Of a stretch of DNA of 64,000 nucleotides, positions 1 through 64,000 are shown in pieces (position 1 is the stretch's first letter; each line of letters opens with the position of its first letter). The notes under the pieces were generated by a model, which did not search any database, was not told the DNA's origin, and was given only the letters and a program-made list of their open reading frames with translations. The stretch covers positions 1 to 64,000 of the forward strand of contig JAFEBQ010000027.1 of the NCBI GenBank assembly GCA_018242585.1. The letters run 5' to 3'. This DNA comes from Planctomycetota bacterium. Its GTDB lineage: Bacteria; Planctomycetota; Planctomycetia; Pirellulales; PNKZ01. Made by a program: the position numbers and the translations under genes.

Positions 1-43
1 GGCTCTGCCGGTGGTTGCTGACTAAGGACAAGGACAACTTCGA

Positions 44-88
44 CCCTTCTCCCGCCGGGAGAAGGTGGCCGAAGGCCGGATGAGGGTC
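44..88 (+). repeat. REP-like family A, copy A1
   Basis: Palindromic CTTCTCCCGCCGGGAGAAGG is followed by GTGGCC, a GGCC hairpin half and GGATGAGGGTC. The same layout recurs at 36712, 37156 (inverted), 38942 and 39023 (inverted). The stretch 1-261 holds this copy, repeat B1 and the prpD-like leader, and no gene of its own. Confidence 0.85.
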
Positions 89-110
89 CACGGCGCCGCT
101 CGTTGTGCCG

Positions 111-157
111 CGCGTTTACCCTCCCCCAGCCCCTCCCTGAAAGGGAGAGGTGTTTGT
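111..157 (+). repeat. Dispersed repeat family B, copy B1
   Basis: CGCGTTTACCCTCCCCCAGC is followed by the hairpin CCCCTCCCT-GAA-AGGGAGAGG and TGTTTGTC. A second copy lies in the opposite orientation at 24683-24731. It is non-coding and probably a genome-wide hairpin element. Confidence 0.75.
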
Positions 158-261
158 CGAGCAAGCGGCTCGACTTAACTCATACATAGTAACAATATAC
201 CTCGCTGAGCAGCGGTTTTCGAGCCGCGCTGGCGTGCGAGAAATACTGAGAGGATCCCCTG

Positions 262-1773
262 ATGACCGAGCACATGATGACTTTGCACCGCGAAAGCAAC
301 CAAGCGCGCGGTTTGGCTCAGTATGCCCTCGATTTTGTGGCGGCCATGGGGGGCGATCTGGCGCCGACGGTCTTCCACATGGTCGAGCGATTTCACCTGG
401 ATAGCGTCGCCTGTGGCGTGTCGGCCCTGGAGCTTGGGGCGTCAGCGCCAACGATCCTGCGCGACGAGGCGCTGGAGTATCAGACTCCGCAGGGTGTGCC
501 GGTGTTCGGCTCGACGCGCCTGGTCATGCCCGAGAAGGCTGTGCTGGCCAATTCGTCGGCCGTCCGCGAGTGGGACTCGAACGGGACGAACTTCGGCTAC
601 GACGCCCAGCGCGGACACACCGCCGGCGAGTTCGGGCACAACGATTTTTACCCGGTCGTCGTGGCGGCGGCCCAGTTGCGCGGGCTCGACGGGCATCAAA
701 CGCTGCGCGGCATGGTGTTATTGGACGAGATTCGCGGCCGGCTGGCCGAAGTCTTTTCGCTGAAGACGTACAAGATCGATCACGTGGTCCATGGAGCGAT
801 CGCGTCGGCGGTGACCTATGGCGCGCTGCTGGGGGCGACGGTCGATCAGATTGAATCGGCCATCGGTCTGGTCGTCGCCCACTACATTCCATTTCGGGCC
901 ATTCGACACGGCAAGCAACTGAGCGATTCGAAGGGGGCGTCGGCCGCCATCAGCGCCGAAGTTGCGGTCACCAGCATGCGCCGAGCGATACGCGGCTTTG
1001 TCGGGCCGGCCGACATCTTCCGCAATCCCGAGGCGATCTTCTGTCTGTTCCAAAAGCCGGCACACAAGGGAGAGAGTCCGTTCGAGCTGACCCTGGCCAC
1101 GGCCGGCGACGATTTTGCCGTGATGGGCATGCACTTCAAAATCGGTTTATACGAGCACCAGTCGGCCGGCGCGATTCAGGGAGTGATCGATCTGTTGACC
1201 AAGCACCCGCAGTTGCTCGACGACCCGGCGAAGCTGCAACGAGTGCGGATCAGCATCTACGAGCCGGCGTTCAGCATCATCGGCGATCCGGCCAAGCGCG
1301 ATCCGCGAACTCGGCAAAGCGCGGATCACTCGATGGTCTATATCATTGCCACCCTACTGCGTAAGGCGTTCGAACAGAAGCACACCGATTGGCGCGAACT
1401 GATGTTGATGCCAGCCGATTACGACGACGCGGCGCTCGACCATCCGCTGACGCGGAGCCTGATCGAGCGGATTGATTTTGCGCACGGCGGGCCGGAGTTC
1501 GACGCTAAGTACCCGGACGGCATTCCGACATTGCTCGAAATCGAGCACGCCACGCTGGGCAAGTTGTCGAGCGGCCTGGTGATGTACCCCGAGGGGCACG
1601 CGCGGAATCGGAGCGGGCGACTCGACGAGCTGCTGACGGCGAAGTTCAACCGGCTGGCCGCGCTGGGCGTGGACGATCCGGTGGCGCTACGCCAGCGATT
1701 CACGAATCTGCGGGAAAAGTCGGCCGCCGACATCGCGCGGCTTTACGATTTCAGAATCCGCGGTCTTGAGTGA
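262..1773 (+). CDS. MmgE/PrpD family protein
   Basis: 503 residues, matching the usual length of the MmgE/PrpD family, which includes 2-methylcitrate dehydratase and cis-aconitate decarboxylase and acts in the cytoplasm. Visible family features are the helical N-terminus, the REWDSNG stretch at 102-108 (equivalent to the usual R-x-x-D-x-N-D), the GEFGHND stretch at 122-128 where relatives have a G-H-P-S-D-like motif, and a C-terminal lid domain. The start ATG follows GAGAGG at proper spacing; a second in-frame ATG lies four codons on. No methylcitrate synthase or propionate gene is nearby, so the substrate cannot be named. The family call is safe; prpD specificity is not. Confidence 0.88.
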   Translation: MTEHMMTLHRESNQARGLAQYALDFVAAMGGDLAPTVFHMVERFHLDSVACGVSALELGASAPTILRDEALEYQTPQGVPVFGSTRLVMPEKAVLANSSAVREWDSNGTNFGYDAQRGHTAGEFGHNDFYPVVVAAAQLRGLDGHQTLRGMVLLDEIRGRLAEVFSLKTYKIDHVVHGAIASAVTYGALLGATVDQIESAIGLVVAHYIPFRAIRHGKQLSDSKGASAAISAEVAVTSMRRAIRGFVGPADIFRNPEAIFCLFQKPAHKGESPFELTLATAGDDFAVMGMHFKIGLYEHQSAGAIQGVIDLLTKHPQLLDDPAKLQRVRISIYEPAFSIIGDPAKRDPRTRQSADHSMVYIIATLLRKAFEQKHTDWRELMLMPADYDDAALDHPLTRSLIERIDFAHGGPEFDAKYPDGIPTLLEIEHATLGKLSSGLVMYPEGHARNRSGRLDELLTAKFNRLAALGVDDPVALRQRFTNLREKSAADIARLYDFRIRGLE

Positions 1774-1779
1774 AGACTT

Positions 1780-1986
1780 GCCACGGAGGCACGGAGACGC
1801 GGAGGGTTGCACGGAGAAGATGAGAGGGGAAGGGGGAATTAAGTCTTAATGACCAAGATCAGGTAATGACTGCGACGGCAATTTATTGGTCATTGAGATT
1901 TGGACATTGGTGCTTATATTTTTCCAATAAACCTCTTGTTCCCACTCCGTGAAACCCCCCCGTGTCTCAGTGCCTCCGTGGCGAGC
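1780..1986. repeat. Dispersed inverted repeat family C, copy C1
   Basis: The outer arms are inverted: CCACGGAGGCACGGAGACGC near 1781 and GTCTCAGTGCCTCCGTGGC ending at 1982. Between them are TTAATGACCAAG and TTGGTCATTGAGATTTGGAC segments. The same composite recurs at 33671-33849 and in partial form at 41886-42000. This fills the gap between the prpD-like gene and aroH. Confidence 0.75.
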
Positions 1987-1989
1987 CTT

Positions 1990-2430
1990 TCAAGAGCGCT
2001 TGGACGACGCCTGCTGCGTGAGCTCGTGTTGGATCCAGGCCTCCAACTCGTCCCAATCGACGGGCGGCAGCTTCGACAGGTCGGGCCTGAGCTTTTGGGC
2101 ACCCTTGATATAGACGTGGACGATCTCGCTCGGCTGCTTTTCAGTATTCCAGTGGAGCATCACCCGGATGCACTTCCGTAGCGAGCCGGGCACGTCGAGT
2201 TCATGGGTACACAGCAGCGGCACCTCGCCCCAGCCCAACTGCCGCGCCGCCAGAGCTGGGAACTCGGCGTTCAGGTCCACCGTCAGCGAAAAGAACGCGC
2301 TGGCCAGATCGGCGGGGTCGATGCTGTTCTGACGAATCATCAGGGCCAGCAACTGCCGCGTCGCCGCCAGGATGTCTTCGCGCGTGTTGTTCTCGGCGGT
2401 GGTGGCACCGCGTACCCCTCGACAGCGCAC
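1990..2430 (-). CDS. aroH: Chorismate mutase, AroH type
   Basis: 146 residues. Converts chorismate to prephenate for phenylalanine and tyrosine synthesis in the cytoplasm. It matches the monofunctional trimeric AroH fold: N-terminal RGVRGATT with Arg7, LNAEFPALAARQLGW at 53-67, and the CTHELDVPGS and CIRVM stretches. Counterparts of the Bacillus catalytic residues are present as Arg7, Glu77, Arg89 and Tyr107. AroH usually ends just after LRPDL (114-118); this protein continues for about 28 more residues, ending in a Trp/Glu-rich helix-like tail. It lies 91 bp downstream of the VCBS gene on the same strand, a gap containing short TGACGAAT direct repeats, so co-transcription is possible but not shown. 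Confidence 0.93.
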   Translation of the reverse strand: MRCRGVRGATTAENNTREDILAATRQLLALMIRQNSIDPADLASAFFSLTVDLNAEFPALAARQLGWGEVPLLCTHELDVPGSLRKCIRVMLHWNTEKQPSEIVHVYIKGAQKLRPDLSKLPPVDWDELEAWIQHELTQQASSKRS

Positions 2431-2521
2431 GTCTGAAACCCCCTCCCGCTTGCAACCGGGAACCGAATGACGAATGACCTGATGACGAATGTCGAAAACT
2501 GAGGAAGAGAACCAAGCGGTG

Positions 2522-3736
2522 TTACTTGATTTCGTTCCAGTATATCCGCACGTTCTTCGTCTGTCGCCCCGAGGCCACGATGTCGGGGCGCCCGTCCCCG
2601 TTCAGGTCCGCGGCCGCCAGGTCTTCGATGGCGATTTCCCCAGGCTCGTACAAGTGGCGTTCCCACTTCTGGCCAGTCGTATCCTGGGGATCGTAGATGC
2701 GCAGGCCGCTGCGAATCTGCTCGTTCTTGTTGTCTCGCACGCCGATCAGCAGCTCTTCGTCCCCGTCGCCGTCCATGTCAGCGCACCAGACGGCGTGCCC
2801 CCATTGCAACTGATCGTCGAGCACCTGACGACGCCACATCCCGTCGGCCTGACCCGACTCGGGCCGCGTGTAAACGAGCACTTCAAAGCCGTGCCAGGGT
2901 TCGATGGTGGCAATGTAATCGGCGCCGTTCTTGAGCCGCCCGCGCTTGATTTCGCTGGCGCCCCGGTTGGGAGTTGAAGTCTGGTTGCCTTCGCCAATCC
3001 GCGTACGTCGCCAGGGGCCGAACTTGGTGCCGCGCAGCAGGTTCACCCCTTCAAAGCTGGTGACCAACAGGTCGATCTTCTGGTCGCCGTCCAAATCGGT
3101 CGGCCAGAAGTTGTGCGTCACGTGCATCTCGTCATTCAGCGAGACCATCGGCCAGCGGTCGGCCACCGGGTCGGCCGGAATGCGAAACGCCAGCACGCGG
3201 ACCCCTTGCTCGGCAAAGTTCGGCTTGGTCGTGTCGCGACCGAACAGGGGGAGCACGACCAGCTCGCTGCGACCGTCCCCGTCGACGTCGACCCAGCGCA
3301 TACGGTGCGTGGTCGGCTCCTCGGCAATTTGCCGAACTTCCCACTGACTGCCGGCGCTCGAACGTCGGAGCCATTGAATCGTGCCGCCGGTCTTGGTGTC
3401 GGCCGGACGCCAATCGGCCCCCAAGGCGAAATCAAGCTGCCCATCGCCATCAATGTCATACGGCGCGATGCAGACGTTATCGCGCTTGGTCTGGCCCTTG
3501 ATGATGATCTGGGGCTGCCAGGTCGGGTTCTCGTACCACAGCACCCGATCGCTATCGACGACGACGATGTCCGTCTTCTTGTCGCCGTTCACATCGCACA
3601 GACTCACCGCGTACCCGACCGTCAGATCCTTGGCGATTTCTTGCGAGCGCAGGGCAATCGGCTCGGCGCTGGCCGTTTGCACAGCGGCTAACAACACGAC
3701 GAGGGTGAACGTCGAAACGAGCGATGATTTGAACAT
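2522..3736 (-). CDS. Secreted FG-GAP/VCBS repeat protein
   Basis: 404 residues from the ATG at 3736, which begins a clear signal peptide (MFKSSLVSTFTLVVLLAAVQTASA). The frame stays open upstream but that part reads through the intergenic spacer. The mature protein holds six D-x-[DN]-G-D calcium-loop motifs (for example DVNGDKKTDI, DIDGDGQLDF, DVDGDGRSEL, DLDGDQKIDL, DMDGDGDEEL, DLNGDGRPDI), as in seven-bladed integrin-like VCBS propellers. It is probably exported or periplasmic. It begins 55 bp after the PQQ-DUF1080 gene and likely shares its transcript. Ligand unknown. Confidence 0.88.
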   Translation of the reverse strand: MFKSSLVSTFTLVVLLAAVQTASAEPIALRSQEIAKDLTVGYAVSLCDVNGDKKTDIVVVDSDRVLWYENPTWQPQIIIKGQTKRDNVCIAPYDIDGDGQLDFALGADWRPADTKTGGTIQWLRRSSAGSQWEVRQIAEEPTTHRMRWVDVDGDGRSELVVLPLFGRDTTKPNFAEQGVRVLAFRIPADPVADRWPMVSLNDEMHVTHNFWPTDLDGDQKIDLLVTSFEGVNLLRGTKFGPWRRTRIGEGNQTSTPNRGASEIKRGRLKNGADYIATIEPWHGFEVLVYTRPESGQADGMWRRQVLDDQLQWGHAVWCADMDGDGDEELLIGVRDNKNEQIRSGLRIYDPQDTTGQKWERHLYEPGEIAIEDLAAADLNGDGRPDIVASGRQTKNVRIYWNEIK

Positions 3737-3791
3737 GGCAGGTTGCTTCTCTGGATGAGTGATGCTTGAAGGATGTCGGGCGGTCGCCGGC

Positions 3792-5759
3792 CTATTTCGC
3801 CAGAAATTCACGTAATTCCACGCCGCGAAACACAATCTTGCCGCCGTGATTCTGTAAGGACAGGAACCCCTGCAGGGGCTTGTCGCGGATCGCCTCGACG
3901 GTCGATTGGTCGGTGTCTTGAATCGTCTGACCGTTGATCGTGATCTTGATTCGTGGCCCGCGGCATTCGACCTCGAACCGGTTCCATTCGGGGGCCGGCT
4001 TCACGGGGTTGGCCGTCGCGGCCACGTAACGGTACAGCGAACCGGTCGAGTGATCGTCCGGCTTTACGCCCGCGTCGTCGAGCAATTGGATTTCATAGCC
4101 AAAGAATGACGGCCGTGTTTCCACACGTCCGGTGAACTTGGTGCCGCGGATGCCGATGCCGCTGTTGCACTTTTTCTTGGCGACGGCCATCTGGTACTCG
4201 CAGCGAAAGGCAAAATCCTTCAGCTCGTGATCGTAGCGCAAGAAGCCATAGCCCACGCCGGCGCAGGCGATGTTCCCGTCTTGCACCGTCCAAATGGGCA
4301 GCTTCTTGTCGTCGGCTTCGTAGTCCTTGGTTCCTTCGACGACCCAGTCGGACAGATCCTTGCCGTTGAAGATCGGCCGCCAGGCGTCCCCCGCCGAAGT
4401 CGCAACATCGGCCAGGGCCAACTCGTCTTCGCCAATGTCCTCGGAATACACTCGTTGGACCGCCACCGACTTGTCGGCCACGGCGTACAATGCGTCGAAC
4501 GTGCGGATGTACAGTCGGCCGTTGGCCAGAGCCAGCGACGAGGAGATCGCTTCTTCCATGTCGTTAACGGCCAACTCCTCGAACTCGGGCCCCGTCTTAA
4601 CGACGGTGATCACTCCCTTGCGCGAGGCCAGGTAAATCTTGCCGTCGGCGTAAACGGGCGAGGCGCGATACCGATCCGAGAAGCACCGCTTCATGTACTT
4701 CTCTTCGCCGGTCTTGGCGTCCATACAGATCAGCACGCCGTTTTCGCGGCACAGGTAGACATAGTCGTCGACAATTAACGGCGACGGAACGTCGGGCGTT
4801 TCTTTCTCGCGGGTCCAGCGATGCTCGGCCGTCGTGTTGGTGATGTCTCCCTTGCCGTCGGGGGCCAGTCCCAGGACCGGGCCGTTCTTAGCCGACGGCA
4901 CGACGATCAGCCCCGGCACCGCGGCCGGCGAGGCCACGAACCGGAGCGTGGGGTTGTACTTGACCTTCGATTGCAGCCCGCCGCAGCGCCACAGCTCGCG
5001 GCCGTCTTTCAGATCGTGGGCGGTGATGTAATCGCTGCCATGCACCAGCAAGTAGGCGCGCTCTTTGTCTCGATAGATCATCGGCGACGCGTACGAGTGC
5101 AGACACTCGGCCGTGGCGTCGGTCTTGCGTTGATGGACCCAGATGTTGCGGCCGGTCTTTTTATCGAGCGCGACGACGATCGCCCCGTCGGTGTGCAGCA
5201 ATTGCACGTACAAGCGGTCCCCGTCCAGGACCGGCGTGCTGGTCAGACCAAAGGCGATCTTCAGCGGCGACCAGCGCTGGCCGACGTTGAAACGCCAGAC
5301 GGGCTTGCCGGCCGTGGTAAAGCAGGCCAGGTCTCCTTGCCCCATCAGCGTCCACACGAACTTGCCGTCGGTCGCCGGCGACGGCGAAGCCATGTTCCCC
5401 TCGTCGCCACGGACCGCTTCGTCACCCGTGCCGACGGTGCGCTCCCATAGCAGCTTTCCCTGGGTGCTGATGCACATCAGCAGCAGGTCTTGCTCCTTGG
5501 CCGAGGTGAGAAAAATCTGGTTGCCCCAGATGACCGGCGTCGAGCCGGCCGGGCCAGGCATGGGGAGCCGCCAGGCGACATTCTCGGACTTCGACCATCG
5601 AACCGGCGTGTTCTTCTCGCTCGAAATACCGTTCTCGTGCGGCCCGCGCCACTCGGGCCAATTCTCGGCCCGGGCGGTCGCGACGAGCGCGAGCAAAAGA
5701 AAGCAGACTGGCCCCAGGCGAAATGTGGCAGGGGACGAACGAACGCAACGCGCAAGCAT
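3792..5759 (-). CDS. PQQ-like beta-propeller protein fused to DUF1080
   Basis: 655 residues from the ATG at 5759, which gives a signal peptide ending near LLLALVATARA. The N-terminal part (about 30-440) is a PQQ-type outer-membrane-assembly-like propeller of the planctomycete kind, opening with WPEWRGPHENGIS and carrying repeated A-x-D-x-x-T-G-blade motifs such as ALDKKTGRNIW and CMDAKTGEEKY. From about 458 to the end is a DUF1080 (3-keto-disaccharide hydrolase) domain, starting WRPIFNGKDLSDW and including NSGIGIRG and YEIQLLDD. Predicted to act outside the cytoplasm on glycans, which is an inference from DUF1080. The VCBS gene follows 55 bp downstream. Canonical PQQ ligands were not checked, so enzymatic use of PQQ is doubtful. 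Confidence 0.87.
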   Translation of the reverse strand: MLARCVRSSPATFRLGPVCFLLLALVATARAENWPEWRGPHENGISSEKNTPVRWSKSENVAWRLPMPGPAGSTPVIWGNQIFLTSAKEQDLLLMCISTQGKLLWERTVGTGDEAVRGDEGNMASPSPATDGKFVWTLMGQGDLACFTTAGKPVWRFNVGQRWSPLKIAFGLTSTPVLDGDRLYVQLLHTDGAIVVALDKKTGRNIWVHQRKTDATAECLHSYASPMIYRDKERAYLLVHGSDYITAHDLKDGRELWRCGGLQSKVKYNPTLRFVASPAAVPGLIVVPSAKNGPVLGLAPDGKGDITNTTAEHRWTREKETPDVPSPLIVDDYVYLCRENGVLICMDAKTGEEKYMKRCFSDRYRASPVYADGKIYLASRKGVITVVKTGPEFEELAVNDMEEAISSSLALANGRLYIRTFDALYAVADKSVAVQRVYSEDIGEDELALADVATSAGDAWRPIFNGKDLSDWVVEGTKDYEADDKKLPIWTVQDGNIACAGVGYGFLRYDHELKDFAFRCEYQMAVAKKKCNSGIGIRGTKFTGRVETRPSFFGYEIQLLDDAGVKPDDHSTGSLYRYVAATANPVKPAPEWNRFEVECRGPRIKITINGQTIQDTDQSTVEAIRDKPLQGFLSLQNHGGKIVFRGVELREFLAK

Positions 5760-6235
5760 GGCAGGCAAACTCCCGGGGCGGGGGCGGGTCGTCGGGCCGC
5801 TCGAATCTTGGGCGGGGATCAACGGGCAGGCGAGCGGCAGAACTCTAATGTCATCGACCAGTTACCGCCGGTCAAGCTGGGCGGGCGACGAACACGAACT
5901 GGTTCGAGAATCAGTCGGATTTAACCACGACGACACGACGTCACGACGGAAATGCGCAGGGAGCAAGGGCGAGGGTAGCAGGGGGGAAGGAAGCTGATTT
6001 GTCCCTTTGATTCTTGGAAATTCATTTCGTCGTTCGGTACCCCAGACCGACCGCGAACTCACGGCGCTTCGCATGGAGGTAATACGCAGCCAACCGTTCG
6101 GCGCGATTTGTGGCGTCAGCGGACGGCCAAACGGCTGGGCCTGCAATACACGATGAATCCTCGCGGGCGTCCGCGCAAGAGCGCATCGTCGCGCGATGCT
6201 TAGAAATGGTGCTGATCCTCTTTTCCGCACCCCTT
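5760..6235. other. Intergenic region, 476 bp
   Basis: Holds a degenerate family F repeat (5921-5962) and otherwise no convincing gene. The open frames here are short, overlap on both strands and lack ribosome binding sites. Confidence 0.6.
5921..5962 (+). repeat. Dispersed repeat family F, copy F1 (partial)
   Basis: TTAACCACGACGACACGACG followed by TCACGACGGAAATGCG resembles the middle of the 71-bp element at 24535-24605 and, inverted, at 47100-47170. Confidence 0.6.
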
Positions 6236-6454
6236 TTATTCGTCGTCAGAATCCCCTTCGTCCTCGTCCCCTTCGTGGTCGTTGATGTAGTCTTGGGCAG
6301 CTTGTTCTGCCTCGTCTTCGGTGTCCTCGGTTCCTTGTTCAAGCAAGATCCCGTTGCTTGAATAGACGTACCAGTTAAACAGCGAACCTGATCCACCTAA
6401 AGTTACAACCTGGTTAAGCACGCTGGCCTGAGCTTCATGCACCTCGTAATACAT
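6236..6454 (-). CDS. Small acidic protein, unrecognised
   Basis: 72 residues from the ATG at 6454, placed after an AAGGAG ribosome binding site eight bases upstream; the longer open frame upstream has no such site. The first half (MYYEVHEAQASVLNQVV) is mixed, followed by GGSGSLFNWYVYSSNG, and the last third is extremely acidic (EQGTEDTEDEAEQ to DHEGDEDEGDSDDE). No signal peptide or membrane segment, so probably cytoplasmic. It lies 147 bp downstream of the next unknown gene on the same strand and may be cotranscribed. I recognise no family. Confidence 0.65.
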   Translation of the reverse strand: MYYEVHEAQASVLNQVVTLGGSGSLFNWYVYSSNGILLEQGTEDTEDEAEQAAQDYINDHEGDEDEGDSDDE

Positions 6455-6601
6455 GCTTTCTCTCCTTGGGGGCGGGGAAAGATAAATGAACAGGGCGAAT
6501 AAACGCACTTCAGAGCATTCCACCGGCTTGGAGTCGTTCGGACAAGTGGTCGTAGCAGCGGGGACCAAAAAGGGGATAACCCCCAGCCCCGGTCAATGGC
6601 C

Positions 6602-7150
6602 CTAGTCCACCGGCTGGCCGTTATAAAGCACGCGGGGAGAGTTGCTCGCGATCTCGTGGTAGAGGTTGAAGCACTGCTGGATTTGGATTTCCAACCAGTC
6701 GCCGATGACTTGTTCGTCAATGGCGGCGGGGTCAACTGTGTAGACGACGCTCTGCCATCTCACTTCACCGCTTACCTCGTGCAGTGGATTGCTGGCGGTC
6801 CGTACCCAACATTGCATGCTGACTTTGCCGTCGCTAGTGGGGGTCACCGCGACGTCGATTTGTGCTTGGCCCGCGGAGTTGTAGTCAGAAGTAAGCGTGT
6901 TGTGGTATGGCTGCGCCACGCCGTAGTCACCGTGACCGTGGCTGATCTTTTGCACGTCGCCAAGTATTCGTTCGACGACGTTGTTAGTGATACGGTGAGT
7001 AGCGGCGTCGGCTCGTGCTCGCTGTTCCTCAGTGGCCTGTGCTTGGGCTCGATCGGCCGTTCGTCGCTGTTGTTCGGCGATCTGTTTCGCCTTCGCCTGC
7101 TGGTTAATTTGGATGGCCTGGTCTTTAAGTTGTTCAAGAAAACTGCCCAT
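6602..7150 (-). CDS. Coiled-coil N-terminal protein, unrecognised
   Basis: 182 residues from the ATG at 7150, preceded by GGAG at good spacing; the open frame extends further upstream without a site. Residues 1-60 are rich in Gln, Ala and Lys in a heptad-like pattern (FLEQLKDQAIQINQQAKAKQ onwards), suggesting a coiled coil. The rest looks like a beta-rich folded domain ending in VIGDWLEIQIQQCFNLYHE. No signal peptide. It is the upstream member of a two-gene group with the small acidic protein. Base composition looks less G+C-rich than the neighbours. No function can be assigned. Confidence 0.7.
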   Translation of the reverse strand: MGSFLEQLKDQAIQINQQAKAKQIAEQQRRTADRAQAQATEEQRARADAATHRITNNVVERILGDVQKISHGHGDYGVAQPYHNTLTSDYNSAGQAQIDVAVTPTSDGKVSMQCWVRTASNPLHEVSGEVRWQSVVYTVDPAAIDEQVIGDWLEIQIQQCFNLYHEIASNSPRVLYNGQPVD

Positions 7151-7468
7151 TGGGATCACTCCGTTGATGGTGTTAGTGGCTGGTTCCTCAATTCTACTGG
7201 ATTGGGTGGTGGGCGTTGCAAGCCAATTATTGGTCAAGTCTACGAACGCACCGTTTTCGTTGGAGAAACAACGGTGCCATGCCCAAACGCCTCCCCCGGG
7301 TTCAGCAAACCCGCCTGACTTGGTATCATTGCCGGCTTCATTCGACTGACATCTTCGCACGTCTGGGCTGCCCGAAAAGCGCGCCGCCCAGAAATCGTCG
7401 CCCGCGGGCACTGGCCCCGCCAGGCGCGGCAGGCGGCGTGTTTTGACCCTTTATCGTGAAACGGAATC
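7151..7468. other. Intergenic region, 318 bp
   Basis: Space between the leftward unknown gene and the rightward phosphofructokinase; must contain promoters for both. I see no clear repeat, RNA or coding signal in it. Confidence 0.5.
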
Positions 7469-8785
7469 ATGAGCAGCAACACTCTCGGACGCCCCCCCAA
7501 GGTTGACAGCAAGCTTCGTCGCGTGGCCATCTTGTTTGCCGGTGGTCCGGCCCCGGCCGCCAACGCGGTCATCTCGACGGCCGCGGTCTCGTTCTTGCGC
7601 AATGGCATCGAAGTGGTCGGCGTCATGCACGGCTATTCGAACCTGGTGCAATACTCGGCAGGAAAGCCGCTGGCCGAGGGGCGCGACTATGTGATGATCG
7701 ATCACAAGATGCTCCGCCGCACACGCAACAGTCAGGGAATCATGATCGGCACGGCGCGGGCCAACCCAGGCAAGCACGTCTCGCACCCGGACCACCTGAA
7801 GGACCCCGAGCGCATCAAGCCGTTGAAGACAGTGCACGACGCACTGGTTTCGCTGGGGGTCGACGCCCTGGTGTCGATCGGCGGCGACGACACGTTGAAG
7901 ACGGCCAACAAGTTCCTGATGTTCCAGGAACATTTGCCGGCCGACGTGAAGCGGATCCCGGTCGTACACTTGCCCAAGACGATCGACAACGACTACATGG
8001 GCATCGACTTCACGTTCGGCTATTTCACGGCGGTCGACACCCTGGCGGGCGAGATTCGCAATCTGTTGGCCGACGCCGAAGCCGGCCGGACTTACTTTCT
8101 GACTGAAACGATGGGGCGCAGCGCCGGTTGGCTGGCGTATGGGGCGGCGATTGCCGGCGAGGCCAGCCTGGTGATCAGCGTCGAAGACATCCACGGCAAG
8201 TATCGTGACGAGGAAACCATCACCGACCCGGCCACGGGCAAGACCAAGACGCGCCCCGTGATGAAGGTCGATGAAGTCGTGAAGCGGATCGTGCAAACCA
8301 TGACGGTTCGCGAACAGCAGGAAGGGAAAGAGTTCGGCGTGATCGTGATGGCCGAGGGCATTGCCGAGTTTCTGCCTCAGTCGCACCTGGAAGGGATTCC
8401 CCGCGACGAGCATGGCCACATCTCGATCTCCCAGGTCAACTTGGGACGCACCTTCGCCAAGCTGGTGATGGACGAATACAAGAAGCAAACCGGACGCTCG
8501 CGCAAGGTGACCGGCTTGCAATTGGGCTACGAGGTCCGCTGTGCCCGACCGCACGCCTTTGACGTGATGTTGGGCAGCCAGCTTGGCGTGGGGGCCTATC
8601 GGGCGTTGGTCGAAAAGGGACTAAGCGGTGTCATGGTCTCGATCACCGGGCAGTTGGAGCTGCATTATGTGCCGTTCACTCAACTGGTCGACCAGGAAAC
8701 CCTGGTAACGGTGGTTCGATACGTGGAACGGGAGAGCGATTTCCACCGCTTGGCCCGGTTCCTCGAGACTTACGTCAACGAGTAA
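7469..8785 (+). CDS. 6-phosphofructokinase, pyrophosphate-type motifs
   Basis: 438 residues of the PfkA superfamily, phosphorylating fructose 6-phosphate in glycolysis. Nucleotide-loop region GGPAPAAN at 25-32; GGDD at 138-141 and PKTIDND at 169-175; MGRSAGWLA at 215-223. In the family, Asp in GGDD together with Lys in PKTIDND marks pyrophosphate-dependent enzymes, whereas ATP enzymes have GGDG and PGTIDND. The likely donor is therefore PPi and the step reversible; this is inference from motifs. The protein is longer than the 320-residue bacterial ATP form. ATG follows a weak GGA site. It stands alone between the small unknown genes and phoB. Confidence 0.92.
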   Translation: MSSNTLGRPPKVDSKLRRVAILFAGGPAPAANAVISTAAVSFLRNGIEVVGVMHGYSNLVQYSAGKPLAEGRDYVMIDHKMLRRTRNSQGIMIGTARANPGKHVSHPDHLKDPERIKPLKTVHDALVSLGVDALVSIGGDDTLKTANKFLMFQEHLPADVKRIPVVHLPKTIDNDYMGIDFTFGYFTAVDTLAGEIRNLLADAEAGRTYFLTETMGRSAGWLAYGAAIAGEASLVISVEDIHGKYRDEETITDPATGKTKTRPVMKVDEVVKRIVQTMTVREQQEGKEFGVIVMAEGIAEFLPQSHLEGIPRDEHGHISISQVNLGRTFAKLVMDEYKKQTGRSRKVTGLQLGYEVRCARPHAFDVMLGSQLGVGAYRALVEKGLSGVMVSITGQLELHYVPFTQLVDQETLVTVVRYVERESDFHRLARFLETYVNE

Positions 8786-8857
8786 ACTGGGGGGCGAAAA
8801 CCCCACCTGTGAGGGCCGGCGCAAGCTCTTGTTGGGCAATGCTTCCCGGATTTTCTG

Positions 8858-8885
8858 TCGACGGTTAGAATAAAGCTACCGTCGA
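8858..8885. promoter_or_regulatory. Inverted repeat between pfk and phoB
   Basis: Perfect 8-bp arms TCGACGGT (8858-8865) and ACCGTCGA (8878-8885) around a 12-base AT-rich centre. There is no T-tract, so it is not a typical terminator; it could be an operator or a weak transcript-end hairpin. No convincing PHO box was found here. Confidence 0.35.
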
Positions 8886-9032
8886 GCGCTGTTCATACGC
8901 CGCGCTAATATTTGGCTAATCAAGAAGTGGTATGTAATGCATCGGGCATTTTCGACACGTTCTGGCTGGGAGACGCCACCCGTGTTAGTTGAAAACCGAT
9001 CGAACGCCGCACTTCTTGAAAGAAACCGACTT

Positions 9033-9719
9033 ATGACGCGAGAGCGTATTCTCGTCGTGGATGACGAAGAAGACTTGCTCGAGTTGGTCCGCTACAACCT
9101 GGCCAAAGAAGGCTACCGGGTGAACTGCGTCGCCTCGGGCGAGCGAGCCTTGCGCGAAGCGCAAGACACGCTGCCGGAGCTGATCTTGTTGGACGTGCTG
9201 CTGCCGCGCGTCGACGGGTTGGAAATCTGTCGCGCGCTGAAGAGCGACCCCAAGACCAAGCACATTCCGGTCATCATGGTCACGGCCAAGAGCGAAGAGG
9301 CCGACGTAGTGACGGGCTTGGAACTGGGCGCCGACGATTACATCACCAAGCCGTTCAGCCCGCGCGTGCTGCTGGCCCGGATTAAGTCGGTGCTCCGCCG
9401 CAAGGCGGGCACGGTGCCCGATTCGCAGCAGCCGATCCGCGCTCACGAGCTGGTCATCGATCCGGGCCGGCACGAGGTGACGCTGCAGGGCGAGCCGCTG
9501 CAACTGACCTATACCGAATTCCGCCTGTTGCACTTCCTGGCCTTGAAGCCAGGCTGGGCCTACACCCGCAGCCAGATCGTTGACGCCGTTCGTGGCGAGG
9601 ACTATCCGGTCACGGAACGGGCTGTGGACGTGCAAGTGACCGGGCTGCGCAAGAAGCTGGGCGAGTATGGCCAGTACATCGAGACCGTGCGCGGCGTCGG
9701 GTATCGGTTCAAGAAATAG
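9033..9719 (+). CDS. phoB: Phosphate response regulator PhoB-like (OmpR family)
   Basis: 228 residues from the ATG at 9033; the upstream extension of the frame lacks family similarity. Receiver domain (1-120) with acidic pocket DDEED at 10-14, phosphoacceptor Asp54 in ILLDVLLP and Lys106 in ITKPFSP. C-terminal winged helix (about 130-228) with the OmpR-type TYTEFRLLHFLA and the final VRGVGYRFKK. It directly precedes the kinase gene by three bases and heads the phosphate-uptake cluster, which makes PhoB the likely identity. Expected to switch on pst genes when phosphorylated at low phosphate. Confidence 0.94.
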   Translation: MTRERILVVDDEEDLLELVRYNLAKEGYRVNCVASGERALREAQDTLPELILLDVLLPRVDGLEICRALKSDPKTKHIPVIMVTAKSEEADVVTGLELGADDYITKPFSPRVLLARIKSVLRRKAGTVPDSQQPIRAHELVIDPGRHEVTLQGEPLQLTYTEFRLLHFLALKPGWAYTRSQIVDAVRGEDYPVTERAVDVQVTGLRKKLGEYGQYIETVRGVGYRFKK

Positions 9720-9722
9720 TCC

Positions 9723-11510
9723 ATGAAAAAGCGGCGGCTGCTTTGGCAGCTTTACACCTCGTACCTGGGCATCACGCTGGTCGCGCTGGTTGCCGTGGGG
9801 TGGTTCGCGTCGCATTCGCTCGATCGGTTCTATGGCGAGTTGGTGCGCGACGCGCTGGCGCGCGACGCCCGTTGGCTTGACAGCCTGATCGAGACGCCGC
9901 TCGACAGCGTCAATCAAGCCCGGGTGACCGGCATCTGTCAGTCGGCCACCCGCGCTACCGACGTCCGCATCACCATCGTCTTGTCCGATGGTGAGGTCTA
10001 TTGCGACACCGAAGCCGGATTGCCGTTGGACAATCATGGCAATCGGCCCGAGGTGGCCGCGGCCTTGCACGGCGAAATAGGGCACTCGGTTCGCTATAGC
10101 AACACGCTGCAAGAATGGATGATCTACGAAGCGCTGCCCATGCGCCGCGACGGCAAGATCGTCGGCGCGATGCGCTGTTCGCTGGGGCAGGGGGCCGTCA
10201 ACACGCAAAAACAAGAGTTGCGCTCGCAATTCTGGCTGGGTGGGCTGATTGTCGCGGCCATCGTCGCGGTGCTGGGCTGGATGGTTTCACGCCGCATCAG
10301 CCAGCCAGTCGAGCAGATGCGCCTGGCGGCCGAGCGCCTGGCTCGCGGCGATTTGAGCTACCAGATGCTAGTGCCCGACTCGACCGAAATGGCCGAGTTG
10401 GCCGAATCGCTCAACAGCATGTCGCGTCAGCTCGAAGAACGCATTCGCACCATCGTCCGCCAGCGCAACGAGCAGGAAGCCGTGCTGGCCAGCATGGTCG
10501 AAGGGGTGTTGGCCGTCGACATGGAGCAGCGGATCATCAGCGTCAACCAGGCGGCGGCTGAGTTCCTGGAAGCTGATCAGGCCGACATGCTGGGGCGCAC
10601 CCTGCAAGAAGTGATTCGCAACGTCGAATTGCGCCACGTCGTGACGAGGGCCTTGGAAGCCAGCGAGCCCGTCGAAGGGGATATTGTCATCCACGTTCAG
10701 CCCGAGCGCGTGCTGCGAGCGCACGGCACGTCGCTGCGCGATGGACGCGGCCACAACGTCGGCGCCGTTGTCGTGCTGAACGACGTGACCAATTTTCGTC
10801 GGTTGGAAAACATCCGTCGCGACTTCGTGGCCAACGTCTCGCACGAATTGAAGACGCCGATCACCTCGATCAAGGGCTTCGTCGAAACATTGCTTGACGG
10901 TGCTTTACAGTCGCCGGCCGATGCCGAACGCTTCCTACGAATCATCGCCAAGCAAGCCGAACGGATGCACGCCATCATCGAAGACTTGTTGCAGCTCTCG
11001 AAGATCGAGCAGAGCGAAGAAGCTGAAGACATCGAGTTGATCGATACGCCGGTGGCCGAGGTGCTGGAGTCGGCAACGCAGGCCTGTCAGCCGCAAGCGG
11101 CCGAGCGACGGATCGAACTCAAGGTGGCCTGCTCACCCGAGTTGATGGCCCAGGTCAACGGCGCGCTGTTGAGCCAGGCGGTCGTCAATCTGCTCGACAA
11201 TGCCATCAAGTACAGCGAGCCCGGCGGCACGGTTCACATCTCGGCCGAGGCGCAAGGAGATGAGGTATGCATCAACGTCCGCGACGCGGGCTGCGGCATC
11301 CCGGCCGAGGAACTGCCGCGCATCTTCGAGCGGTTTTATCGCGTTGATAAAGCCCGCAGCCGCAAGCTGGGGGGAACCGGGCTGGGGCTGTCGATCGTCA
11401 AGCACATTGTGAACGTCCACCAGGGGCGGGTGACGGTCGAGAGCGTCTTTGGCCGGGGTAGCACGTTCACGATTCGATTGCCCGTTTCGCAAATGGCGGC
11501 GGTTAAGTGA
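9723..11510 (+). CDS. phoR: Sensor histidine kinase PhoR-like
   Basis: 595 residues, inner membrane. Order: TM1 (about 10-30), extracytoplasmic sensor (about 35-165), TM2 (about 172-190), HAMP starting SRRISQPVEQM, a PAS domain (about 250-350), HisKA with the phospho-acceptor His374 in VSHELKTPITS, and an ATPase domain with NLLDNAIKYS, DAGCGIP and GGTGLGLSIVKHIV. It is longer than Escherichia PhoR (about 430) because of the real periplasmic loop and so resembles the PhoR/PnpS type of Bacillus. Pairs with the PhoB-like regulator three bases upstream. Confidence 0.93.
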   Translation: MKKRRLLWQLYTSYLGITLVALVAVGWFASHSLDRFYGELVRDALARDARWLDSLIETPLDSVNQARVTGICQSATRATDVRITIVLSDGEVYCDTEAGLPLDNHGNRPEVAAALHGEIGHSVRYSNTLQEWMIYEALPMRRDGKIVGAMRCSLGQGAVNTQKQELRSQFWLGGLIVAAIVAVLGWMVSRRISQPVEQMRLAAERLARGDLSYQMLVPDSTEMAELAESLNSMSRQLEERIRTIVRQRNEQEAVLASMVEGVLAVDMEQRIISVNQAAAEFLEADQADMLGRTLQEVIRNVELRHVVTRALEASEPVEGDIVIHVQPERVLRAHGTSLRDGRGHNVGAVVVLNDVTNFRRLENIRRDFVANVSHELKTPITSIKGFVETLLDGALQSPADAERFLRIIAKQAERMHAIIEDLLQLSKIEQSEEAEDIELIDTPVAEVLESATQACQPQAAERRIELKVACSPELMAQVNGALLSQAVVNLLDNAIKYSEPGGTVHISAEAQGDEVCINVRDAGCGIPAEELPRIFERFYRVDKARSRKLGGTGLGLSIVKHIVNVHQGRVTVESVFGRGSTFTIRLPVSQMAAVK

Positions 11511-11652
11511 GTTGTAACCGGGCGGCGGCGAATTGGCGCGCGAGCGTCGCTCACTCATTTCTAACCATCGTCTTGTAGCCAGCTAAAATAGTCCCTCTAC
11601 ACTAATCGTATACGGAAAAGCACCATTCAAGTTCACTCGGAGGGAGCGTCTC

Positions 11653-12633
11653 ATGAAGAAGTTCTGGTTACTGGCCTTGGCGGGCCTGCTGTGGCCTTGG
11701 TCGGTACAAGCTGCCGAGGTGAAGCTCGACGCCGAGATTCCCGCCTATACGCCGGTCGAAGGCATCTCGGGCTCGTTGAAGAGCATCGGCTCGGACTCGA
11801 TGAACAACTTGATGGCACTGTGGGCCGAAGGCTTCCGCCGAATTTACCCAAACGTGACCATCGAAGTCGAAGGCAAGGGCTCGGCCACGGCGCCCCCGGC
11901 GCTGATCGCGGGCACGGCTGATTTTGGCCCGATGAGCCGCGAAATGAAGAGCGGCGAAATCGACGAGTTCGAGAAGAAGTACGGTTACAAGCCGCTGCCC
12001 CTGCTCACGTCGATTGACGTGCTGGCCGTGTACGTGCATCGGGACAATCCGATCGCCAAGCTGGCGCTCCCCCAAGTAGACGCCATCTTTTCCCAGACTC
12101 GCAAGCTGGGCCACGGCGGCGAGATTCGCACTTGGGGCCAGTTAGGCCTGACCGGCGAATGGGCCAACCAGCCCATCAGCATGTACGGCCGCAACTCGGC
12201 GTCGGGCACCTACGCCTTTTTCAAGGAACACGCGCTCGGCAAGGGTGATTACAAGAACACCGTCAAGGAACAGCCGGGCAGCTCGTCGGTCGTGCAGGGC
12301 GTGGCCAGCGACAAGTACGCCATCGGCTACAGCGGCATCGGCTACAAGACGGCCGACGTGCGAGCCGTCCCGCTGGCCCAGGACTTGAACAGCACTCCGG
12401 TCCCGGCCGAGCCTGAGTTCGCCTACAGCGGCGAGTATCCGATGACCCGCATCTTGTTGATCTACGTCAATCACAAGCCCGGTAGCGCCCTGCCGCCGGT
12501 CAAGCGCGAGTTCATCCGCTACATCTTCAGCCAGCAAGGTCAGCAGGACGTCTTGAGGGACGGCTACTTGCCGGCCACGGGCTTTATGGTCCGCAAGACG
12601 TTTGACGCATTGGGCATAACGTCGGCCCAATAA
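11653..12633 (+). CDS. pstS: Phosphate ABC transporter substrate-binding protein
   Basis: 326 residues with a Sec signal peptide (MKKFWLLALAGLLWPWSVQA, cleavage before AEV). Binds phosphate in the periplasm for PstCAB. Visible ligand-loop motifs: GSDSMNNLMALW near 36-47, the acidic-Ser ADFGPMSR stretch, and GRNSASGTYAFF, typical of PstS/SphX. ATG follows GGAGGGAGCG. It lies 142 bp after phoR and 240 bp before pstC, so it may have its own promoter and be made in excess, as is usual for binding proteins. Confidence 0.94.
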   Translation: MKKFWLLALAGLLWPWSVQAAEVKLDAEIPAYTPVEGISGSLKSIGSDSMNNLMALWAEGFRRIYPNVTIEVEGKGSATAPPALIAGTADFGPMSREMKSGEIDEFEKKYGYKPLPLLTSIDVLAVYVHRDNPIAKLALPQVDAIFSQTRKLGHGGEIRTWGQLGLTGEWANQPISMYGRNSASGTYAFFKEHALGKGDYKNTVKEQPGSSSVVQGVASDKYAIGYSGIGYKTADVRAVPLAQDLNSTPVPAEPEFAYSGEYPMTRILLIYVNHKPGSALPPVKREFIRYIFSQQGQQDVLRDGYLPATGFMVRKTFDALGITSAQ

Positions 12634-12873
12634 GCAACGAGTGCGTCGGCACGGGCCAGGAATAAACGTCGGGCCAGTCGCCGCCTTGCCTGGGTTCGAC
12701 CAAGTGCCGAAACAGGTTGCGCCGCGGCTGGCCCGAATTGTTTTAACCCTGTTAGCACGGCGATGTTGCACGTCCCAGAAATCGTCATTTGGGCGGTCGA
12801 CAAACCGGGGGGCGGTGTGGTCCAATTGAAACCCTCTCGCTGAAAAACACTTGGTTTGGCAAACCCAGCGCGC

Positions 12874-15477
12874 ATGGACAGTCCTCAGAAGTCGTTCACC
12901 GGCATCACGCGCAAGCGAACGACCAGCCCCAAGGTCAAGATCGCCGATACCGCCGCACGGCTGTTGATCACCATCGGCGGCATCGGGACGATCGTGGCCG
13001 TGCTGCTGGTCTGCTTCGAGTTGCTGACCGTGGCGCTTCCGCTGGCGTCGAGCCCCTCGCTGGACACGCCCAGCGAGGTCGACCCGATCGCCCGCGCTGG
13101 TCAACCGTGGCGCGTGGCGCTCGACGAGAATCAACTGCTCGGCTGGACACTCGAACATAACGGCACGTTGCACGTGTTCCGCGCCGACACGGGCCAGACG
13201 ATCGACACTCTCAAGCTGTTGGGGGACGAGCAACCGACGGCTATCTCGGTTTCGCCCGACGGGGATTACAGTGTCGCCTTTGGCATGGCCGACGGGACGA
13301 TTCGCTTTGGCCGGCTCGGCTTCAAGTCCGAGTTCCTGGCTGCCGAAGCCGTGGCCGCGGCGGTCAAAGACCAACAGGGCGACCAACTGGTGCCATTTCG
13401 GGGCGGGCTGCTGCAACGACTCGACCATGAACACTTCCGGCTGGTGACGCCCGACATCCAGTTGGAGCCAGCGATCAAGGCGGCCGCCCCGTCGCCGATC
13501 GTCCTGATCGACCATCTGGTTCAAGGGAGCAGTCCAAAGTTCTGCACGTTCTCGGCCGACGGCAAGACGCGGCTGCTGTCGACCACGGTGCGCCAGAACT
13601 TGATGACCGGCAAGAACACGTATGTGGTTTCGACCGGCGAGCTGCCGGCCCCTCCGGGCAGCGGCGACGCGCCCAAGTTCATCAAGCTGGCCGGCCGCGG
13701 CGATGCGGTTTATCTAGCCTGGGACGATGGCCGGAGCGTGCAATACGACACGCGCAATTTGGCCAAGCCCGAGGTCGTTGCCGAACTCGATTTGACGCCT
13801 CAGAACAATGCCAAGTTGACGGCGCTGCATTTCGTCCTGGGGCGCGGCACGTTGCTGGTCGGCGATTCGACCGGGCGGCTGTCGGCCTGGTTCCGCGCGA
13901 TTGATCCGGTCGAGTCCCACGCCACCGGCGCCGTGGCCAAGCTGGTCGAAGCGCGGGTGTTACGGTCCCAAGGCGCTCCGATCACCACGTTGGCGAACTC
14001 GGCGCGCAACCGCGTCGTGGCTGCTGGGGCGCTGGACGGTTCGATCGAGGTCTACTTCGTCACCAGCGGCCAGCGCCTGCTCAACGTCAGCGCTGGTTCC
14101 AAGTCGGAACCGGTCTCGGCCCTGGCGCTCGCGCCCAAGGCCGATGGCATGTTCGCCATCACGCCGTCCGGCGCGCGACGCTGGATCGTCGATCTAAAGC
14201 ACTTTGACGTCTCGTTCAGCACGCTCTTCCTGCCCGTCTGGTACGAGGGTTATTCCTCGCCCAAGAACATCTGGCAATCGACCGCCGGCAGCGATGACGT
14301 CGAGCCAAAGTTTGGTTTCATGCCGCTGGTGTTTGGCACCCTCAAGGCCACGTTCTATTCGATGATTATCGGAGTGCCGTTGGCCTTGCTGGCGGCGGTG
14401 TTCAGCAACGCTTACCTGTCGTCCGGCGTGCGGGCCCGAGTGAAGCCGACGATCGAGTTGATGGCCAGCCTGCCCAGCGTGGTGCTCGGCTTCATCGCGG
14501 CGATGGTGATCGCCCCCTGGATCGAGGATCGCGTTACGGCGGTGTTGTGCTCGCTGGTCACGGTCCCCTGGGCATTGTTGATGGGGGCCCATCTGTGGCA
14601 GATGCTGCCGCGCAAGGTCGCCCTACACTACGCGCGCTGGCGGCTGCTGTTGATGTTGCTGGTCGCGGTGCCGGTGGGGCTGGAAGGGGCCTTGCTGATC
14701 GCGCCGACGGTCGAGTCGTGGCTGTTTGCCGACGATCTTAATCGTTGGCTCGACGGGCAGATTGGCACCGGGCAGGGGGCCTGGATGTTCTTGCTGGCGC
14801 CGGCCTATGCCTTTGCCGCGTTCTATTTCAGCCGCGACGTGAACAACTATCTGCGGATGCGCACGGCCGATTGGCGTCACGAGCGGTTGGCGGTGCTCGA
14901 CCTGGGCAAGTTCATCGCCGGGGCGGCGCTGGTCATGGCGGCCGCCTGGACGACCAGCCTGATGCTGACCGAAATGGGGTTCGATCCGCGCGGGACGTTT
15001 GTCGGCACGTACGATCAACGCAATTCGCTGGTGGTCGGTTTCGTGATGGGATTTGCCATCATCCCAATCATCTTCACCATCGCCGACGACGCCCTGACTG
15101 CCGTGCCCGAGTCGCTCCGCTCGGCCTCGCTGGGAGCCGGCGCGACCCAGTGGCAAACCGTCGTTCACGTGGTCGTGCCGACAGCCATGAGCGGCTTGTT
15201 CTCGGCGGTGATGATCGGCCTGGGGCGCGCCGTGGGCGAAACGATGATCGTGCTGATGGGCTCGGGCAACACGCCGACGCTGAGTTGGAACGTGTTCCAG
15301 GGCTTCCGCACCTTGTCGGCCAACATTGCCGTCGAGCTGCCCGAGGCGGTGCCGGGCAGCACGCACTTTCGCTTGCTGTACTTGCAAGCGCTGATTCTGT
15401 TTGCCATCACGTTCCTGTTGAACAGCGTGGCCGAGACGATTCGTCAGCGATTCCGCAAGAGGGCGTATGAGCTCTAG
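12874..15477 (+). CDS. pstC: Phosphate ABC permease PstC, long form with WD40-like domain
   Basis: 867 residues from the ATG at 12874 (a TTG lies six codons upstream). After one membrane segment (about 28-50) comes a roughly 400-residue extracytoplasmic region with propeller-like repeats (AISVSPDGDYSVAFG, LAWDDGRSVQYDT, LAGALDGSIEVYFV-type blades). The permease core follows, with the EAA loop LGAGATQWQTVVHVVVP. Escherichia PstC is only about 320 residues; long forms are known in Pseudomonas-type Pst systems. There is also an inserted stretch with extra hydrophobic segments between about 575 and 690. It overlaps pstA by 11 bp, indicating coupling. Confidence 0.92.
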   Translation: MDSPQKSFTGITRKRTTSPKVKIADTAARLLITIGGIGTIVAVLLVCFELLTVALPLASSPSLDTPSEVDPIARAGQPWRVALDENQLLGWTLEHNGTLHVFRADTGQTIDTLKLLGDEQPTAISVSPDGDYSVAFGMADGTIRFGRLGFKSEFLAAEAVAAAVKDQQGDQLVPFRGGLLQRLDHEHFRLVTPDIQLEPAIKAAAPSPIVLIDHLVQGSSPKFCTFSADGKTRLLSTTVRQNLMTGKNTYVVSTGELPAPPGSGDAPKFIKLAGRGDAVYLAWDDGRSVQYDTRNLAKPEVVAELDLTPQNNAKLTALHFVLGRGTLLVGDSTGRLSAWFRAIDPVESHATGAVAKLVEARVLRSQGAPITTLANSARNRVVAAGALDGSIEVYFVTSGQRLLNVSAGSKSEPVSALALAPKADGMFAITPSGARRWIVDLKHFDVSFSTLFLPVWYEGYSSPKNIWQSTAGSDDVEPKFGFMPLVFGTLKATFYSMIIGVPLALLAAVFSNAYLSSGVRARVKPTIELMASLPSVVLGFIAAMVIAPWIEDRVTAVLCSLVTVPWALLMGAHLWQMLPRKVALHYARWRLLLMLLVAVPVGLEGALLIAPTVESWLFADDLNRWLDGQIGTGQGAWMFLLAPAYAFAAFYFSRDVNNYLRMRTADWRHERLAVLDLGKFIAGAALVMAAAWTTSLMLTEMGFDPRGTFVGTYDQRNSLVVGFVMGFAIIPIIFTIADDALTAVPESLRSASLGAGATQWQTVVHVVVPTAMSGLFSAVMIGLGRAVGETMIVLMGSGNTPTLSWNVFQGFRTLSANIAVELPEAVPGSTHFRLLYLQALILFAITFLLNSVAETIRQRFRKRAYEL

Positions 15478-17254
15478 AGCCAGCAGCTCGACGACCGCGG
15501 TGTTGCCTCCCGTCGATCCTCCCGCGCGCAAACGCGGCTGGGGACGCCGCAGCAAGGCGCCCACGCACATTTCGGCGCATGGCGAGCCGATGGTCTGGCT
15601 GACCGGCGGCGCGATGTCATTTTGCTTGCTGATGATCGTCGGGCTGTTGGCCTTGATCTTCTGCCAGGGAGTCAGCACGTTTTGGCCCCTGCCGCTCGAA
15701 CATTTCACGCTGGCCGATGGGACGGTCTACCTGGGCGAGGTCTCGCGCCGCGAGAACTACGTGCCCGACGCCAAGACGCTGGCCGCGCTGCCGCCGGCCA
15801 ATGCGGCCGACGTGAAGAAGTTTCTCGACGCCCGCAGCGGCACGGCCGTGCGGACGCTGTTGCGCACGGGCAATTTTGAGTTGACTCAGACCCACTTCCA
15901 TTGGGTCGACGACTTTTTGATCAAGTCGCAAGACCAGCGGCCGTGGGACGTGTTGTTCGAACGCGTCAATTGGGGGCGATTCTACGGCACACCGGTCGCC
16001 CTGCGGGTCGATGGCAAGGCCGAGGGGGAAGGGACCGAGGCCGCCTGGCATGCTTACGAAAAGTATCACGACCAGGTTCGCGCGCGCTGGCACGAGCAGA
16101 CTCGGCTCGAACGGGTCGACTCGGGCCACGTCAGCCAGACGATGCAGAATGCCAAGCTGGAAGTCGTCAGACAGGGAATCGACCACGGCAAATCGTCGCC
16201 CGAACATGCCGCCGCCCAGGCGGAATACGATCGCCTGCAAAGCTGGGCCACGGCTGAGAACACGCGCATTGCCGCCAAGATCGAAAAGCTGCGCAGCGAG
16301 AACAATCGTTACCAACTACTGGTCCGCGCGGCCGACGGGCGCGAACAGCGCTTGGCACTGGCCGATATCGTCCGCGCTTACCCGGCGAACCAGTTAAGCC
16401 TGCTAGGCAAGCTGGCGGTTTATGGTTCACGGTGGTGGGAGTTCCTGACCGACGAACCGCGCGAAGCCAACACGGAAGGGGGCGTTTTCCCGGCCATCTT
16501 CGGCACGGTGGTGATGACCCTGCTGATGACCGTGGCGGTGGTGCCGTTCGGCGTGCTGGCGGCGTTGTACCTGCGCGAATATGCCAAGGCCGGGCTGGTG
16601 ATTTCAATCGTTCGCATCGCGGTCAACAACCTGGCGGGCGTGCCAAGCATTGTGTTCGGCGTGTTCGGTTACGGCTTTTTCTGTTTGCTGGTCGGCGGGA
16701 CTATTGATCAGATGTTCTTTTATCCCAGCCTGGCCGAAGGGAACAAACCGACCTTCGGCACCGGTGGCGTGCTGTGGGCGTCGTTGACGTTGGCACTGCT
16801 GACGTTGCCCGTGGTAATTGTCGCTACCGAGGAAGCCTTGGCGGCGGTCCCGCGGTCGATGCGCGAAGGCTCCTACGCTTGTGGCGCGAGCAAGTGGCAA
16901 ACCATCTGGCACATCGTGCTGCCGCGGGCGCTACCGGGCATGATGACCGGGACGATCCTGGCCATGGCGCGCGGCGCTGGCGAAGTGGCGCCGCTGATGC
17001 TGGTCGGCGCGGTCAAGATCGCGCCTAGTCTGCTGGTGGACGGGGTGTTCCCCTACGTCCACGCCCAGCGCGCCTTCATGCACCTCGGTTTTCATATTTA
17101 CGACGTCGGCTTCCAAAGCGCCAACAGCGAGGCGGCCCGGCCGATGGTTTACACGACGACGCTGCTGCTGATTACGATCGTGGCGACGCTGAATCTGACG
17201 GCGATCTGGTTGCGAGCCCGGTTGCGGCGACAGTATGTTTCGAGCCACTTCTAA
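15467..17254 (+). CDS. pstA: Phosphate ABC permease PstA, long form
   Basis: 595 residues against roughly 300 for Escherichia PstA. N-terminal basic region, one membrane segment (about 45-65), then about 250 residues outside the membrane with a helical, charged centre (LRSENNRYQ region), and from about 340 the permease core with EAA loop YACGASKWQTIWHIVLPRALPG shortened here to its key Gly, Ala and Pro positions. Forms the channel with PstC. Start ATG lies inside the end of pstC. Confidence 0.92.
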   Translation: MSSRASSSTTAVLPPVDPPARKRGWGRRSKAPTHISAHGEPMVWLTGGAMSFCLLMIVGLLALIFCQGVSTFWPLPLEHFTLADGTVYLGEVSRRENYVPDAKTLAALPPANAADVKKFLDARSGTAVRTLLRTGNFELTQTHFHWVDDFLIKSQDQRPWDVLFERVNWGRFYGTPVALRVDGKAEGEGTEAAWHAYEKYHDQVRARWHEQTRLERVDSGHVSQTMQNAKLEVVRQGIDHGKSSPEHAAAQAEYDRLQSWATAENTRIAAKIEKLRSENNRYQLLVRAADGREQRLALADIVRAYPANQLSLLGKLAVYGSRWWEFLTDEPREANTEGGVFPAIFGTVVMTLLMTVAVVPFGVLAALYLREYAKAGLVISIVRIAVNNLAGVPSIVFGVFGYGFFCLLVGGTIDQMFFYPSLAEGNKPTFGTGGVLWASLTLALLTLPVVIVATEEALAAVPRSMREGSYACGASKWQTIWHIVLPRALPGMMTGTILAMARGAGEVAPLMLVGAVKIAPSLLVDGVFPYVHAQRAFMHLGFHIYDVGFQSANSEAARPMVYTTTLLLITIVATLNLTAIWLRARLRRQYVSSHF

Positions 17255-17380
17255 CCCGGATGTGTCTGGAGCAGATTGCGCCATTTGGCGGGAAAACGCG
17301 GGCGGTATCGCACTGCTGGGCACGGGAATTGCCAATCGGTAACATAGACCTACCCACTATCAAGAATCAGGGCCACGCAC

Positions 17381-18277
17381 GTGTCGGCCATTAACGAAAT
17401 CAAAACCAACGCCATGACCGCCACCGAGACCAGCGCGCGCCAACCGGCCACCGGCAACCGACTGGCGGCGATCGCTCGTGGCGAGGCGGTGCCCACGACG
17501 ACGCACCAATCGTTGCGTGACGAGGACGCGGTTCTCGAAGTCCGCGACTTTTGCCTGTGGTACACGGCCAAGCAGGCGTTGTTCGACATCACGATGTCGA
17601 TTCCCCGTGGCAAGGTCACGGCGCTGGTCGGCCCGTCGGGCTGTGGCAAGTCGACCCTGCTGCGCTCGGTGAACCGATTGAACGACCTGGTGGCTGGCGT
17701 GCGAATCACGGGCGACATGGCCTTGAACCACGATTCGATCTACCAGACGTCGGTCGACGTCATTGAGCTGCGCAAGCGGATGGGGATGGTCTTTCAGAAG
17801 CCCAACCCCTTCCCGATGAGCATCTATGAAAACGTCATCTACTCGCTCCGTATCGACGGTCAGCGGAACAAGTCGATTTTGGACGAAGTCTGCGAGCGGA
17901 GCCTGCGCGGGGCGGCCCTGTGGGACGAGGTGAAGGACCGGCTCCACGAAAGCGCGCTGGGGTTGTCGGGTGGCCAGCAACAACGATTGTGCATTGCCAG
18001 GGCCATTGCCGCCGAGCCCGAGGTATTGCTGCTCGACGAGCCTTGCTCGGCGCTCGACCCGATTGCCACCGGCAAGATCGAAGACCTGATCCAGGAATTG
18101 AAGGGGGACTACTCGATTTTGATGGTTACCCATAACATGCAACAAGCGGCCCGCGCCAGCAATTTCACGGCCTTTATGTACCTGGGGCGGCTGATTGAAT
18201 ATGGGCCAACGACGGCGATTTTCACGAATCCGCACTTGAAGGAAACCGAGGATTACGTCACGGGCCGGTTTGGTTAA
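17381..18277 (+). CDS. pstB: Phosphate ABC transporter ATPase
   Basis: 298 residues from a GTG at 17381; an in-frame ATG at 17414 would remove 11 residues. Walker A GPSGCGKS at 84-91, signature [16 protein letters not shown], Walker [13 protein letters not shown] and switch His in [13 protein letters not shown], with the PstB-specific [17 protein letters not shown]. Powers phosphate uptake by PstCA. The N-terminus is about 40 residues longer than usual and of low complexity, so the true start could be further in. Follows pstA by 126 bp. Confidence 0.95.
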
Positions 18278-18380
18278 GGGATAACGAATAGCCCTTTCGC
18301 CCCGGTCAATGACCGAGGGTTTGAACACTTTAGCCGAGAGAAGAGTCTCGGACGCCCTCAGACAACGGAAGCAACGGGCC

Positions 18381-19040
18381 ATGTCGCATCATCAGTCTCG
18401 TCAAATTGCCGTGCTGCGAGAAAAGATTCTGCACGTCGGGGCCTGTGTCGAAGCCGCCATTCGCAAGGCGGTCGCGGCCCTCATCAATCGGGACGCCACG
18501 CTGGCCGCCACGGTCATCGACGAGGACGATGTCATCGATCGGCTCGAGGTTGAAGTCGAGGAAGAGTGCATGAAGACGCTGGCTCTGTACCAGCCGGTGG
18601 CCGCCGACCTGCGCCTGGTCGTGTCGATTCTCAAGATCAACAACGACCTGGAACGGATGGGAGACCTGGCCAAGAACGTCGCCAAGCGCGCGTTATTTCT
18701 TTCGCAAGCGAGCGTCCACGAGTTCAGCGCCGAAATCCGCGTGATGGCCGACAAGGTCCAAGCGATGGTCAAGCACAGCCTCGACGCGCTGGTCGAGCAA
18801 GACGCCGCGCTGGCGCGCGCCGTGCGCGTGGCCGACGACGAAGTCGACGCGCTGAACAAGCAGTTCCAGGCCACGGCGAGGCGCAATCTGCGCGAGTCTC
18901 CCGAGCAAATCGAAATGTGGCTCAAATGGAGTTCGGTCGGCAAGCACCTCGAGCGTATTGCCGACATGGCCACGCACGTCGCCGAGGACGTGATCTACAT
19001 GGTCGAAGGGGACATCGTCCGCCATCGCTCGGAAGAGTAA
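18381..19040 (+). CDS. phoU: Phosphate transport regulator PhoU
   Basis: 219 residues from the ATG at 18381, the family-like start; the frame extends to 18309 with a poor match. All-helical protein of two PhoU repeats, each with the metal-ligand pattern (EVEVEEECMKTLALYQPVAADLR region, and HLERIADMATHVAEDVIY region; only key stretches given). PhoU signals phosphate sufficiency from PstB to PhoR and limits uptake. Closes the phoBR-pstSCAB-phoU cluster, 103 bp after pstB. Confidence 0.94.
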   Translation: MSHHQSRQIAVLREKILHVGACVEAAIRKAVAALINRDATLAATVIDEDDVIDRLEVEVEEECMKTLALYQPVAADLRLVVSILKINNDLERMGDLAKNVAKRALFLSQASVHEFSAEIRVMADKVQAMVKHSLDALVEQDAALARAVRVADDEVDALNKQFQATARRNLRESPEQIEMWLKWSSVGKHLERIADMATHVAEDVIYMVEGDIVRHRSEE

Positions 19041-19105
19041 GACCACCGCCTTGGCTCATGGATCGCTCGACGCGCTGATTCTCGCTCGGCGTTGTCCTCT
19101 TTCAT

Positions 19106-19139
19106 AACGCCCTCAATCACGGCGTTTGCGGGGCTTTTC
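19106..19139 (+). terminator. Possible terminator after phoU
   Basis: AACGCC (19106-19111) pairs with GGCGTT (19121-19126) over a 9-base loop, followed by a short CTTTTCT tract. The stem is short and the T-run weak, but it sits correctly 65 bp after the phoU stop. Confidence 0.4.
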
Positions 19140-19360
19140 TGGCCCGTTTCCGCAGGGATGCACTTCCCGGCGAAAGGCTTCCAGGCGGCTTTTTAAGCTT
19201 CTTTCCCTCTCCGCCTCACGTTCTCAACCCCCATCAGATGACATCCATTTCATCGCCGAAGTCTTTTTTTAAAAAGGTCTTACGACAATTTGTCTTAGCC
19301 ACGCGGAAACTCAAAGACGGATAGAATGTAAAAATAGATAAAATAGTAAAAATAAAGATA

Positions 19361-19389
19361 TTGACTAAAATAGATAATATAGGTAATAT
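19361..19389 (+). promoter_or_regulatory. Strong sigma-70-like promoter for the twin pilin-like genes
   Basis: TTGACT at 19361-19366, a 17-base spacer, then TAATAT at 19384-19389, inside an AT-rich tract with an AAAATAGATAA direct repeat upstream and across the spacer. It points to the gene starting at 19548 and would give a leader of about 150 bases. Confidence 0.55.
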
Positions 19390-19547
19390 CGGAAAAGTCG
19401 TTGCGACTGGTATACGCCGATGGGATCCCCATCCTCCCCCATCTTCGGCCAATCCGGTCACTCGACTACGCCAGAATCATGCCCCCCTCGTGTTGGGGGT
19501 GGGCTGGGTGTTCCGTTGGTACCTCGGTTATTCGAAAGGGAATCGCT

Positions 19548-19898
19548 ATGAAGTTGTGTGCTCGTTTGTGGAAGGAAGAAGTCGGCGCCATTGTCTCGGC
19601 CGAAATCGTCCTGGTCATGACCATCCTGGTCATCGGCGTGATCGTCGGTTTGAAGAGCGTCCGTGACTCGGTGGTCAGCGAACTGGCGGACGTTGCCCAG
19701 GCCATTGCCAATCTGGACCAGAGCTACTCGTACTCGGCCGTCGTCGGCCACCACGCCTTTACGAACGGCGCTCAGTTCGTCGACCTGCCGGACTTCTGCG
19801 ACCAGTCGACTGACACCACCGCTGTTCAGATGAGCAAGTGCGTGAATGTCGCCGTGGCGGTCGTGGCTGCTGGCCAAGACGGCACCGGCTCGAACTAG
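19548..19898 (+). CDS. Pilin-like small protein, copy 1
   Basis: 116 residues from the ATG at 19548 after AAAGGGAAT. N-terminus MKLCARLWKEEVG is charged and followed by one hydrophobic helix (AIVSAEIVLVMTILVIGVIV, residues 14-33) and then a soluble part with ELADVAQAIANLDQSYSYS and two Cys, in DFCDQS and SKCVNV. The basic head, Gly before the helix and Glu six residues into it recall Flp/TadE prepilins cut by a prepilin peptidase; that is inference, and the Glu is one residue off the usual position. It is nearly identical to the gene at 20200 for its first 90 residues; the C-terminal part differs. Own promoter and terminator. Confidence 0.85.
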   Translation: MKLCARLWKEEVGAIVSAEIVLVMTILVIGVIVGLKSVRDSVVSELADVAQAIANLDQSYSYSAVVGHHAFTNGAQFVDLPDFCDQSTDTTAVQMSKCVNVAVAVVAAGQDGTGSN

Positions 19899-19975
19899 TC
19901 TGTGTTGACAACGCTCGGATCGACAGCTTGCCGGACACCACGCTGGCAGCACAGTTGATCTGAACAAGGGGACAA

Positions 19976-20030
19976 GCGGAGTCCGCGGGATAACTCTCTC
20001 CTATTCTTCGGCTCCGCCTCCCCCTTTTTT
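19976..20030 (+). terminator. Terminator after pilin-like copy 1, conserved structure
   Basis: GCGGAG-T-CCG (19976-19985) pairs with CGGCTCCGC (20009-20017), with an inner GGATA/TATTC pairing and loop ACTCTCTCC, then TTTTTT at 20025-20030. The loop sequence is the same as in the terminator at 20682-20731. Confidence 0.75.
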
Positions 20031-20199
20031 GTCCGTGTCGGTCAGTTAGCACGCTCTCTGGTTGCCTGGATAGGGGCAGTTCTAAAACACGCCACCTCGG
20101 CAGCAATCGGAAAGCAACGTCGGGCTTCGTCCGTCGCAGGGAGAAGCTTGGTGTTCTTTCTATCTCGTAACGGTCATTTCTCGCAAAAGGGTAGTGAAA

Positions 20200-20556
20200 A
20201 TGAAGATTGCCGCACGTCTGTGGAATGAAGAAGTCGGCGCCATCGTCTCAGCCGAAATCGTCCTGGTCATGACCATCCTGGTCATCGGCGTGATCGTCGG
20301 CTTGAAGAGCGTCCGTGACTCGGTGGTCAGCGAACTGGCTGACGTTGCCCAGGCCATCGCCAACCTGGATCAAAGCTACTCGTACTCGGGCGTCGTGGGC
20401 CACCACGCCTTTACGAACGGCTCGCAGTTCGTCGACCTGCCGGACTTCTGCGACCAGTCGGGTGACACCACCAGCTGCAACGTGCAGTTCAGCAAGTGCG
20501 TGAACGTCGCCGTGAACATCGTCGCCGCTGGCCAAGACGGCACCGGCTCGAACTAG
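20200..20556 (+). CDS. Pilin-like small protein, copy 2
   Basis: 118 residues from the ATG at 20200; a GTG two codons upstream is possible, and AAAGGG precedes both. Same layout as copy 1: MKIAARLWNEEVG, hydrophobic helix AIVSAEIVLVMTILVIGVIV, then the ELADVAQAIANLDQSYSYS region. The C-terminal part has an additional Cys (GDTTSCNVQFSKC). Long stretches are also identical at DNA level, so the duplication is recent or kept alike by gene conversion. Both copies end in AAGQDGTGSN. Probably exported to the envelope; role unknown. Confidence 0.85.
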   Translation: MKIAARLWNEEVGAIVSAEIVLVMTILVIGVIVGLKSVRDSVVSELADVAQAIANLDQSYSYSGVVGHHAFTNGSQFVDLPDFCDQSGDTTSCNVQFSKCVNVAVNIVAAGQDGTGSN

Positions 20557-20681
20557 TCGTAACGACTATGCCGGTTGAATGGGGCGGCGACAAAACCTGT
20601 CAGCCGACCTAGAATAGAACGGTAGTCGGATCGAGATCACCACCTCGAACCGACCATTGGGCGGCAACGCTCAATCCAATT

Positions 20682-20731
20682 CACGGAGCCGCGGGATAAC
20701 TCTCTCCTATCCTTCGGCTCCGTGTTTTTTT
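20682..20731 (+). terminator. Terminator after pilin-like copy 2
   Basis: Perfect 10-bp stem CACGGAGCCG (20682-20691) with CGGCTCCGTG (20715-20724), inner GGATA (20694-20698) with TATCC (20708-20712), loop ACTCTCTCC, then seven T. Very strong intrinsic terminator; the loop is conserved with copy 1. Confidence 0.88.
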
Positions 20732-20787
20732 GCGCACGCGACAACGCAAACGACACGAACCAGGCCCAGGGCGTAACAGCCTTGGGC

Positions 20788-21516
20788 CTATTCGCTTTTC
20801 ACGCCCATCTGCAGCAGCTCAGCCAGATGGACCGGCCGCGCGCGGTGACCCTGCCGGCGCAATCGTCCGCCGATGTTCATTAGGCAGCCCGTGTCGGTCG
20901 ACACGACCAGATCGGCGTCAGCCGCGGCGATCGACTTGGTTTTGTCATCAACCATCGCCGTCGAGATTTGCGGATAGCGAACCGAAAAGCTGCCGCCAAA
21001 GCCACAGCACTGGTCTTGATGGCGCAAGGGAATCAGCGTCGCACCCCGCACGTTATTAATCAGCCGCTCGGCCTCGTCCGACAGGCACAACCCCCGCAGG
21101 TGGCAGGCAAAGTGATAGACCACGCGCCCGTCGAATCGGGCGCCAACGTCGACCACTTGCAACCGATTGACCAGCAAGTCGCTCAGCTCGTACGTCCGCT
21201 CGGCCAGCGCCACGGCCCGGGCGTGCCACGCGGGGTCGCTCTCGAACAAGTGCGGATACTCGACCTTGATCATCGCGGCGCACGAGCCCGACGGAGTGAT
21301 CACCGCCTCGGCCTGCTCGAAAACGGCGATCGTATGCCGGGCCTGCTCGCGAGCCAGATCCGAAAAGCCGCTGTTATAGAACGGCTGGCCGCAGCAGGTT
21401 TGATTGCGAGGGAAGTCGACCTCGTGCCCCAGTCGCCTCAGCAGCCGAACCGAGGCCTGCCCCACCTCGGGACGCAGCACGTCCCCCAGGCAGGTAATCA
21501 TCAGCGACAGTTTCAT
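20788..21516 (-). CDS. lutA: Cysteine-rich (Fe-S)-binding protein, LutA-like
   Basis: 242 residues from the ATG at 21516. Two CCG (cysteine-rich) domains of the heterodisulfide-reductase/glycolate-oxidase GlcF type: CCGQPFYNSG near 41-50 and CCGFGGSFSV in the second half, plus conserved CLGD at the start and FACHLRG. This is the layout of LutA, part of the LutABC complex that oxidises L-lactate. No lutB or lutC is in the window, so lactate use is unproven. It overlaps the upstream unknown gene by ATGA, a coupled arrangement. Confidence 0.85.
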   Translation of the reverse strand: MKLSLMITCLGDVLRPEVGQASVRLLRRLGHEVDFPRNQTCCGQPFYNSGFSDLAREQARHTIAVFEQAEAVITPSGSCAAMIKVEYPHLFESDPAWHARAVALAERTYELSDLLVNRLQVVDVGARFDGRVVYHFACHLRGLCLSDEAERLINNVRGATLIPLRHQDQCCGFGGSFSVRYPQISTAMVDDKTKSIAAADADLVVSTDTGCLMNIGGRLRRQGHRARPVHLAELLQMGVKSE

Positions 21517-22412
21517 GCGTTGCTCGGGTCGGCCATTTGGTCGAGGGCCATCAGGGCCACGTTCCAGGCGGGTCGGCCGGCCGAGTAAGTTTCCCACCAG
21601 GCGGCCAGTCGATCGGCCGCTATCGTACCGGCTAGCCGAGTCGGCAGCCATGCCTCGATCGCGACGGGCAGCGCCCGGCGCGAGTCGCCCACCCATTCGA
21701 CGGTCTCCGCGGCCGCGAGCGTGGCTGGAATCATGGCCAGCGCCGTCAGGTCGGCCCCCCGGCCCGGTTCCAGTGGCTCGAAGTGTCGCGGCACTTCCCC
21801 TTCCAGTTGGGCCAACAGCCAGCCTAGCCGAACCGTCTCGGGCAACTCGGCCAGTGGGTTGGCCAGGACCGCTTCGATGCTGACCGCGTTGTTGGCCGGG
21901 TGTGCCGCGCCGGCACCCCCTAAAACGGGGTCAACCAACAGCACGTTGGCCCGTTCTGGCACCAGAACCGGCTCGGTCAGCCGTCCAACCGTGCTGAGCA
22001 AACCTGGCCCGCGAGCCTCCCATAGCTCGCGCAGCGGCCCGCCGCGCAGCGTCACGTCGTCCACTACGCTCGGCAGCGCTTCCCCATAAGCGGCGGTCAT
22101 CTGGCCGAGCAATTCGACCACCTTTTCGTCCAGGCCTGGTGCCCGGCCTGGACCGACAGTCCGGTCGAGCGCGCGCAAGGCCTGGGCCCGAGCCGACTGG
22201 GTCAGCGTCGGCAATGGCAACAAAAACCTAAAAAACCGTTCGCGCGGCACACGGTGAGCGTCCAGCAACGCCTGTAACTGCTCGGACGTCTCGCCCACCG
22301 CCGCGTCAACAGCCGGCGACGTCAACTCGCGCCCGGCCATGAGGGCGGCCGCGGCGTGAAAGCAACTGCAACTGCGATTGACCGTCCATTGAAGTTCACA
22401 GCTCATCGCCAC
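21513..22412 (-). CDS. Unrecognised protein coupled to the LutA-like gene
   Basis: 299 residues from the ATG at 22412; another ATG two codons in is equally possible. Starts with CELQWTVNRSCSCFHAAAAL, containing three Cys, and the rest is Ala/Leu/Glu-rich and helical with no signal peptide. Contains VLLVDPVLGGAGAAHPANNA and ends in ALMALDQMADPSNA. Its stop overlaps the start of the LutA-like gene by four bases, so the two products are likely made together and may work together. I do not recognise the family; the N-terminal Cys cluster may bind metal. Confidence 0.75.
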   Translation of the reverse strand: MAMSCELQWTVNRSCSCFHAAAALMAGRELTSPAVDAAVGETSEQLQALLDAHRVPRERFFRFLLPLPTLTQSARAQALRALDRTVGPGRAPGLDEKVVELLGQMTAAYGEALPSVVDDVTLRGGPLRELWEARGPGLLSTVGRLTEPVLVPERANVLLVDPVLGGAGAAHPANNAVSIEAVLANPLAELPETVRLGWLLAQLEGEVPRHFEPLEPGRGADLTALAMIPATLAAAETVEWVGDSRRALPVAIEAWLPTRLAGTIAADRLAAWWETYSAGRPAWNVALMALDQMADPSNA

Positions 22413-22593
22413 CTGTGCCGAAGTATGTATTGTAAATGGTTAACAAATGGAGAGAGTTGTGCCGGCAGTAACCCGCCGCGGTTCCGGTCCCATTGGCCGC
22501 CCGGGCGGGGGCGAATCTACATCGACACCGGCCGCCCGATTGGTCTAAGATACTGTATCGGCTTTGACTTCGTACACTCGGAGCCCGCGTTTA

Positions 22594-24507
22594 ATGCTCG
22601 ATCAGCAGGTTAAGACTTGGTCGGTGGCCGACGCCGAAGATTTATACGACGTCGGCCGCTGGGGGGCGGGATATTTCTCGATCGGGCGCAATGGCAACGT
22701 ACTCGTCCATCCGACGAAGAACCCGCTCAGGTTCATCGACCTCAAGCAACTGGTCGACGACTTGCAGTTGCGGGGCATCAATCTGCCGATCTTGGTCCGC
22801 TTTGGCGAGGTGCTGAAGCAGCGGCTCGGCGAGATTCACGGCGCGTTCCAGAACGCGATGCGCGAGCACCAGTTCAAGGGAGGCTACTGCTGCATCTATC
22901 CGATCAAGGTCAACCAGCAGCGGCAAGTCGTCGAAGAGGTGCTCGAGTTCGGCAAGCCGTACCGGTTCGGACTCGAAGCGGGTAGCAAGCCCGAGCTATT
23001 GGCCGTGCTGGCCCTGGCGAACAACGATTCGCCGATCATCTGCAACGGCTTCAAGGACGCCGAGTTCATCGAAGCGGCGATGCTGGCCCACAAGATCGGC
23101 CGGCGGATCATCCCCGTGGTCGAAAAGTACACCGAGCTGCAACTGATTCTCGACGCCGCGGCCAAGATCGGCGTGCACCCCCAGATTGGCGTGCGCGTCA
23201 AGCTGGCCGCCAAGAGCGCGGGGCGCTGGCAAGGTTCCGGTGGCTTTCGCTCGAAGTTCGGGCTGTCAGTTACGGAAATCCTCAGGATGCTCGAAGAGCT
23301 GAAGCGGCAGGGCATGCAAGACTGCTTCAAGCTGCTCCACTTCCATCTGGGAAGCCAGATGACGAACATCCGCCACATCAAGGCGGCCCTGAACGAAGCG
23401 GCCCGCATCTACGCCGAACTGGTCGGGCGCGGCGCAGGGCTCGAATACCTGGACGTCGGTGGCGGGCTGGCCGTCGACTATGACGGCTCGCAGACCAACT
23501 TTGAATCGTCGGCGAATTACACCCTGCAAGAGTACGCCAACGACGTCGTCTATCACATCCAAAGTGTCTGTGACGACGCTAATGTGAAGCACCCGACGAT
23601 TATCTCGGAAAGCGGCCGGGCCGTCGTCGCCTATCACAGCGCGCTGGTCTTCAACGTGCTGGGGGTCTCGGGCCTGGGCGAAGCCGAAGTGCCCTCCGAG
23701 CCGCCGCGCGACGTCGAGCAGCCGATTCTCGATTTGTACGACGTGCTGGGCAGCCTGACCTCGCGGAGTTTGCTCGAGGCCTACCACGACGCCCAGCAGG
23801 CGCTCGAAATGGCCATGAGCCTGTTCAGCGGCGGCTATTTGCCGCTCGATCAGCGGAGCCTGGCCGAAAACCTGTTCTGGGCCATCTGCCGCAAGATTCA
23901 GAAGCTGGTCCGGCAGATGGACTATGTGCCCGAGGATTTACAGGGGCTCGACGCGCTGTTGAGCGACACCTACTTTTGCAACTTTTCGCTGTTCCAGTCG
24001 ATGCCCGACAGTTGGGCCATCAAGCAACTGTTCCCGATCATGCCGATTCACCGACTGGGGGAACAGCCAACGCAAAACGCGGTGCTCGGCGATGTCACCT
24101 GTGACAGCGACGGCAAGGTCGACCAGTTCATCGATCGCCGCGATGTCAAGCGGACGCTGCCGCTGCACCACTTCAATGGCGAGCCCTATTACTTAGGGGC
24201 GTTCCTGCTGGGGGCCTACCAGGAAATCCTCGGCGACATGCACAATCTGTTCGGCGATACGAACGCGGTGCACGTCAGCCTGGACGAGCGCGGCAGCGTG
24301 GTCCTGGAAACGGTTGTCAAAGGCGACACCGTTCGCGAGGCGCTCGAATACGTCGAGTTCGACTGCAACGCCCTGGTCAAACAGTTGCGAACCGACGTCG
24401 AATTGGCCGTCCGCGAAGGCCGCATCGACTTCGGCGAAGCCGGCCGGTTACTGCGGTTCTACGAAGAAGGCCTGCAGGGGTATACCTACCTGGAAGACGC
24501 CCGCTAG
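22594..24507 (+). CDS. speA: Biosynthetic arginine decarboxylase
   Basis: 637 residues from the ATG at 22594 with GGAG upstream; a TTG ten codons earlier is less likely. PLP fold-III enzyme converting arginine to agmatine for polyamine synthesis. PLP lysine Lys105 in CCIYPIKVNQQRQV, glycine-rich phosphate loop LDVGGGLAVDYDGS, VISESGRA-type region (here IISESGRAVVAYHS) and the C-terminal barrel with YFCNFSLFQSMPDSWAI. The length agrees with the roughly 630-660 residues of SpeA. Divergent from the LutA-coupled gene with 180 bp between them. Confidence 0.95.
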   Translation: MLDQQVKTWSVADAEDLYDVGRWGAGYFSIGRNGNVLVHPTKNPLRFIDLKQLVDDLQLRGINLPILVRFGEVLKQRLGEIHGAFQNAMREHQFKGGYCCIYPIKVNQQRQVVEEVLEFGKPYRFGLEAGSKPELLAVLALANNDSPIICNGFKDAEFIEAAMLAHKIGRRIIPVVEKYTELQLILDAAAKIGVHPQIGVRVKLAAKSAGRWQGSGGFRSKFGLSVTEILRMLEELKRQGMQDCFKLLHFHLGSQMTNIRHIKAALNEAARIYAELVGRGAGLEYLDVGGGLAVDYDGSQTNFESSANYTLQEYANDVVYHIQSVCDDANVKHPTIISESGRAVVAYHSALVFNVLGVSGLGEAEVPSEPPRDVEQPILDLYDVLGSLTSRSLLEAYHDAQQALEMAMSLFSGGYLPLDQRSLAENLFWAICRKIQKLVRQMDYVPEDLQGLDALLSDTYFCNFSLFQSMPDSWAIKQLFPIMPIHRLGEQPTQNAVLGDVTCDSDGKVDQFIDRRDVKRTLPLHHFNGEPYYLGAFLLGAYQEILGDMHNLFGDTNAVHVSLDERGSVVLETVVKGDTVREALEYVEFDCNALVKQLRTDVELAVREGRIDFGEAGRLLRFYEEGLQGYTYLEDAR

Positions 24508-24534
24508 GCGCTGCTTCGCGTGTTTTGAAGTCCG

Positions 24535-24605
24535 AATGACGAAGAGCATTCGACCACGACGGCACGACGGTCACGACGAAAGAAATGCGGCAAAAGAGTG
24601 AACCG
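24535..24605 (+). repeat. Dispersed repeat family F, copy F2
   Basis: Begins AATGACGAAGAGCATTCGAC and continues CACGACGGCACGACGGTCAC, then GAAATGCGGCAAAAGAGTGA. The reverse complement at 47100-47170 matches nearly base for base. Confidence 0.85.
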
Positions 24606-24682
24606 CAGAATGTTGAATGAGTGCCAAAGCAATGATGGCGGTGCTCGTCAGGCAGCGGTATAGATCACCCCCCAGCGGCACA

Positions 24683-24731
24683 GACAAACACCCCTCCCTT
24701 CCAGGGAGGGGCAGGGGGGAGGGTAAACGCG
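24683..24731 (-). repeat. Dispersed repeat family B, copy B2
   Basis: GACAAACACCCCTCCCTTCC, AGGGAGGGGCAGGGGGGAGG and GTAAACGCG: the inverted counterpart of 111-157, with hairpin CCCCTCCCT-TCC-AGGGAGGGG. Confidence 0.8.
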
Positions 24732-24781
24732 CCGCCAGCCAAAAGAGATTGAAGTCAGACGCGGGTGAAGCAAGTCACACG

Positions 24782-24855
24782 CCGTCATTCCCGCGCAGGC
24801 GGGAATCTAGTGGTTGCGGTCTGCGTCTAGATTCCCGCCTGCGCGGGAATGACGG
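24782..24855. repeat. Perfect 29-bp inverted repeat with dRS3 pattern
   Basis: Left arm 24782-24810 and right arm 24827-24855 are exact reverse complements around a 16-base centre. Each arm contains ATTCCC-N8-GGGAAT (left: 24787-24806, ATTCCCGCGCAGGCGGGAAT), the dRS3 pattern known from Neisseria and seen in many genomes. Confidence 0.9.
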
Positions 24856-24951
24856 AATCGGAGCCGAAGTTCATCACCAATGGCTGTGGGGCAACTCGCT
24901 ATTTCATTCGCCAACAGACAACGCAAACCTCGCCCGATGCGAACCACATTT

Positions 24952-24972
24952 GTCAGGTGCAGGGCACCTGAC
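24952..24972. repeat. Short hairpin GTCAGGTGC-AGG-GCACCTGAC
   Basis: Nine-base perfect arms with a three-base loop, 26 bp before the next start codon. A looser relative, GTCAGGC-N6-GCCTGAC, lies at 33994-34013 before ftsK. Confidence 0.7.
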
Positions 24973-24998
24973 CTACCAGAATGCGTCAGGAGGCAGCG

Positions 24999-25742
24999 AT
25001 GAGCAAGGCGATTCTCGCGGTGCTTGGCATCAATGTGGTCGTAACGCTCTTAGCGGTATCTGCCTTATTTTCCTTTGTTTTCTTGGATGATCCCATCCTT
25101 TCGGCAGTCCCGGTTGTGTGGGCGTCAATCGGTATCCTGCTGCAGCCCTGGTTTATCCTTTTCTTCTTGTGGCTCGGCGCCTTCTTGGCGCCGTTTGCAA
25201 CGACCGCAGTGACTGTGCTTGTCTACGGCTCGCTTTACCGAACGGGAAAGCTGGGGTGGATCCAGCGTCGACTTAAGTCGATCGGCTGGCGTCGTGTTGG
25301 AGTATTCGCGTCGGTATTGGGCGTGTTGAGTGTTGCCGTCGTATACGCGCGCTACATCGATTTTCCGTCGCTGCGAGCCGGAGTTCCCAGTTCCATCGAG
25401 TATCGCTTAACAGGAGCGAAACTAACGCTGGACGAATCACGATATTACTGCCTCGGGCGCTTCATCGATTCAGAATGGCTCTGGCAGGCGCGATTGCCGG
25501 CTGCTGAGTTCAACCAGTTGGTAGAGACGCTGCAACTCAAGCCGATCGAAGGAGACCTGGCGGCCCCGACGTTTCGTCAAATGCCACCTTATTGGTGGAA
25601 GCCGCGAATCACGCCCGAGACAAAGGTTCTCGCCACCACCGGTTTTCCCATCGAAAAGCGCGGGCCGGATGGCTGGCATGCGATTGCCGTCTGGAACGCG
25701 GACGACCATCTGCTTTATTTGTGGGTCAAGGACAACTTCTAA
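24999..25742 (+). CDS. Membrane protein of unknown function
   Basis: 247 residues from the ATG at 24999, which follows an excellent AGGAGG site at eight bases; an ATG six codons earlier lies before that site. Three or four hydrophobic segments in the first 120 residues (AILAVLGINVVVTLLAVSAL; a long one near 40-75; VGVFASVLGVLSVAVVYARY), then a soluble C-terminal half, probably outside the cytoplasm, with several Trp/Tyr (PPYWWKPRITPET). Lower G+C by eye than surrounding genes and set next to four repeats, so possibly acquired. No family recognised. Confidence 0.78.
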   Translation: MSKAILAVLGINVVVTLLAVSALFSFVFLDDPILSAVPVVWASIGILLQPWFILFFLWLGAFLAPFATTAVTVLVYGSLYRTGKLGWIQRRLKSIGWRRVGVFASVLGVLSVAVVYARYIDFPSLRAGVPSSIEYRLTGAKLTLDESRYYCLGRFIDSEWLWQARLPAAEFNQLVETLQLKPIEGDLAAPTFRQMPPYWWKPRITPETKVLATTGFPIEKRGPDGWHAIAVWNADDHLLYLWVKDNF

Positions 25743-25779
25743 GACGACGCGAAGGGAATTGTCTAGGCTTTGCGGCAGC

Positions 25780-28700
25780 CTATTTCTTCTTCAGCGACAT
25801 CAGGTACTCGACCAGGTCGACCAGATTCTGTTGCGTCAGATTCTTTTGCAGGTCCGACGGCATCAATGACAGCTTCGACTTTTCCATCTCGGCGATTTCC
25901 TTGCGCGGAATCGTCTGGACGATCGCTTCGGCCGTTTTGATCACCACTTCGTTCGGCGTCTCGCTCACCAGAATGCCATTCGCCACGGTCCCGTTCTCGA
26001 GGATCAGGCTGAACTGCTCGAAGTTGTGGCTGATGGCCGCGCTTGGGTCCAAGATCGACACGTACATCGCTTCACGCGACAACTTGCTGCCAATTTCCGA
26101 CAGGTCGGGTCCGACTTCCTTCCCTTCGCCTAGCACCTTGTGGCACTTGGCACAGGTTCCCACAGCCATGAACACCACCTTGCCGGCGCCGCTGTTCCCG
26201 GTGCGACGGACCAGGGTCGAGACCGGCGGCAACGGCTCTTTGTCGGCCGAAGGGGGCAACTGCAAATGCTTGGCCGCCTCGGTGCGAATCGTATCGTCCT
26301 TCGAGCCCAACAATGCGTTGGCCAGCGCGAACTTCAACTCGTTGGCCGGCGGCGTCTTGGTGATCCAGGTCAACAGCCATTGCTGACCAGGCTTGTTGCG
26401 GCCGAGCGCTTCGACCGCCGCCGTCCGCACCGACGCTCCGCGCGGCGGATCGGCCAGCAGAGGCTCGAACAAGACGTTCGTCTTGCCGCTGCCGGCCAAC
26501 CCCACGGCCCGAATCACCCCGGCAGCCTTGGTCTCGTCCTTGTCTCCCATCAAACCGGTCAGCAACCCCGACTCGTTCCAGCGCAGCAACAGCTGAGCGG
26601 CTCGGACACGCAGCGTGTCGTCAGTTTGGCCGGTCAGAATCTCGGCCACGCTATCGCGCGCTTCGCGGACGTTGCAGCGCTCGATCAGCTTGAGCGCCAC
26701 CTCGACATCGGGCTTCTGGGCCAAGTAACGACTGACAACTTGTTTCAGGTCGGACCGCTCCGACAGATCGACGTCGCCCACTCGCAACAGCGCTCGCACC
26801 ACCCGGGCGTCGGTCGCCGGTGAGGCGGCATTGGCGGCCGTCCCGTCAACGATCAGCAACTCGTGCAGGGCCTTGTCCTTTTCGGGTCCGCTCAACATGT
26901 CGAGCGCCCGGAAGTAGCGCGGCTGGTCGGCTTCGCTGGTCGAGGCGTCCTTCAAGATCGCCGTCAGCAGCGCCGGCGTTTGCTTGGCGCGGCTCCGCCA
27001 GACAATGTCGCGCCCGGCCGGCGTGTTCCACTGGTTATCAACGGCCTTGAGCCAGGCATCGAGACAGACGTCCCAATTGCCGTCTGCGCCGATGCCAAGC
27101 GCTTCGAGATACCAACGGTCCTTGCCGTCGTGCTGCTTGGCCAGATCGGCCCATAGCTTCAACGCCAGCTCGTCGGTCGAACCATGCAGAGCAAGCGCCA
27201 GCTCGCGCCGCACCGCCGGACTGGCATCCTTGCGCATCACGAACGTCGCCAGCCCCGAGGCGTCTTTCATCCGCTGTCTGAGCAAGCGAATCCCCGTGAT
27301 TCGCAAATCAATGTTGCCGTCATCGGCCGCCATGCCGGCCAGATCGGCCAATCGCTTCTCCGAACCAGCAATCGCCGCCGAGACCCACAACGCCCGCGCG
27401 CGTAGCCGCGGGTTCTGCTCTTCGCGAAACATCTTGTCGAGCGCCGGCTCGGCCTTGGCACCGAGCTTTTCGAGTGCCGTGAAGCCTAGGTAACGCACCG
27501 ACAGAGCAGGGCTCTTCAGCGCTTCGATCGACCCCTCGGCCGTGCTGACATCGACCTTGGGCGCTTCGTATTTATGCTTGGGCGGGGCCAGACGGAAGAC
27601 GCGCCCGCGGTCGGTGTCGGCCTGGCCGTGGCCGCCGACGCCGGGATCGTACCAGTCGGTGACAAACACCGAGCCGTCCGGCGCCACACACACGTCGGCC
27701 GGCCGGAACCAGCGGTCGCGCGTGCCAACCATCAGATCGACGATCTCGGCCTGGTAGCCTGCGCCGTCCGGCTTGGCCGGATAGGCCCGCACCACATTCG
27801 GGCCGGCGTCGCAGTGGATGAGTTGGTCCCAGAACACCTGCGGCAGCAGCCGGCCTTCATAGACGCAAATGCCCGTCGGCGAGCCGCCGCCGGTGATCAG
27901 CAGATTCGGCACCACGCCGGGATCGTTCAGGTGCCAGTGCTGTTGCGGAATCTCGGCTTCCATGTTCTCGCGCGGGACTTTCCAGCCGGCACCGGTCACC
28001 TGGTCCCGGTAGCCGTAGTTGCCGTACTCCATCACATAGTTGATTCGCACGCCCCGGTTGCCGTCGTCGTCGTTGTCCGATTGCCACACGGTGCCAAACG
28101 AATCGACCGTCAACTCGTAGTTGTTGCGGAAGTTGTGCCCCAAAACCTCGAAGCGGCTTCCGTCAGGGTTGCAGCGGAACGCCATGCCACCCCAGTACGG
28201 CTCGCCGTTGTCGACGACCTCGTTGCCAAAAATGTCCTTGACGATGTTTCCCTGTGCGTCGCAGACTTTTTGGCCCGTGTTGCCAAAGTTCCAATAGTAG
28301 CGCCCGTCGGGGCCGAACAGGAACGTGTGCCCCGAGTGATCGTGCTGGGGCTGGCCCACATTGGTGAACAAGGCTTCCTTGCGGTCGGGCACATCGTCGC
28401 CATTCTCATCGGTAAAGACCCACACGTTGGGCGAGCAGGTGACAATCACCTTCTTGCCCAGTACGCAAATGCCCATCGCCGAGTTGATGTCGGTTCCCTG
28501 GTAGAAGACGGTCGACTTGTCGGCCCGGCCGTCGTGATCGGTGTCATCCAGGATCAGCACTCGGTCCCCTTCAGGACGCTCGCCATTGTGCTTGCGGTAG
28601 TTCATCACCTCGCAAACCCACACGCGCCCGCGGGCGTCGATGTCCATGTTGGTCAGATTGCGAACCATCGGCTCGGCCGCGAACAAGGTCGCTTCGACGC

Positions 28701-30864
28701 CGGCGGCGATGTCGATGCCGGCGATGGCGTCGCCCGGGTCGTGGCTGGCCGTGTCGGCATACGTCTTCAGGAGGTCGGCTGGCGGCGGGCCGTCGAACAC
28801 GACGAATTGCACCTGGGCGGCGGCGCCTTGATTGCTGCCGCCGTTATCGAGTCCGGCCCGCGCGACAAATCGGTCATAGCCTTCCGGCAGATCAAAGGCG
28901 ATGACCGAGGTGGCGTGGGTGCCGATGCCATAGGGGACAAGCTGATTGTTAATCATCAGCGGCCCGCCGTTGCAGTTCAGATTCTTGTTCACGCTCCCCC
29001 ACTGGCAGTTGGCTTTCTTCCACTGCAGCTCGGTCAGCTTCAACTCGCCGCGCGGGCCCACCAGCCGCGGCTCGCCCCAGTCGGCCCAGTCGCACGAGAA
29101 GCTGTTCCCCCCATCGGTGACAACCAGGTACAGCTCGCGCGCGCCGGCCAACGGCGCGTCGATTTGGACGGACAGGCCGGGCGTGCGGGTCGAAACAATC
29201 TCGCTCCGGTGCAGCACCTTGGCTGGCGCGGTGTTCGATTGCTTGGCCGGCGCATCGCTCGCAGCGGGCAGATTCAGCTGCTTGCGAATCGCTTCCCGGT
29301 CAAAGTTCTTGGGCAGCGGCTTCTCGTCCTGGTTCGCTTCCAGGTCTTCGAGCGTGACCGACTTCAGTTCGACGCCATTGGCGGGAACCTGTCCGTGCGC
29401 GATCCAAACGATGGCGTTGAGCACCACCTTCCGGAAGTTCGGGTCACCCCAGTTCCAGTGATTGTGGCCGCCGGTGAAACCGAAGCCGCGCCCGTCGTTA
29501 TCGCGCGTGGCGACCCACATCACGTGTTGCGGAATGCCCTTGGCCACCTCTTCGCGGACCGTGGGGTTGCCGCTGTGCGGGCCATCGGGACGAGTCAACG
29601 TGTCGGGGCCAGGCAGGGCGGTCAAAATCGGCGTCACCCCCTGCATCTCGGGGCGGAAGCGCATGTGGTAGTACCATTCGTCGTTGATGGCGAACGGTTG
29701 CACGCCGCGCGCGACCGGGTGGTCGGGAAACTTCTCGAACTTCGCGGTCCAGTGCGGGTTGACCGACCAATTGGCCTCGAAGTAGCCGCCAATCCAATCG
29801 AGCAGGGCGTTCCCTTCGCGTCCGGCGGGAATCTCGACGGCGTAGTGGATGCAGCCGATGCCGACCCCTTTCTTGGCCAGCGCGTCGACCTGGTCCAGGT
29901 TGGGGGTCACCATGTGGTTCTTGCCACCGTCACAGTACATGACAATGGCGTCGGCCCCGTCCAACGCGTTGGCCTCGGTGGGCCAGCCATTGTGATGAAC
30001 CGAGACATTCCAGTTCGGCTCGGCCCGGCGCAGCTCGCGGGCCAGCAGATCGCAGCCCGCGTTGTGCTCGTGCTGGGCATAGCCGTGGCTCTTCTTGCCC
30101 GCGATGAAGACCACGCGCTTGCCATCGGCCAGGTTGAATTGCCCGCGGGGGCGCGCGGCGCTGGTGGTGTCGGGGGTGCGGATGCGAATGTTGCGGAACT
30201 GGACCAACATCGGCGGGCCGGCGTGCAATTGCAGCGCCAGCAACCCGTCGGACTTGCGGCCGGCCTCGTCGTCATCGGTCACGTCAACCGACAGCAAGCC
30301 GTTCAGCTTGTGGATGATCCGGTTGCCTTGGGCGATGATCGTGTATTCGTTCCAGCCTCCCGCCTTGATCGAGCCCAGCAAGTCAGCCTCGGGCGTGGTG
30401 ACGCCTTGGTTTTCGATATCCTTCTTGCCGCGGACGGTCACCTTGTTGCCGCGCTTGGCCAGGACGCCGCGTCCTTTTTCCTCGTAGAGCGAGCCGGTCC
30501 ATTGGCCGGCGGCGTCGAAGTCACCCTGGTAGCCCTTGATGACCCACTTGTCGACTTCTTCGCTCCGGTATTGAATGCCCGAGTTGCCTCCGACAATGCG
30601 GAACTCGACGCGCAACTCGAAGTCCGCGACCTTCCCCTTGCGCCAGATCAGGAACGTGTTCCCCTTGGTCGGCTTTTCATGGGTGGTTTGGCCGGTGATG
30701 ACGCCGTCTTCGACGCGCCAGAACTCGGGGTTCCCGTCCCAGCCGTCGAGGGACTTGCCGTCGAACAGCGCGGTAAAGCCGGGCTCGGGGGGAGCAGCGT
30801 GCGCTACCACGACGTTGGTGGCCAAGAAAATCAGGGCCAGGATCAAACGTGCGAAACTCCTCAT
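25780..30864 (-). CDS. Giant PVC-type dehydrogenase with DUF1080, ThuA, NPCBM and haem motif
   Basis: 1694 residues with a signal peptide (about 1-23). Order by eye: DUF1080 (about 27-230; TALFDGKSLDGWDG, NSGIQYRS), ThuA-like amidotransferase fold (about 245-505; VVFIAGKKSHGY, MYCDGGKNHM), NPCBM/NEW2 carbohydrate-binding-like domain (about 570-705; YGIGTHATSVI), a PVC-type membrane-bound dehydrogenase propeller (about 725-1140; LTNMDIDARGRVWVCEVMNY), HEAT-like helical repeats (about 1150-1545), and a cytochrome c-like end with CAKCH at 1571-1575. ThuA and DUF1080 relatives act on trehalose-like keto-sugars, so extracytoplasmic oxidation of glycans with electrons passed to haem is a reasonable inference. 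Substrate unknown. No partner gene adjoins. Confidence 0.92.
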   Translation of the reverse strand: MRSFARLILALIFLATNVVVAHAAPPEPGFTALFDGKSLDGWDGNPEFWRVEDGVITGQTTHEKPTKGNTFLIWRKGKVADFELRVEFRIVGGNSGIQYRSEEVDKWVIKGYQGDFDAAGQWTGSLYEEKGRGVLAKRGNKVTVRGKKDIENQGVTTPEADLLGSIKAGGWNEYTIIAQGNRIIHKLNGLLSVDVTDDDEAGRKSDGLLALQLHAGPPMLVQFRNIRIRTPDTTSAARPRGQFNLADGKRVVFIAGKKSHGYAQHEHNAGCDLLARELRRAEPNWNVSVHHNGWPTEANALDGADAIVMYCDGGKNHMVTPNLDQVDALAKKGVGIGCIHYAVEIPAGREGNALLDWIGGYFEANWSVNPHWTAKFEKFPDHPVARGVQPFAINDEWYYHMRFRPEMQGVTPILTALPGPDTLTRPDGPHSGNPTVREEVAKGIPQHVMWVATRDNDGRGFGFTGGHNHWNWGDPNFRKVVLNAIVWIAHGQVPANGVELKSVTLEDLEANQDEKPLPKNFDREAIRKQLNLPAASDAPAKQSNTAPAKVLHRSEIVSTRTPGLSVQIDAPLAGARELYLVVTDGGNSFSCDWADWGEPRLVGPRGELKLTELQWKKANCQWGSVNKNLNCNGGPLMINNQLVPYGIGTHATSVIAFDLPEGYDRFVARAGLDNGGSNQGAAAQVQFVVFDGPPPADLLKTYADTASHDPGDAIAGIDIAAGVEATLFAAEPMVRNLTNMDIDARGRVWVCEVMNYRKHNGERPEGDRVLILDDTDHDGRADKSTVFYQGTDINSAMGICVLGKKVIVTCSPNVWVFTDENGDDVPDRKEALFTNVGQPQHDHSGHTFLFGPDGRYYWNFGNTGQKVCDAQGNIVKDIFGNEVVDNGEPYWGGMAFRCNPDGSRFEVLGHNFRNNYELTVDSFGTVWQSDNDDDGNRGVRINYVMEYGNYGYRDQVTGAGWKVPRENMEAEIPQQHWHLNDPGVVPNLLITGGGSPTGICVYEGRLLPQVFWDQLIHCDAGPNVVRAYPAKPDGAGYQAEIVDLMVGTRDRWFRPADVCVAPDGSVFVTDWYDPGVGGHGQADTDRGRVFRLAPPKHKYEAPKVDVSTAEGSIEALKSPALSVRYLGFTALEKLGAKAEPALDKMFREEQNPRLRARALWVSAAIAGSEKRLADLAGMAADDGNIDLRITGIRLLRQRMKDASGLATFVMRKDASPAVRRELALALHGSTDELALKLWADLAKQHDGKDRWYLEALGIGADGNWDVCLDAWLKAVDNQWNTPAGRDIVWRSRAKQTPALLTAILKDASTSEADQPRYFRALDMLSGPEKDKALHELLIVDGTAANAASPATDARVVRALLRVGDVDLSERSDLKQVVSRYLAQKPDVEVALKLIERCNVREARDSVAEILTGQTDDTLRVRAAQLLLRWNESGLLTGLMGDKDETKAAGVIRAVGLAGSGKTNVLFEPLLADPPRGASVRTAAVEALGRNKPGQQWLLTWITKTPPANELKFALANALLGSKDDTIRTEAAKHLQLPPSADKEPLPPVSTLVRRTGNSGAGKVVFMAVGTCAKCHKVLGEGKEVGPDLSEIGSKLSREAMYVSILDPSAAISHNFEQFSLILENGTVANGILVSETPNEVVIKTAEAIVQTIPRKEIAEMEKSKLSLMPSDLQKNLTQQNLVDLVEYLMSLKKK

Positions 30865-31087
30865 ACGTCAATCTCCGTTGGAATTTGCAAGGCGCTTAAG
30901 AGTGAGCCATTAGACACATGCGCTCAGGGCTATCGAGGACATGCTGATCACTTTGTACAAGTGAGCAGGATTGGCGCAACCGCTTATCGGGCAAGGGTCT
31001 GGGCAACGGGCCTAGGGCAGGTAAGCCATTGAAGATAGTCGGCCCGATAAGGGGAGTCAAATCGTCGCAGGCGGCGTTGCTTGCCGC

Positions 31088-32701
31088 CTAACGCGATTCG
31101 TCTCGGCGAGTTTCGGCTGCGGGCTGATACACCTGGAACGCGCCTACTTGAGTGGCCGTCCAGTCGCGATAGTCGATGAACGATTTTAGTATCGCTGCGG
31201 ACTTTCCGTTCGAATCAAAATGTTCCGGAAGCAGGACGAATAAGTGCTCGACTCGTCCGTGGTATTCGCGACCGGCCAACGTCTCGCGTGAGTCAAAGTC
31301 GGCGAGTGTGACGATCGCCCTTCCTCGCTCGACTTCCAGGGCAAATCCAGGCGCCGGCAAATAAAACAGCACCGCCCGCGACGGATAGCGTTGGTCCGTT
31401 TCATGCAACCAGTCCAGTGCTGGGCGATCGAGCAACAATTGCGTGACGCCGCGTTTTCCAACGAGATCATGTCGGCGCAGGTATTGCCAGCGATTGACAT
31501 AGCTCGCAAGTCCATAACCGACCACAACGACCGCCAGCGCCACGCCAAGCCAGCGCAAGGTCGATGACTTTGTGTTCGCAACCATCGCCACCAGGCCAGG
31601 CAACAGCACCAGCGAAGCTGGCCGCACGTGGCGCGCCTCGCATGAAATCGACGCTCCGACAAAAAGGGCCACGACGAAGAGTGCGACATAAACCACGATC
31701 ATGCTCAACAAGACACGGCGATAAACGCTGCTGCCGGCCGACCGATAGACCGAAACATAAATCGCCAGCGCCAACAAAGCGAGGGGGCCGATGACGGGGA
31801 GCGAAACCTGCCACTGGGGCCACGCGGGTTGCGGTGGTTTGGCCAGAATCCATGAGAGCGCGTCGTCGAGCGACAGGGCCCCGAGCATTGGCGAGACAGT
31901 CGCGAACAACGTGTTGCCGACGGCATGATCTGCGATCCGAAACGTCGGCTGCATGGGCGAGCGGCCGCGCGATAAGAATAGTGCGTAGGCCAGCAGTCCG
32001 GTGATCAAGCATGACGCTGGCCAGCGCAGCCACGCCAGCCGGCGCGACGGCTTTGCGGGTGGCCGCCAGCTCGCAAGCACACTCGCCGCGGCCATGGCCA
32101 GACACAGCACCAGTGCGGAACTCTTTAGAAAGAAGCCCAGCAAAAACGCCGGCGCCAGCAACGCCGCTCGCCAGGCAGCGTCCCGCATCGCCCACAGACT
32201 AATGAGAATCAGATAAGGACTGGCGCCGAACAGCAGAACTTCGCCACCGTTGTACATGCCGAAGGGAAGCGTGCAAAAGCGCTCGCCGGCAATGATGGCA
32301 ACGCTCAATACATTGACCAGTTCCGAAAACTCGAGCGCGCGATAGACCAGCCTCCAACCAATCAGCCCCAACGCAGTGAATAGCGCCGTCGTGACGACAA
32401 TCGCATGCCCAAGAGATATTCCCAGATGAGTCAACAGACCCGGAATCAGATACTGCCCCGGCGTCCACCAGGTCTGAAACCGGCCAATGTCTGTGGCGAT
32501 GTTTTGCGGGTCCGGTTCAACTCCGAAATTGAACGCTGCTCCCTGTTCCATCGATTGCCACACGGCGAATCCCCAGGCGCTATCTGAGTACATTGCCGGA
32601 GCGGCGAGCAGCGCTCCGGCGGTGTACACAACCAGAAAGGTGGCGCAGGCCAGCTCGATCGAGCGGATTGCTCCAGGGCGTCGTACTGCCGGTTCACTCA
32701 T
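31088..32701 (-). CDS. Multi-pass membrane protein, glycosyltransferase-39-like
   Basis: 537 residues from the ATG at 32701 (MSEPAVRRPG), the first start giving a short cytoplasmic head before the first membrane helix; an ATG 11 codons upstream is an alternative. About ten to twelve hydrophobic helices, a first extracytoplasmic loop with YSDSAWGFAVWQSMEQG and FQTWWTPGQYLIPGLL, and a soluble C-terminal third with PALDWLHETDQRYPSR. This is the general shape of lipid-dependent GT-C (GT39/ArnT-like) enzymes, but the acidic catalytic motif is not certain. Divergent from truB with 76 bp between starts. Confidence 0.72.
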   Translation of the reverse strand: MSEPAVRRPGAIRSIELACATFLVVYTAGALLAAPAMYSDSAWGFAVWQSMEQGAAFNFGVEPDPQNIATDIGRFQTWWTPGQYLIPGLLTHLGISLGHAIVVTTALFTALGLIGWRLVYRALEFSELVNVLSVAIIAGERFCTLPFGMYNGGEVLLFGASPYLILISLWAMRDAAWRAALLAPAFLLGFFLKSSALVLCLAMAAASVLASWRPPAKPSRRLAWLRWPASCLITGLLAYALFLSRGRSPMQPTFRIADHAVGNTLFATVSPMLGALSLDDALSWILAKPPQPAWPQWQVSLPVIGPLALLALAIYVSVYRSAGSSVYRRVLLSMIVVYVALFVVALFVGASISCEARHVRPASLVLLPGLVAMVANTKSSTLRWLGVALAVVVVGYGLASYVNRWQYLRRHDLVGKRGVTQLLLDRPALDWLHETDQRYPSRAVLFYLPAPGFALEVERGRAIVTLADFDSRETLAGREYHGRVEHLFVLLPEHFDSNGKSAAILKSFIDYRDWTATQVGAFQVYQPAAETRRDESR

Positions 32702-32777
32702 CTGCAGGTCAAAACTCTCGAAGAACAATCGCATCATCAAGCACGACAATCGTGCCAGATTCGTTACCATTGTAGTC

Positions 32778-33656
32778 ATGAACGCTTCGGAACAAATCGG
32801 GATTCTCAACGTCGCCAAGCCGGCGGGGGTGACGTCACGCGCGGTGGTCGATCGGGTGGGCCGCGCGCTCGGCACTCGCCGCGTTGGGCATGCCGGCACG
32901 TTGGATCCGCTGGCCACGGGAGTGCTCGTCGTGGCGGTCGGCGCGGCCACGCGGCTGGTCGAATATGTCCAGCGGCTTGAAAAGCGCTATCGCGGGACAT
33001 TCTTACTTGGCCGTACAAGCCCGACCGACGACACCGATGGCGAGGTGACGCTGTTACCCGACGCCTTGACGCCGACTCTGGCTGCGATTCAAGCGGCCGC
33101 CGCGGCGCAGGTTGGACGCATCGAGCAAGTGCCGCCGGCCTTCTCGGCCTTGAAGGTTGACGGCCAGCGGGCCTATGCCTTGGCTCGACAGGGAGCAGAG
33201 GTCCAGTTGGCCGCGCGCCCGGTCGACATTCACAGCATCGACATCGTGCGCTACGAGTATCCTGAACTCGAACTCGATGTCCGTTGCGGCAGCGGCACGT
33301 ACATTCGCGCGATCGGTCGTGACCTGGCCCGGGCCGTGGGCTCGGCCGCCGTGATGTCGCAGTTGGAGCGAACCGCGATCGGGGCGTTTCGACTGACCGA
33401 TGCTTGTCCTTGGGCGGAGGTCGAGCGCGACCCGATCGGCCGATGGCTGCTGCCGATCGAACGAGCGGTCGAGGCGTTGCCGCGCGTGACGCTCGACGAA
33501 GAACAAATCCGCCGCGCCCGACTGGGGCAAACCATCGCGCTCGAAGCACCGGCAAATGAAGCGGAACTGGCGGCGTTCGATGCCTCGGGCCGGCTGATTT
33601 CGATCCTGACCCAACGCGAACCCGGCTGGTGGAAACCAGCGAAGAACCTGGGCTGA
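32778..33656 (+). CDS. truB: tRNA pseudouridine(55) synthase
   Basis: 292 residues from the ATG at 32778, which opens the TruB fold (GILNVAKPAGVTSRAVV). Catalytic Asp43 in GHAGTLDPLATGVL, then RYRGTFLLGRTSPTDD and the substrate loop QVPPAFSALKVDGQRAYALAR (given in parts), and a C-terminal domain after LPRVTLDEEQIRRARLGQ. Makes pseudouridine 55 in tRNAs. The frame extends much further upstream but that part is antisense to the membrane protein gene. No rbfA or infB neighbour, unlike many bacteria. Confidence 0.95.
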   Translation: MNASEQIGILNVAKPAGVTSRAVVDRVGRALGTRRVGHAGTLDPLATGVLVVAVGAATRLVEYVQRLEKRYRGTFLLGRTSPTDDTDGEVTLLPDALTPTLAAIQAAAAAQVGRIEQVPPAFSALKVDGQRAYALARQGAEVQLAARPVDIHSIDIVRYEYPELELDVRCGSGTYIRAIGRDLARAVGSAAVMSQLERTAIGAFRLTDACPWAEVERDPIGRWLLPIERAVEALPRVTLDEEQIRRARLGQTIALEAPANEAELAAFDASGRLISILTQREPGWWKPAKNLG

Positions 33657-33670
33657 TCCGAGTAAGACTA

Positions 33671-33849
33671 GCCACAGAGGCGCGGAGACACGGAGCTAAG
33701 CACGGAGATTGAGAAGCACCAATGACCAATGTCCAATGACCAAGGAAACGATCACTATCTTCTTGGTCATTGGGATTTGGTCGTTGGTCATTCATAAACA
33801 TTCATTCCATTCTCCGTGCAGTCCTCCGCGCCTCCGTGCTTCCGTGGCT
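33671..33849. repeat. Dispersed inverted repeat family C, copy C2
   Basis: Left arm GCCACAGAGGCGCGGAGACA at 33671 and right arm GCCTCCGTGCTTCCGTGGC ending 33848, with ACCAATGACCAATGTCCAAT (from 33718) and ATTGGGATTTGGTCGTTGGT inside. With 33850-34042, which holds only hairpins, it fills the 386-bp truB-ftsK gap. Confidence 0.8.
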
Positions 33850-34019
33850 AATCCCCCACGCCGTGCCCCCGCAGGGTTTGCCTAGGCGTTACCCTCCGCA
33901 GCCTCCTATTCGCGCCGACCGGCAATCTCTCCCGCCGGTTTCCGTGGCCACGCCCAGCAGCGCGCAAGCCGAGTGGTAGACTTGGGATGCAAGGTCAGGC
34001 AGCGAGGCCTGACAGGCTT

Positions 34020-34040
34020 CTCGGTCAGAGGGTCTCCGAG
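34020..34040 (+). promoter_or_regulatory. Hairpin around the ftsK ribosome binding site
   Basis: CTCGG (34020-34024) pairs with CCGAG (34036-34040); inside, AGA and TCT can pair around GGG. The Shine-Dalgarno-like AGAGGG (34027-34032) is thus in the hairpin, two to ten bases before the ATG at 34043. It may limit translation; unproven. Confidence 0.35.
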
Positions 34041-34042
34041 CT

Positions 34043-36676
34043 ATGTTTGCGGAACGGAATCGCACTCACGATCTTGTCGCGCTGGTGACGGCCGCCGTCA
34101 CGATGTTTATCGCGCTCGCCTTGGTGGGCTATAGCGCGGCCGACGCCCCGTCGCATCTGGTCTACCCGACGGCCAGCGAAGTGCAAAACATCTGCGGCCG
34201 CGCGGGCGCGTGGACTGCGTTCGCGTTGCTCGAAGCGCTGGGCCTGGGGGCGTTTTACCTGGCGGCGTCGCTGGCCGCGTTGGCCTATGTGATGTTCCGC
34301 GGACAGGGAATCAGCGATCGGGCGATGCGCGCCGCCGGTTGGGTGCTGTCGCTGGTCGGGCTGACCGCGCTGTTGGCGATGGCCGTTCCCAGTTGGTCAC
34401 CGGGACCGGCAATCGGCTCGGGAGGTTACCTGGGGGCGATGGTTGCGTCGATGCTCCGCGCGCACGTCGCTTCGGCCGGCGCATATTTGCTGGCCATCAG
34501 CCTGGTGATCGGCGGCTGGCTGTTGTGTACTGATTACCTGATGTTGCACGTGCTGGCCTGGACCAGCCACAAGACCGTCGGCTTCACGAGCCAGGCGCTT
34601 GAGCGCTTGGCGAAACGTCGCGCCGACCATGCCCACGCCCGCCCGGCCGTCGGCCCGTCCATTCGCATCGGCGGCAAGGTGCTCGATGCCATCACGATTG
34701 ACGAAGAGCTGGAACTGAAGCCGGCGACCGTCGCGGAGGTTGACGAGGTCGAGGAAGTTGACGCCGACGCGACGGATGAGAATGAGGCAGTCGATGACGA
34801 AGCCGACGCCGAGCAACCGGCCGAAATCGAACAGCCCGCCGCCGCAGTGGCCGCGCAGGCCCCACCGGTGCCGATCAAGAAGCGTGGCAAGTCGGTCAAG
34901 GACGAGCGGCAAGAAGTGATGAACGCACTGGATCAAGCGGCGAACGCCGACGACGAGCCGGCCGATTATCAGTTGCCGCCGATCGACCTGCTGTTGCCGA
35001 ACGAGAGTTTCTCGTACGAAGAGCAAGAGAAAGAAGTCCGCCGCAAGGCGAAGATCCTGGAGAAGACCTTCGCCAGCTTCGGTTTCAACGTCAAAGTGGT
35101 CGAGATCGAGACCGGGCCGGTGATTGCCCAGTTCGAGGTGGAACTCGAATCGGGGCTGCGGCTGGCGAAGATCACGGGTCTGGCCGACGACTTGGCCATT
35201 GCGCTGCGCGTGCCCAGCGTGCGCATCGTGGCGCCGATTCCTGGCAAGAACACGGTCGGCGTCGAAGTGCCGAACGAAGATCGCCAGCTTGTCCGCATGC
35301 GCGAAGTGATCGAAGAAGCGCAGGGCAAAGCCGGCAAGATGAAGATTCCGATCTACCTGGGCAAGGACGTGGCGGGCAACCCGATGGTCGCCGACCTGGC
35401 CAGCCTGCCTCACTTGCTAATCGCTGGCCGCACGGGGACCGGCAAGAGCGTTTGCTTGAACACGTTGATCATGTCGATGCTGATGACGCGTCGGCCCGAC
35501 GAGTTGCGGATGCTGTTGATCGACCCCAAGATGGTCGAACTCAGCTCGTATAAAACGCTGCCGCACTTGATGCACCCGGTCGTGACCGACATGAAAAAGG
35601 CCGAGGCCCTGCTGGCTTGGGCCGTCGAGAAAATGGAAGAGCGATACGCGCTGTTGGCGCGCGCCGGCGTGCGACACATTTCGGCTTACAACCAACTGGG
35701 CGAAGAAGAGCTGTTCGAGCGCCTGCAGCCCGAGACCGATGAAGAGCAAAAGGCGATTCCGACGCATTTGCCGTACATTGTCATCGTGGCCGACGAAATG
35801 GCCGACCTGATGATGACCTCGGCCAAAGAAGTTGAAACGCACATTATCCGTTTGGCGCAAAAGAGCCGTGCGGTCGGTATTCACCTGGTCCTGGCCACGC
35901 AGAAACCGACCGTGGACGTGATCACCGGTTTGATCAAGTCGAACTTGCCCGCGCGCATCTGCTTTCAGGTGGCCAGCCGCACCGACAGCCGCGTGGTCCT
36001 CGACGAAATGGGGGCCGACAAGCTGCTGGGCAACGGCGACATGCTGTTCCTGTGGCCGGGCACCAGCACGCTGATCCGCGGCCAGGGAACCTACCTCAGC
36101 GACGACGAGATCAACAAGGTGATCGAGTTCGTCGGCACGACCGAGCCCGAGTTCGTGAAGGAACTGGTCCAGTTGAAGTCGAAGGACGCCGCCGGCTCGG
36201 GCCCCGAGCGCTTCAAGCAGCGCGACGAGCTGTACGAGGCGGCCATCGACGTCGTCGTGCGCGAAGGGCGCGGCAGCGTCTCGCTGCTGCAACGCGCCTT
36301 GGGCGTGGGCTATGGCCGCGCGGCGCGGTTAGTCGACTTCATGGCCGAGGATGGGATTGTCGGCGACTACAACGGCTCGCAGGCCCGCGAGGTGCTCATC
36401 ACCCTGGAACAATGGGCCGAAATGAGCGGCCAAGGGGCCGCCGCGGCCGAACCGCCGCCGAGCGCGGCCAAACGCTCGAACCGCATCAAGCCGGAGCACG
36501 ACGAGTTCGGCGAAGGTGACGAGTCCGACGTCGATGCCGAGACGGACGACGCCGACGCGTTTGACGAGGACGCTGAATCGAGCGATGACGTCGAAGAAGT
36601 GTCGGACGAACTCGACGCCAGTGAAGACACCGACGACGAAGCGTCGGATGACGACGAACTGGCCGAGAGCGCTTAG
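34043..36676 (+). CDS. ftsK: DNA translocase FtsK/SpoIIIE
   Basis: 877 residues. Four N-terminal membrane helices (about 15-165), an acidic linker (about 225-310), then the motor: alpha domain near 320-420, beta domain with Walker A GRTGTGKS at 462-469 and Walker B VIVADEMADLMM near 580-590, and a gamma winged helix (SVSLLQRALGVGYGRAARLV) for KOPS-type sequence recognition. Pumps chromosome dimers apart at the septum. Unusually, about 70 residues follow the gamma domain and the last 50 are almost all Asp, Glu, Ser and Ala. Planctomycetes often lack FtsZ, so the septal partner may differ. Confidence 0.95.
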   Translation: MFAERNRTHDLVALVTAAVTMFIALALVGYSAADAPSHLVYPTASEVQNICGRAGAWTAFALLEALGLGAFYLAASLAALAYVMFRGQGISDRAMRAAGWVLSLVGLTALLAMAVPSWSPGPAIGSGGYLGAMVASMLRAHVASAGAYLLAISLVIGGWLLCTDYLMLHVLAWTSHKTVGFTSQALERLAKRRADHAHARPAVGPSIRIGGKVLDAITIDEELELKPATVAEVDEVEEVDADATDENEAVDDEADAEQPAEIEQPAAAVAAQAPPVPIKKRGKSVKDERQEVMNALDQAANADDEPADYQLPPIDLLLPNESFSYEEQEKEVRRKAKILEKTFASFGFNVKVVEIETGPVIAQFEVELESGLRLAKITGLADDLAIALRVPSVRIVAPIPGKNTVGVEVPNEDRQLVRMREVIEEAQGKAGKMKIPIYLGKDVAGNPMVADLASLPHLLIAGRTGTGKSVCLNTLIMSMLMTRRPDELRMLLIDPKMVELSSYKTLPHLMHPVVTDMKKAEALLAWAVEKMEERYALLARAGVRHISAYNQLGEEELFERLQPETDEEQKAIPTHLPYIVIVADEMADLMMTSAKEVETHIIRLAQKSRAVGIHLVLATQKPTVDVITGLIKSNLPARICFQVASRTDSRVVLDEMGADKLLGNGDMLFLWPGTSTLIRGQGTYLSDDEINKVIEFVGTTEPEFVKELVQLKSKDAAGSGPERFKQRDELYEAAIDVVVREGRGSVSLLQRALGVGYGRAARLVDFMAEDGIVGDYNGSQAREVLITLEQWAEMSGQGAAAAEPPPSAAKRSNRIKPEHDEFGEGDESDVDAETDDADAFDEDAESSDDVEEVSDELDASEDTDDEASDDDELAESA

Positions 36677-36711
36677 GTGCCCAGATCAAGCCAGCGGGGA
36701 AGGAGGAAACC

Positions 36712-36760
36712 ATTCTCCCCCCGGGAGAAGGTGGCGGCGCTAGCCGCCGGATGAGGATCC
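36712..36760 (+). repeat. REP-like family A, copy A2
   Basis: ATTCTCCCCCCGGGAGAAGG, then TGGCGGCGCTAGCCGCCGG and ATGAGGATCC. The last 21 bases (36740-36760) are also the end of the DUF559 frame on the other strand. Confidence 0.9.
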
Positions 36761-37132
36761 CCGTGGCCCATCCACATGGCGACCACAGGCGAGAAGAATG
36801 CCCTCAACGACGGTATCCAGCGTTCGCAGCACGTCGTCGTTCGCGACTCTCAGCACTTGGATTCCTTGTGCCTCAAGTGCCGCAGTGCGCTGCTGGTCGT
36901 ACGCGGCCTTGCCGATGTGGCTGTCGCCATCTAGTTCGATGGCCAGCCTCGCTTCGTGACAATAGAAGTCGACGAAGTATCTCCCGATGGCCACCTGACG
37001 ACGGAATTTAATGTCGCCGAGTTGGCCATACCGCAGACGGCTCCAAAGCAATCGCTCGGGTGTTGTCGCTTCACGACGCAGACGACGCGCACGCGAGCGC
37101 TACTCGTCGGTGAAGGGCTGGTGACGGGCCAT
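36740..37132 (-). pseudogene. DUF559 (Vsr-like) endonuclease gene with amber codon 11
   Basis: The ATG at 37132 follows AAGGA eight bases upstream and reads MARHQPFTDE, then TAG at 37102-37100, then continues in the same frame as RSRARRLRREATTPERLLW, the usual start of DUF559 proteins. The domain itself is intact: KFRRQVAIGRYFVDFYC, EARLAIELDGDSH, and LRVANDDVLRTLD, the restriction-endonuclease-like fold related to Vsr. No ATG or GTG exists between the stop and the domain, only TTG/CTG. A relative would read Gln at codon 11, one base from TAG. The last six codons (GSSSGG) and stop lie in repeat A2; repeat A3 begins 24 bases before the ATG. Probably inactivated, or read through or started at TTG 37051. 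Confidence 0.82.
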
Positions 37133-37155
37133 CGCTGGTTCCTTGCGCTGCGGGA

Positions 37156-37200
37156 ACCCTCATCCGGACTTCGGCCACCTTCTCCCGAGGGGAGAAGGGT
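37156..37200 (-). repeat. REP-like family A, copy A3 (inverted)
   Basis: ACCCTCATCCGGACTTCGGC and CACCTTCTCCCGAGGGGAGA: reverse orientation to A2, so the two copies bracket the DUF559 gene tail to tail. Confidence 0.9.
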
Positions 37201-37231
37201 CGCTGGCTGGCCGTTCCCGAGGTAGTAAACG

Positions 37232-38791
37232 TCACTCGTCCGCGGCTTTCTTCTTCCCCAGCGGTTTGCCGCCATTCCAGACTTCGACCAGGTCGTCGGA
37301 GCATTGCTTGCGGATGCTATTGTCGGCCAGGATCTCGTCGGTCGCGGCGTCCATGTCGCGACGGCGGAAGACGAACTTCTCGGCGCTCCGATCGGCGAAC
37401 TCCACCTCGGTGTACTCGCCGGTCGCGTCGCGCAGCAACTCGACCGCGTGCTGCAGATTCTTCACCTTGGTGCCGTTGATCTTGCTGACCACGCACATGT
37501 ATTGCTGTGAGTAACCCTTGGTGATCGGGTGGGAGAACTGCGGCGACATGATCGCCACCAGTTCTTCTCCCTCGAACGCCGGCGGTTCAAAGACTCGCGT
37601 CAGGATCGGGCTGTTACGATCGCGCAAATACTTGAGCCAGCGCTCCTCGAGCGCCAGCGCGTAGTCGGCGTAGACTTGCGAAAAAACCAACGGTCCATAG
37701 ATGAAATACCGCGGGTAGCGATACTTCAGATAGGGCGCCAGCAACTTCGCCTGGGCCGAGACCGGCGCGTCGGCCTTCAACTCCTGGCCGTCGCGCCATA
37801 CGGTCAGCGGCACTTTGCCGTTCTTGGCCAATTGGGGGACCATGTAAAAGAACGGCAGTCGCAACTCGTCGGTTACTTTGATCCGTCCCGAGCTGTCAAG
37901 CGCGTGGTCGCCAATGTGCGTGATGCAATCGCCCGCGCGCAGGCCCGTGTCAACAGCCCCCTCGAAGTGCCGCGTCACCATCACGCCCGCCACCGACTTG
38001 GGGAGCTTGAGCCGCGCCCGCAAGGCGTCATTCTCGACTGTCTGCCAGCTTTCAAACAAGCGCGGCTTGCCGTCATAAACGCCGTCCTTGGCGTCGGCAA
38101 GGAACGTCTCGATTTCCTCCGCGGGGATCAGGTAGCCGATGTTCTCGGCGCTGGTGACGGCGGCGAAGGCCATACCCGCGACGACACCGTCGAGCAGCGC
38201 CGGGCCGCCGCTGTTGCCGGGGTTCATGGCCGCGTCGATTTGAATCCGCAGCCCGAGACCGGACTGGTAATAGGTGACGAACTCGATCCGCGAGACGACC
38301 CCCTGGGTCACCGACAACTGCTCGCCGCCGACCGGAAAGCCGTACAACGCCACCGAGCTTTTCAACGCCGGCAACTTGGCCGCGCGCGGCAGGGGCGGAC
38401 GCGTGGCGAAGAAGTCGGCTTCGTTCTCGACGGACAACAGGGCCATGTCCATCTCGGGGGCGAGCAAGACGATCTCGGCGCGCAGCTTGTCGGCCGACTG
38501 GTAGGGCTGGACGTAAATCTGGCTGCCGTTCCCGACGACGTGGGCGTTGGTGAGAATGCGATTCCCCTCGACGACAAAGCCGGTCCCCGTGCTGTCCTGG
38601 GGCGTACTCTTGGTCCAGGGCTGCGTCGGCATGGGGCCGCGCTTGGTGGTCGTGATGTGGACGATCGACTGGCGCGGATCGGGCTTGGCGTCAGCATTCT
38701 TTGAAGAGTCGTCGCCGGCGCGCAATGGCGCAGCCGTGCCGAGAATGATTGTCGAAACCAACACCAGCGCGACCGTGCGACAGCGCGTCAT
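37232..38791 (-). CDS. Exported trypsin-like (DegP/S1C-type) serine protease
   Basis: 519 residues with a signal peptide (MTRCRTVALVLVSTIILGTAAPLRA, shown to its first part by MTRCRTVALVLVST). Protease domain about 40-230 with triad His84 (TNAHVV), Asp115 (EMDMALL) and Ser194 (NPGNSGGP). PDZ-like region about 265-340 (GVMVTRHFEGAVDTGLRAGD) and a second half that looks like another divergent PDZ unit (about 420-490, VSKINGTKVKNLQHAVELL). Resembles plant Deg-type proteases more than short DegP. Probably periplasmic quality control. Stands alone, downstream of nothing obvious. Confidence 0.9.
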   Translation of the reverse strand: MTRCRTVALVLVSTIILGTAAPLRAGDDSSKNADAKPDPRQSIVHITTTKRGPMPTQPWTKSTPQDSTGTGFVVEGNRILTNAHVVGNGSQIYVQPYQSADKLRAEIVLLAPEMDMALLSVENEADFFATRPPLPRAAKLPALKSSVALYGFPVGGEQLSVTQGVVSRIEFVTYYQSGLGLRIQIDAAMNPGNSGGPALLDGVVAGMAFAAVTSAENIGYLIPAEEIETFLADAKDGVYDGKPRLFESWQTVENDALRARLKLPKSVAGVMVTRHFEGAVDTGLRAGDCITHIGDHALDSSGRIKVTDELRLPFFYMVPQLAKNGKVPLTVWRDGQELKADAPVSAQAKLLAPYLKYRYPRYFIYGPLVFSQVYADYALALEERWLKYLRDRNSPILTRVFEPPAFEGEELVAIMSPQFSHPITKGYSQQYMCVVSKINGTKVKNLQHAVELLRDATGEYTEVEFADRSAEKFVFRRRDMDAATDEILADNSIRKQCSDDLVEVWNGGKPLGKKKAADE

Positions 38792-38941
38792 TTCAAATGC
38801 CCTCGGCAGGTGAGAACTCGCCGGCAGTCGTCCATCGAAGCCGGCAAGTGGCCGTCAGTATCAGGGCGTGGCCAGCACCGGTCAAGCGCGCGAGTGTGCA
38901 GACGTAAAGCACGGATGAACTGTCGGGACGGCAACTATCAA

Positions 38942-38990
38942 CCCTTCTCCCTCCGGGAGAAGGTGGCCGATAGGCCGGATGAGGATCCCC
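38942..38990 (+). repeat. REP-like family A, copy A4
   Basis: CCCTTCTCCCTCCGGGAGAA, GGTGGCCGATAGGCCGGATG, AGGATCCCC. Forms an inverted pair with A5, separated by 32 bases. Confidence 0.9.
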
Positions 38991-39022
38991 TTTCCAGCAG
39001 TGCGGCGCCAGACCGACGCGCG

Positions 39023-39072
39023 ACCCTCATCCGGTTCGCTGCGCTCACCACCTTCTCCCCGGGGGAGAAGGA
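39023..39072 (-). repeat. REP-like family A, copy A5 (inverted)
   Basis: ACCCTCATCCGGTTCGCTGC, GCTCACCACCTTCTCCCCGG, GGGAGAAGGA: inverted relative to A4, with a different middle (TTCGCTGCGCTCA). Confidence 0.88.
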
Positions 39073-39115
39073 TTAGGACAAAGCCCTCGCGCCTGTCAAA
39101 TAACTCGCGTCCGCC

Positions 39116-41791
<2,676 letters not shown>

Positions 41792-41885
41792 GATAGCAGC
41801 AGGGGGCCAACGAACGAAAACCGCAGATTCTACCGTGCTGGCAGCAATCGTTGAACCCCGTCGCACGACGGCAAAGACAGGGGGC

Positions 41886-42000
41886 AAGCCACGGAGGCAC
41901 AACGGAATGTAAAGTCTCAATGACCAAGCACCAATGACCAATAGGATCAAACGTAGGGTTTCTCCGATTGGTCATTGGGATTTGGACATTGGGGCTTGGT
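41886..42000. repeat. Dispersed repeat family C, copy C3 (partial)
   Basis: GCCACGGAGGCACAACGGAA, then TCAATGACCAAGCACCAATG and, inverted, GATTGGTCATTGGGATTTGG and ACATTGGGGCTTGG. One outer arm (CACGGAG) is missing on the right. Together with the SH3 gene leader it makes up the 345-bp gap 41792-42136, which has no gene. Confidence 0.75.
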
Positions 42001-42136
42001 CGAGGTCCGTTGCCCTTTATAGCACCCGCTAGCGTCCACCTGATCTTGTGGTCACCGGTCGCTTTAGGTACAAGTCCGGCCCCTCCTAGAAACGCTTTTC
42101 TCCGTACCTCTCCCGCATATCGAGGAGACGCCGCCC

Positions 42137-43396
42137 ATGTTGCTGCGTCGTGTTTCATTTGCCCTGCTCGGCCTCGCTTGGCTGGTTGGCTTTGCGCCTG
42201 CGGCACGGGCCGAAGAGTCGTTTCCGTATCGCGCCTGGGTCCGCACCGACGACGTCTATGTGCGCAGCGGCCCCGGCGAGAACTATTACCCGGTCATGAA
42301 GGTCGGCCGCGGCGACGTGGTCGAAGTCTATCGTCACGATCCGGGCGGTTGGTACGCGGTACGGCCTCCCGAGGGTTCGTACAGTTGGGTCGCCGCCGAG
42401 TTCATCACCCCCACCGGTCACGGCCGCGGGCAAGTCTCGGGCCAGCACGTGATGGCGCGCGTCGGTAGCTCATTTAGTGACGTCCGCGACGTGATCCAGG
42501 TTCGCTTGGACCAAGGGGAACACGTCGAGATTCTCGAAGCCCGCAAGCTCGAAACCGAGAACGGTCTGCAAACCTGGTACAAGATCGCCCCGCCCGCCGG
42601 CGAGTTTCGTTGGATCTCGGGCAAGTACGTCAGCCAGGATTTGCCGACCATCGAAGAGCGCGCCGGCAACGCCAAGAACAACCTGATCATCGCCAAGCTG
42701 GCCCGCGACGAGCGCGAAGCCGGCGGACGTCAACGCGACGACCGTTCGGCGACTGAATACGCGCCAAGCAGCATCACCCGCGACGACCAGGAAGCCATCG
42801 CGCGCCAACGGGCGCGGCAAAGCGCGTCGGCCGGCAAGCCGACGATTGGCGTGCTCGATCGGCTCGATACGCTGGACCTGGAGCTGTCGACCGAGGTGGC
42901 CCAAGCGCCAACCGATTGGAATTTTGCCAAGCTGCGCGACGAGGCCGAGCGGATGCTGGCCAAGAGCGAAACACCGGTCGAACGGGGGCAGGCGCGGCTG
43001 TTGCTGGCCAAGATCGACCGCTTTGAAGACATTCGGAACCGTTACACGTCGAGCATGGCGTCGGCCGGCCAGACCGAGCTGCGCCGCCAGGAGTTGGCAG
43101 CCCGAGCGCCGCGTCCCTCGGACCCGACGGCGCCGGCCGCCCCCGATCCACGCTACGACGGGACCGGCAAGCTGGCCCAGGTGGTCTCGCGCCGCGCCGG
43201 CGGCCCGCAGTTCGCGTTGCTCGATCGCAACGGCGCCATTCGCTCGTACGTTTCGGCCTCGCCGGGCGTGAACCTGCGAAACTATGTGGGACGCGAGATC
43301 GGTGTCTCGGGCTCGCTGGGCTATCTGTCCGAAGAGAAGGCCAGCCACGTCACCGCGAAGCGCGTGACGGTGATCGACGGCGGAACGCTGCGCTAG
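42137..43396 (+). CDS. Exported bacterial SH3-domain protein
   Basis: 419 residues with signal peptide (MLLRRVSFALLGLAWLVGFA..., cut after ARA near 25). SH3b domain at about 32-93 (VRTDDVYVRSGPGENYYPV, GWYAVRPPEGSYSWV), and a second, weaker SH3b about 100-175 (QVRLDQGEHVEILEARKL, EFRWISGKYVSQ). A middle charged, coiled-coil-like region (about 180-330) and a C-terminal beta-rich part (GAIRSYVSASPGVNLRNYVG). SH3b domains bind peptidoglycan or peptides, so a cell-wall role in the periplasm is likely. RBS GAGGAG precedes ATG. Confidence 0.87.
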   Translation: MLLRRVSFALLGLAWLVGFAPAARAEESFPYRAWVRTDDVYVRSGPGENYYPVMKVGRGDVVEVYRHDPGGWYAVRPPEGSYSWVAAEFITPTGHGRGQVSGQHVMARVGSSFSDVRDVIQVRLDQGEHVEILEARKLETENGLQTWYKIAPPAGEFRWISGKYVSQDLPTIEERAGNAKNNLIIAKLARDEREAGGRQRDDRSATEYAPSSITRDDQEAIARQRARQSASAGKPTIGVLDRLDTLDLELSTEVAQAPTDWNFAKLRDEAERMLAKSETPVERGQARLLLAKIDRFEDIRNRYTSSMASAGQTELRRQELAARAPRPSDPTAPAAPDPRYDGTGKLAQVVSRRAGGPQFALLDRNGAIRSYVSASPGVNLRNYVGREIGVSGSLGYLSEEKASHVTAKRVTVIDGGTLR

Positions 43397-43498
43397 GAAA
43401 CGATAAAGTGTAAACGATAAACGAATGCAGTCTTACTTTATCGTTTATCGTTCATCATTTATCGTTTCTTCTCCTCATCGTTTATCGTTCATCGATTC
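43397..43498. repeat. AACGATAAA repeat cluster
   Basis: Inverted units GAAACGATAAAGTGTAAACG and TCATTTATCGTTTC, plus further TCATCGTTTATCGTTCATCG copies. It runs into the 3' end of the leftward HEAT-like gene, whose last codons (NDKR) are in it. Low G+C. Confidence 0.75.
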
Positions 43499-44656
43499 CA
43501 TGATCCGGCTCGCCTGATACCGCACCCGCTCATCATTGTCGGTGCGGGCCATCTCGGTCACTCGGGCCAGCATCGCCGGGTCGCGTGACGTGGCCATCAG
43601 CGTCATCGCCGTCAGCCGCACGCTGGCGTCCTCGTCGTTGCTCAGGTGCATGAGCCAGGGCTTGGCGTCGATGCCCGTCATCCCGGGCAACATCTCGGCA
43701 AAGCGCCGCCGCACGCTTGGGTCGGGATTGGTGACGCCGGCGCCGACTTCCATCTGTCGCGCCGAGATGCCGCGAGCGGCCAATTCCTGCTTGGCGGCCG
43801 TGGCCAGGCTGGCTTCCGCGTCGTTCAAGTACGAGCACAGTTGCACGACGTTCAGGTTGCTGTAGTTCACGGCCGCGATGGTCGGCAAGGTCGGCGCCGA
43901 TGGGTCGTTCTCCGGCACGCGAGCTGGCATGTTGCTGGCCGCCGTATCGCCGGCGTCGATGTTGCGAGCCTGCGTAGTTGCGGCCGGCGGCAGTCGGCGC
44001 GGCTCGACGCGCGGCGCGCCCGAGTTCATCGCCATCTGCGGCGGGCCGGGGGGCAAGTCGCTCTGCACGCCGCCACGATCGGCGCGACTCATTTGCGGTA
44101 GCGTCAGGTTGGCCGTCACCTGGTCGGACGAGCCCGCCGGCTTCGCGGCCGCGGCTTCGCCCGAGGCAATCGCCTGCAGCACGCGCTGACAGGCCACGTT
44201 CAACCGCGGGCGGTCGACGCGCTCGGCATCGATCGGCCACAACAAGATACGGGTAATGAACTCAGCGGCGCTATTCCGCGCGTCGGCGTCGTATTGCTGC
44301 ACATGGTTCGACAAGGCGTCGGCCAGCACCATCAGCCGCGGCGTTGCCGCGCGCGGTGACAGCAGCTCCCACTCGTCGAGCTTGGATCGCAGCAGCGTGG
44401 CCGACTGCTGAGCGAGGGGCCGGCGCTGCGAAGCCATGCTGGCGGCCAGGATGGCGATTCCTTCGTCGCCGCGCGTGCTCAACTGGTCGAGCATGGCGAC
44501 GGCTTCGGCGTCGCTCATCGTGGCCAGGTGTCGCTGCCAATAGGCCGTGGTGTCCCCCTGATTGGGCAACCAGCGCCAATAGCCGACAGCAATCGCGGCG
44601 GCCAACAACAGGCTGACGACAAACCAGGGCCAGCGGGCCCGGCGCGCACTCGACAT
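43475..44656 (-). CDS. Membrane-anchored HEAT-repeat-like protein
   Basis: 393 residues from the ATG at 44656, which follows GAGGGAG; the upstream frame extension has no support. One N-terminal membrane helix (about 12-32, WFVVSLLLAAAIAVGYW), then helical repeats (about 40-160), a Pro/Ala-rich linker (about 180-260), and another helical-repeat segment at the end with DPSVRRRFAEMLPG, DEDASVRLTAMTLMATS and NDERVRYQASRIM, a HEAT-like pattern. Likely faces the periplasm and binds a partner protein. Last codons fall in the AACGATAAA repeat cluster. Function unknown. Confidence 0.8.
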   Translation of the reverse strand: MSSARRARWPWFVVSLLLAAAIAVGYWRWLPNQGDTTAYWQRHLATMSDAEAVAMLDQLSTRGDEGIAILAASMASQRRPLAQQSATLLRSKLDEWELLSPRAATPRLMVLADALSNHVQQYDADARNSAAEFITRILLWPIDAERVDRPRLNVACQRVLQAIASGEAAAAKPAGSSDQVTANLTLPQMSRADRGGVQSDLPPGPPQMAMNSGAPRVEPRRLPPAATTQARNIDAGDTAASNMPARVPENDPSAPTLPTIAAVNYSNLNVVQLCSYLNDAEASLATAAKQELAARGISARQMEVGAGVTNPDPSVRRRFAEMLPGMTGIDAKPWLMHLSNDEDASVRLTAMTLMATSRDPAMLARVTEMARTDNDERVRYQASRIMESMNDKR

Positions 44657-44928
44657 GATCGCTCCCTCGCGTGAGTCTGAAAAAGGGGCGCTCCGCGCCC
44701 AAGTTTTGCGCGCCGGCATTGTTGCTAGCTGGCTCCGAACTGACAAGAGCATTCGCCCGTTCGCCTAGCTCGCCGCGGCATCGCTAGCTGATAGCGGCGC
44801 GCGACAAGATGGCTCGAAAATTGTGTGCGGCCCGTCCCGATCGGTTGCCGAAATATCGTTAGCGGTCGGAAAAGTCTGCCAGCGCGTCAAGGTCGCGGCC
44901 GCACACGTTACGAAGGTGGGGGGGACGA

Positions 44929-45792
44929 ATGCAGGTGCGCGGTTCCATAGCTTGCCGAGCAATCGCGCTCGCGCTGCTGGTCTTGGCCGGCGCGTCGTCG
45001 GCCGCCACGCCCAACGCGGGCAGCACCAACCGCCAGTATCGCGACGACGCCATCAAGGCCATGCCGCTGGCGCAGCTCGACAGCGAAGACCGCGCGCGGG
45101 TTACGGCCGTGCTCGAGAACGTCACGCTCTATCGCCATCTGCCCACGCAGACCATCGAATGCGACGCCCGGCTCTTTCAGTTCCTGATCGAGCATCCGGA
45201 GGTCGTGATCAACATGTGGCGGGTGATGAACATCACCGACATTCATGTGAAGCGGCTCGATGAAGTGTCGTTCGACGCCGACGATCACGCCGGCACACGC
45301 GGCAAGCTGCGCTACCTCGTCCGTTCGCCACACGTCCATGTGATTTACGGCGAAGGGAAGTACGAAGGGATGCTGCTCCCCAAGCCGGTCCGCGGCCAGG
45401 CCGTGTTCCTGCTCCGCACTTCGACCTATCTCGATCGGCAGGGAAAGCCGATGGTCCAGGCCCGACTCGACTCGTTTGTCCGCATGGAAGCGGTCACGGT
45501 CGAGGTATTGGCCAAGACGTTCCAGCCGCTGGTCGGGCACGTGGCCGATCACAACTATCGCGAGACGGCGGTCTTTCTGAACCGCATTCACAAAGCGGCC
45601 CAGGTCAATCCCGAGGGGTTGATGCAGTTGGTCGACCAATTGGAAGGAGTCGACGAGAAAGTGGCAAGCGGCTTCAACCAGATCGCTGACGAAATCGGCG
45701 CTCAGGCCGCGCTGGCCGAAAAGCAACAGCCAGCCATCCCCGGCGACCGCTCAGCAGAGCTACCCACCCGCCAACCGACACAGCGACGGTAA
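44929..45792 (+). CDS. Exported protein of unknown function
   Basis: 287 residues with a signal peptide (MQVRGSIACRAIALALLVLA, cut near GASSA|AT). Mature part is about 70% helix-and-sheet mixed, with conserved-looking LPTQTIECDARLFQFLIEHP, VVINMWRVMNITDIHVKRL and RSPHVHVIYGEGKYEG stretches and a low-complexity end. Similar proteins occur widely in planctomycetes as hypothetical; this is from memory and not verified. G-rich ribosome binding site precedes the ATG. Probably periplasmic. Confidence 0.8.
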   Translation: MQVRGSIACRAIALALLVLAGASSAATPNAGSTNRQYRDDAIKAMPLAQLDSEDRARVTAVLENVTLYRHLPTQTIECDARLFQFLIEHPEVVINMWRVMNITDIHVKRLDEVSFDADDHAGTRGKLRYLVRSPHVHVIYGEGKYEGMLLPKPVRGQAVFLLRTSTYLDRQGKPMVQARLDSFVRMEAVTVEVLAKTFQPLVGHVADHNYRETAVFLNRIHKAAQVNPEGLMQLVDQLEGVDEKVASGFNQIADEIGAQAALAEKQQPAIPGDRSAELPTRQPTQRR

Positions 45793-46162
45793 GGCAATAC
45801 CGGTAGCGTATTCTTTCGTGCAGTCGATCGCACGTCGTCGCGATCATGCTCTTCTAAGCGATCAAGTTCTTCTTAAGCACCAAAGGTGCGCCCCATACCA
45901 GCCTGGGGCAACGCCCCAGGTATATGGGCATCTAATGGGTTCTAAGGGCTGAAAGCCCGTCCCATTCTTCCGAGATGTCAGCGCGGAAATGGGGCGGGCC
46001 TTCAGCCCTCAATAAGCTGCGTTGCCAGATTCCTGGGGCGTTGCCCCAGGCTGGTATGGGTCGGGCCGTTGGCCCTAAGATGCTTAATTCTGGCGTTCGC
46101 AGTCCCAATGGTATGTTCCGAACTCGCCAAGTCGTAATTACGACGCAATAGGCAGTGCCAAA
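45793..46162. other. Intergenic region, 370 bp
   Basis: Occupied by the nested inverted repeat at 45892-46060 and AT-richer flanks; no gene. Confidence 0.7.
45892..46060. repeat. Long nested inverted repeat (family E)
   Basis: Outer 29-base arms 45892-45920 and 46032-46060 are exact reverse complements (left starts CCCATACCAGCCTGGGGCAA). Each arm holds its own hairpin CCTGGGGC-AA/GTT-GCCCCAGG. Inside are GGGCTGAAAGCCC (45947-45959) and GGGCGGGCCTTCAGCCCT, again mutually inverted. Confidence 0.88.
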
Positions 46163-47014
46163 ATGGAAAGTCAACTCGCAGCGCAAAGCGCTCTTTTGGC
46201 CACCATAGGAACGATCATCACGACATCAATAGTCTGGATCGCTCTTTATCGTTTGCGCAACCTCTCTTGGTATCCGAAGGCCTGGTACGCGTTCGCACTT
46301 GTGCTTGGGTCCTGGGGTTTGCTCGCGCTAGCCGAGGCACCCGAATGGTCGGTACTGACGCCCGGCGTTGGCGGTCCTTGGGCCGACTTGGATTGGCTGA
46401 TCTGGTCGCTGGTGTTATTTCCGGCGCTTCCTGCATTCCTTGTGTCGCTCTGGCTTCGACCGTCGCCATTTAGGTTGCGGTGGTGGCATTCATTTGCGTG
46501 CTGGCCAATCGCGTACGCGGTCTATTCCATTCTGTTCCCGCCGTTCATCGACGTCGAGGGCATGCGCATACGGCCGTGGTGGCAAGTTCTTTCGGCACTC
46601 CATGCCTCGTGGTTTACGATTCTCGTTGTCGTTCACATTTCTCTTGCGTCAATTGTTTTGCTCGCGAGCCGCAGGCGAACAAACTCAATCATCTACGAGA
46701 ATATTTGGCTAAGACTCTTCATTATTACGTCAGCAGTGGCGTTCTATGCTCTCGCAAATGCACCGAGACATGTCTTTCTAGTTCCAGGAGCCGTAGCGCC
46801 TCCTTTGATCGTCTGGCCGCTATTGTTTGGGTTGGTGAATCCCATTATCGCGCTACTGATTTGGCTGAGGCCGCGCCCAATCTTATTCAGTCGATGGGGC
46901 ATTGCCGGAGTAGCGGTGTTTTGCATCGTCGTCTACATCCTATATCCGTGGACTGACAGGTTGCCTTGGTGGAAAACGCATGGCGAAGGGAGCGTCTACG
47001 TGAATCCCTTTTAG
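46163..47014 (+). CDS. Multi-pass membrane protein, unrecognised
   Basis: 283 residues with seven or eight hydrophobic helices (for example LLATIGTIITTSIVWIALY, WYAFALVLGSWGLLALAEAP, WFTILVVVHISLASIVLLAS, GIAGVAVFCIVVYILY). No catalytic motif seen. The gene is clearly poorer in G+C than its neighbours and lies between repeat E and repeat F3, suggesting acquisition. Start ATG is the first in frame after the stop region; ribosome binding site weak (GTGCCAAA). Confidence 0.72.
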   Translation: MESQLAAQSALLATIGTIITTSIVWIALYRLRNLSWYPKAWYAFALVLGSWGLLALAEAPEWSVLTPGVGGPWADLDWLIWSLVLFPALPAFLVSLWLRPSPFRLRWWHSFACWPIAYAVYSILFPPFIDVEGMRIRPWWQVLSALHASWFTILVVVHISLASIVLLASRRRTNSIIYENIWLRLFIITSAVAFYALANAPRHVFLVPGAVAPPLIVWPLLFGLVNPIIALLIWLRPRPILFSRWGIAGVAVFCIVVYILYPWTDRLPWWKTHGEGSVYVNPF

Positions 47015-47099
47015 CGTGTTCCAGCGAGGCGTGGAGGTGAAGCGGAAATGCTACATTTTGGTCCCTGAGGAAGATGTCCCCTTAGCTGCCCCGCCTCTG

Positions 47100-47170
47100 C
47101 GGTTCACTCGTTTGCCGCATTTCCGACATCGTGACCGTCGTGTCGTTGTGGTCGAATGCTCTTCGTCATT
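47100..47170 (-). repeat. Dispersed repeat family F, copy F3 (inverted)
   Basis: CGGTTCACTCGTTTGCCGCA, TTTCCGACATCGTGACCGTC and GTGTCGTTGTGGTCGAATGC: reverse complement of F2 at 24535-24605 with few differences. It ends five bases inside the end of the CPBP protease gene. Confidence 0.85.
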
Positions 47171-48008
47171 GCTGCTTCAAATAGCTCTGGGCGATTAGCA
47201 GGGCCATGCTCGTGCCGTTCAGCAGGACGTGGACCGTCATGCTCGGCCAAATGCGGTGCGTCCAGCGATAAAGCGTCCCCAGCAGCAGCGCCAAAAAGAA
47301 CAGCGGGATCGGGTCCGGCCCGTGGTTATAATGCACTGCCGCGAAGATCAGCGAACTAATTAGCACAGGGAGCCAAGTCTTCCAACGCGGTGGCGGCGGT
47401 GGACTCGATTCTGCGCCCGATTCGCCTGCCGACCCACCCGCCACAGTCCGCGGCTGCGACGGCCAAATCCGTTCGAGCCACCCTTGCAGCAGCACTCGGA
47501 AAAAGAACTCTTCCGACAGCGGTGCTACAATCACAGCTGCCACAGTCGCCCATAACCAAAGGTCGAAGTCGGGGTATTGCCTGAGCAGCGTCTCGATCGG
47601 ATGCTCACCTTCGAATACTCCGCTTGCCTTGATCGCGGCTTTAATCAGCAGCAATGGAATCACCATTGCCAAGAAGCCGAAGGCACCCAAGGCCACGTCC
47701 CACACCAGCCTGGATACGCTGAATCCCAGGTCCTTGGCGGACGCTCGGCTGCATTTGACGAGCCAGGCAATGGCGAGCCCCGTCGAAACGAGGCTGGCAA
47801 TCGCCGATTTGGCGAATAGGTCAGCACCTTCGCGAGGTGTTATCTCGTTAATATCCGCGCCGTGCGCGCGCGGCATGAAAAGAGAAGTGATGCCGTAGAT
47901 CACCGTGACGATGAGGAGGCAAACCAGCACATCAATAACGGTCCAGGGCACACGCGTTGGCGAATCAGCCGGCGGGCGACGTGCGGCGCTTTGGTCGTCG
48001 TCATTCAT
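47166..48008 (-). CDS. CPBP (CAAX-type) intramembrane metalloprotease
   Basis: 280 residues, inner membrane. Family motifs: EEFFFR at 166-171, FAAVH at 222-226 and HVLLN at 260-264, supplying the metal ligands. A proline-rich insertion (about 188-210) lies between the first and second motifs. It may process proteins or be part of an immunity function; not determinable. Its start overlaps the pgsA stop by eight bases (ATGAATGA), so it is coupled to pgsA. The last codons fall in repeat F3. Confidence 0.87.
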   Translation of the reverse strand: MNDDDQSAARRPPADSPTRVPWTVIDVLVCLLIVTVIYGITSLFMPRAHGADINEITPREGADLFAKSAIASLVSTGLAIAWLVKCSRASAKDLGFSVSRLVWDVALGAFGFLAMVIPLLLIKAAIKASGVFEGEHPIETLLRQYPDFDLWLWATVAAVIVAPLSEEFFFRVLLQGWLERIWPSQPRTVAGGSAGESGAESSPPPPPRWKTWLPVLISSLIFAAVHYNHGPDPIPLFFLALLLGTLYRWTHRIWPSMTVHVLLNGTSMALLIAQSYLKQQ

Positions 48009-48630
48009 CGCGGATCATGCGCACGGCGGCCACGATGTAGGCCACGCCCGAATAGGCGGTCAAGAAGGCCGCGACCCACAGCGACGCCGTCAACAACGCG
48101 CCGTACCACGACGGCATCACGATCCACGCGCCGAACAAGGTGCCCCACCCCAACAGGCCCAAGCACAGCCCGGCCGCAATACACTGCGCCACCATCTTCA
48201 ACTTGCCCGACATCGAGGCCGAGAAGTCGCGCCCTTGCTGTTCCAGAAAGCTCCGTAGCGCCGTGATCAGCAGCTCGCGCCCCACGATCAGGGCCACGAT
48301 CCACGCTCGCAGGCCCAAAGCGTGCAGCTCGCGGCTGGGGACGTCGAGCAAGAAGATGAACGTGCCACAGATGATGATCTTGTCGGCGAACGGGTCGAGA
48401 ATGCGCCCCAAGGTCGAAACCCAGCCATAGCGCCGCGCCAGGTACCCGTCCAGCCAATCGGTGCTAGCCGCCACGATGAACAGCACCAGCGACGTGCCGA
48501 AATACTCGAAGCTCATCGCCACGAACAGGGCCACCGACAGCACCAGCCGCGCCACCGTCAACTGGTTGGGCACGGTCATCACGCCCTGTTTGGCCGAGGC
48601 CGATCGGGATGCGGTGTCGGGGCTGACCAT
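48001..48630 (-). CDS. pgsA: CDP-diacylglycerol-glycerol-3-phosphate phosphatidyltransferase
   Basis: 209 residues from the ATG at 48630; the ATG at 48579 (MTVPNQLTVARL, the family-typical start) gives 192 and may be the true one. Integral membrane enzyme making phosphatidylglycerol phosphate. CDP-alcohol motif present in full: D-G-x2-A-R-x8-G-x3-D-x3-D as DWLDGYLARRYG and GRILDPFADK. Several membrane helices follow. 82 bp downstream of rimO and overlapping the CPBP gene, so one operon rimO-pgsA-CPBP. Confidence 0.92.
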   Translation of the reverse strand: MVSPDTASRSASAKQGVMTVPNQLTVARLVLSVALFVAMSFEYFGTSLVLFIVAASTDWLDGYLARRYGWVSTLGRILDPFADKIIICGTFIFLLDVPSRELHALGLRAWIVALIVGRELLITALRSFLEQQGRDFSASMSGKLKMVAQCIAAGLCLGLLGWGTLFGAWIVMPSWYGALLTASLWVAAFLTAYSGVAYIVAAVRMIRDE

Positions 48631-48712
48631 AGGCGATGCAAAGTGTCGAGGGCCGGGGGGGCGTGGCGTGAACAATTCGGTCGGCCCCGCCGCCATTATA
48701 TGCAGAACGTCC

Positions 48713-50125
48713 CTAGCGTGCGCGACCAATCGGGGCGGCAATCAGATCGTATTCCTTGGTGGCCACGACCTCGCACGGGACGATCTGCCCCGCGCGCAAC
48801 TTCTTGCCGGTCACGTACACCACCGCATCGACATCGGGCGCGTCGGCCGCGGTGCGGCCGATCCAGACATCGCGCTCGCCCGGCAATGGCGCATCGAGCA
48901 GCACATCGAGCTGCTGGCCCACCCGAGCGGCGGCCCATTCGAAGGCGATTTCCTGCTGCACGCCCATCAATTCGTCGCGCCGCGCGTTCTTCACTTCCTC
49001 GGGCAGATGGTCGGGCAAGCGGGCCGCCGGCGTATCGGGCTCGAACGAGTACGTGAACACGCCCAGCCGCTCGAAGCGGTACTGCCGCACAAAGTCGACC
49101 ATCTCGGCGAATTGCTCGTCGGTCTCGCCGGGAAAGCCGGTGATCATCGTCGTCCGCAGCACCAGGTTCGGAATCCGAGCCCGTAGCTTGTCGAGCAGCG
49201 CGACCGTCTCGGCCTTGTTCACGCGGCGTTGCATCCGTTTCAACATGGTGTCATCGGCGTGTTGCAGCGGCATGTCCAAGTACGGCACGATCCGCTTGGC
49301 GCCGGCGATCACGTCGATCAGATCGTCGCCGAAGTACATCGGGTACAGGTACATCAACCGAATCCAGTCCAGACCTTCGATCTGGTCCAACTGGGCCAGC
49401 AACTCGGCCAACCGCGGCCGGCCGTACAGGTCGATGCCGTAGTACGTCGTGTCCTGGGCCACGATGATCAGCTCGCGGACGCCGTCGGCCACCAACTCGC
49501 GGGCTTCGGCCACGATCTCTTCCATGGGCTTGCTGGCGTGCTTGCCGCGCATTTTCGGAATGGCGCAGAACGTACACAGCCGGTCGCACCCTTCCGAAAT
49601 CTTCAAATAGGCGAAATGCTTGGGGGTGATCCGCAGCCGGTTCCGATCGGACAGCGCCACGCTCGGCGCCGGCTGAAACACGGTGCGCTGTTCGTTCAGG
49701 CGACCGACCAGCCGGTCGGCCACCTTGGTCACTTGCTCGCGCCCGAACACGCCGACCAGATGGTCGATCTCGGGCAGGGTCTCGAGCAACTGGGCCTTCT
49801 CGCGCTCGGCCAGACAGCCCGAGACGATGACGCCCTTGGTGCCGCCGGCGCGCTTCAACTCGAGCATCTCGCGAATCGTGGCGAATGACTCGGCCCGGGC
49901 CGCTTCGATGAACCCGCAGGTGTTCACGATGACAAAGTCGGTCCCCTCGGGATCGCCGACCATTCGATAGCCATCCAACTGCAGCAGTCCCAGCATCCGC
50001 TCGCTGTCGACCAGGTTCTTGGGACAGCCCAGGCTGATGAAGCAGTACGAGCCCTTCGAGGCCGGGGCTTCCGACCGGTTGGGGTGGGGCAGGGGCTGGG
50101 CGTCGATGATCGGCGTAAAAGTCAT
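48713..50125 (-). CDS. rimO: Ribosomal protein S12 methylthiotransferase
   Basis: 470 residues. N-terminal UPF0004 domain with [14 protein letters not shown] (Cys34), VNTCGF and VSGCLAE, the three Cys of the auxiliary Fe-S cluster; radical SAM domain with the [13 protein letters not shown] cluster motif (CxxxCxxC); C-terminal TRAM domain. LGCPKNLVD and the S12-type loop distinguish it from MiaB. Adds a methylthio group to Asp of S12. Leads the operon with pgsA. Confidence 0.95.
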
Positions 50126-50272
50126 GCGGCGATGGAACTAGCGGTGGAAAACAGGCGGCCGGTTGGTAATCGATTCATCCTACCCGGGCAGGCCAAAAGT
50201 GACGAGGGGCCGGAGGGGGCGACTTCGGGGCCAGAAAATCGAGCGAATTTGCTTGCATTGGGCAGTAGAATG

Positions 50273-50286
50273 TGTACAAATGTTCA
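50273..50286 (+). promoter_or_regulatory. Imperfect palindrome before the ImmA/IrrE gene
   Basis: TGTACAAATGTTCA reads as TG-n-ACA-nn-TGT-n-CA, matching its complement at 10 of 14 positions. It lies 41 bp before the start codon at 50327 and overlaps a TTGCTT-type promoter region. A regulator-binding site is possible; compare the GAAC-N4-GTTC LexA box, one base off. Confidence 0.35.
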
Positions 50287-50326
50287 TTATTCATAAAAAC
50301 GACGATTCGGCAGCCAGAGGTCACGA

Positions 50327-51118
50327 ATGATGCTGGCGGAGATTCCTTGGGAACAGGTGTACCGGGCGATCGATGCCCAGGTCGGCCGGCTGCTACGCCG
50401 GGCCGGTGTGTTTCAGCCGGCGGTCGACGCCTTTCGCGTTGCCCAAGCGCTCGGGCTGACGGTCTTGCGCAACGATCGGCAGGCCGAGCGGGCGCGCTAT
50501 GTCCGCTCGGGTTTCAATTCGCCGGGTGAGCGCTCTGGCCGCGACGACATGCTACGCGAGGCGTCGATCTTTATCCGTCGCGACCCCCGCCCTGAACGCG
50601 AACAGTGGGCCGTCGCCCACGAAATCGGCGAGCATCTCTCGGTCGAGTTGTTCGCCTCGCTCGGTGTCGACCCGGCCGAAGCGCCGCCGACCGCCCGCGA
50701 GCAACTGGCCAATCGACTGGCATCGCGACTGCTGTTGCCGGCCGAATGGTTTGGCGATCTGGGCCGGGCTTGCGATTGGGACCTGCCGGCGCTGAAGCAG
50801 CAGTTTCACACCGCCAGCCACGAGTTGTTGGCCCGACGGATGCTCGATTTCGACGCGCCGGCCATCGTGACCGTAGTCGACCAGCGAGCCATCAGTTGGC
50901 GGCGCAGCAACCTGGCCGGCCGGCCACCGCAACTGGCCGACTGGGAACGGTCGACTTGGCTGCGCTCGAACGAGTCGGGTCAACCCGGCGAGTCACATCA
51001 CCAGGGGGCCCGGATGCGCGTCTGGCCGGTCCACGAACCAGAGTGGAAGCGCGAAATCATCCGCACCGATTTGCCGGAGCAGGACGAGTGGGGTGGTGAC
51101 GAATCAGACGCCTGGTAG
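50327..51118 (+). CDS. ImmA/IrrE-family metallopeptidase
   Basis: 263 residues. Zinc motif HEIGEH at 98-103 and the downstream E-x-x-A-N-x-x-A-S-x-L-L-L-P (Glu125 to Pro138), the hallmarks of COG2856. In IrrE and ImmA the enzyme cuts a repressor; none is adjacent here, so the target is unknown. The N-terminal 90 residues are helical and the C-terminal 120 residues carry VVDQRAISWRRSN and a Trp-rich stretch. ATG ATG start, ribosome binding site not clear. Convergent with the receiver-like gene; they end 15 bp into each other (51104-51118). Confidence 0.9.
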   Translation: MMLAEIPWEQVYRAIDAQVGRLLRRAGVFQPAVDAFRVAQALGLTVLRNDRQAERARYVRSGFNSPGERSGRDDMLREASIFIRRDPRPEREQWAVAHEIGEHLSVELFASLGVDPAEAPPTAREQLANRLASRLLLPAEWFGDLGRACDWDLPALKQQFHTASHELLARRMLDFDAPAIVTVVDQRAISWRRSNLAGRPPQLADWERSTWLRSNESGQPGESHHQGARMRVWPVHEPEWKREIIRTDLPEQDEWGGDESDAW

Positions 51119-51973
51119 AACGCTCTGTTGCGCTAACTTTTGCATGAGCGCGCAGTCCAGGTCCGCCAAGCGGACTGGCTTGGCCAAAACAGCCGTCGCG
51201 CCGGCGGCTTGCCAGCGGGCCACATCGTCGGTGCGGGGAAAGCCGCACAGGACGACGAACGCCCCGGCGGGATGCGACTGTCGGCAGACGGCAATCTGTT
51301 CCATGCTCGTTGACTGTGGAAAAGCCACGTCGTAGACCACGGCCGCGCAATTCGACTCTTCGGCGGCCTCAGTGCTACGACGGTGCTGAACATCGAATCC
51401 CAGCCGGACGCACGCCTTGACGAGCCACGCAGCCTGCTCGGCATCATCGCCGACGACGAGTGCTCGCGGTCGTGGGTTTGTGCCGCTCGCGGCGCGATTG
51501 GTTGCAGGCGGCGCATCAACGAGCCAGCTTTCCTCGTCCGAGGTGGTCGCCTGGCGGGCTGGCATCTCGCCGCGCTCGGCTTGCGACTGCGTCTGCGCCA
51601 GCCAACTGGGCCACTGATGCCACAAGATGCGCCAAGCCCCAGGCCAGTCCCAGCCATGCCGCCGCTCCGATTCACACCAGGAACCCGCCACACGCAGCAC
51701 GCGCGCCAGCGGCCAGCGCTCGGTCAATCGGGCCAGCTCATCACGCCGCAAGGCGCGCGGCAACGCTTCGACCAGCACGATCCACGTCGGCGAAAACCCA
51801 TCGTCGATATCAGCGACCCCCGAGGCCAGATTGGCAACCGCGCGCTGCGTCGGCAACCGCGACAAGTCGGCGCGCAAGGCCGCGAACTCGTCGCTGCCGA
51901 GATCGCCCACAAATAGCCAGGCGTGCTCGATGCGAGGAATCGGGTTGGAATTGACAATCGCCATCCACACCAC
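51104..51973 (-). CDS. Receiver-like protein, partly degenerate
   Basis: 289 residues (an ATG three codons in is an alternative). C-terminal half (about 170-280) looks like a response-regulator receiver: ALVVGDDAEQAAWL keeps the acidic pair, VVYDVAFPQS has the Asp where the phosphate would go, and VLAKPVRLAD keeps the Lys, but the Thr/Ser position is Cys (VVLCGFPR). The N-terminal half (about 15-130; WIVLVEALPRALRRD) may be a second, more degenerate receiver. No output domain. Transcribed 22 bp after the HTH-EIIA gene, so likely its partner. Confidence 0.78.
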   Translation of the reverse strand: MVWMAIVNSNPIPRIEHAWLFVGDLGSDEFAALRADLSRLPTQRAVANLASGVADIDDGFSPTWIVLVEALPRALRRDELARLTERWPLARVLRVAGSWCESERRHGWDWPGAWRILWHQWPSWLAQTQSQAERGEMPARQATTSDEESWLVDAPPATNRAASGTNPRPRALVVGDDAEQAAWLVKACVRLGFDVQHRRSTEAAEESNCAAVVYDVAFPQSTSMEQIAVCRQSHPAGAFVVLCGFPRTDDVARWQAAGATAVLAKPVRLADLDCALMQKLAQQSVLPGV

Positions 51974-51995
51974 TCACAAGAGATCAGTAACCCGA

Positions 51996-52703
51996 TTAAG
52001 CCAGCAACGACTGCTCGCGGACCACGATCAGCTCGCGCGCCAAGGCCGCGTCGGGCGCTTCGCGTAGCGCTTGCAGGAACGAGTCGTCGTTCACCACCCG
52101 GCTCAGTCGCGCCAGCGTGTGCAGGTGCCCCCGATCGCTCGTCGAGCAGATCAGGAAGAAAATGTCGGTCATCCGGGCGTTGCCGAATGGTATGCCGGTT
52201 TCGGTTCGCCCCAGGCAGATGAACGGTTGCTCCAAGACCGCGGGCAACGGCCGCCGCGCGTGCAACATGGCCACGCCGTTGTCGAGCGCCGTCGGGCAAA
52301 GGTCTTCGCGCTGTTGCACGGCTTCGGTCATGGCGGCTGTATCCCACAGCCAGCCTGTCCCGGCCGCCAGCTCGATCATGCCAGCAATCACCGAGGCCCG
52401 CGTTCGCGCCGCCAGCGGAATGGCAATCGCCGCCAGCGGCAGCATTTCGGCGACCGAGCGCGGCTCGCTATCGGCAGCCGCCAGGTCGCGGTCGAACGCC
52501 TCGTCCATGCGCTGCAACTCTGCTTCGTTCGACAAGCCAATTTGATGTTCCAACCATTCGCGCAATTCGGCGCGCGAGAACCGCCACTGCCCCGCCACGC
52601 GTCGCGCTGGCAAATTGCCTCGCTCGACGAGCCGTTGAACTTGCGCCGGCGACAGGTGCAAGTACTCGGCGACCCCGTTCAGGTCTAAATCGTCGTGCGA
52701 CAT
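51996..52703 (-). CDS. HTH-EIIA fusion: excisionase-type helix-turn-helix plus PTS EIIA
   Basis: 235 residues from the ATG at 52703; the longer frame upstream is non-coding. Residues 5-55 are a MerR/excisionase-type HTH (LNGVAEYLHLSPAQVQRLVE, RRVAGQWRFSRAELREWL). Residues about 80-230 are a type-2 (fructose/Ntr) EIIA domain, with the phospho-His at 148 in GVAMLHARRPLP and DIFFLICSTSDRGHL. PtsN-like proteins normally lack HTH. A DNA-binding regulator controlled by PTS phosphorylation is a fair inference. Divergent from murE, upstream of the receiver-like gene. Confidence 0.85.
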   Translation of the reverse strand: MSHDDLDLNGVAEYLHLSPAQVQRLVERGNLPARRVAGQWRFSRAELREWLEHQIGLSNEAELQRMDEAFDRDLAAADSEPRSVAEMLPLAAIAIPLAARTRASVIAGMIELAAGTGWLWDTAAMTEAVQQREDLCPTALDNGVAMLHARRPLPAVLEQPFICLGRTETGIPFGNARMTDIFFLICSTSDRGHLHTLARLSRVVNDDSFLQALREAPDAALARELIVVREQSLLA

Positions 52704-52946
52704 AGCAGGCCGTGGCGCCAATGAGCGAGTGATAGCGGGGCGGTGCGACTGATTTGCCTCATTGTTCGAGTGCGGCCTGGTTTGTCTAGCGCGATCCGCC
52801 CTGATTTCGACCTTGACACCTGCGGCAGATTTCGGAGAATCCGCTCCAACGAACTCGGCCACGCAGCGCACCCCAGGCGAAGCGTGGCAACGGGCGGCCA
52901 GGAAGGCCCGCCCACGAGTCGTCAAGGCAAGGAGGCCTTGTTGCGT

Positions 52947-54443
52947 ATGACGCTAGGATCGGCGTCAAATCACGGGATCGCGCTGCGCCAGGTCTTGCCG
53001 GAAGCCGAGTTATTCGGCGCCGACGAGATCCGTGTGAGCAGTTGTTGCGCCGATTCGCGCCAGGTTCGTCCTGGCGATCTGTTTGTCGCGCTGTCGGGTG
53101 TCGAGCGCGACGGTCACGATTTTGTCGCCGACGCGGTTGCTCGCGGCGCCGCGGCCGTGCTGGCCGAGCGGCCGATTCAGGTCGACGTTCCGGTGGCCTG
53201 TGTCGCCGATGCGCGCCGGGCGTATGGCCACTTGTGCCAGGCCCTGGTCGGCAATCCCAGTCAGCGTCTCAAGGTGATTGGCGTCACTGGCACCAATGGC
53301 AAGACGACCACCACGCATTTGATTGCCGGCGTGCTGCGAGCGGCGGGGCAATATCCCGCGGTGCTTGGCACGCTCGGCTATAGCGACGGCGTCGAGTTCG
53401 AGGCGGCCCGCTGGACCACGCCCCCCGCGCCGGTGTTGGCGGCCTGGATGGCCCGCGCCGAAGCGGCCGGTTGCACGCACGTGGTGATGGAGGTTTCGAG
53501 TCACGCGCTCGAGCAATCGCGAGTGGCCGGCGTCGAGTTCGATGTGGTCGCGGTCACGAACGTCCGGCACGATCATCTGGACTATCACCAGACGCTGTCC
53601 GCCTATCGTGCCGCCAAGGCTCGGCTGTTCGAGCAGTTGGGGCCGTCGGGCGTGGTGGTGTTGAACGTCGAGGACGACGTTTGTCGAGAAATGTATCTGC
53701 CCCGCGTCGATGGCCCGGCCTTGACCGTGGCGCTCGACCGGGCGGCCGAATTGAACGCCGTGGCGGTCGAAAGCTGCTTGAGCGAGCAGACGTTCCTGCT
53801 GCAAATCGGTAGCGAGTCGGTTCCGGTTCGCACGCGCCTTATCGGCCGGCATAACATCGAAAACTGTCTGGTCGCCGCCGCGGTTGGGTTGGCCTATGGC
53901 GTCTCGACGCCCGACGTCGTGCGCGGGCTCGAAAGCGTCGATCGGCTGGCGGGTCGGCTCGAGCCGATCGTCTGTGGTCAGTCGTTCGGTGTGTATGTCG
54001 ACTATGCCCACACGCCCGACGCCTTGGCCGGCGTACTCGACGCGCTACGCGAAATGACTTCGGGCCGCGTGTTGTGCGTGTTTGGCGCTGGCGGGCGACG
54101 TGATCGGTCGAAGCGGCCACTGATGGCCCGCGCCGTCGAGTTGCGTGCTGATCTGGCAATCGTTACCAGCGACAACCCGCGCGACGAGTCACAGCGGCGC
54201 ATTGTGGCCGACATCATGCGCGGCTTTGCCATGCCCGAGGCGGTGCATGTTATCGACGATCGTGCCGCGGCAATTTGCTATGCCCTGCAACAAGCCCGCG
54301 AAGGAGACGTGGTGCTGATTGCTGGCAAGGGGCACGAAGAATATCAGGAGCTGGCCGATGGCCAGATCGATTTTGACGACCGGCAGGTTGCGCGCGATTG
54401 GCTTTATGCCCAGTGGAACAGCCAGTCGTCGCGAGCCGCCTAG
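52947..54443 (+). CDS. murE: UDP-MurNAc-tripeptide synthetase, meso-DAP type
   Basis: 498 residues from the ATG at 52947; AAGGAGG lies 11 bases upstream, and TTG two codons earlier is possible. Adds meso-diaminopimelate to UDP-MurNAc-L-Ala-D-Glu. ATP-loop GTNGKT at 115-120; the DNPR motif at 409-412, diagnostic for diaminopimelate rather than lysine. N-terminal uridine-binding domain (CADSRQVRPGDLFVAL) is typical. First gene of the mur group. Confidence 0.96.
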   Translation: MTLGSASNHGIALRQVLPEAELFGADEIRVSSCCADSRQVRPGDLFVALSGVERDGHDFVADAVARGAAAVLAERPIQVDVPVACVADARRAYGHLCQALVGNPSQRLKVIGVTGTNGKTTTTHLIAGVLRAAGQYPAVLGTLGYSDGVEFEAARWTTPPAPVLAAWMARAEAAGCTHVVMEVSSHALEQSRVAGVEFDVVAVTNVRHDHLDYHQTLSAYRAAKARLFEQLGPSGVVVLNVEDDVCREMYLPRVDGPALTVALDRAAELNAVAVESCLSEQTFLLQIGSESVPVRTRLIGRHNIENCLVAAAVGLAYGVSTPDVVRGLESVDRLAGRLEPIVCGQSFGVYVDYAHTPDALAGVLDALREMTSGRVLCVFGAGGRRDRSKRPLMARAVELRADLAIVTSDNPRDESQRRIVADIMRGFAMPEAVHVIDDRAAAICYALQQAREGDVVLIAGKGHEEYQELADGQIDFDDRQVARDWLYAQWNSQSSRAA

Positions 54444-54483
54444 GCGGCAGCCCGGTCACGCATTGTTAGGGAGTGTCAGGCGA

Positions 54484-55902
54484 ATGCAAGCAAGTGAACA
54501 AATCACGTTGGCCGATCTGGTCCGAGCGGTCGGCGGCAAATTGATCGGCCCCGCGAACGAAGTCGTTGACGCACAGCAGGTATTGCCGCGCGTGGCAATC
54601 GACTCGCGCAAGTTGAATGCCGGCGAAGTGTTCTGGGCGGTTCGTGGCGTCGATCGGGACGGAGCCGAGTTCGTGGCCGATGCGTTTAATCGCGGCGCGG
54701 CTGGCGTCGTTACGCACGTGGCGCCCAAGTCGGTGCCCGTCGGGCGCTGGGCGATCGTCGTTGCCGATGGTCAAGCGGCCCTGGCTGATTTCGCTCGCTG
54801 GCAGCGCGGTCGCTTTGCCGGTCGTGTGGCCGCGGTCACTGGCAGCGTGGGCAAGACGACGGCTCGACTGTTGATCGACGCGGTTTTAGGCGTGCGCCTG
54901 GCCGGCTCGTGCAGCCCTGAAAACTACAATAACCAGCTCGGCGTGCCCTTGAGCATGAGTCAGTGGGCCCCAGCCAACGAATATGCCGTGGTCGAGTTGG
55001 CGGCCCGCCGCTCGGGCGAGATCGCCGAGCTGTGCCAGCTTTGCCGACCGCACATCGGCGTGGTCACGCAACTGGGGGAATCGCATCTCGAAACATTTGG
55101 CAGCCGCGGCGCGATTGCCACGACCAAGGCCGAGTTGATCGCGGCGCTGCCGGCGGAAGGGCTGGCGGTGCTCAATGCCGACGACCCGGCGCAGCGTGAT
55201 TTCGAGCGATCGACCAAGGCTCGCATCGTTTGGGTTGGTCGCTCAGCGCGAGCCGATCTGATGGCCACCCAAGTGCGCTACGCCCACGGTCGCTTGTCGT
55301 TCACGGTTCAGGGCGAACGCCTCGTCGCGCCCGTTTGGGGTCGGCATCATCTGACTTCGGTGCTGGCCGCTGTGGCGGTGGGGCGCGAGTTCGGCTTGAG
55401 CTGGGATGAGATTCGAGCTGGCTTGGCCTTGTTCGTGCCGCCGGCTCAGCGCGGCGCGGCTCTTTCGATCGGCCAACTGCGCGTGATCGACGATTCGTAC
55501 AACGCCAGCCCGTTGTCGATGCGGGCGGGGCTGGAGTTGTTGCGGCATGACGACTCGCCGGGGCTGCGGATCGTGGCCTGTGGCGATATGTGCGAGTTGG
55601 GTGACGAAGCCCCCGCTTTGCACCGCCGGTTTGGCCAGGAAGTGGTCACGCGCTGCGGCGCCGATTTGCTGGTGGCCTGTGGGCCCAACGCCGATCACGT
55701 GGTCAATGCGGCCCAGCAGGCTGGCATGTCCGAGCAACGCGCGATCGCCTGTGACTCGCCGGCTGGTGTGGCTGAAGTGGTGCGCGAGCGCGCTCGGCCC
55801 GGCTCGGTCGTATTGCTCAAAGGTTCACGCGTCATGGGCATGGAAACTTGCTTGAAGATTTGGCGGGCCGAAGCAGACGAGTTGCAGCGCGTGGCGGCTT
55901 GA
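54484..55902 (+). CDS. murF: UDP-MurNAc-pentapeptide synthetase
   Basis: 472 residues from the ATG at 54484 with AGGGAG before it. Adds D-Ala-D-Ala to the tripeptide. AIDSRKLNAGEVFWAVRG near the N-terminus, ATP loop TGSVGKTT, central CSPENYNNQLGVPL and C-terminal VIDDSYNASPLSMRAGLELL (given in two parts) typical of MurF. 40 bp after murE. A weak terminator-like hairpin follows at 55930. Confidence 0.96.
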   Translation: MQASEQITLADLVRAVGGKLIGPANEVVDAQQVLPRVAIDSRKLNAGEVFWAVRGVDRDGAEFVADAFNRGAAGVVTHVAPKSVPVGRWAIVVADGQAALADFARWQRGRFAGRVAAVTGSVGKTTARLLIDAVLGVRLAGSCSPENYNNQLGVPLSMSQWAPANEYAVVELAARRSGEIAELCQLCRPHIGVVTQLGESHLETFGSRGAIATTKAELIAALPAEGLAVLNADDPAQRDFERSTKARIVWVGRSARADLMATQVRYAHGRLSFTVQGERLVAPVWGRHHLTSVLAAVAVGREFGLSWDEIRAGLALFVPPAQRGAALSIGQLRVIDDSYNASPLSMRAGLELLRHDDSPGLRIVACGDMCELGDEAPALHRRFGQEVVTRCGADLLVACGPNADHVVNAAQQAGMSEQRAIACDSPAGVAEVVRERARPGSVVLLKGSRVMGMETCLKIWRAEADELQRVAA

Positions 55903-55929
55903 TCGCCTCGCGACGAAATAAAACACGCA

Positions 55930-55951
55930 GGAGAATCTCCCCGATTTTTTT
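55930..55951 (+). terminator. Weak terminator-like hairpin after murF
   Basis: GGAG-AAT-CTCC (55930-55940) followed four bases later by seven T (55945-55951). Short stem; may be partial read-through. Confidence 0.3.
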
Positions 55952-56090
55952 GCAAGCTCCTTCGATGACGCCAAACTGTTGCGGGACAGCGCGGCGTCAG
56001 CCTCCCTCCTGGGTCGAAGCATACCACTTGTCGATTCGACTACTGGGTCAGTCGGATCGGCAAGAGCTTCTCGAAGGGGCTTGATACTGA

Positions 56091-56123
56091 GCCCCGGGGC
56101 GACGGCCCAACCGTCGCCTCGGG
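56091..56123 (+). promoter_or_regulatory. Very stable hairpin in the mraY leader
   Basis: CCCCGGGGCGACGG (56091-56104) pairs with CCGTCGCCTCGGGG (56110-56123) over all 14 positions, one being G-U, with a CCCAA loop. No T-tract follows, so not a usual terminator. Lies 114 bases before the mraY start. Confidence 0.6.
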
Positions 56124-56237
56124 GATCAGGGAACCAAGGTCGCCCGGTCTGATCGACGCTCGACCGGTGAATCGCGCCTACGCTGGTTGGGGCGCTGCGG
56201 TCGTCAGGCGGAACGCTCGAACCCCCGATCGGCATCG

Positions 56238-57290
56238 ATGAGTATTTCAGCAGCCGTAGCCTTGCTCAGCGAATGGTCGAGCTTCGGCGCGCCGTGGCCT
56301 TTGCGTGCGGCCGTTGCCGGGATCGTATCGGCCACGCTGGTGCTGCTGTTTGGCGGCCGAGCGATTCAATGGCTCCGTCGCTTCGGCGGCGAAACGATCC
56401 GTCGGGACTCTCCGCTGTTGCACGCCTTGCATCAAAGCAAGGCTGGCACGCCGACAATGGGCGGGCTGATCTTTCTAGTCGCCAGTGCTTGCGCGCTGTT
56501 CTTTGCCGCCGATTGGGAAGACGTGCAGGTACAAACCGGCGGCATTCTGATCGCCGGCATGGCGGCCGTGGGCTTTGCCGACGATTACCTGAAACGTCGG
56601 CTCACGCGCCGCGGGTTGTCGAGTGCGGCAAAATTGCTTGGTCAGGTTGCTGTTACGGCCGGGGCGTTGGCGTGGCAGGCCGCGTTTGCTGATTCGACAA
56701 GTGCGCTCGTCGGCTGGCAGTTGGCCTGGGCTGGGTTCGTGGTCATTGCCTCGTCGAACGCCGTGAATCTGGCCGACGGGCTCGATGGCCTGGCGGCGGG
56801 AACGTGGACACTGGCCGCGGTTGCCATGATCGGCGCGGTCGCGCTCGCCGGCAGCGGCGCGAACGAAATGCTCGTCTTCACGGCCGCGCTCGTCGGAGCC
56901 GTGGCGGGGTTTTTGAAGTTCAATCGTCATCCGGCCCAGGTGTTCATGGGAGACACCGGCGCACTGGCCTTGGGAGGCGTGCTCGGTTGGCTGGCCGTAT
57001 CGGCTCATGTCGAGTGGATTTGGCTGGTTGTCGCCGGTGTATTTGTCATCGAAGCGATCAGCGTCCTGTTGCAGGTGGGCTGGTTTCGAGCCACTGGACG
57101 CCGGGTGCTTCGCTGTGCGCCGTTGCATCATCACTTTCAGTTTCTCGGCTGGCCAGAGCGGAGAATCGTGTTTCGTTTTTGGGTTGTGGCAGGCTGCTGC
57201 GCGCTGATCGGGTTGCTGTTGGCCAATACCATGCCACGCTCGAACGATTTCGAGATCGCCAAAACCAAAGTCGCCACCGAACTGCGCTAA
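56238..57290 (+). CDS. mraY: Phospho-MurNAc-pentapeptide translocase
   Basis: 350 residues from the ATG at 56238. Membrane enzyme making lipid I on undecaprenyl phosphate. Motifs: HQSKAGTPTMGGLIFL, GFADDYLKRR, NAVNLADGLDGLA, FMGDTGALALGG and LHHHFQFLGWPERRIVFRFW, in the MraY order. About ten membrane helices. It lies 335 bp after murF and 18 bp before murG. Confidence 0.96.
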   Translation: MSISAAVALLSEWSSFGAPWPLRAAVAGIVSATLVLLFGGRAIQWLRRFGGETIRRDSPLLHALHQSKAGTPTMGGLIFLVASACALFFAADWEDVQVQTGGILIAGMAAVGFADDYLKRRLTRRGLSSAAKLLGQVAVTAGALAWQAAFADSTSALVGWQLAWAGFVVIASSNAVNLADGLDGLAAGTWTLAAVAMIGAVALAGSGANEMLVFTAALVGAVAGFLKFNRHPAQVFMGDTGALALGGVLGWLAVSAHVEWIWLVVAGVFVIEAISVLLQVGWFRATGRRVLRCAPLHHHFQFLGWPERRIVFRFWVVAGCCALIGLLLANTMPRSNDFEIAKTKVATELR

Positions 57291-57308
57291 TCAAATCAGG
57301 AATCCGTG

Positions 57309-58475
57309 ATGAAAGCACACCACCCAATCGCCGGCACGGTTCACGGACATCGCGGTTCGCGCGGAACGCACGTTGTCTTCGCGGGCGGAGGAACCGGCGG
57401 GCATTTGTTCCCAGGGCTGGCGGTCGCCGAAGCTTTGCGACAAGCGCAGCCGGAGCTGCGCATCACCTTCGTCGGCAGCGGACGTTCGCTCGAACGAGGC
57501 GAGGTGCCGGCGGCAGGCTTTGACTACATGGCCATCGCGGCCGCGCCGGGGCCGCGCAAAATGTGGCACTGGCCCCGTTTTGCTTCATCACATATCGCCG
57601 CCAGCCTAACGGCGCGGCGCTGGCTCGAACGCGAGCAGGCGTCGCTGGTCGTCGGCCTGGGGGGCTATGCCAGCGTGCCGGCCGTGGCCGCCGCGCAGCG
57701 CATGAACTTGCCGACGTTGTTGCTCGAACAGAATGCCGTGCCGGGTCGGGCCACGCGCTGGTTGGCCGGGCGAGCGAGCGTTGTCTGTCTAGCACTGTCG
57801 CAATCGCAGTCTTGGCTGGGAAGCGCAGGCAACAAGGCGGTGGTCACCGGCAATCCGCTGCGCCGTCCGTTTCGTGTCACGTCACGCCGGGCCGATGCCG
57901 ATCGCGTGCAGAAAACCTGCGTCGTCCTGGGGGGCAGCGGCGGCGCGGTCGAGCTGAACACCGCCTTCCTCGACGCGCTGACGCAACTGCGTGGCGTGGC
58001 GCTCGGCTGGCGAATGGTACATCAGACGGGCACGACCGAGGCCGAGGCTGTCGCGCGACGCTACGCCTTGATGGGGTGCGATGCACACGTGACGCCGTTC
58101 ATCGATCATCCGGCCGAAGTGCTGGCCGAAGCCGATCTTGTCGTCACGCGGGCCGGCGCGACGAGCCTGGCCGAATTGGCGGCGTTGGGCGTGCCGACCG
58201 TGGCGTGTCCTTACCCGCGGGCGGTCGATCAGCATCAATGGCACAATGCCCAAGTCTATGCCGAGGCCGGCGGATGTCACTTGGTCGACTTCCGCACTGG
58301 TGAGCCTGGCGCGACGCTGGCCAAAACGCTGGCGCCGCTGTTGGTCGATCGCGTGGCGCGCGAGGCACTGGGGCAGGCGATGCGACGCCTGGCAGTGCCT
58401 GACGCGGCGGAGCGAGTGGCGATGATCGTCAGCGAAATGATTGGATACTCAACATTGATGCGGCAAGCGGCATAG
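57309..58475 (+). CDS. murG: Lipid II-forming GlcNAc transferase
   Basis: 388 residues from the ATG at 57309 (an adjacent upstream GTG is possible). Peripheral GT28 enzyme that turns lipid I into lipid II. GGGTGGHLFPGLAVAEAL near the N-terminus, EQNAVPGRATRWLA, and TRAGATSLAELAALGVPTV in the C-terminal domain. N-terminus about 20 residues longer than usual. Genes for MurD, FtsW and MurC, which normally neighbour it, are missing here. Confidence 0.96.
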   Translation: MKAHHPIAGTVHGHRGSRGTHVVFAGGGTGGHLFPGLAVAEALRQAQPELRITFVGSGRSLERGEVPAAGFDYMAIAAAPGPRKMWHWPRFASSHIAASLTARRWLEREQASLVVGLGGYASVPAVAAAQRMNLPTLLLEQNAVPGRATRWLAGRASVVCLALSQSQSWLGSAGNKAVVTGNPLRRPFRVTSRRADADRVQKTCVVLGGSGGAVELNTAFLDALTQLRGVALGWRMVHQTGTTEAEAVARRYALMGCDAHVTPFIDHPAEVLAEADLVVTRAGATSLAELAALGVPTVACPYPRAVDQHQWHNAQVYAEAGGCHLVDFRTGEPGATLAKTLAPLLVDRVAREALGQAMRRLAVPDAAERVAMIVSEMIGYSTLMRQAA

Positions 58476-58482
58476 GACCAAA

Positions 58483-60129
58483 GTGAACGCAGACAGCTCG
58501 AACAACACCGAGTTCCTCTTGCCCTGGCTGCGGCGCATTTGCGTCGCGCTGGTGTTGCTATCGGTTGCGTGGCGCGCCTACCACTACGATGCGCCGGTGG
58601 TCGATGGCTTTTGGGACAAGCAGATCGCGGTGGCCAACAAGTCGCGCGTGATGGCCGGTCCGCCGTTTCAGTGGCTCGAAGGAGGCTTCGACTTCCTATC
58701 CTACGAAGGGGAAAGCCGGCCTCTGGCTGAAGAGGTGCCGCTGTATCACGTGCTGACCGCCGTTGGTTACCGCTGGTTCGGCGATCGGCAGGATTGGTTT
58801 GCCCGCGGGCTCAGTTCATTAGGCTCGGTGGTGGCGCTGGTGGCGTTCTTCGCCCTGGTGCGGCGCGAAATGGGACGCAACTTTGCGTGGTTGGCAACCG
58901 TGGCGCTCGGCTGGTCGCCGATGTTCCTGTTCTATGGACGCTCAGTGCTGCCCGACGTGTGGATGATGGCGTGCGCGCTGGCGGCTGCCGCGGCCTATCG
59001 ACGATACTTCGACGATAGTTGCGCGCGCTGGCTGTGGCTGGCAACCGGCCTGGGGTTGTTGAGCGCGAGCTTCAAATACTATGGCTTGATCGTCCTGTTG
59101 CCGATGGCCGAGATGATCGTGCGCTTCGATGGCTGGCGCGGGCTGTTCCGGCCACGGTTCTGGCTGCCTGCGGTGGGGATGACCTTGCCGATCGTGGTCT
59201 GGCTGGCACTGGCATTCATTGATCGGGACAACCCGGCTCGCGGCGGCTTGTACTTCATCTTTCAAGAGCCGTCGCTGCTGGTGCGGCGGATTTTTTGGAG
59301 CCGGCTGTTCGAGCGGTTCCTTTGGAAAAGCTGTGGGCCGGTCAACACAGTACTGATTCTTGTCGGCGTGATGAGCGCCGTGGCCCGTCGCGCTGTGCCG
59401 CGCGCGGCGCTGGCCTGGGGCATAACAGGGCTGGCCTATTACATCGCGCTCGGGCCGAAATCGTGGAACCACGAGTACTACGAACTGATGTTGCTGCCCG
59501 GCGCTGCCCTGTGGGCTGCGGTTGGCTGGCGATTTGTCTGGAGTGAAGGACTAGCCTGGTCGTGGACTAGCACGTTGGCTGAGCGTTGGCCTCGCGCGCT
59601 ACGGCCGAGAGCTTGGCACGGCGCGGTGGCGCTGGTCGTGCTGGCCGCGGTGCAGTCGCCGCTGGTTTCGGACAAGCGCTGGGAGCAAGAGGCGGGCTTC
59701 GTGATTGTCGGCGGCAAGCTCGAACAGCTTTGTTCGCCCCAGGGCAGGGTGTTGGCCGGCCCGACGACGCCGCAACCGATCGTCCATTACGCCCATCGCC
59801 AAGGTTGGACTTGGCACGAGTCGTTCGGCGCCGATTGGCAATGGGAACTCGACCATTATCGCCAGCGCGGGGCCGAAGTGATGGCCATCTATTTTGATCA
59901 CAAGCACACGGCGGCGCAGCGGGCGGAATACGCGCCGCTGATTGCCAACTTGCCGCTGATCGAACACGCGCAAGGCCCCTGGGGCAAAGGGGGCCGGCCG
60001 TGCGAGTATTACATTCTTTCACTACGCAACGCGCCCGGCGAACTCGAATCGCCATCAGCCGATTCCACGACGCGCGCTGCGCAATCTGGCCTGGGTGCTA
60101 CCGCCGCCGAGTTGGGGCGATTAAGGTAG
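58483..60129 (+). CDS. GT39/ArnT-like membrane glycosyltransferase
   Basis: 548 residues from a GTG at 58483, seven bases after murG. About ten membrane helices, with an early lumenal loop APVVDGFWDKQIAVANKSR that resembles the first catalytic loop of GT-C enzymes, and LPDVWMMACALAAAAAYRR as the polytopic core. The C-terminal about 150 residues are soluble (RVLAGPTTPQPIVHYAH). Probably moves a lipid-linked sugar onto an envelope acceptor. Directly downstream of the mur genes, perhaps in the same transcript. Acceptor and donor unknown. Confidence 0.8.
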   Translation: MNADSSNNTEFLLPWLRRICVALVLLSVAWRAYHYDAPVVDGFWDKQIAVANKSRVMAGPPFQWLEGGFDFLSYEGESRPLAEEVPLYHVLTAVGYRWFGDRQDWFARGLSSLGSVVALVAFFALVRREMGRNFAWLATVALGWSPMFLFYGRSVLPDVWMMACALAAAAAYRRYFDDSCARWLWLATGLGLLSASFKYYGLIVLLPMAEMIVRFDGWRGLFRPRFWLPAVGMTLPIVVWLALAFIDRDNPARGGLYFIFQEPSLLVRRIFWSRLFERFLWKSCGPVNTVLILVGVMSAVARRAVPRAALAWGITGLAYYIALGPKSWNHEYYELMLLPGAALWAAVGWRFVWSEGLAWSWTSTLAERWPRALRPRAWHGAVALVVLAAVQSPLVSDKRWEQEAGFVIVGGKLEQLCSPQGRVLAGPTTPQPIVHYAHRQGWTWHESFGADWQWELDHYRQRGAEVMAIYFDHKHTAAQRAEYAPLIANLPLIEHAQGPWGKGGRPCEYYILSLRNAPGELESPSADSTTRAAQSGLGATAAELGRLR

Positions 60130-60218
60130 TGGACTAGCTGGCCGCGTGGCCATGCGCGTCGGTTTTCTTTGTTGTTTCCGCGATTGAGACTGTCCTCGGT
60201 GGCGGTCCATCTTGCTCT

Positions 60219-61208
60219 ATGCCCTTGATTCTCGTTACCGGCGCCACTGGTTTGGTGGGCAACAACGTGGTGCGGCTGCTGGCCGAGCGCGGCGACCAGG
60301 TGCGCGTGCTGCAGCGCGCCAACAGCCCGACCAAGCCGTTGGCCGGGTTGCCGGTCGAATCGGTCCCTGGCGACATCACCGACGCGGCTTCGGTCGAGCG
60401 GGCGATGGCCGGCGTGAACGGGGTCGTCCATGCAGCAGGTTATGTTCACGTCGGCTGGACCAATCTTGGCCTGCATCGCGCGATCAATGTTGAGGGAACT
60501 AGGAACGTCGCCAGCGCGGCTCGTGCCGCCGGAGTGCGGATGGTCCACGTTTCGAGCGTTGACGCGTTGGGCCTGCGCAGCCGCGAGCACCCGGCCGACG
60601 AGAGCACCCCTCCCGATCCGCGCAATCAAGTCCCCTATGCCCTGACTAAGCGTGAAGCGGAAGCTGTCGTGCTCGAAGAGGTTGATCACGGGCTCGACGC
60701 GGTGATCGTCAATCCGGTGTTCATGCTCGGCCCCTGGGATTGGAAGCCGTCGAGCGGACGCATGTTGCTGGCCGTGGCCCAGCAGCGGCCGCTGTTCACT
60801 CCGCGCGGCGGCAACGATTTTTGCGACGTGCGCGACGTGGCCGCGGGCATTCTGACGGCTAGCGAGCGCGGCCGGCGTGGCGAGCGTTACATCCTGGGTG
60901 GCGAGGCGATGTCGTACTTTGAAGCCTGGTCGATGTTTGCCGACGTTGTCGGCGTGAGGCGGCCAATTCGCGCGGTGCGTCCCTTTGTCTTGAAGTCGAT
61001 CGGGCGCGTTGGCGATCTGATCGGCAAGCTGAAGGGACGGGAACTCGACGTGAACTCGGCGGCGACGCTGATGGCAACCTGGCCGCATCATTACACGTAT
61101 GCCAAGGCAGCGGCCGAGTTGGGATATCGGCCGCGCCCCGCGCGCCAAGCGGCCAAAGCGGCGTGGCAGTGGTTCCAGGAGCACGGCTACGCACCGAAGC
61201 GGAGTTAG
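60219..61208 (+). CDS. NAD(P)-dependent sugar epimerase/dehydratase (extended SDR)
   Basis: 329 residues. Rossmann GATGLVGNN at 8-16, and the active-site Tyr140/Lys144 in PYALTKREAE, with the Ser in MVHVSSVDALG. The overall look, LVTGATG then VNPVFMLGPWDWKPS, resembles dihydroflavonol-reductase or HpnA-like SDRs. Substrate cannot be fixed. 89 bp after the GT39-like gene on the same strand, so possibly supplying its sugar. Confidence 0.9.
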   Translation: MPLILVTGATGLVGNNVVRLLAERGDQVRVLQRANSPTKPLAGLPVESVPGDITDAASVERAMAGVNGVVHAAGYVHVGWTNLGLHRAINVEGTRNVASAARAAGVRMVHVSSVDALGLRSREHPADESTPPDPRNQVPYALTKREAEAVVLEEVDHGLDAVIVNPVFMLGPWDWKPSSGRMLLAVAQQRPLFTPRGGNDFCDVRDVAAGILTASERGRRGERYILGGEAMSYFEAWSMFADVVGVRRPIRAVRPFVLKSIGRVGDLIGKLKGRELDVNSAATLMATWPHHYTYAKAAAELGYRPRPARQAAKAAWQWFQEHGYAPKRS

Positions 61209-61392
61209 TTCTCGGCCGCTCCCTCTAATTGCTAGCAGCCGATTGCTGATCGCCAGTCTGCACCATTCTGCGCAGCTTCACGTCCGGTCGTAACGATCGC
61301 GGAGAATGCGAAGAATCGCTGTAGTTTAACGGCGGTTCCCCTCGATATATCGTCTGATGAGTCGACATTTTAGGCGATCAGGCGACCGTGCA

Positions 61393-62871
61393 ATGCTATC
61401 GCGACCCGCTGTCGTGACGATGGTGCTGCTGGTACTCACGACCGGCTGTGCTACGAGTCTACACCGGCATCACGGTCGTCGCGGCAACAGCACGGGCGCG
61501 ATGACCGCCGAAGCGCCGGCGGCGGTTGCCGAGCGCGGCAAGGTCCAGGTCGTCACTCACGCCGAAGAGGCCGCGCCAGTGGGGCGGGCGGCCGCCTACG
61601 TCGAGTTGAGCGCCGCCGAGTGTCAGCGGTTGGCGATCATGCACGCACCGCTGGGCTATAGCCTGATGACCGAGCGTGCGGCGCTGCGCCAGTCGCTGGG
61701 AGCGAAGCTCCATCATGCCGCCAGAGCGCGGGCCGAGGCGCTCAAGTACGCTGTCTTGGAATCGCAGAATCGCGCGGCCGGTGAAGCCTTGACGCTGTAT
61801 TTCGACTTGGCCGAGGCCGAAGCCAAGTTCGACCTGGCCAACGAAAGCGTAACGCAACTGCAACATGCCATCGACCAAGTCGCCCAGTTGCGACAACGCG
61901 GCGCCGACGTGCCGGCCGCGTTGAATGAATTTGAACCGCAGTTGATCGCCGCCCAAGCGCAACGCGCGGCGCTCGACACGAAGATCGCGACGCTGAATCG
62001 CCAGCTCCGGGTGAAGCTCGGCGCGTCGTGCCACGACGCCGACTCCCGTTATTGGCCGATCACGGCGCTGGAACAGCCACGGGAAGTCTTCGACACCGAC
62101 GCCGAGGTGGCCATCGGCTTGGGAAGCCGCGCCGAACTGGCCGGCATGTGCTATCTGATTAGCCATCTCGACGCGCACACGTTGTCGGTGGCTCGCGACT
62201 ACTTGGGGGCGCTGCATCCCATGTCGCGTGGGGAGGGGGCGAAGTCGCACCACTTGCTGTTGAAGCTGCTAATCTGTCCAGTCTTGCATCGCGACCTGGA
62301 CCTGGCCGCCCAGCAGCTGCGCGAATCGTTGGGTCGCCGTCAAATGCAAATCAGCGAAGAAATCCGCGGCGCGGTCGAACTGTATCAAGGCGCTCAGTCG
62401 CAAGTGGTCTTCGCCGTTCAAGCCGAGCAACAAGCGGCCCGGCACGCCAGCATTGCCGACGAGCAACAAAAGATCGATCGCGCGACATTCGGCGATGTGG
62501 ACCAGGCGCGGCTCAAGCACTTGGAATCGCGTGCCAAAGTCGTCGAAGCGGTGGCTGGCGCCATCAAGGCGCTGGTGCAAGTCAAGCAATCGACCGGCGT
62601 GCTGGGCTGTGAGGTGTTGTTCCCCGCGGCCGAATCGGTCGAAGCCGGCCAGGGGCAGCCGAGCGCCGAAGCGCCGCTCCCGGACGTTTCGATGAACGTC
62701 CAGGATTGGCCCCTGCCGCCTCCGCCAACCACCGAGCACGAAACGGCCACTTCGACGAGCGACCAAGAATCGAAATCGCAACCAGCGGCCGATGCCCAGG
62801 CCGCCACTGACGACAAGCCGGCCGAGTTGATGACGCGGCGGGTCTTCTTTAGCGATCGGATGATGCGCTAG
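61393..62871 (+). CDS. TolC-like outer-membrane efflux lipoprotein
   Basis: 492 residues from the ATG at 61393; an ATG 12 codons earlier is also possible. Lipobox LTTGC with Cys19. Long Ala/Gln/Glu-rich helical segments typical of the outer-membrane factor family: AEAEAKFDLANESVTQLQHA and ELYQGAQSQVVFAVQAEQQA. A C-terminal Pro/Ser-rich tail ends at VFFSDRMMR. Forms a channel for an export pump. The gene converges on the DevA-like ABC gene, 34 bp from stop to stop; together they could form a pump. Confidence 0.85.
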   Translation: MLSRPAVVTMVLLVLTTGCATSLHRHHGRRGNSTGAMTAEAPAAVAERGKVQVVTHAEEAAPVGRAAAYVELSAAECQRLAIMHAPLGYSLMTERAALRQSLGAKLHHAARARAEALKYAVLESQNRAAGEALTLYFDLAEAEAKFDLANESVTQLQHAIDQVAQLRQRGADVPAALNEFEPQLIAAQAQRAALDTKIATLNRQLRVKLGASCHDADSRYWPITALEQPREVFDTDAEVAIGLGSRAELAGMCYLISHLDAHTLSVARDYLGALHPMSRGEGAKSHHLLLKLLICPVLHRDLDLAAQQLRESLGRRQMQISEEIRGAVELYQGAQSQVVFAVQAEQQAARHASIADEQQKIDRATFGDVDQARLKHLESRAKVVEAVAGAIKALVQVKQSTGVLGCEVLFPAAESVEAGQGQPSAEAPLPDVSMNVQDWPLPPPPTTEHETATSTSDQESKSQPAADAQAATDDKPAELMTRRVFFSDRMMR

Positions 62872-62905
62872 GGGCTGTGCGCCCTTCGACCGCGCGGCGA
62901 CGCCT

Positions 62906-64000
62906 CTACGAGCGTTGAAAGAGCGTGTTCCGCAATTCGTCCTGAAATGTTTTGCTCTGGTCGATCACGGCGCGGAAATCTTCCTTGCCCAGCACGTAAA
63001 ACTCCGACTCTTCCAGCGTGCGAACCGTGGCGTTGCGGGGCTCGTTCTTCAATAGCGCCGCCTCGCCAAAGAAATCGCGCGGCCCCAGGACGGCCACCTG
63101 GCGTCGCACGCCATCGCGCTCGACAATCACCTCGGCCTGGCCGGTGTGAATGACGTAGAACTTGTCGCCGGGGTCTCCCTGGCGGACGATGTCGGCGCCG
63201 GCGGGTTGTTTTTCGGTGGTGATCTTCTCGGCCACCGAGACGAGCGTGGAGGGGGTCAAGGTTTTGAACAGCGGACAATTGCGGAGGAAGTCACAGATTT
63301 GCGCCGCCGCACGCACGTGGATATCCGAGACGATATGCCCGTCAACCATATTCACAATCCGATCGGCCACGTCGATCACGCGGCTGTCGTGCGTGACCAT
63401 CAGGATGGTCGTCCCTTGTTCCATGGCAAATCGTCGCAGCAGCTCAACCACGTCGCGTCCTGACTGCTTGTCGAGAGCCGCCGTCGGTTCATCGGCCAGG
63501 ATGATCCGCGGCCGGGCCACCAGCGCGCGGGCAATGGCCACGCGCTGCCGCTGGCCCCCCGAGAGATTCTGGGGCTTGTAGTTCAGCCGGTGCGAAAGCC
63601 CCAGGGCGCCAAGCATCTCCTCGGCCAGCGCGTTCATCTCGGCGCGCGTGCCGCGGTGCAGCTCGAGTGCCATTCGCACATTCTCGACCGCGGTCAACGA
63701 GGGGAACAGGTTGTGCGCCTGGAAGATAAAGCCGATCTGCCGGCGCATGACGATCAGTTCCTCGCGCGACATGCCGTGCATTTCCTCGTCGAGCACGCGC
63801 AAGCTGCCGCGCTGCGTGCTGCGCAAGCCGCCGATCAGCGTCAGCAGCGTGGTCTTACCGCTCCCCGATGGGCCGGTCATGATCACCAACTCGCCCCGGC
63901 GAATCTCGAGGTGATTATCGAACAGCACCTGCTTGGCTAATTCGCCCTGGCCATAGAAGTGACACAGGCCGTGGACCGAAACGGCCTGTGGCTCGTCCGC
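62906..64000 (-). CDS. DevA-like ABC ATPase fused to a cyclic-nucleotide-binding domain (5' end off window)
   Basis: The frame stays open to the window end; the visible N-terminus starts ADEPQAVSVHGLCHFYGQGE, so the true start is outside. About 365 residues. ABC domain with Walker A GPSGSGKTT, QAHNLFP-type Q-loop, LSGGQRQRVAIARAL, Walker B ILADEPTAALD and switch His in MVTHDSR; it matches DevA/MacB-type export ATPases (LEIRRGELVIMTGPSGSGKT is the DevA signature, key part). The C-terminal about 120 residues are a Crp/cNMP-type domain (GDPGDKFYVIHTGQAEVIV, FFGEAALL, RNATV), unusual as a fusion with an ATPase. Cyclic nucleotide may gate export. Permease partners are expected beyond the window. 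Confidence 0.9.
   Translation of the reverse strand, partial: ADEPQAVSVHGLCHFYGQGELAKQVLFDNHLEIRRGELVIMTGPSGSGKTTLLTLIGGLRSTQRGSLRVLDEEMHGMSREELIVMRRQIGFIFQAHNLFPSLTAVENVRMALELHRGTRAEMNALAEEMLGALGLSHRLNYKPQNLSGGQRQRVAIARALVARPRIILADEPTAALDKQSGRDVVELLRRFAMEQGTTILMVTHDSRVIDVADRIVNMVDGHIVSDIHVRAAAQICDFLRNCPLFKTLTPSTLVSVAEKITTEKQPAGADIVRQGDPGDKFYVIHTGQAEVIVERDGVRRQVAVLGPRDFFGEAALLKNEPRNATVRTLEESEFYVLGKEDFRAVIDQSKTFQDELRNTLFQRS

Follow-up and report, generated by a model that had tools for sequence, protein, structure and literature searches.

The stretch of DNA analysed here (64,000 nt from a Planctomycetota bacterium, hereafter the window) contains a small cassette, made up of a nuclease gene and two palindromic repeats in inverted orientation. 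Its features, its neighbours and the related elements discussed below are as follows.

34043-36676, plus strand: left neighbour, a large ORF that we take, by reading, to be FtsK/SpoIIIE-like
36709-37202, minus strand: whole cassette; similarity to the genome's two other cassettes stops at these borders
36709-36759, plus strand: downstream terminal repeat, "long" type, with inner hairpin GGCGGCGCTAGCCGCC, in opposite orientation to the upstream repeat
36740-37132, minus strand: DUF559 nuclease frame, with ATG at 37132, stop TAG at 36742-36740 and a premature TAG at codon 11
36740-37051, minus strand: ORF remaining after the premature TAG, TTG start, 103 aa, without the N-terminal part of the domain
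37100-37102, minus strand: in-frame amber codon 11
37140-37144, minus strand: AAGGA ribosome-binding site, read from the sequence, 7 nt before the ATG
37154-37202, minus strand: upstream terminal repeat, "short" type, reading C-arm / G-arm / GGCCGAAGTCC mini-hairpin / GGATGAGGG, third arm toward the gene
37232-38791, minus strand: right neighbour, presumably an HtrA-like trypsin-type protease by reading
38941-39073: gene-less miniature, short repeat 38944-38984 (+), 40-nt spacer, long repeat 39025-39070 (-), convergent
46-148: composite miniature, short family-A repeat 46-85 (+) facing a family-B hairpin with its core at 132-148 (-)
C8:75323-75811 (another contig of the same genome): paralogous cassette
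C19:179386-179876 (same genome): paralogous cassette

The original prediction had read the frame as a DUF559 gene with a good ribosome-binding site and start codon, interrupted by TAG at codon 11 (37102-37100) and followed by the intact domain in the same frame, and all of this was borne out. The portion of the frame 3' of the TAG matches the Pfam profile PF04480 with an E value of 7.7e-37, and the window gene scores 125.9 bits against a curated cut-off of 20.6. The encoded protein is a stand-alone DUF559 nuclease of the PD-(D/E)XK, Vsr-like type. It has a solved relative in 3hrl (5e-37), while the NCBIfam model PRK09767 matched all 11 of the proteins tested, the first of them below the curated cut-off. 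The same domain family includes E. coli YcjD and the Vsr-like nucleases; YcjD carries no assigned function, and Vsr is a mismatch-nicking repair enzyme. A defence-system reading was tried and set aside, as PADLOC returned only weak and scattered matches.

Inverted family-A repeats were expected on both sides of the gene, and both are present, the 27-nt arms at 36709-36735 and 37174-37200 being 93% complementary; the two copies are not equivalent, however, one being of the short and the other of the long type. In each terminal repeat a C-rich arm and its G-rich complement are followed by a small inner hairpin and another G-rich arm, and it is the inner hairpin that differs between the ends (short GGCCGAAGTCC upstream, long GGCGGCGCTAGCCGCC downstream). 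The two repeats are palindromic and convergent, with hairpins predicted by folding, and because a C-arm is followed by a complementary G-arm and a second G-arm, one strand can fold either as a hairpin or as an intrastrand triplex. A search for such tripartite (PIT/TM) motifs found the upstream window copy with all three arms, whereas the downstream copy fell narrowly over the mismatch limit, which its paralogues pass. As had also been noted, the downstream repeat overlaps the end of the gene and supplies its last codons and stop. Of 66 cassettes, 16 have their stop codon within the downstream repeat (for example ...NPLP followed by the stop; loci L009-L041, L072-L151), which thus encodes the tail of the protein.

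Pairwise comparison of the three cassettes gave 74-78% identity within the borders set by the repeats and 42-50% just outside them, about the level of unrelated sequence, so the flanks are unrelated. The nuclease copies show dN/dS of 0.12-0.19, indicating purifying selection, and with dS near 1 or above these cassettes are not recent but old relative to each other. Codon 11 is CAG (Gln) in both paralogues, the residue for which copies in sister strains were to be checked. The window copy is probably an inactivated pseudogene, the dead relative of two apparently intact cassettes, although a single base decides this. The in-frame TAG behind the term "decayed" is real in the assembly, but the decay itself hinges on one C-to-T change, and a sequencing error would look alike and cannot be separated from it. 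A further DUF559 copy with an in-frame TAG occurs in genome G052 (C4:471081), which also carries two DUF559 cassettes in the same orientation about 1.16 kb apart (C3:481977 and C3:483137).

The three further gene-less repeat copies reported for the window were all recovered (46-85 on the plus strand, 38944-38984 on the plus strand and 39025-39070 on the minus strand), the last two forming one convergent miniature. A search of the window's own genome gave 127 matches, and a relaxed motif occurred 218 times against 0 for the reversed pattern, so these matches are not due to chance. Among the copies listed by the own-genome search, close pairs are convergent in 22 of 22 cases. The genome holds at least 22 gene-less miniatures, and in all 22 convergent pairs resolved in a first pass of sequence retrieval outside the cassettes one end is long and the other short. 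The window pair at 38944-39070 and the cassettes obey the same rule. The lengths of the miniature spacers group around 40-45, 79-89 and 178-199 nt, and homology between some of these spacers is clear, as would be expected if whole pairs are copied. Several long repeats that seem single face a family-B repeat instead. The family-B hairpin of the composite miniature at 46-148 is of the kind flanking a fourth DUF559 gene of the genome (C41:125920-127600). That gene is accompanied by a repeat family of its own (family-B and family-C repeats at the locus), and a near-identical second copy of the repeat pair lies next to it, at a distance of about 240 nt. The suggestion that gene-less copies are non-autonomous derivatives is upheld by their keeping the same two ends and polarity. 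They resemble MITEs in being short gene-less units with the terminal repeats of a larger unit, and differ in that the cassette has no DDE transposase and no target-site duplication was seen for it.

This organization recalls REPIN-RAYT systems, in which multi-copy intergenic inverted pairs of short palindromes surround an enzyme gene and gene-less pairs act as non-autonomous units; multi-copy inverted pairs of short palindromic repeats are likewise what the 22 convergent pairs and 218 motif matches represent here. The enzymes differ, that of REPIN-RAYT being a Y1 HUH transposase (TnpA-REP) and that of the cassette a PD-(D/E)XK DUF559 nuclease. The repeats differ as well, those of the cassette being tripartite (C-arm/G-arm/G-arm) and ending in AACC/CTTCTCC and GGATGAGGGTC rather than in the GTAG/CGTC foot tag. 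The genome does have ten Y1_Tnp matches, and Y1 presence correlates with the repeats at the genome level (p 0.001-0.01), so one could suppose that these are ordinary REPs moved by RAYT/TnpA-REP transposases with the DUF559 gene as a passenger. Yet 0 of 6 examined Y1 genes lie between family A or B repeats; inverted repeats of another kind accompany five of them (e.g. GGTAGCACCGG...CCGG) and none the sixth, although one of the regions includes a single family-A short copy. Nor would inverted repeats keep appearing at DUF559 genes in many phyla if the gene were a passenger, and we regard this explanation as improbable. Y1 (RAYT-like) genes lie on contigs C3, C48, C20, C29, C27 and C19 with other inverted repeats such as GGTAGCACCGGTTGCTTGCAACCGG, and at least two independent REP-type systems therefore seem to coexist in the genome. 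The likeness to RAYT-REP pairs with a different enzyme, as first proposed, is supported.

Whether the repeats accompany DUF559 genes elsewhere was examined at two levels. Across 58 genomes from the order of the window genome, an inverted palindromic pair surrounds most of the stand-alone DUF559 genes, a strong pair being present at 17 of 23 loci; some of the remainder are partial genes or lie near contig ends. A cross-phylum sample comprised 80 named loci, 74 of them scorable, from Proteobacteria, Planctomycetes, Chloroflexi, Nitrospirae, candidate phyla and others. Here a strong inverted pair was found at 51 of 74 stand-alone DUF559 genes compared with 2 of 666 genes in their neighbourhood on these contigs (p about 4e-58), an outcome in favour of the first proposal. 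A sequence-independent search placed the tripartite motif on both sides of 46 of 73 DUF559 loci and 20 of 648 controls. In 54 of 66 cases the third arm points toward the gene, and the repeat is multi-copy in 23 of 25 host genomes, with a reversed-pattern control of 0. In one Nitrospiria genome (G069) close TM pairs are divergent and the pair around the DUF559 gene is convergent. The association of DUF559 with the repeats is strong and general. That GC-rich terminators or regulatory hairpins should by chance adjoin the gene fits with the repeats being intergenic and foldable, but hardly with the excess over neighbouring genes or the uniform convergence of the 22 pairs, and the E. coli version of the motif was without promoter or terminator activity in an earlier study (reported in PMC4666352); coincidence is accordingly a most implausible account.

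DUF559 is found more often in the repeat-rich genomes of the order than in the others (14 of 16 versus 12 of 42, p = 7e-5). Ten DUF559-negative genomes have at least 10 repeat copies, and repeat-rich genomes with no detectable stand-alone DUF559 gene include G005 (159 copies) and G037 (104), so dependence of the repeats on the nuclease is not absolute. Repeat and nuclease similarity covary (Mantel rho 0.25, p = 5e-4, host relatedness not being corrected for). Some DUF559 genes lack a strong inverted pair, and some look vertically inherited. A plasmid-borne copy in Azospirillum brasilense has no strong inverted pair and is common to related plasmids, and was rejected as a case of recent movement on near-identical plasmids. 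In A. lipoferum the inverted pair is present, and no informative cassette-free plasmid was found.

Empty sites, by which the mobility of the unit could be checked, were found in two genera. The two genes that flank the cassette region in Rhodanobacter fulvus adjoin each other directly in most of 44 congeners. Of the cassette-free alleles, the closest has the sequence ...GACGAAACGAAGAGCG/TGCTTCTGCC..., and the filled allele of R. fulvus runs GAAGAGCG, then the insert (starting CCCCCTCACCCC and ending GGGGTGAGGGGG), then CGCTTCTC. No target-site duplication is visible at this closest cassette-free site. In Sphingopyxis the cassette occupies one locus in 7 of 60 sampled genomes, the query's own counted; several genomes are cassette-free there with little or no extra sequence, and one keeps a single flanking repeat. 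Other species carry unrelated inverted-repeat miniatures at the same site (GTTCGTGTCGAGCGAAGTCGAGACAC and TTCGGGCTGAGCTTGTCGAAGC families), which suggests that this intergenic site is an insertion hotspot. Presence and absence at orthologous sites are thus established in both genera, although such comparisons do not prove the direction of change; no transposition event or excision product was seen. At the window's own locus a cassette-free site was not obtained, a close syntenic match for the HtrA-like neighbour not being found in the family.

These alleles also bear on a homing-type spread, in which the nuclease would cut a repeat-like target in a cassette-free allele and homologous repair would copy the cassette in, with no true transposition. 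The closest Rhodanobacter cassette-free allele has a short palindrome at the insertion point (GAAGAGCG/TGCTTCT), a second species has a related cassette at the same place, and the nuclease has a distant sequence relation to the mobile-intron endonuclease 3r3p (E 4e-5). I-Bth0305I-type (Vsr-like) homing endonucleases are, like the cassette enzyme, small stand-alone nucleases that could drive the spread of their own gene. Unlike them, the cassette has palindromic ends and gene-less miniatures and is without intron or intein; the window gene is intergenic with its own start and stop and interrupts no target gene. Allelic homing by itself does not explain copies that lie at unrelated sites of one genome and share no flanks, and we think it quite unlikely that homing accounts for the element.

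The repeats have counterparts outside this group. PIT/TM intrastrand-triplex motifs occur in over 260 bacterial genomes and are linked to genome instability (PMC4666352). The motif of the cassette repeats is the same as that of TM-ECO (Holder et al. 2015, PMC4666352), namely CCCTCNCCC N3-6 GGGNGAGGG N3 GGGNGAGGG, although in the window family the inner hairpins are longer and the arms read CTTCTCC. Triplex formation in vitro was shown for TM-ECO, and E. coli MG1655 has 23 TM copies of two types, with TTA and CCG spacers (PMC4666352). From Table 1 of that publication we read that 5 of 5 close TM pairs combine type A with type B, four being convergent and one divergent. In the vicinity of TMs the authors noted no mobility function, and their text does not mention DUF559 or endonucleases. 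A search of the literature naming DUF559, excluding preprints and most subscription journals, found no link to these repeats. TM 9 (1,351,204-1,351,239) lies between fabI and ycjD, the DUF559 gene of E. coli, and a degenerate TM copy overlaps the end of ycjD. This gene is conserved in phylogroups A, B1 and C, with eefRABCD in its place in others (PMC12817139). E. coli is thus no proof of mobility, and ycjD was rejected as a clean filled/empty pair since strains lacking it have the eefRABCD operon there, which is not a simple site.

Such conservation could instead indicate maintenance or repair, with a structure-specific nuclease that processes repeat hairpins or triplexes being kept beside its substrate and the repeats themselves multiplying in some other way (slippage, recombination or another transposase). 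That the nuclease is under purifying selection fits this explanation, as does the kinship of the YcjD profile with Vsr, a repair nuclease (PMC1189080). It leaves unexplained the recurrent enclosure of the gene by an inverted pair, the paralogous cassettes ending at repeats and the miniatures keeping the same ends and polarity, and we consider it unlikely.

We favor, with a probability of roughly 0.6, a REPIN-like two-component selfish element: a Vsr-fold nuclease gene bounded by convergent, non-identical palindromic ends on which the nuclease would act. The basis for this reading is the anatomy, the miniatures with the same ends and polarity, the recurrence across phyla, the purifying selection and the filled and empty sites; from these we infer the action of the nuclease on the ends and every chemical step. 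The original idea that nuclease and repeat form one mobile or self-maintaining unit is supported, and the nuclease likely mobilises both cassette and repeats. On the most parsimonious model it would recognise the folded ends and nick or cut them, probably while they are single-stranded during replication; repair or ligation would then copy the unit into intergenic sites not occupied before. Pairs that have the same two ends but no gene may be carried along, like MITEs or REPINs.

More tentatively, and at slightly less than even odds, DUF559 with triplex-capable tripartite ends may be a separate, widespread class of mobile element, in which a lone nuclease, unaided by a transposase or recombinase, spreads its own gene together with the PIT/TM repeats of hundreds of genomes, E. 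coli included. The spread of PIT/TM repeats had no gene to explain it (PMC4666352), and DUF559 is now a specific candidate. As the candidate enzyme adjoins one TM repeat in E. coli K-12 itself, the old question becomes testable at the bench. The arrangement of a REP with a dedicated enzyme is suggested to have arisen more than once, with unrelated enzymes, and a large family still named a domain of unknown function would gain its first functional hypothesis.
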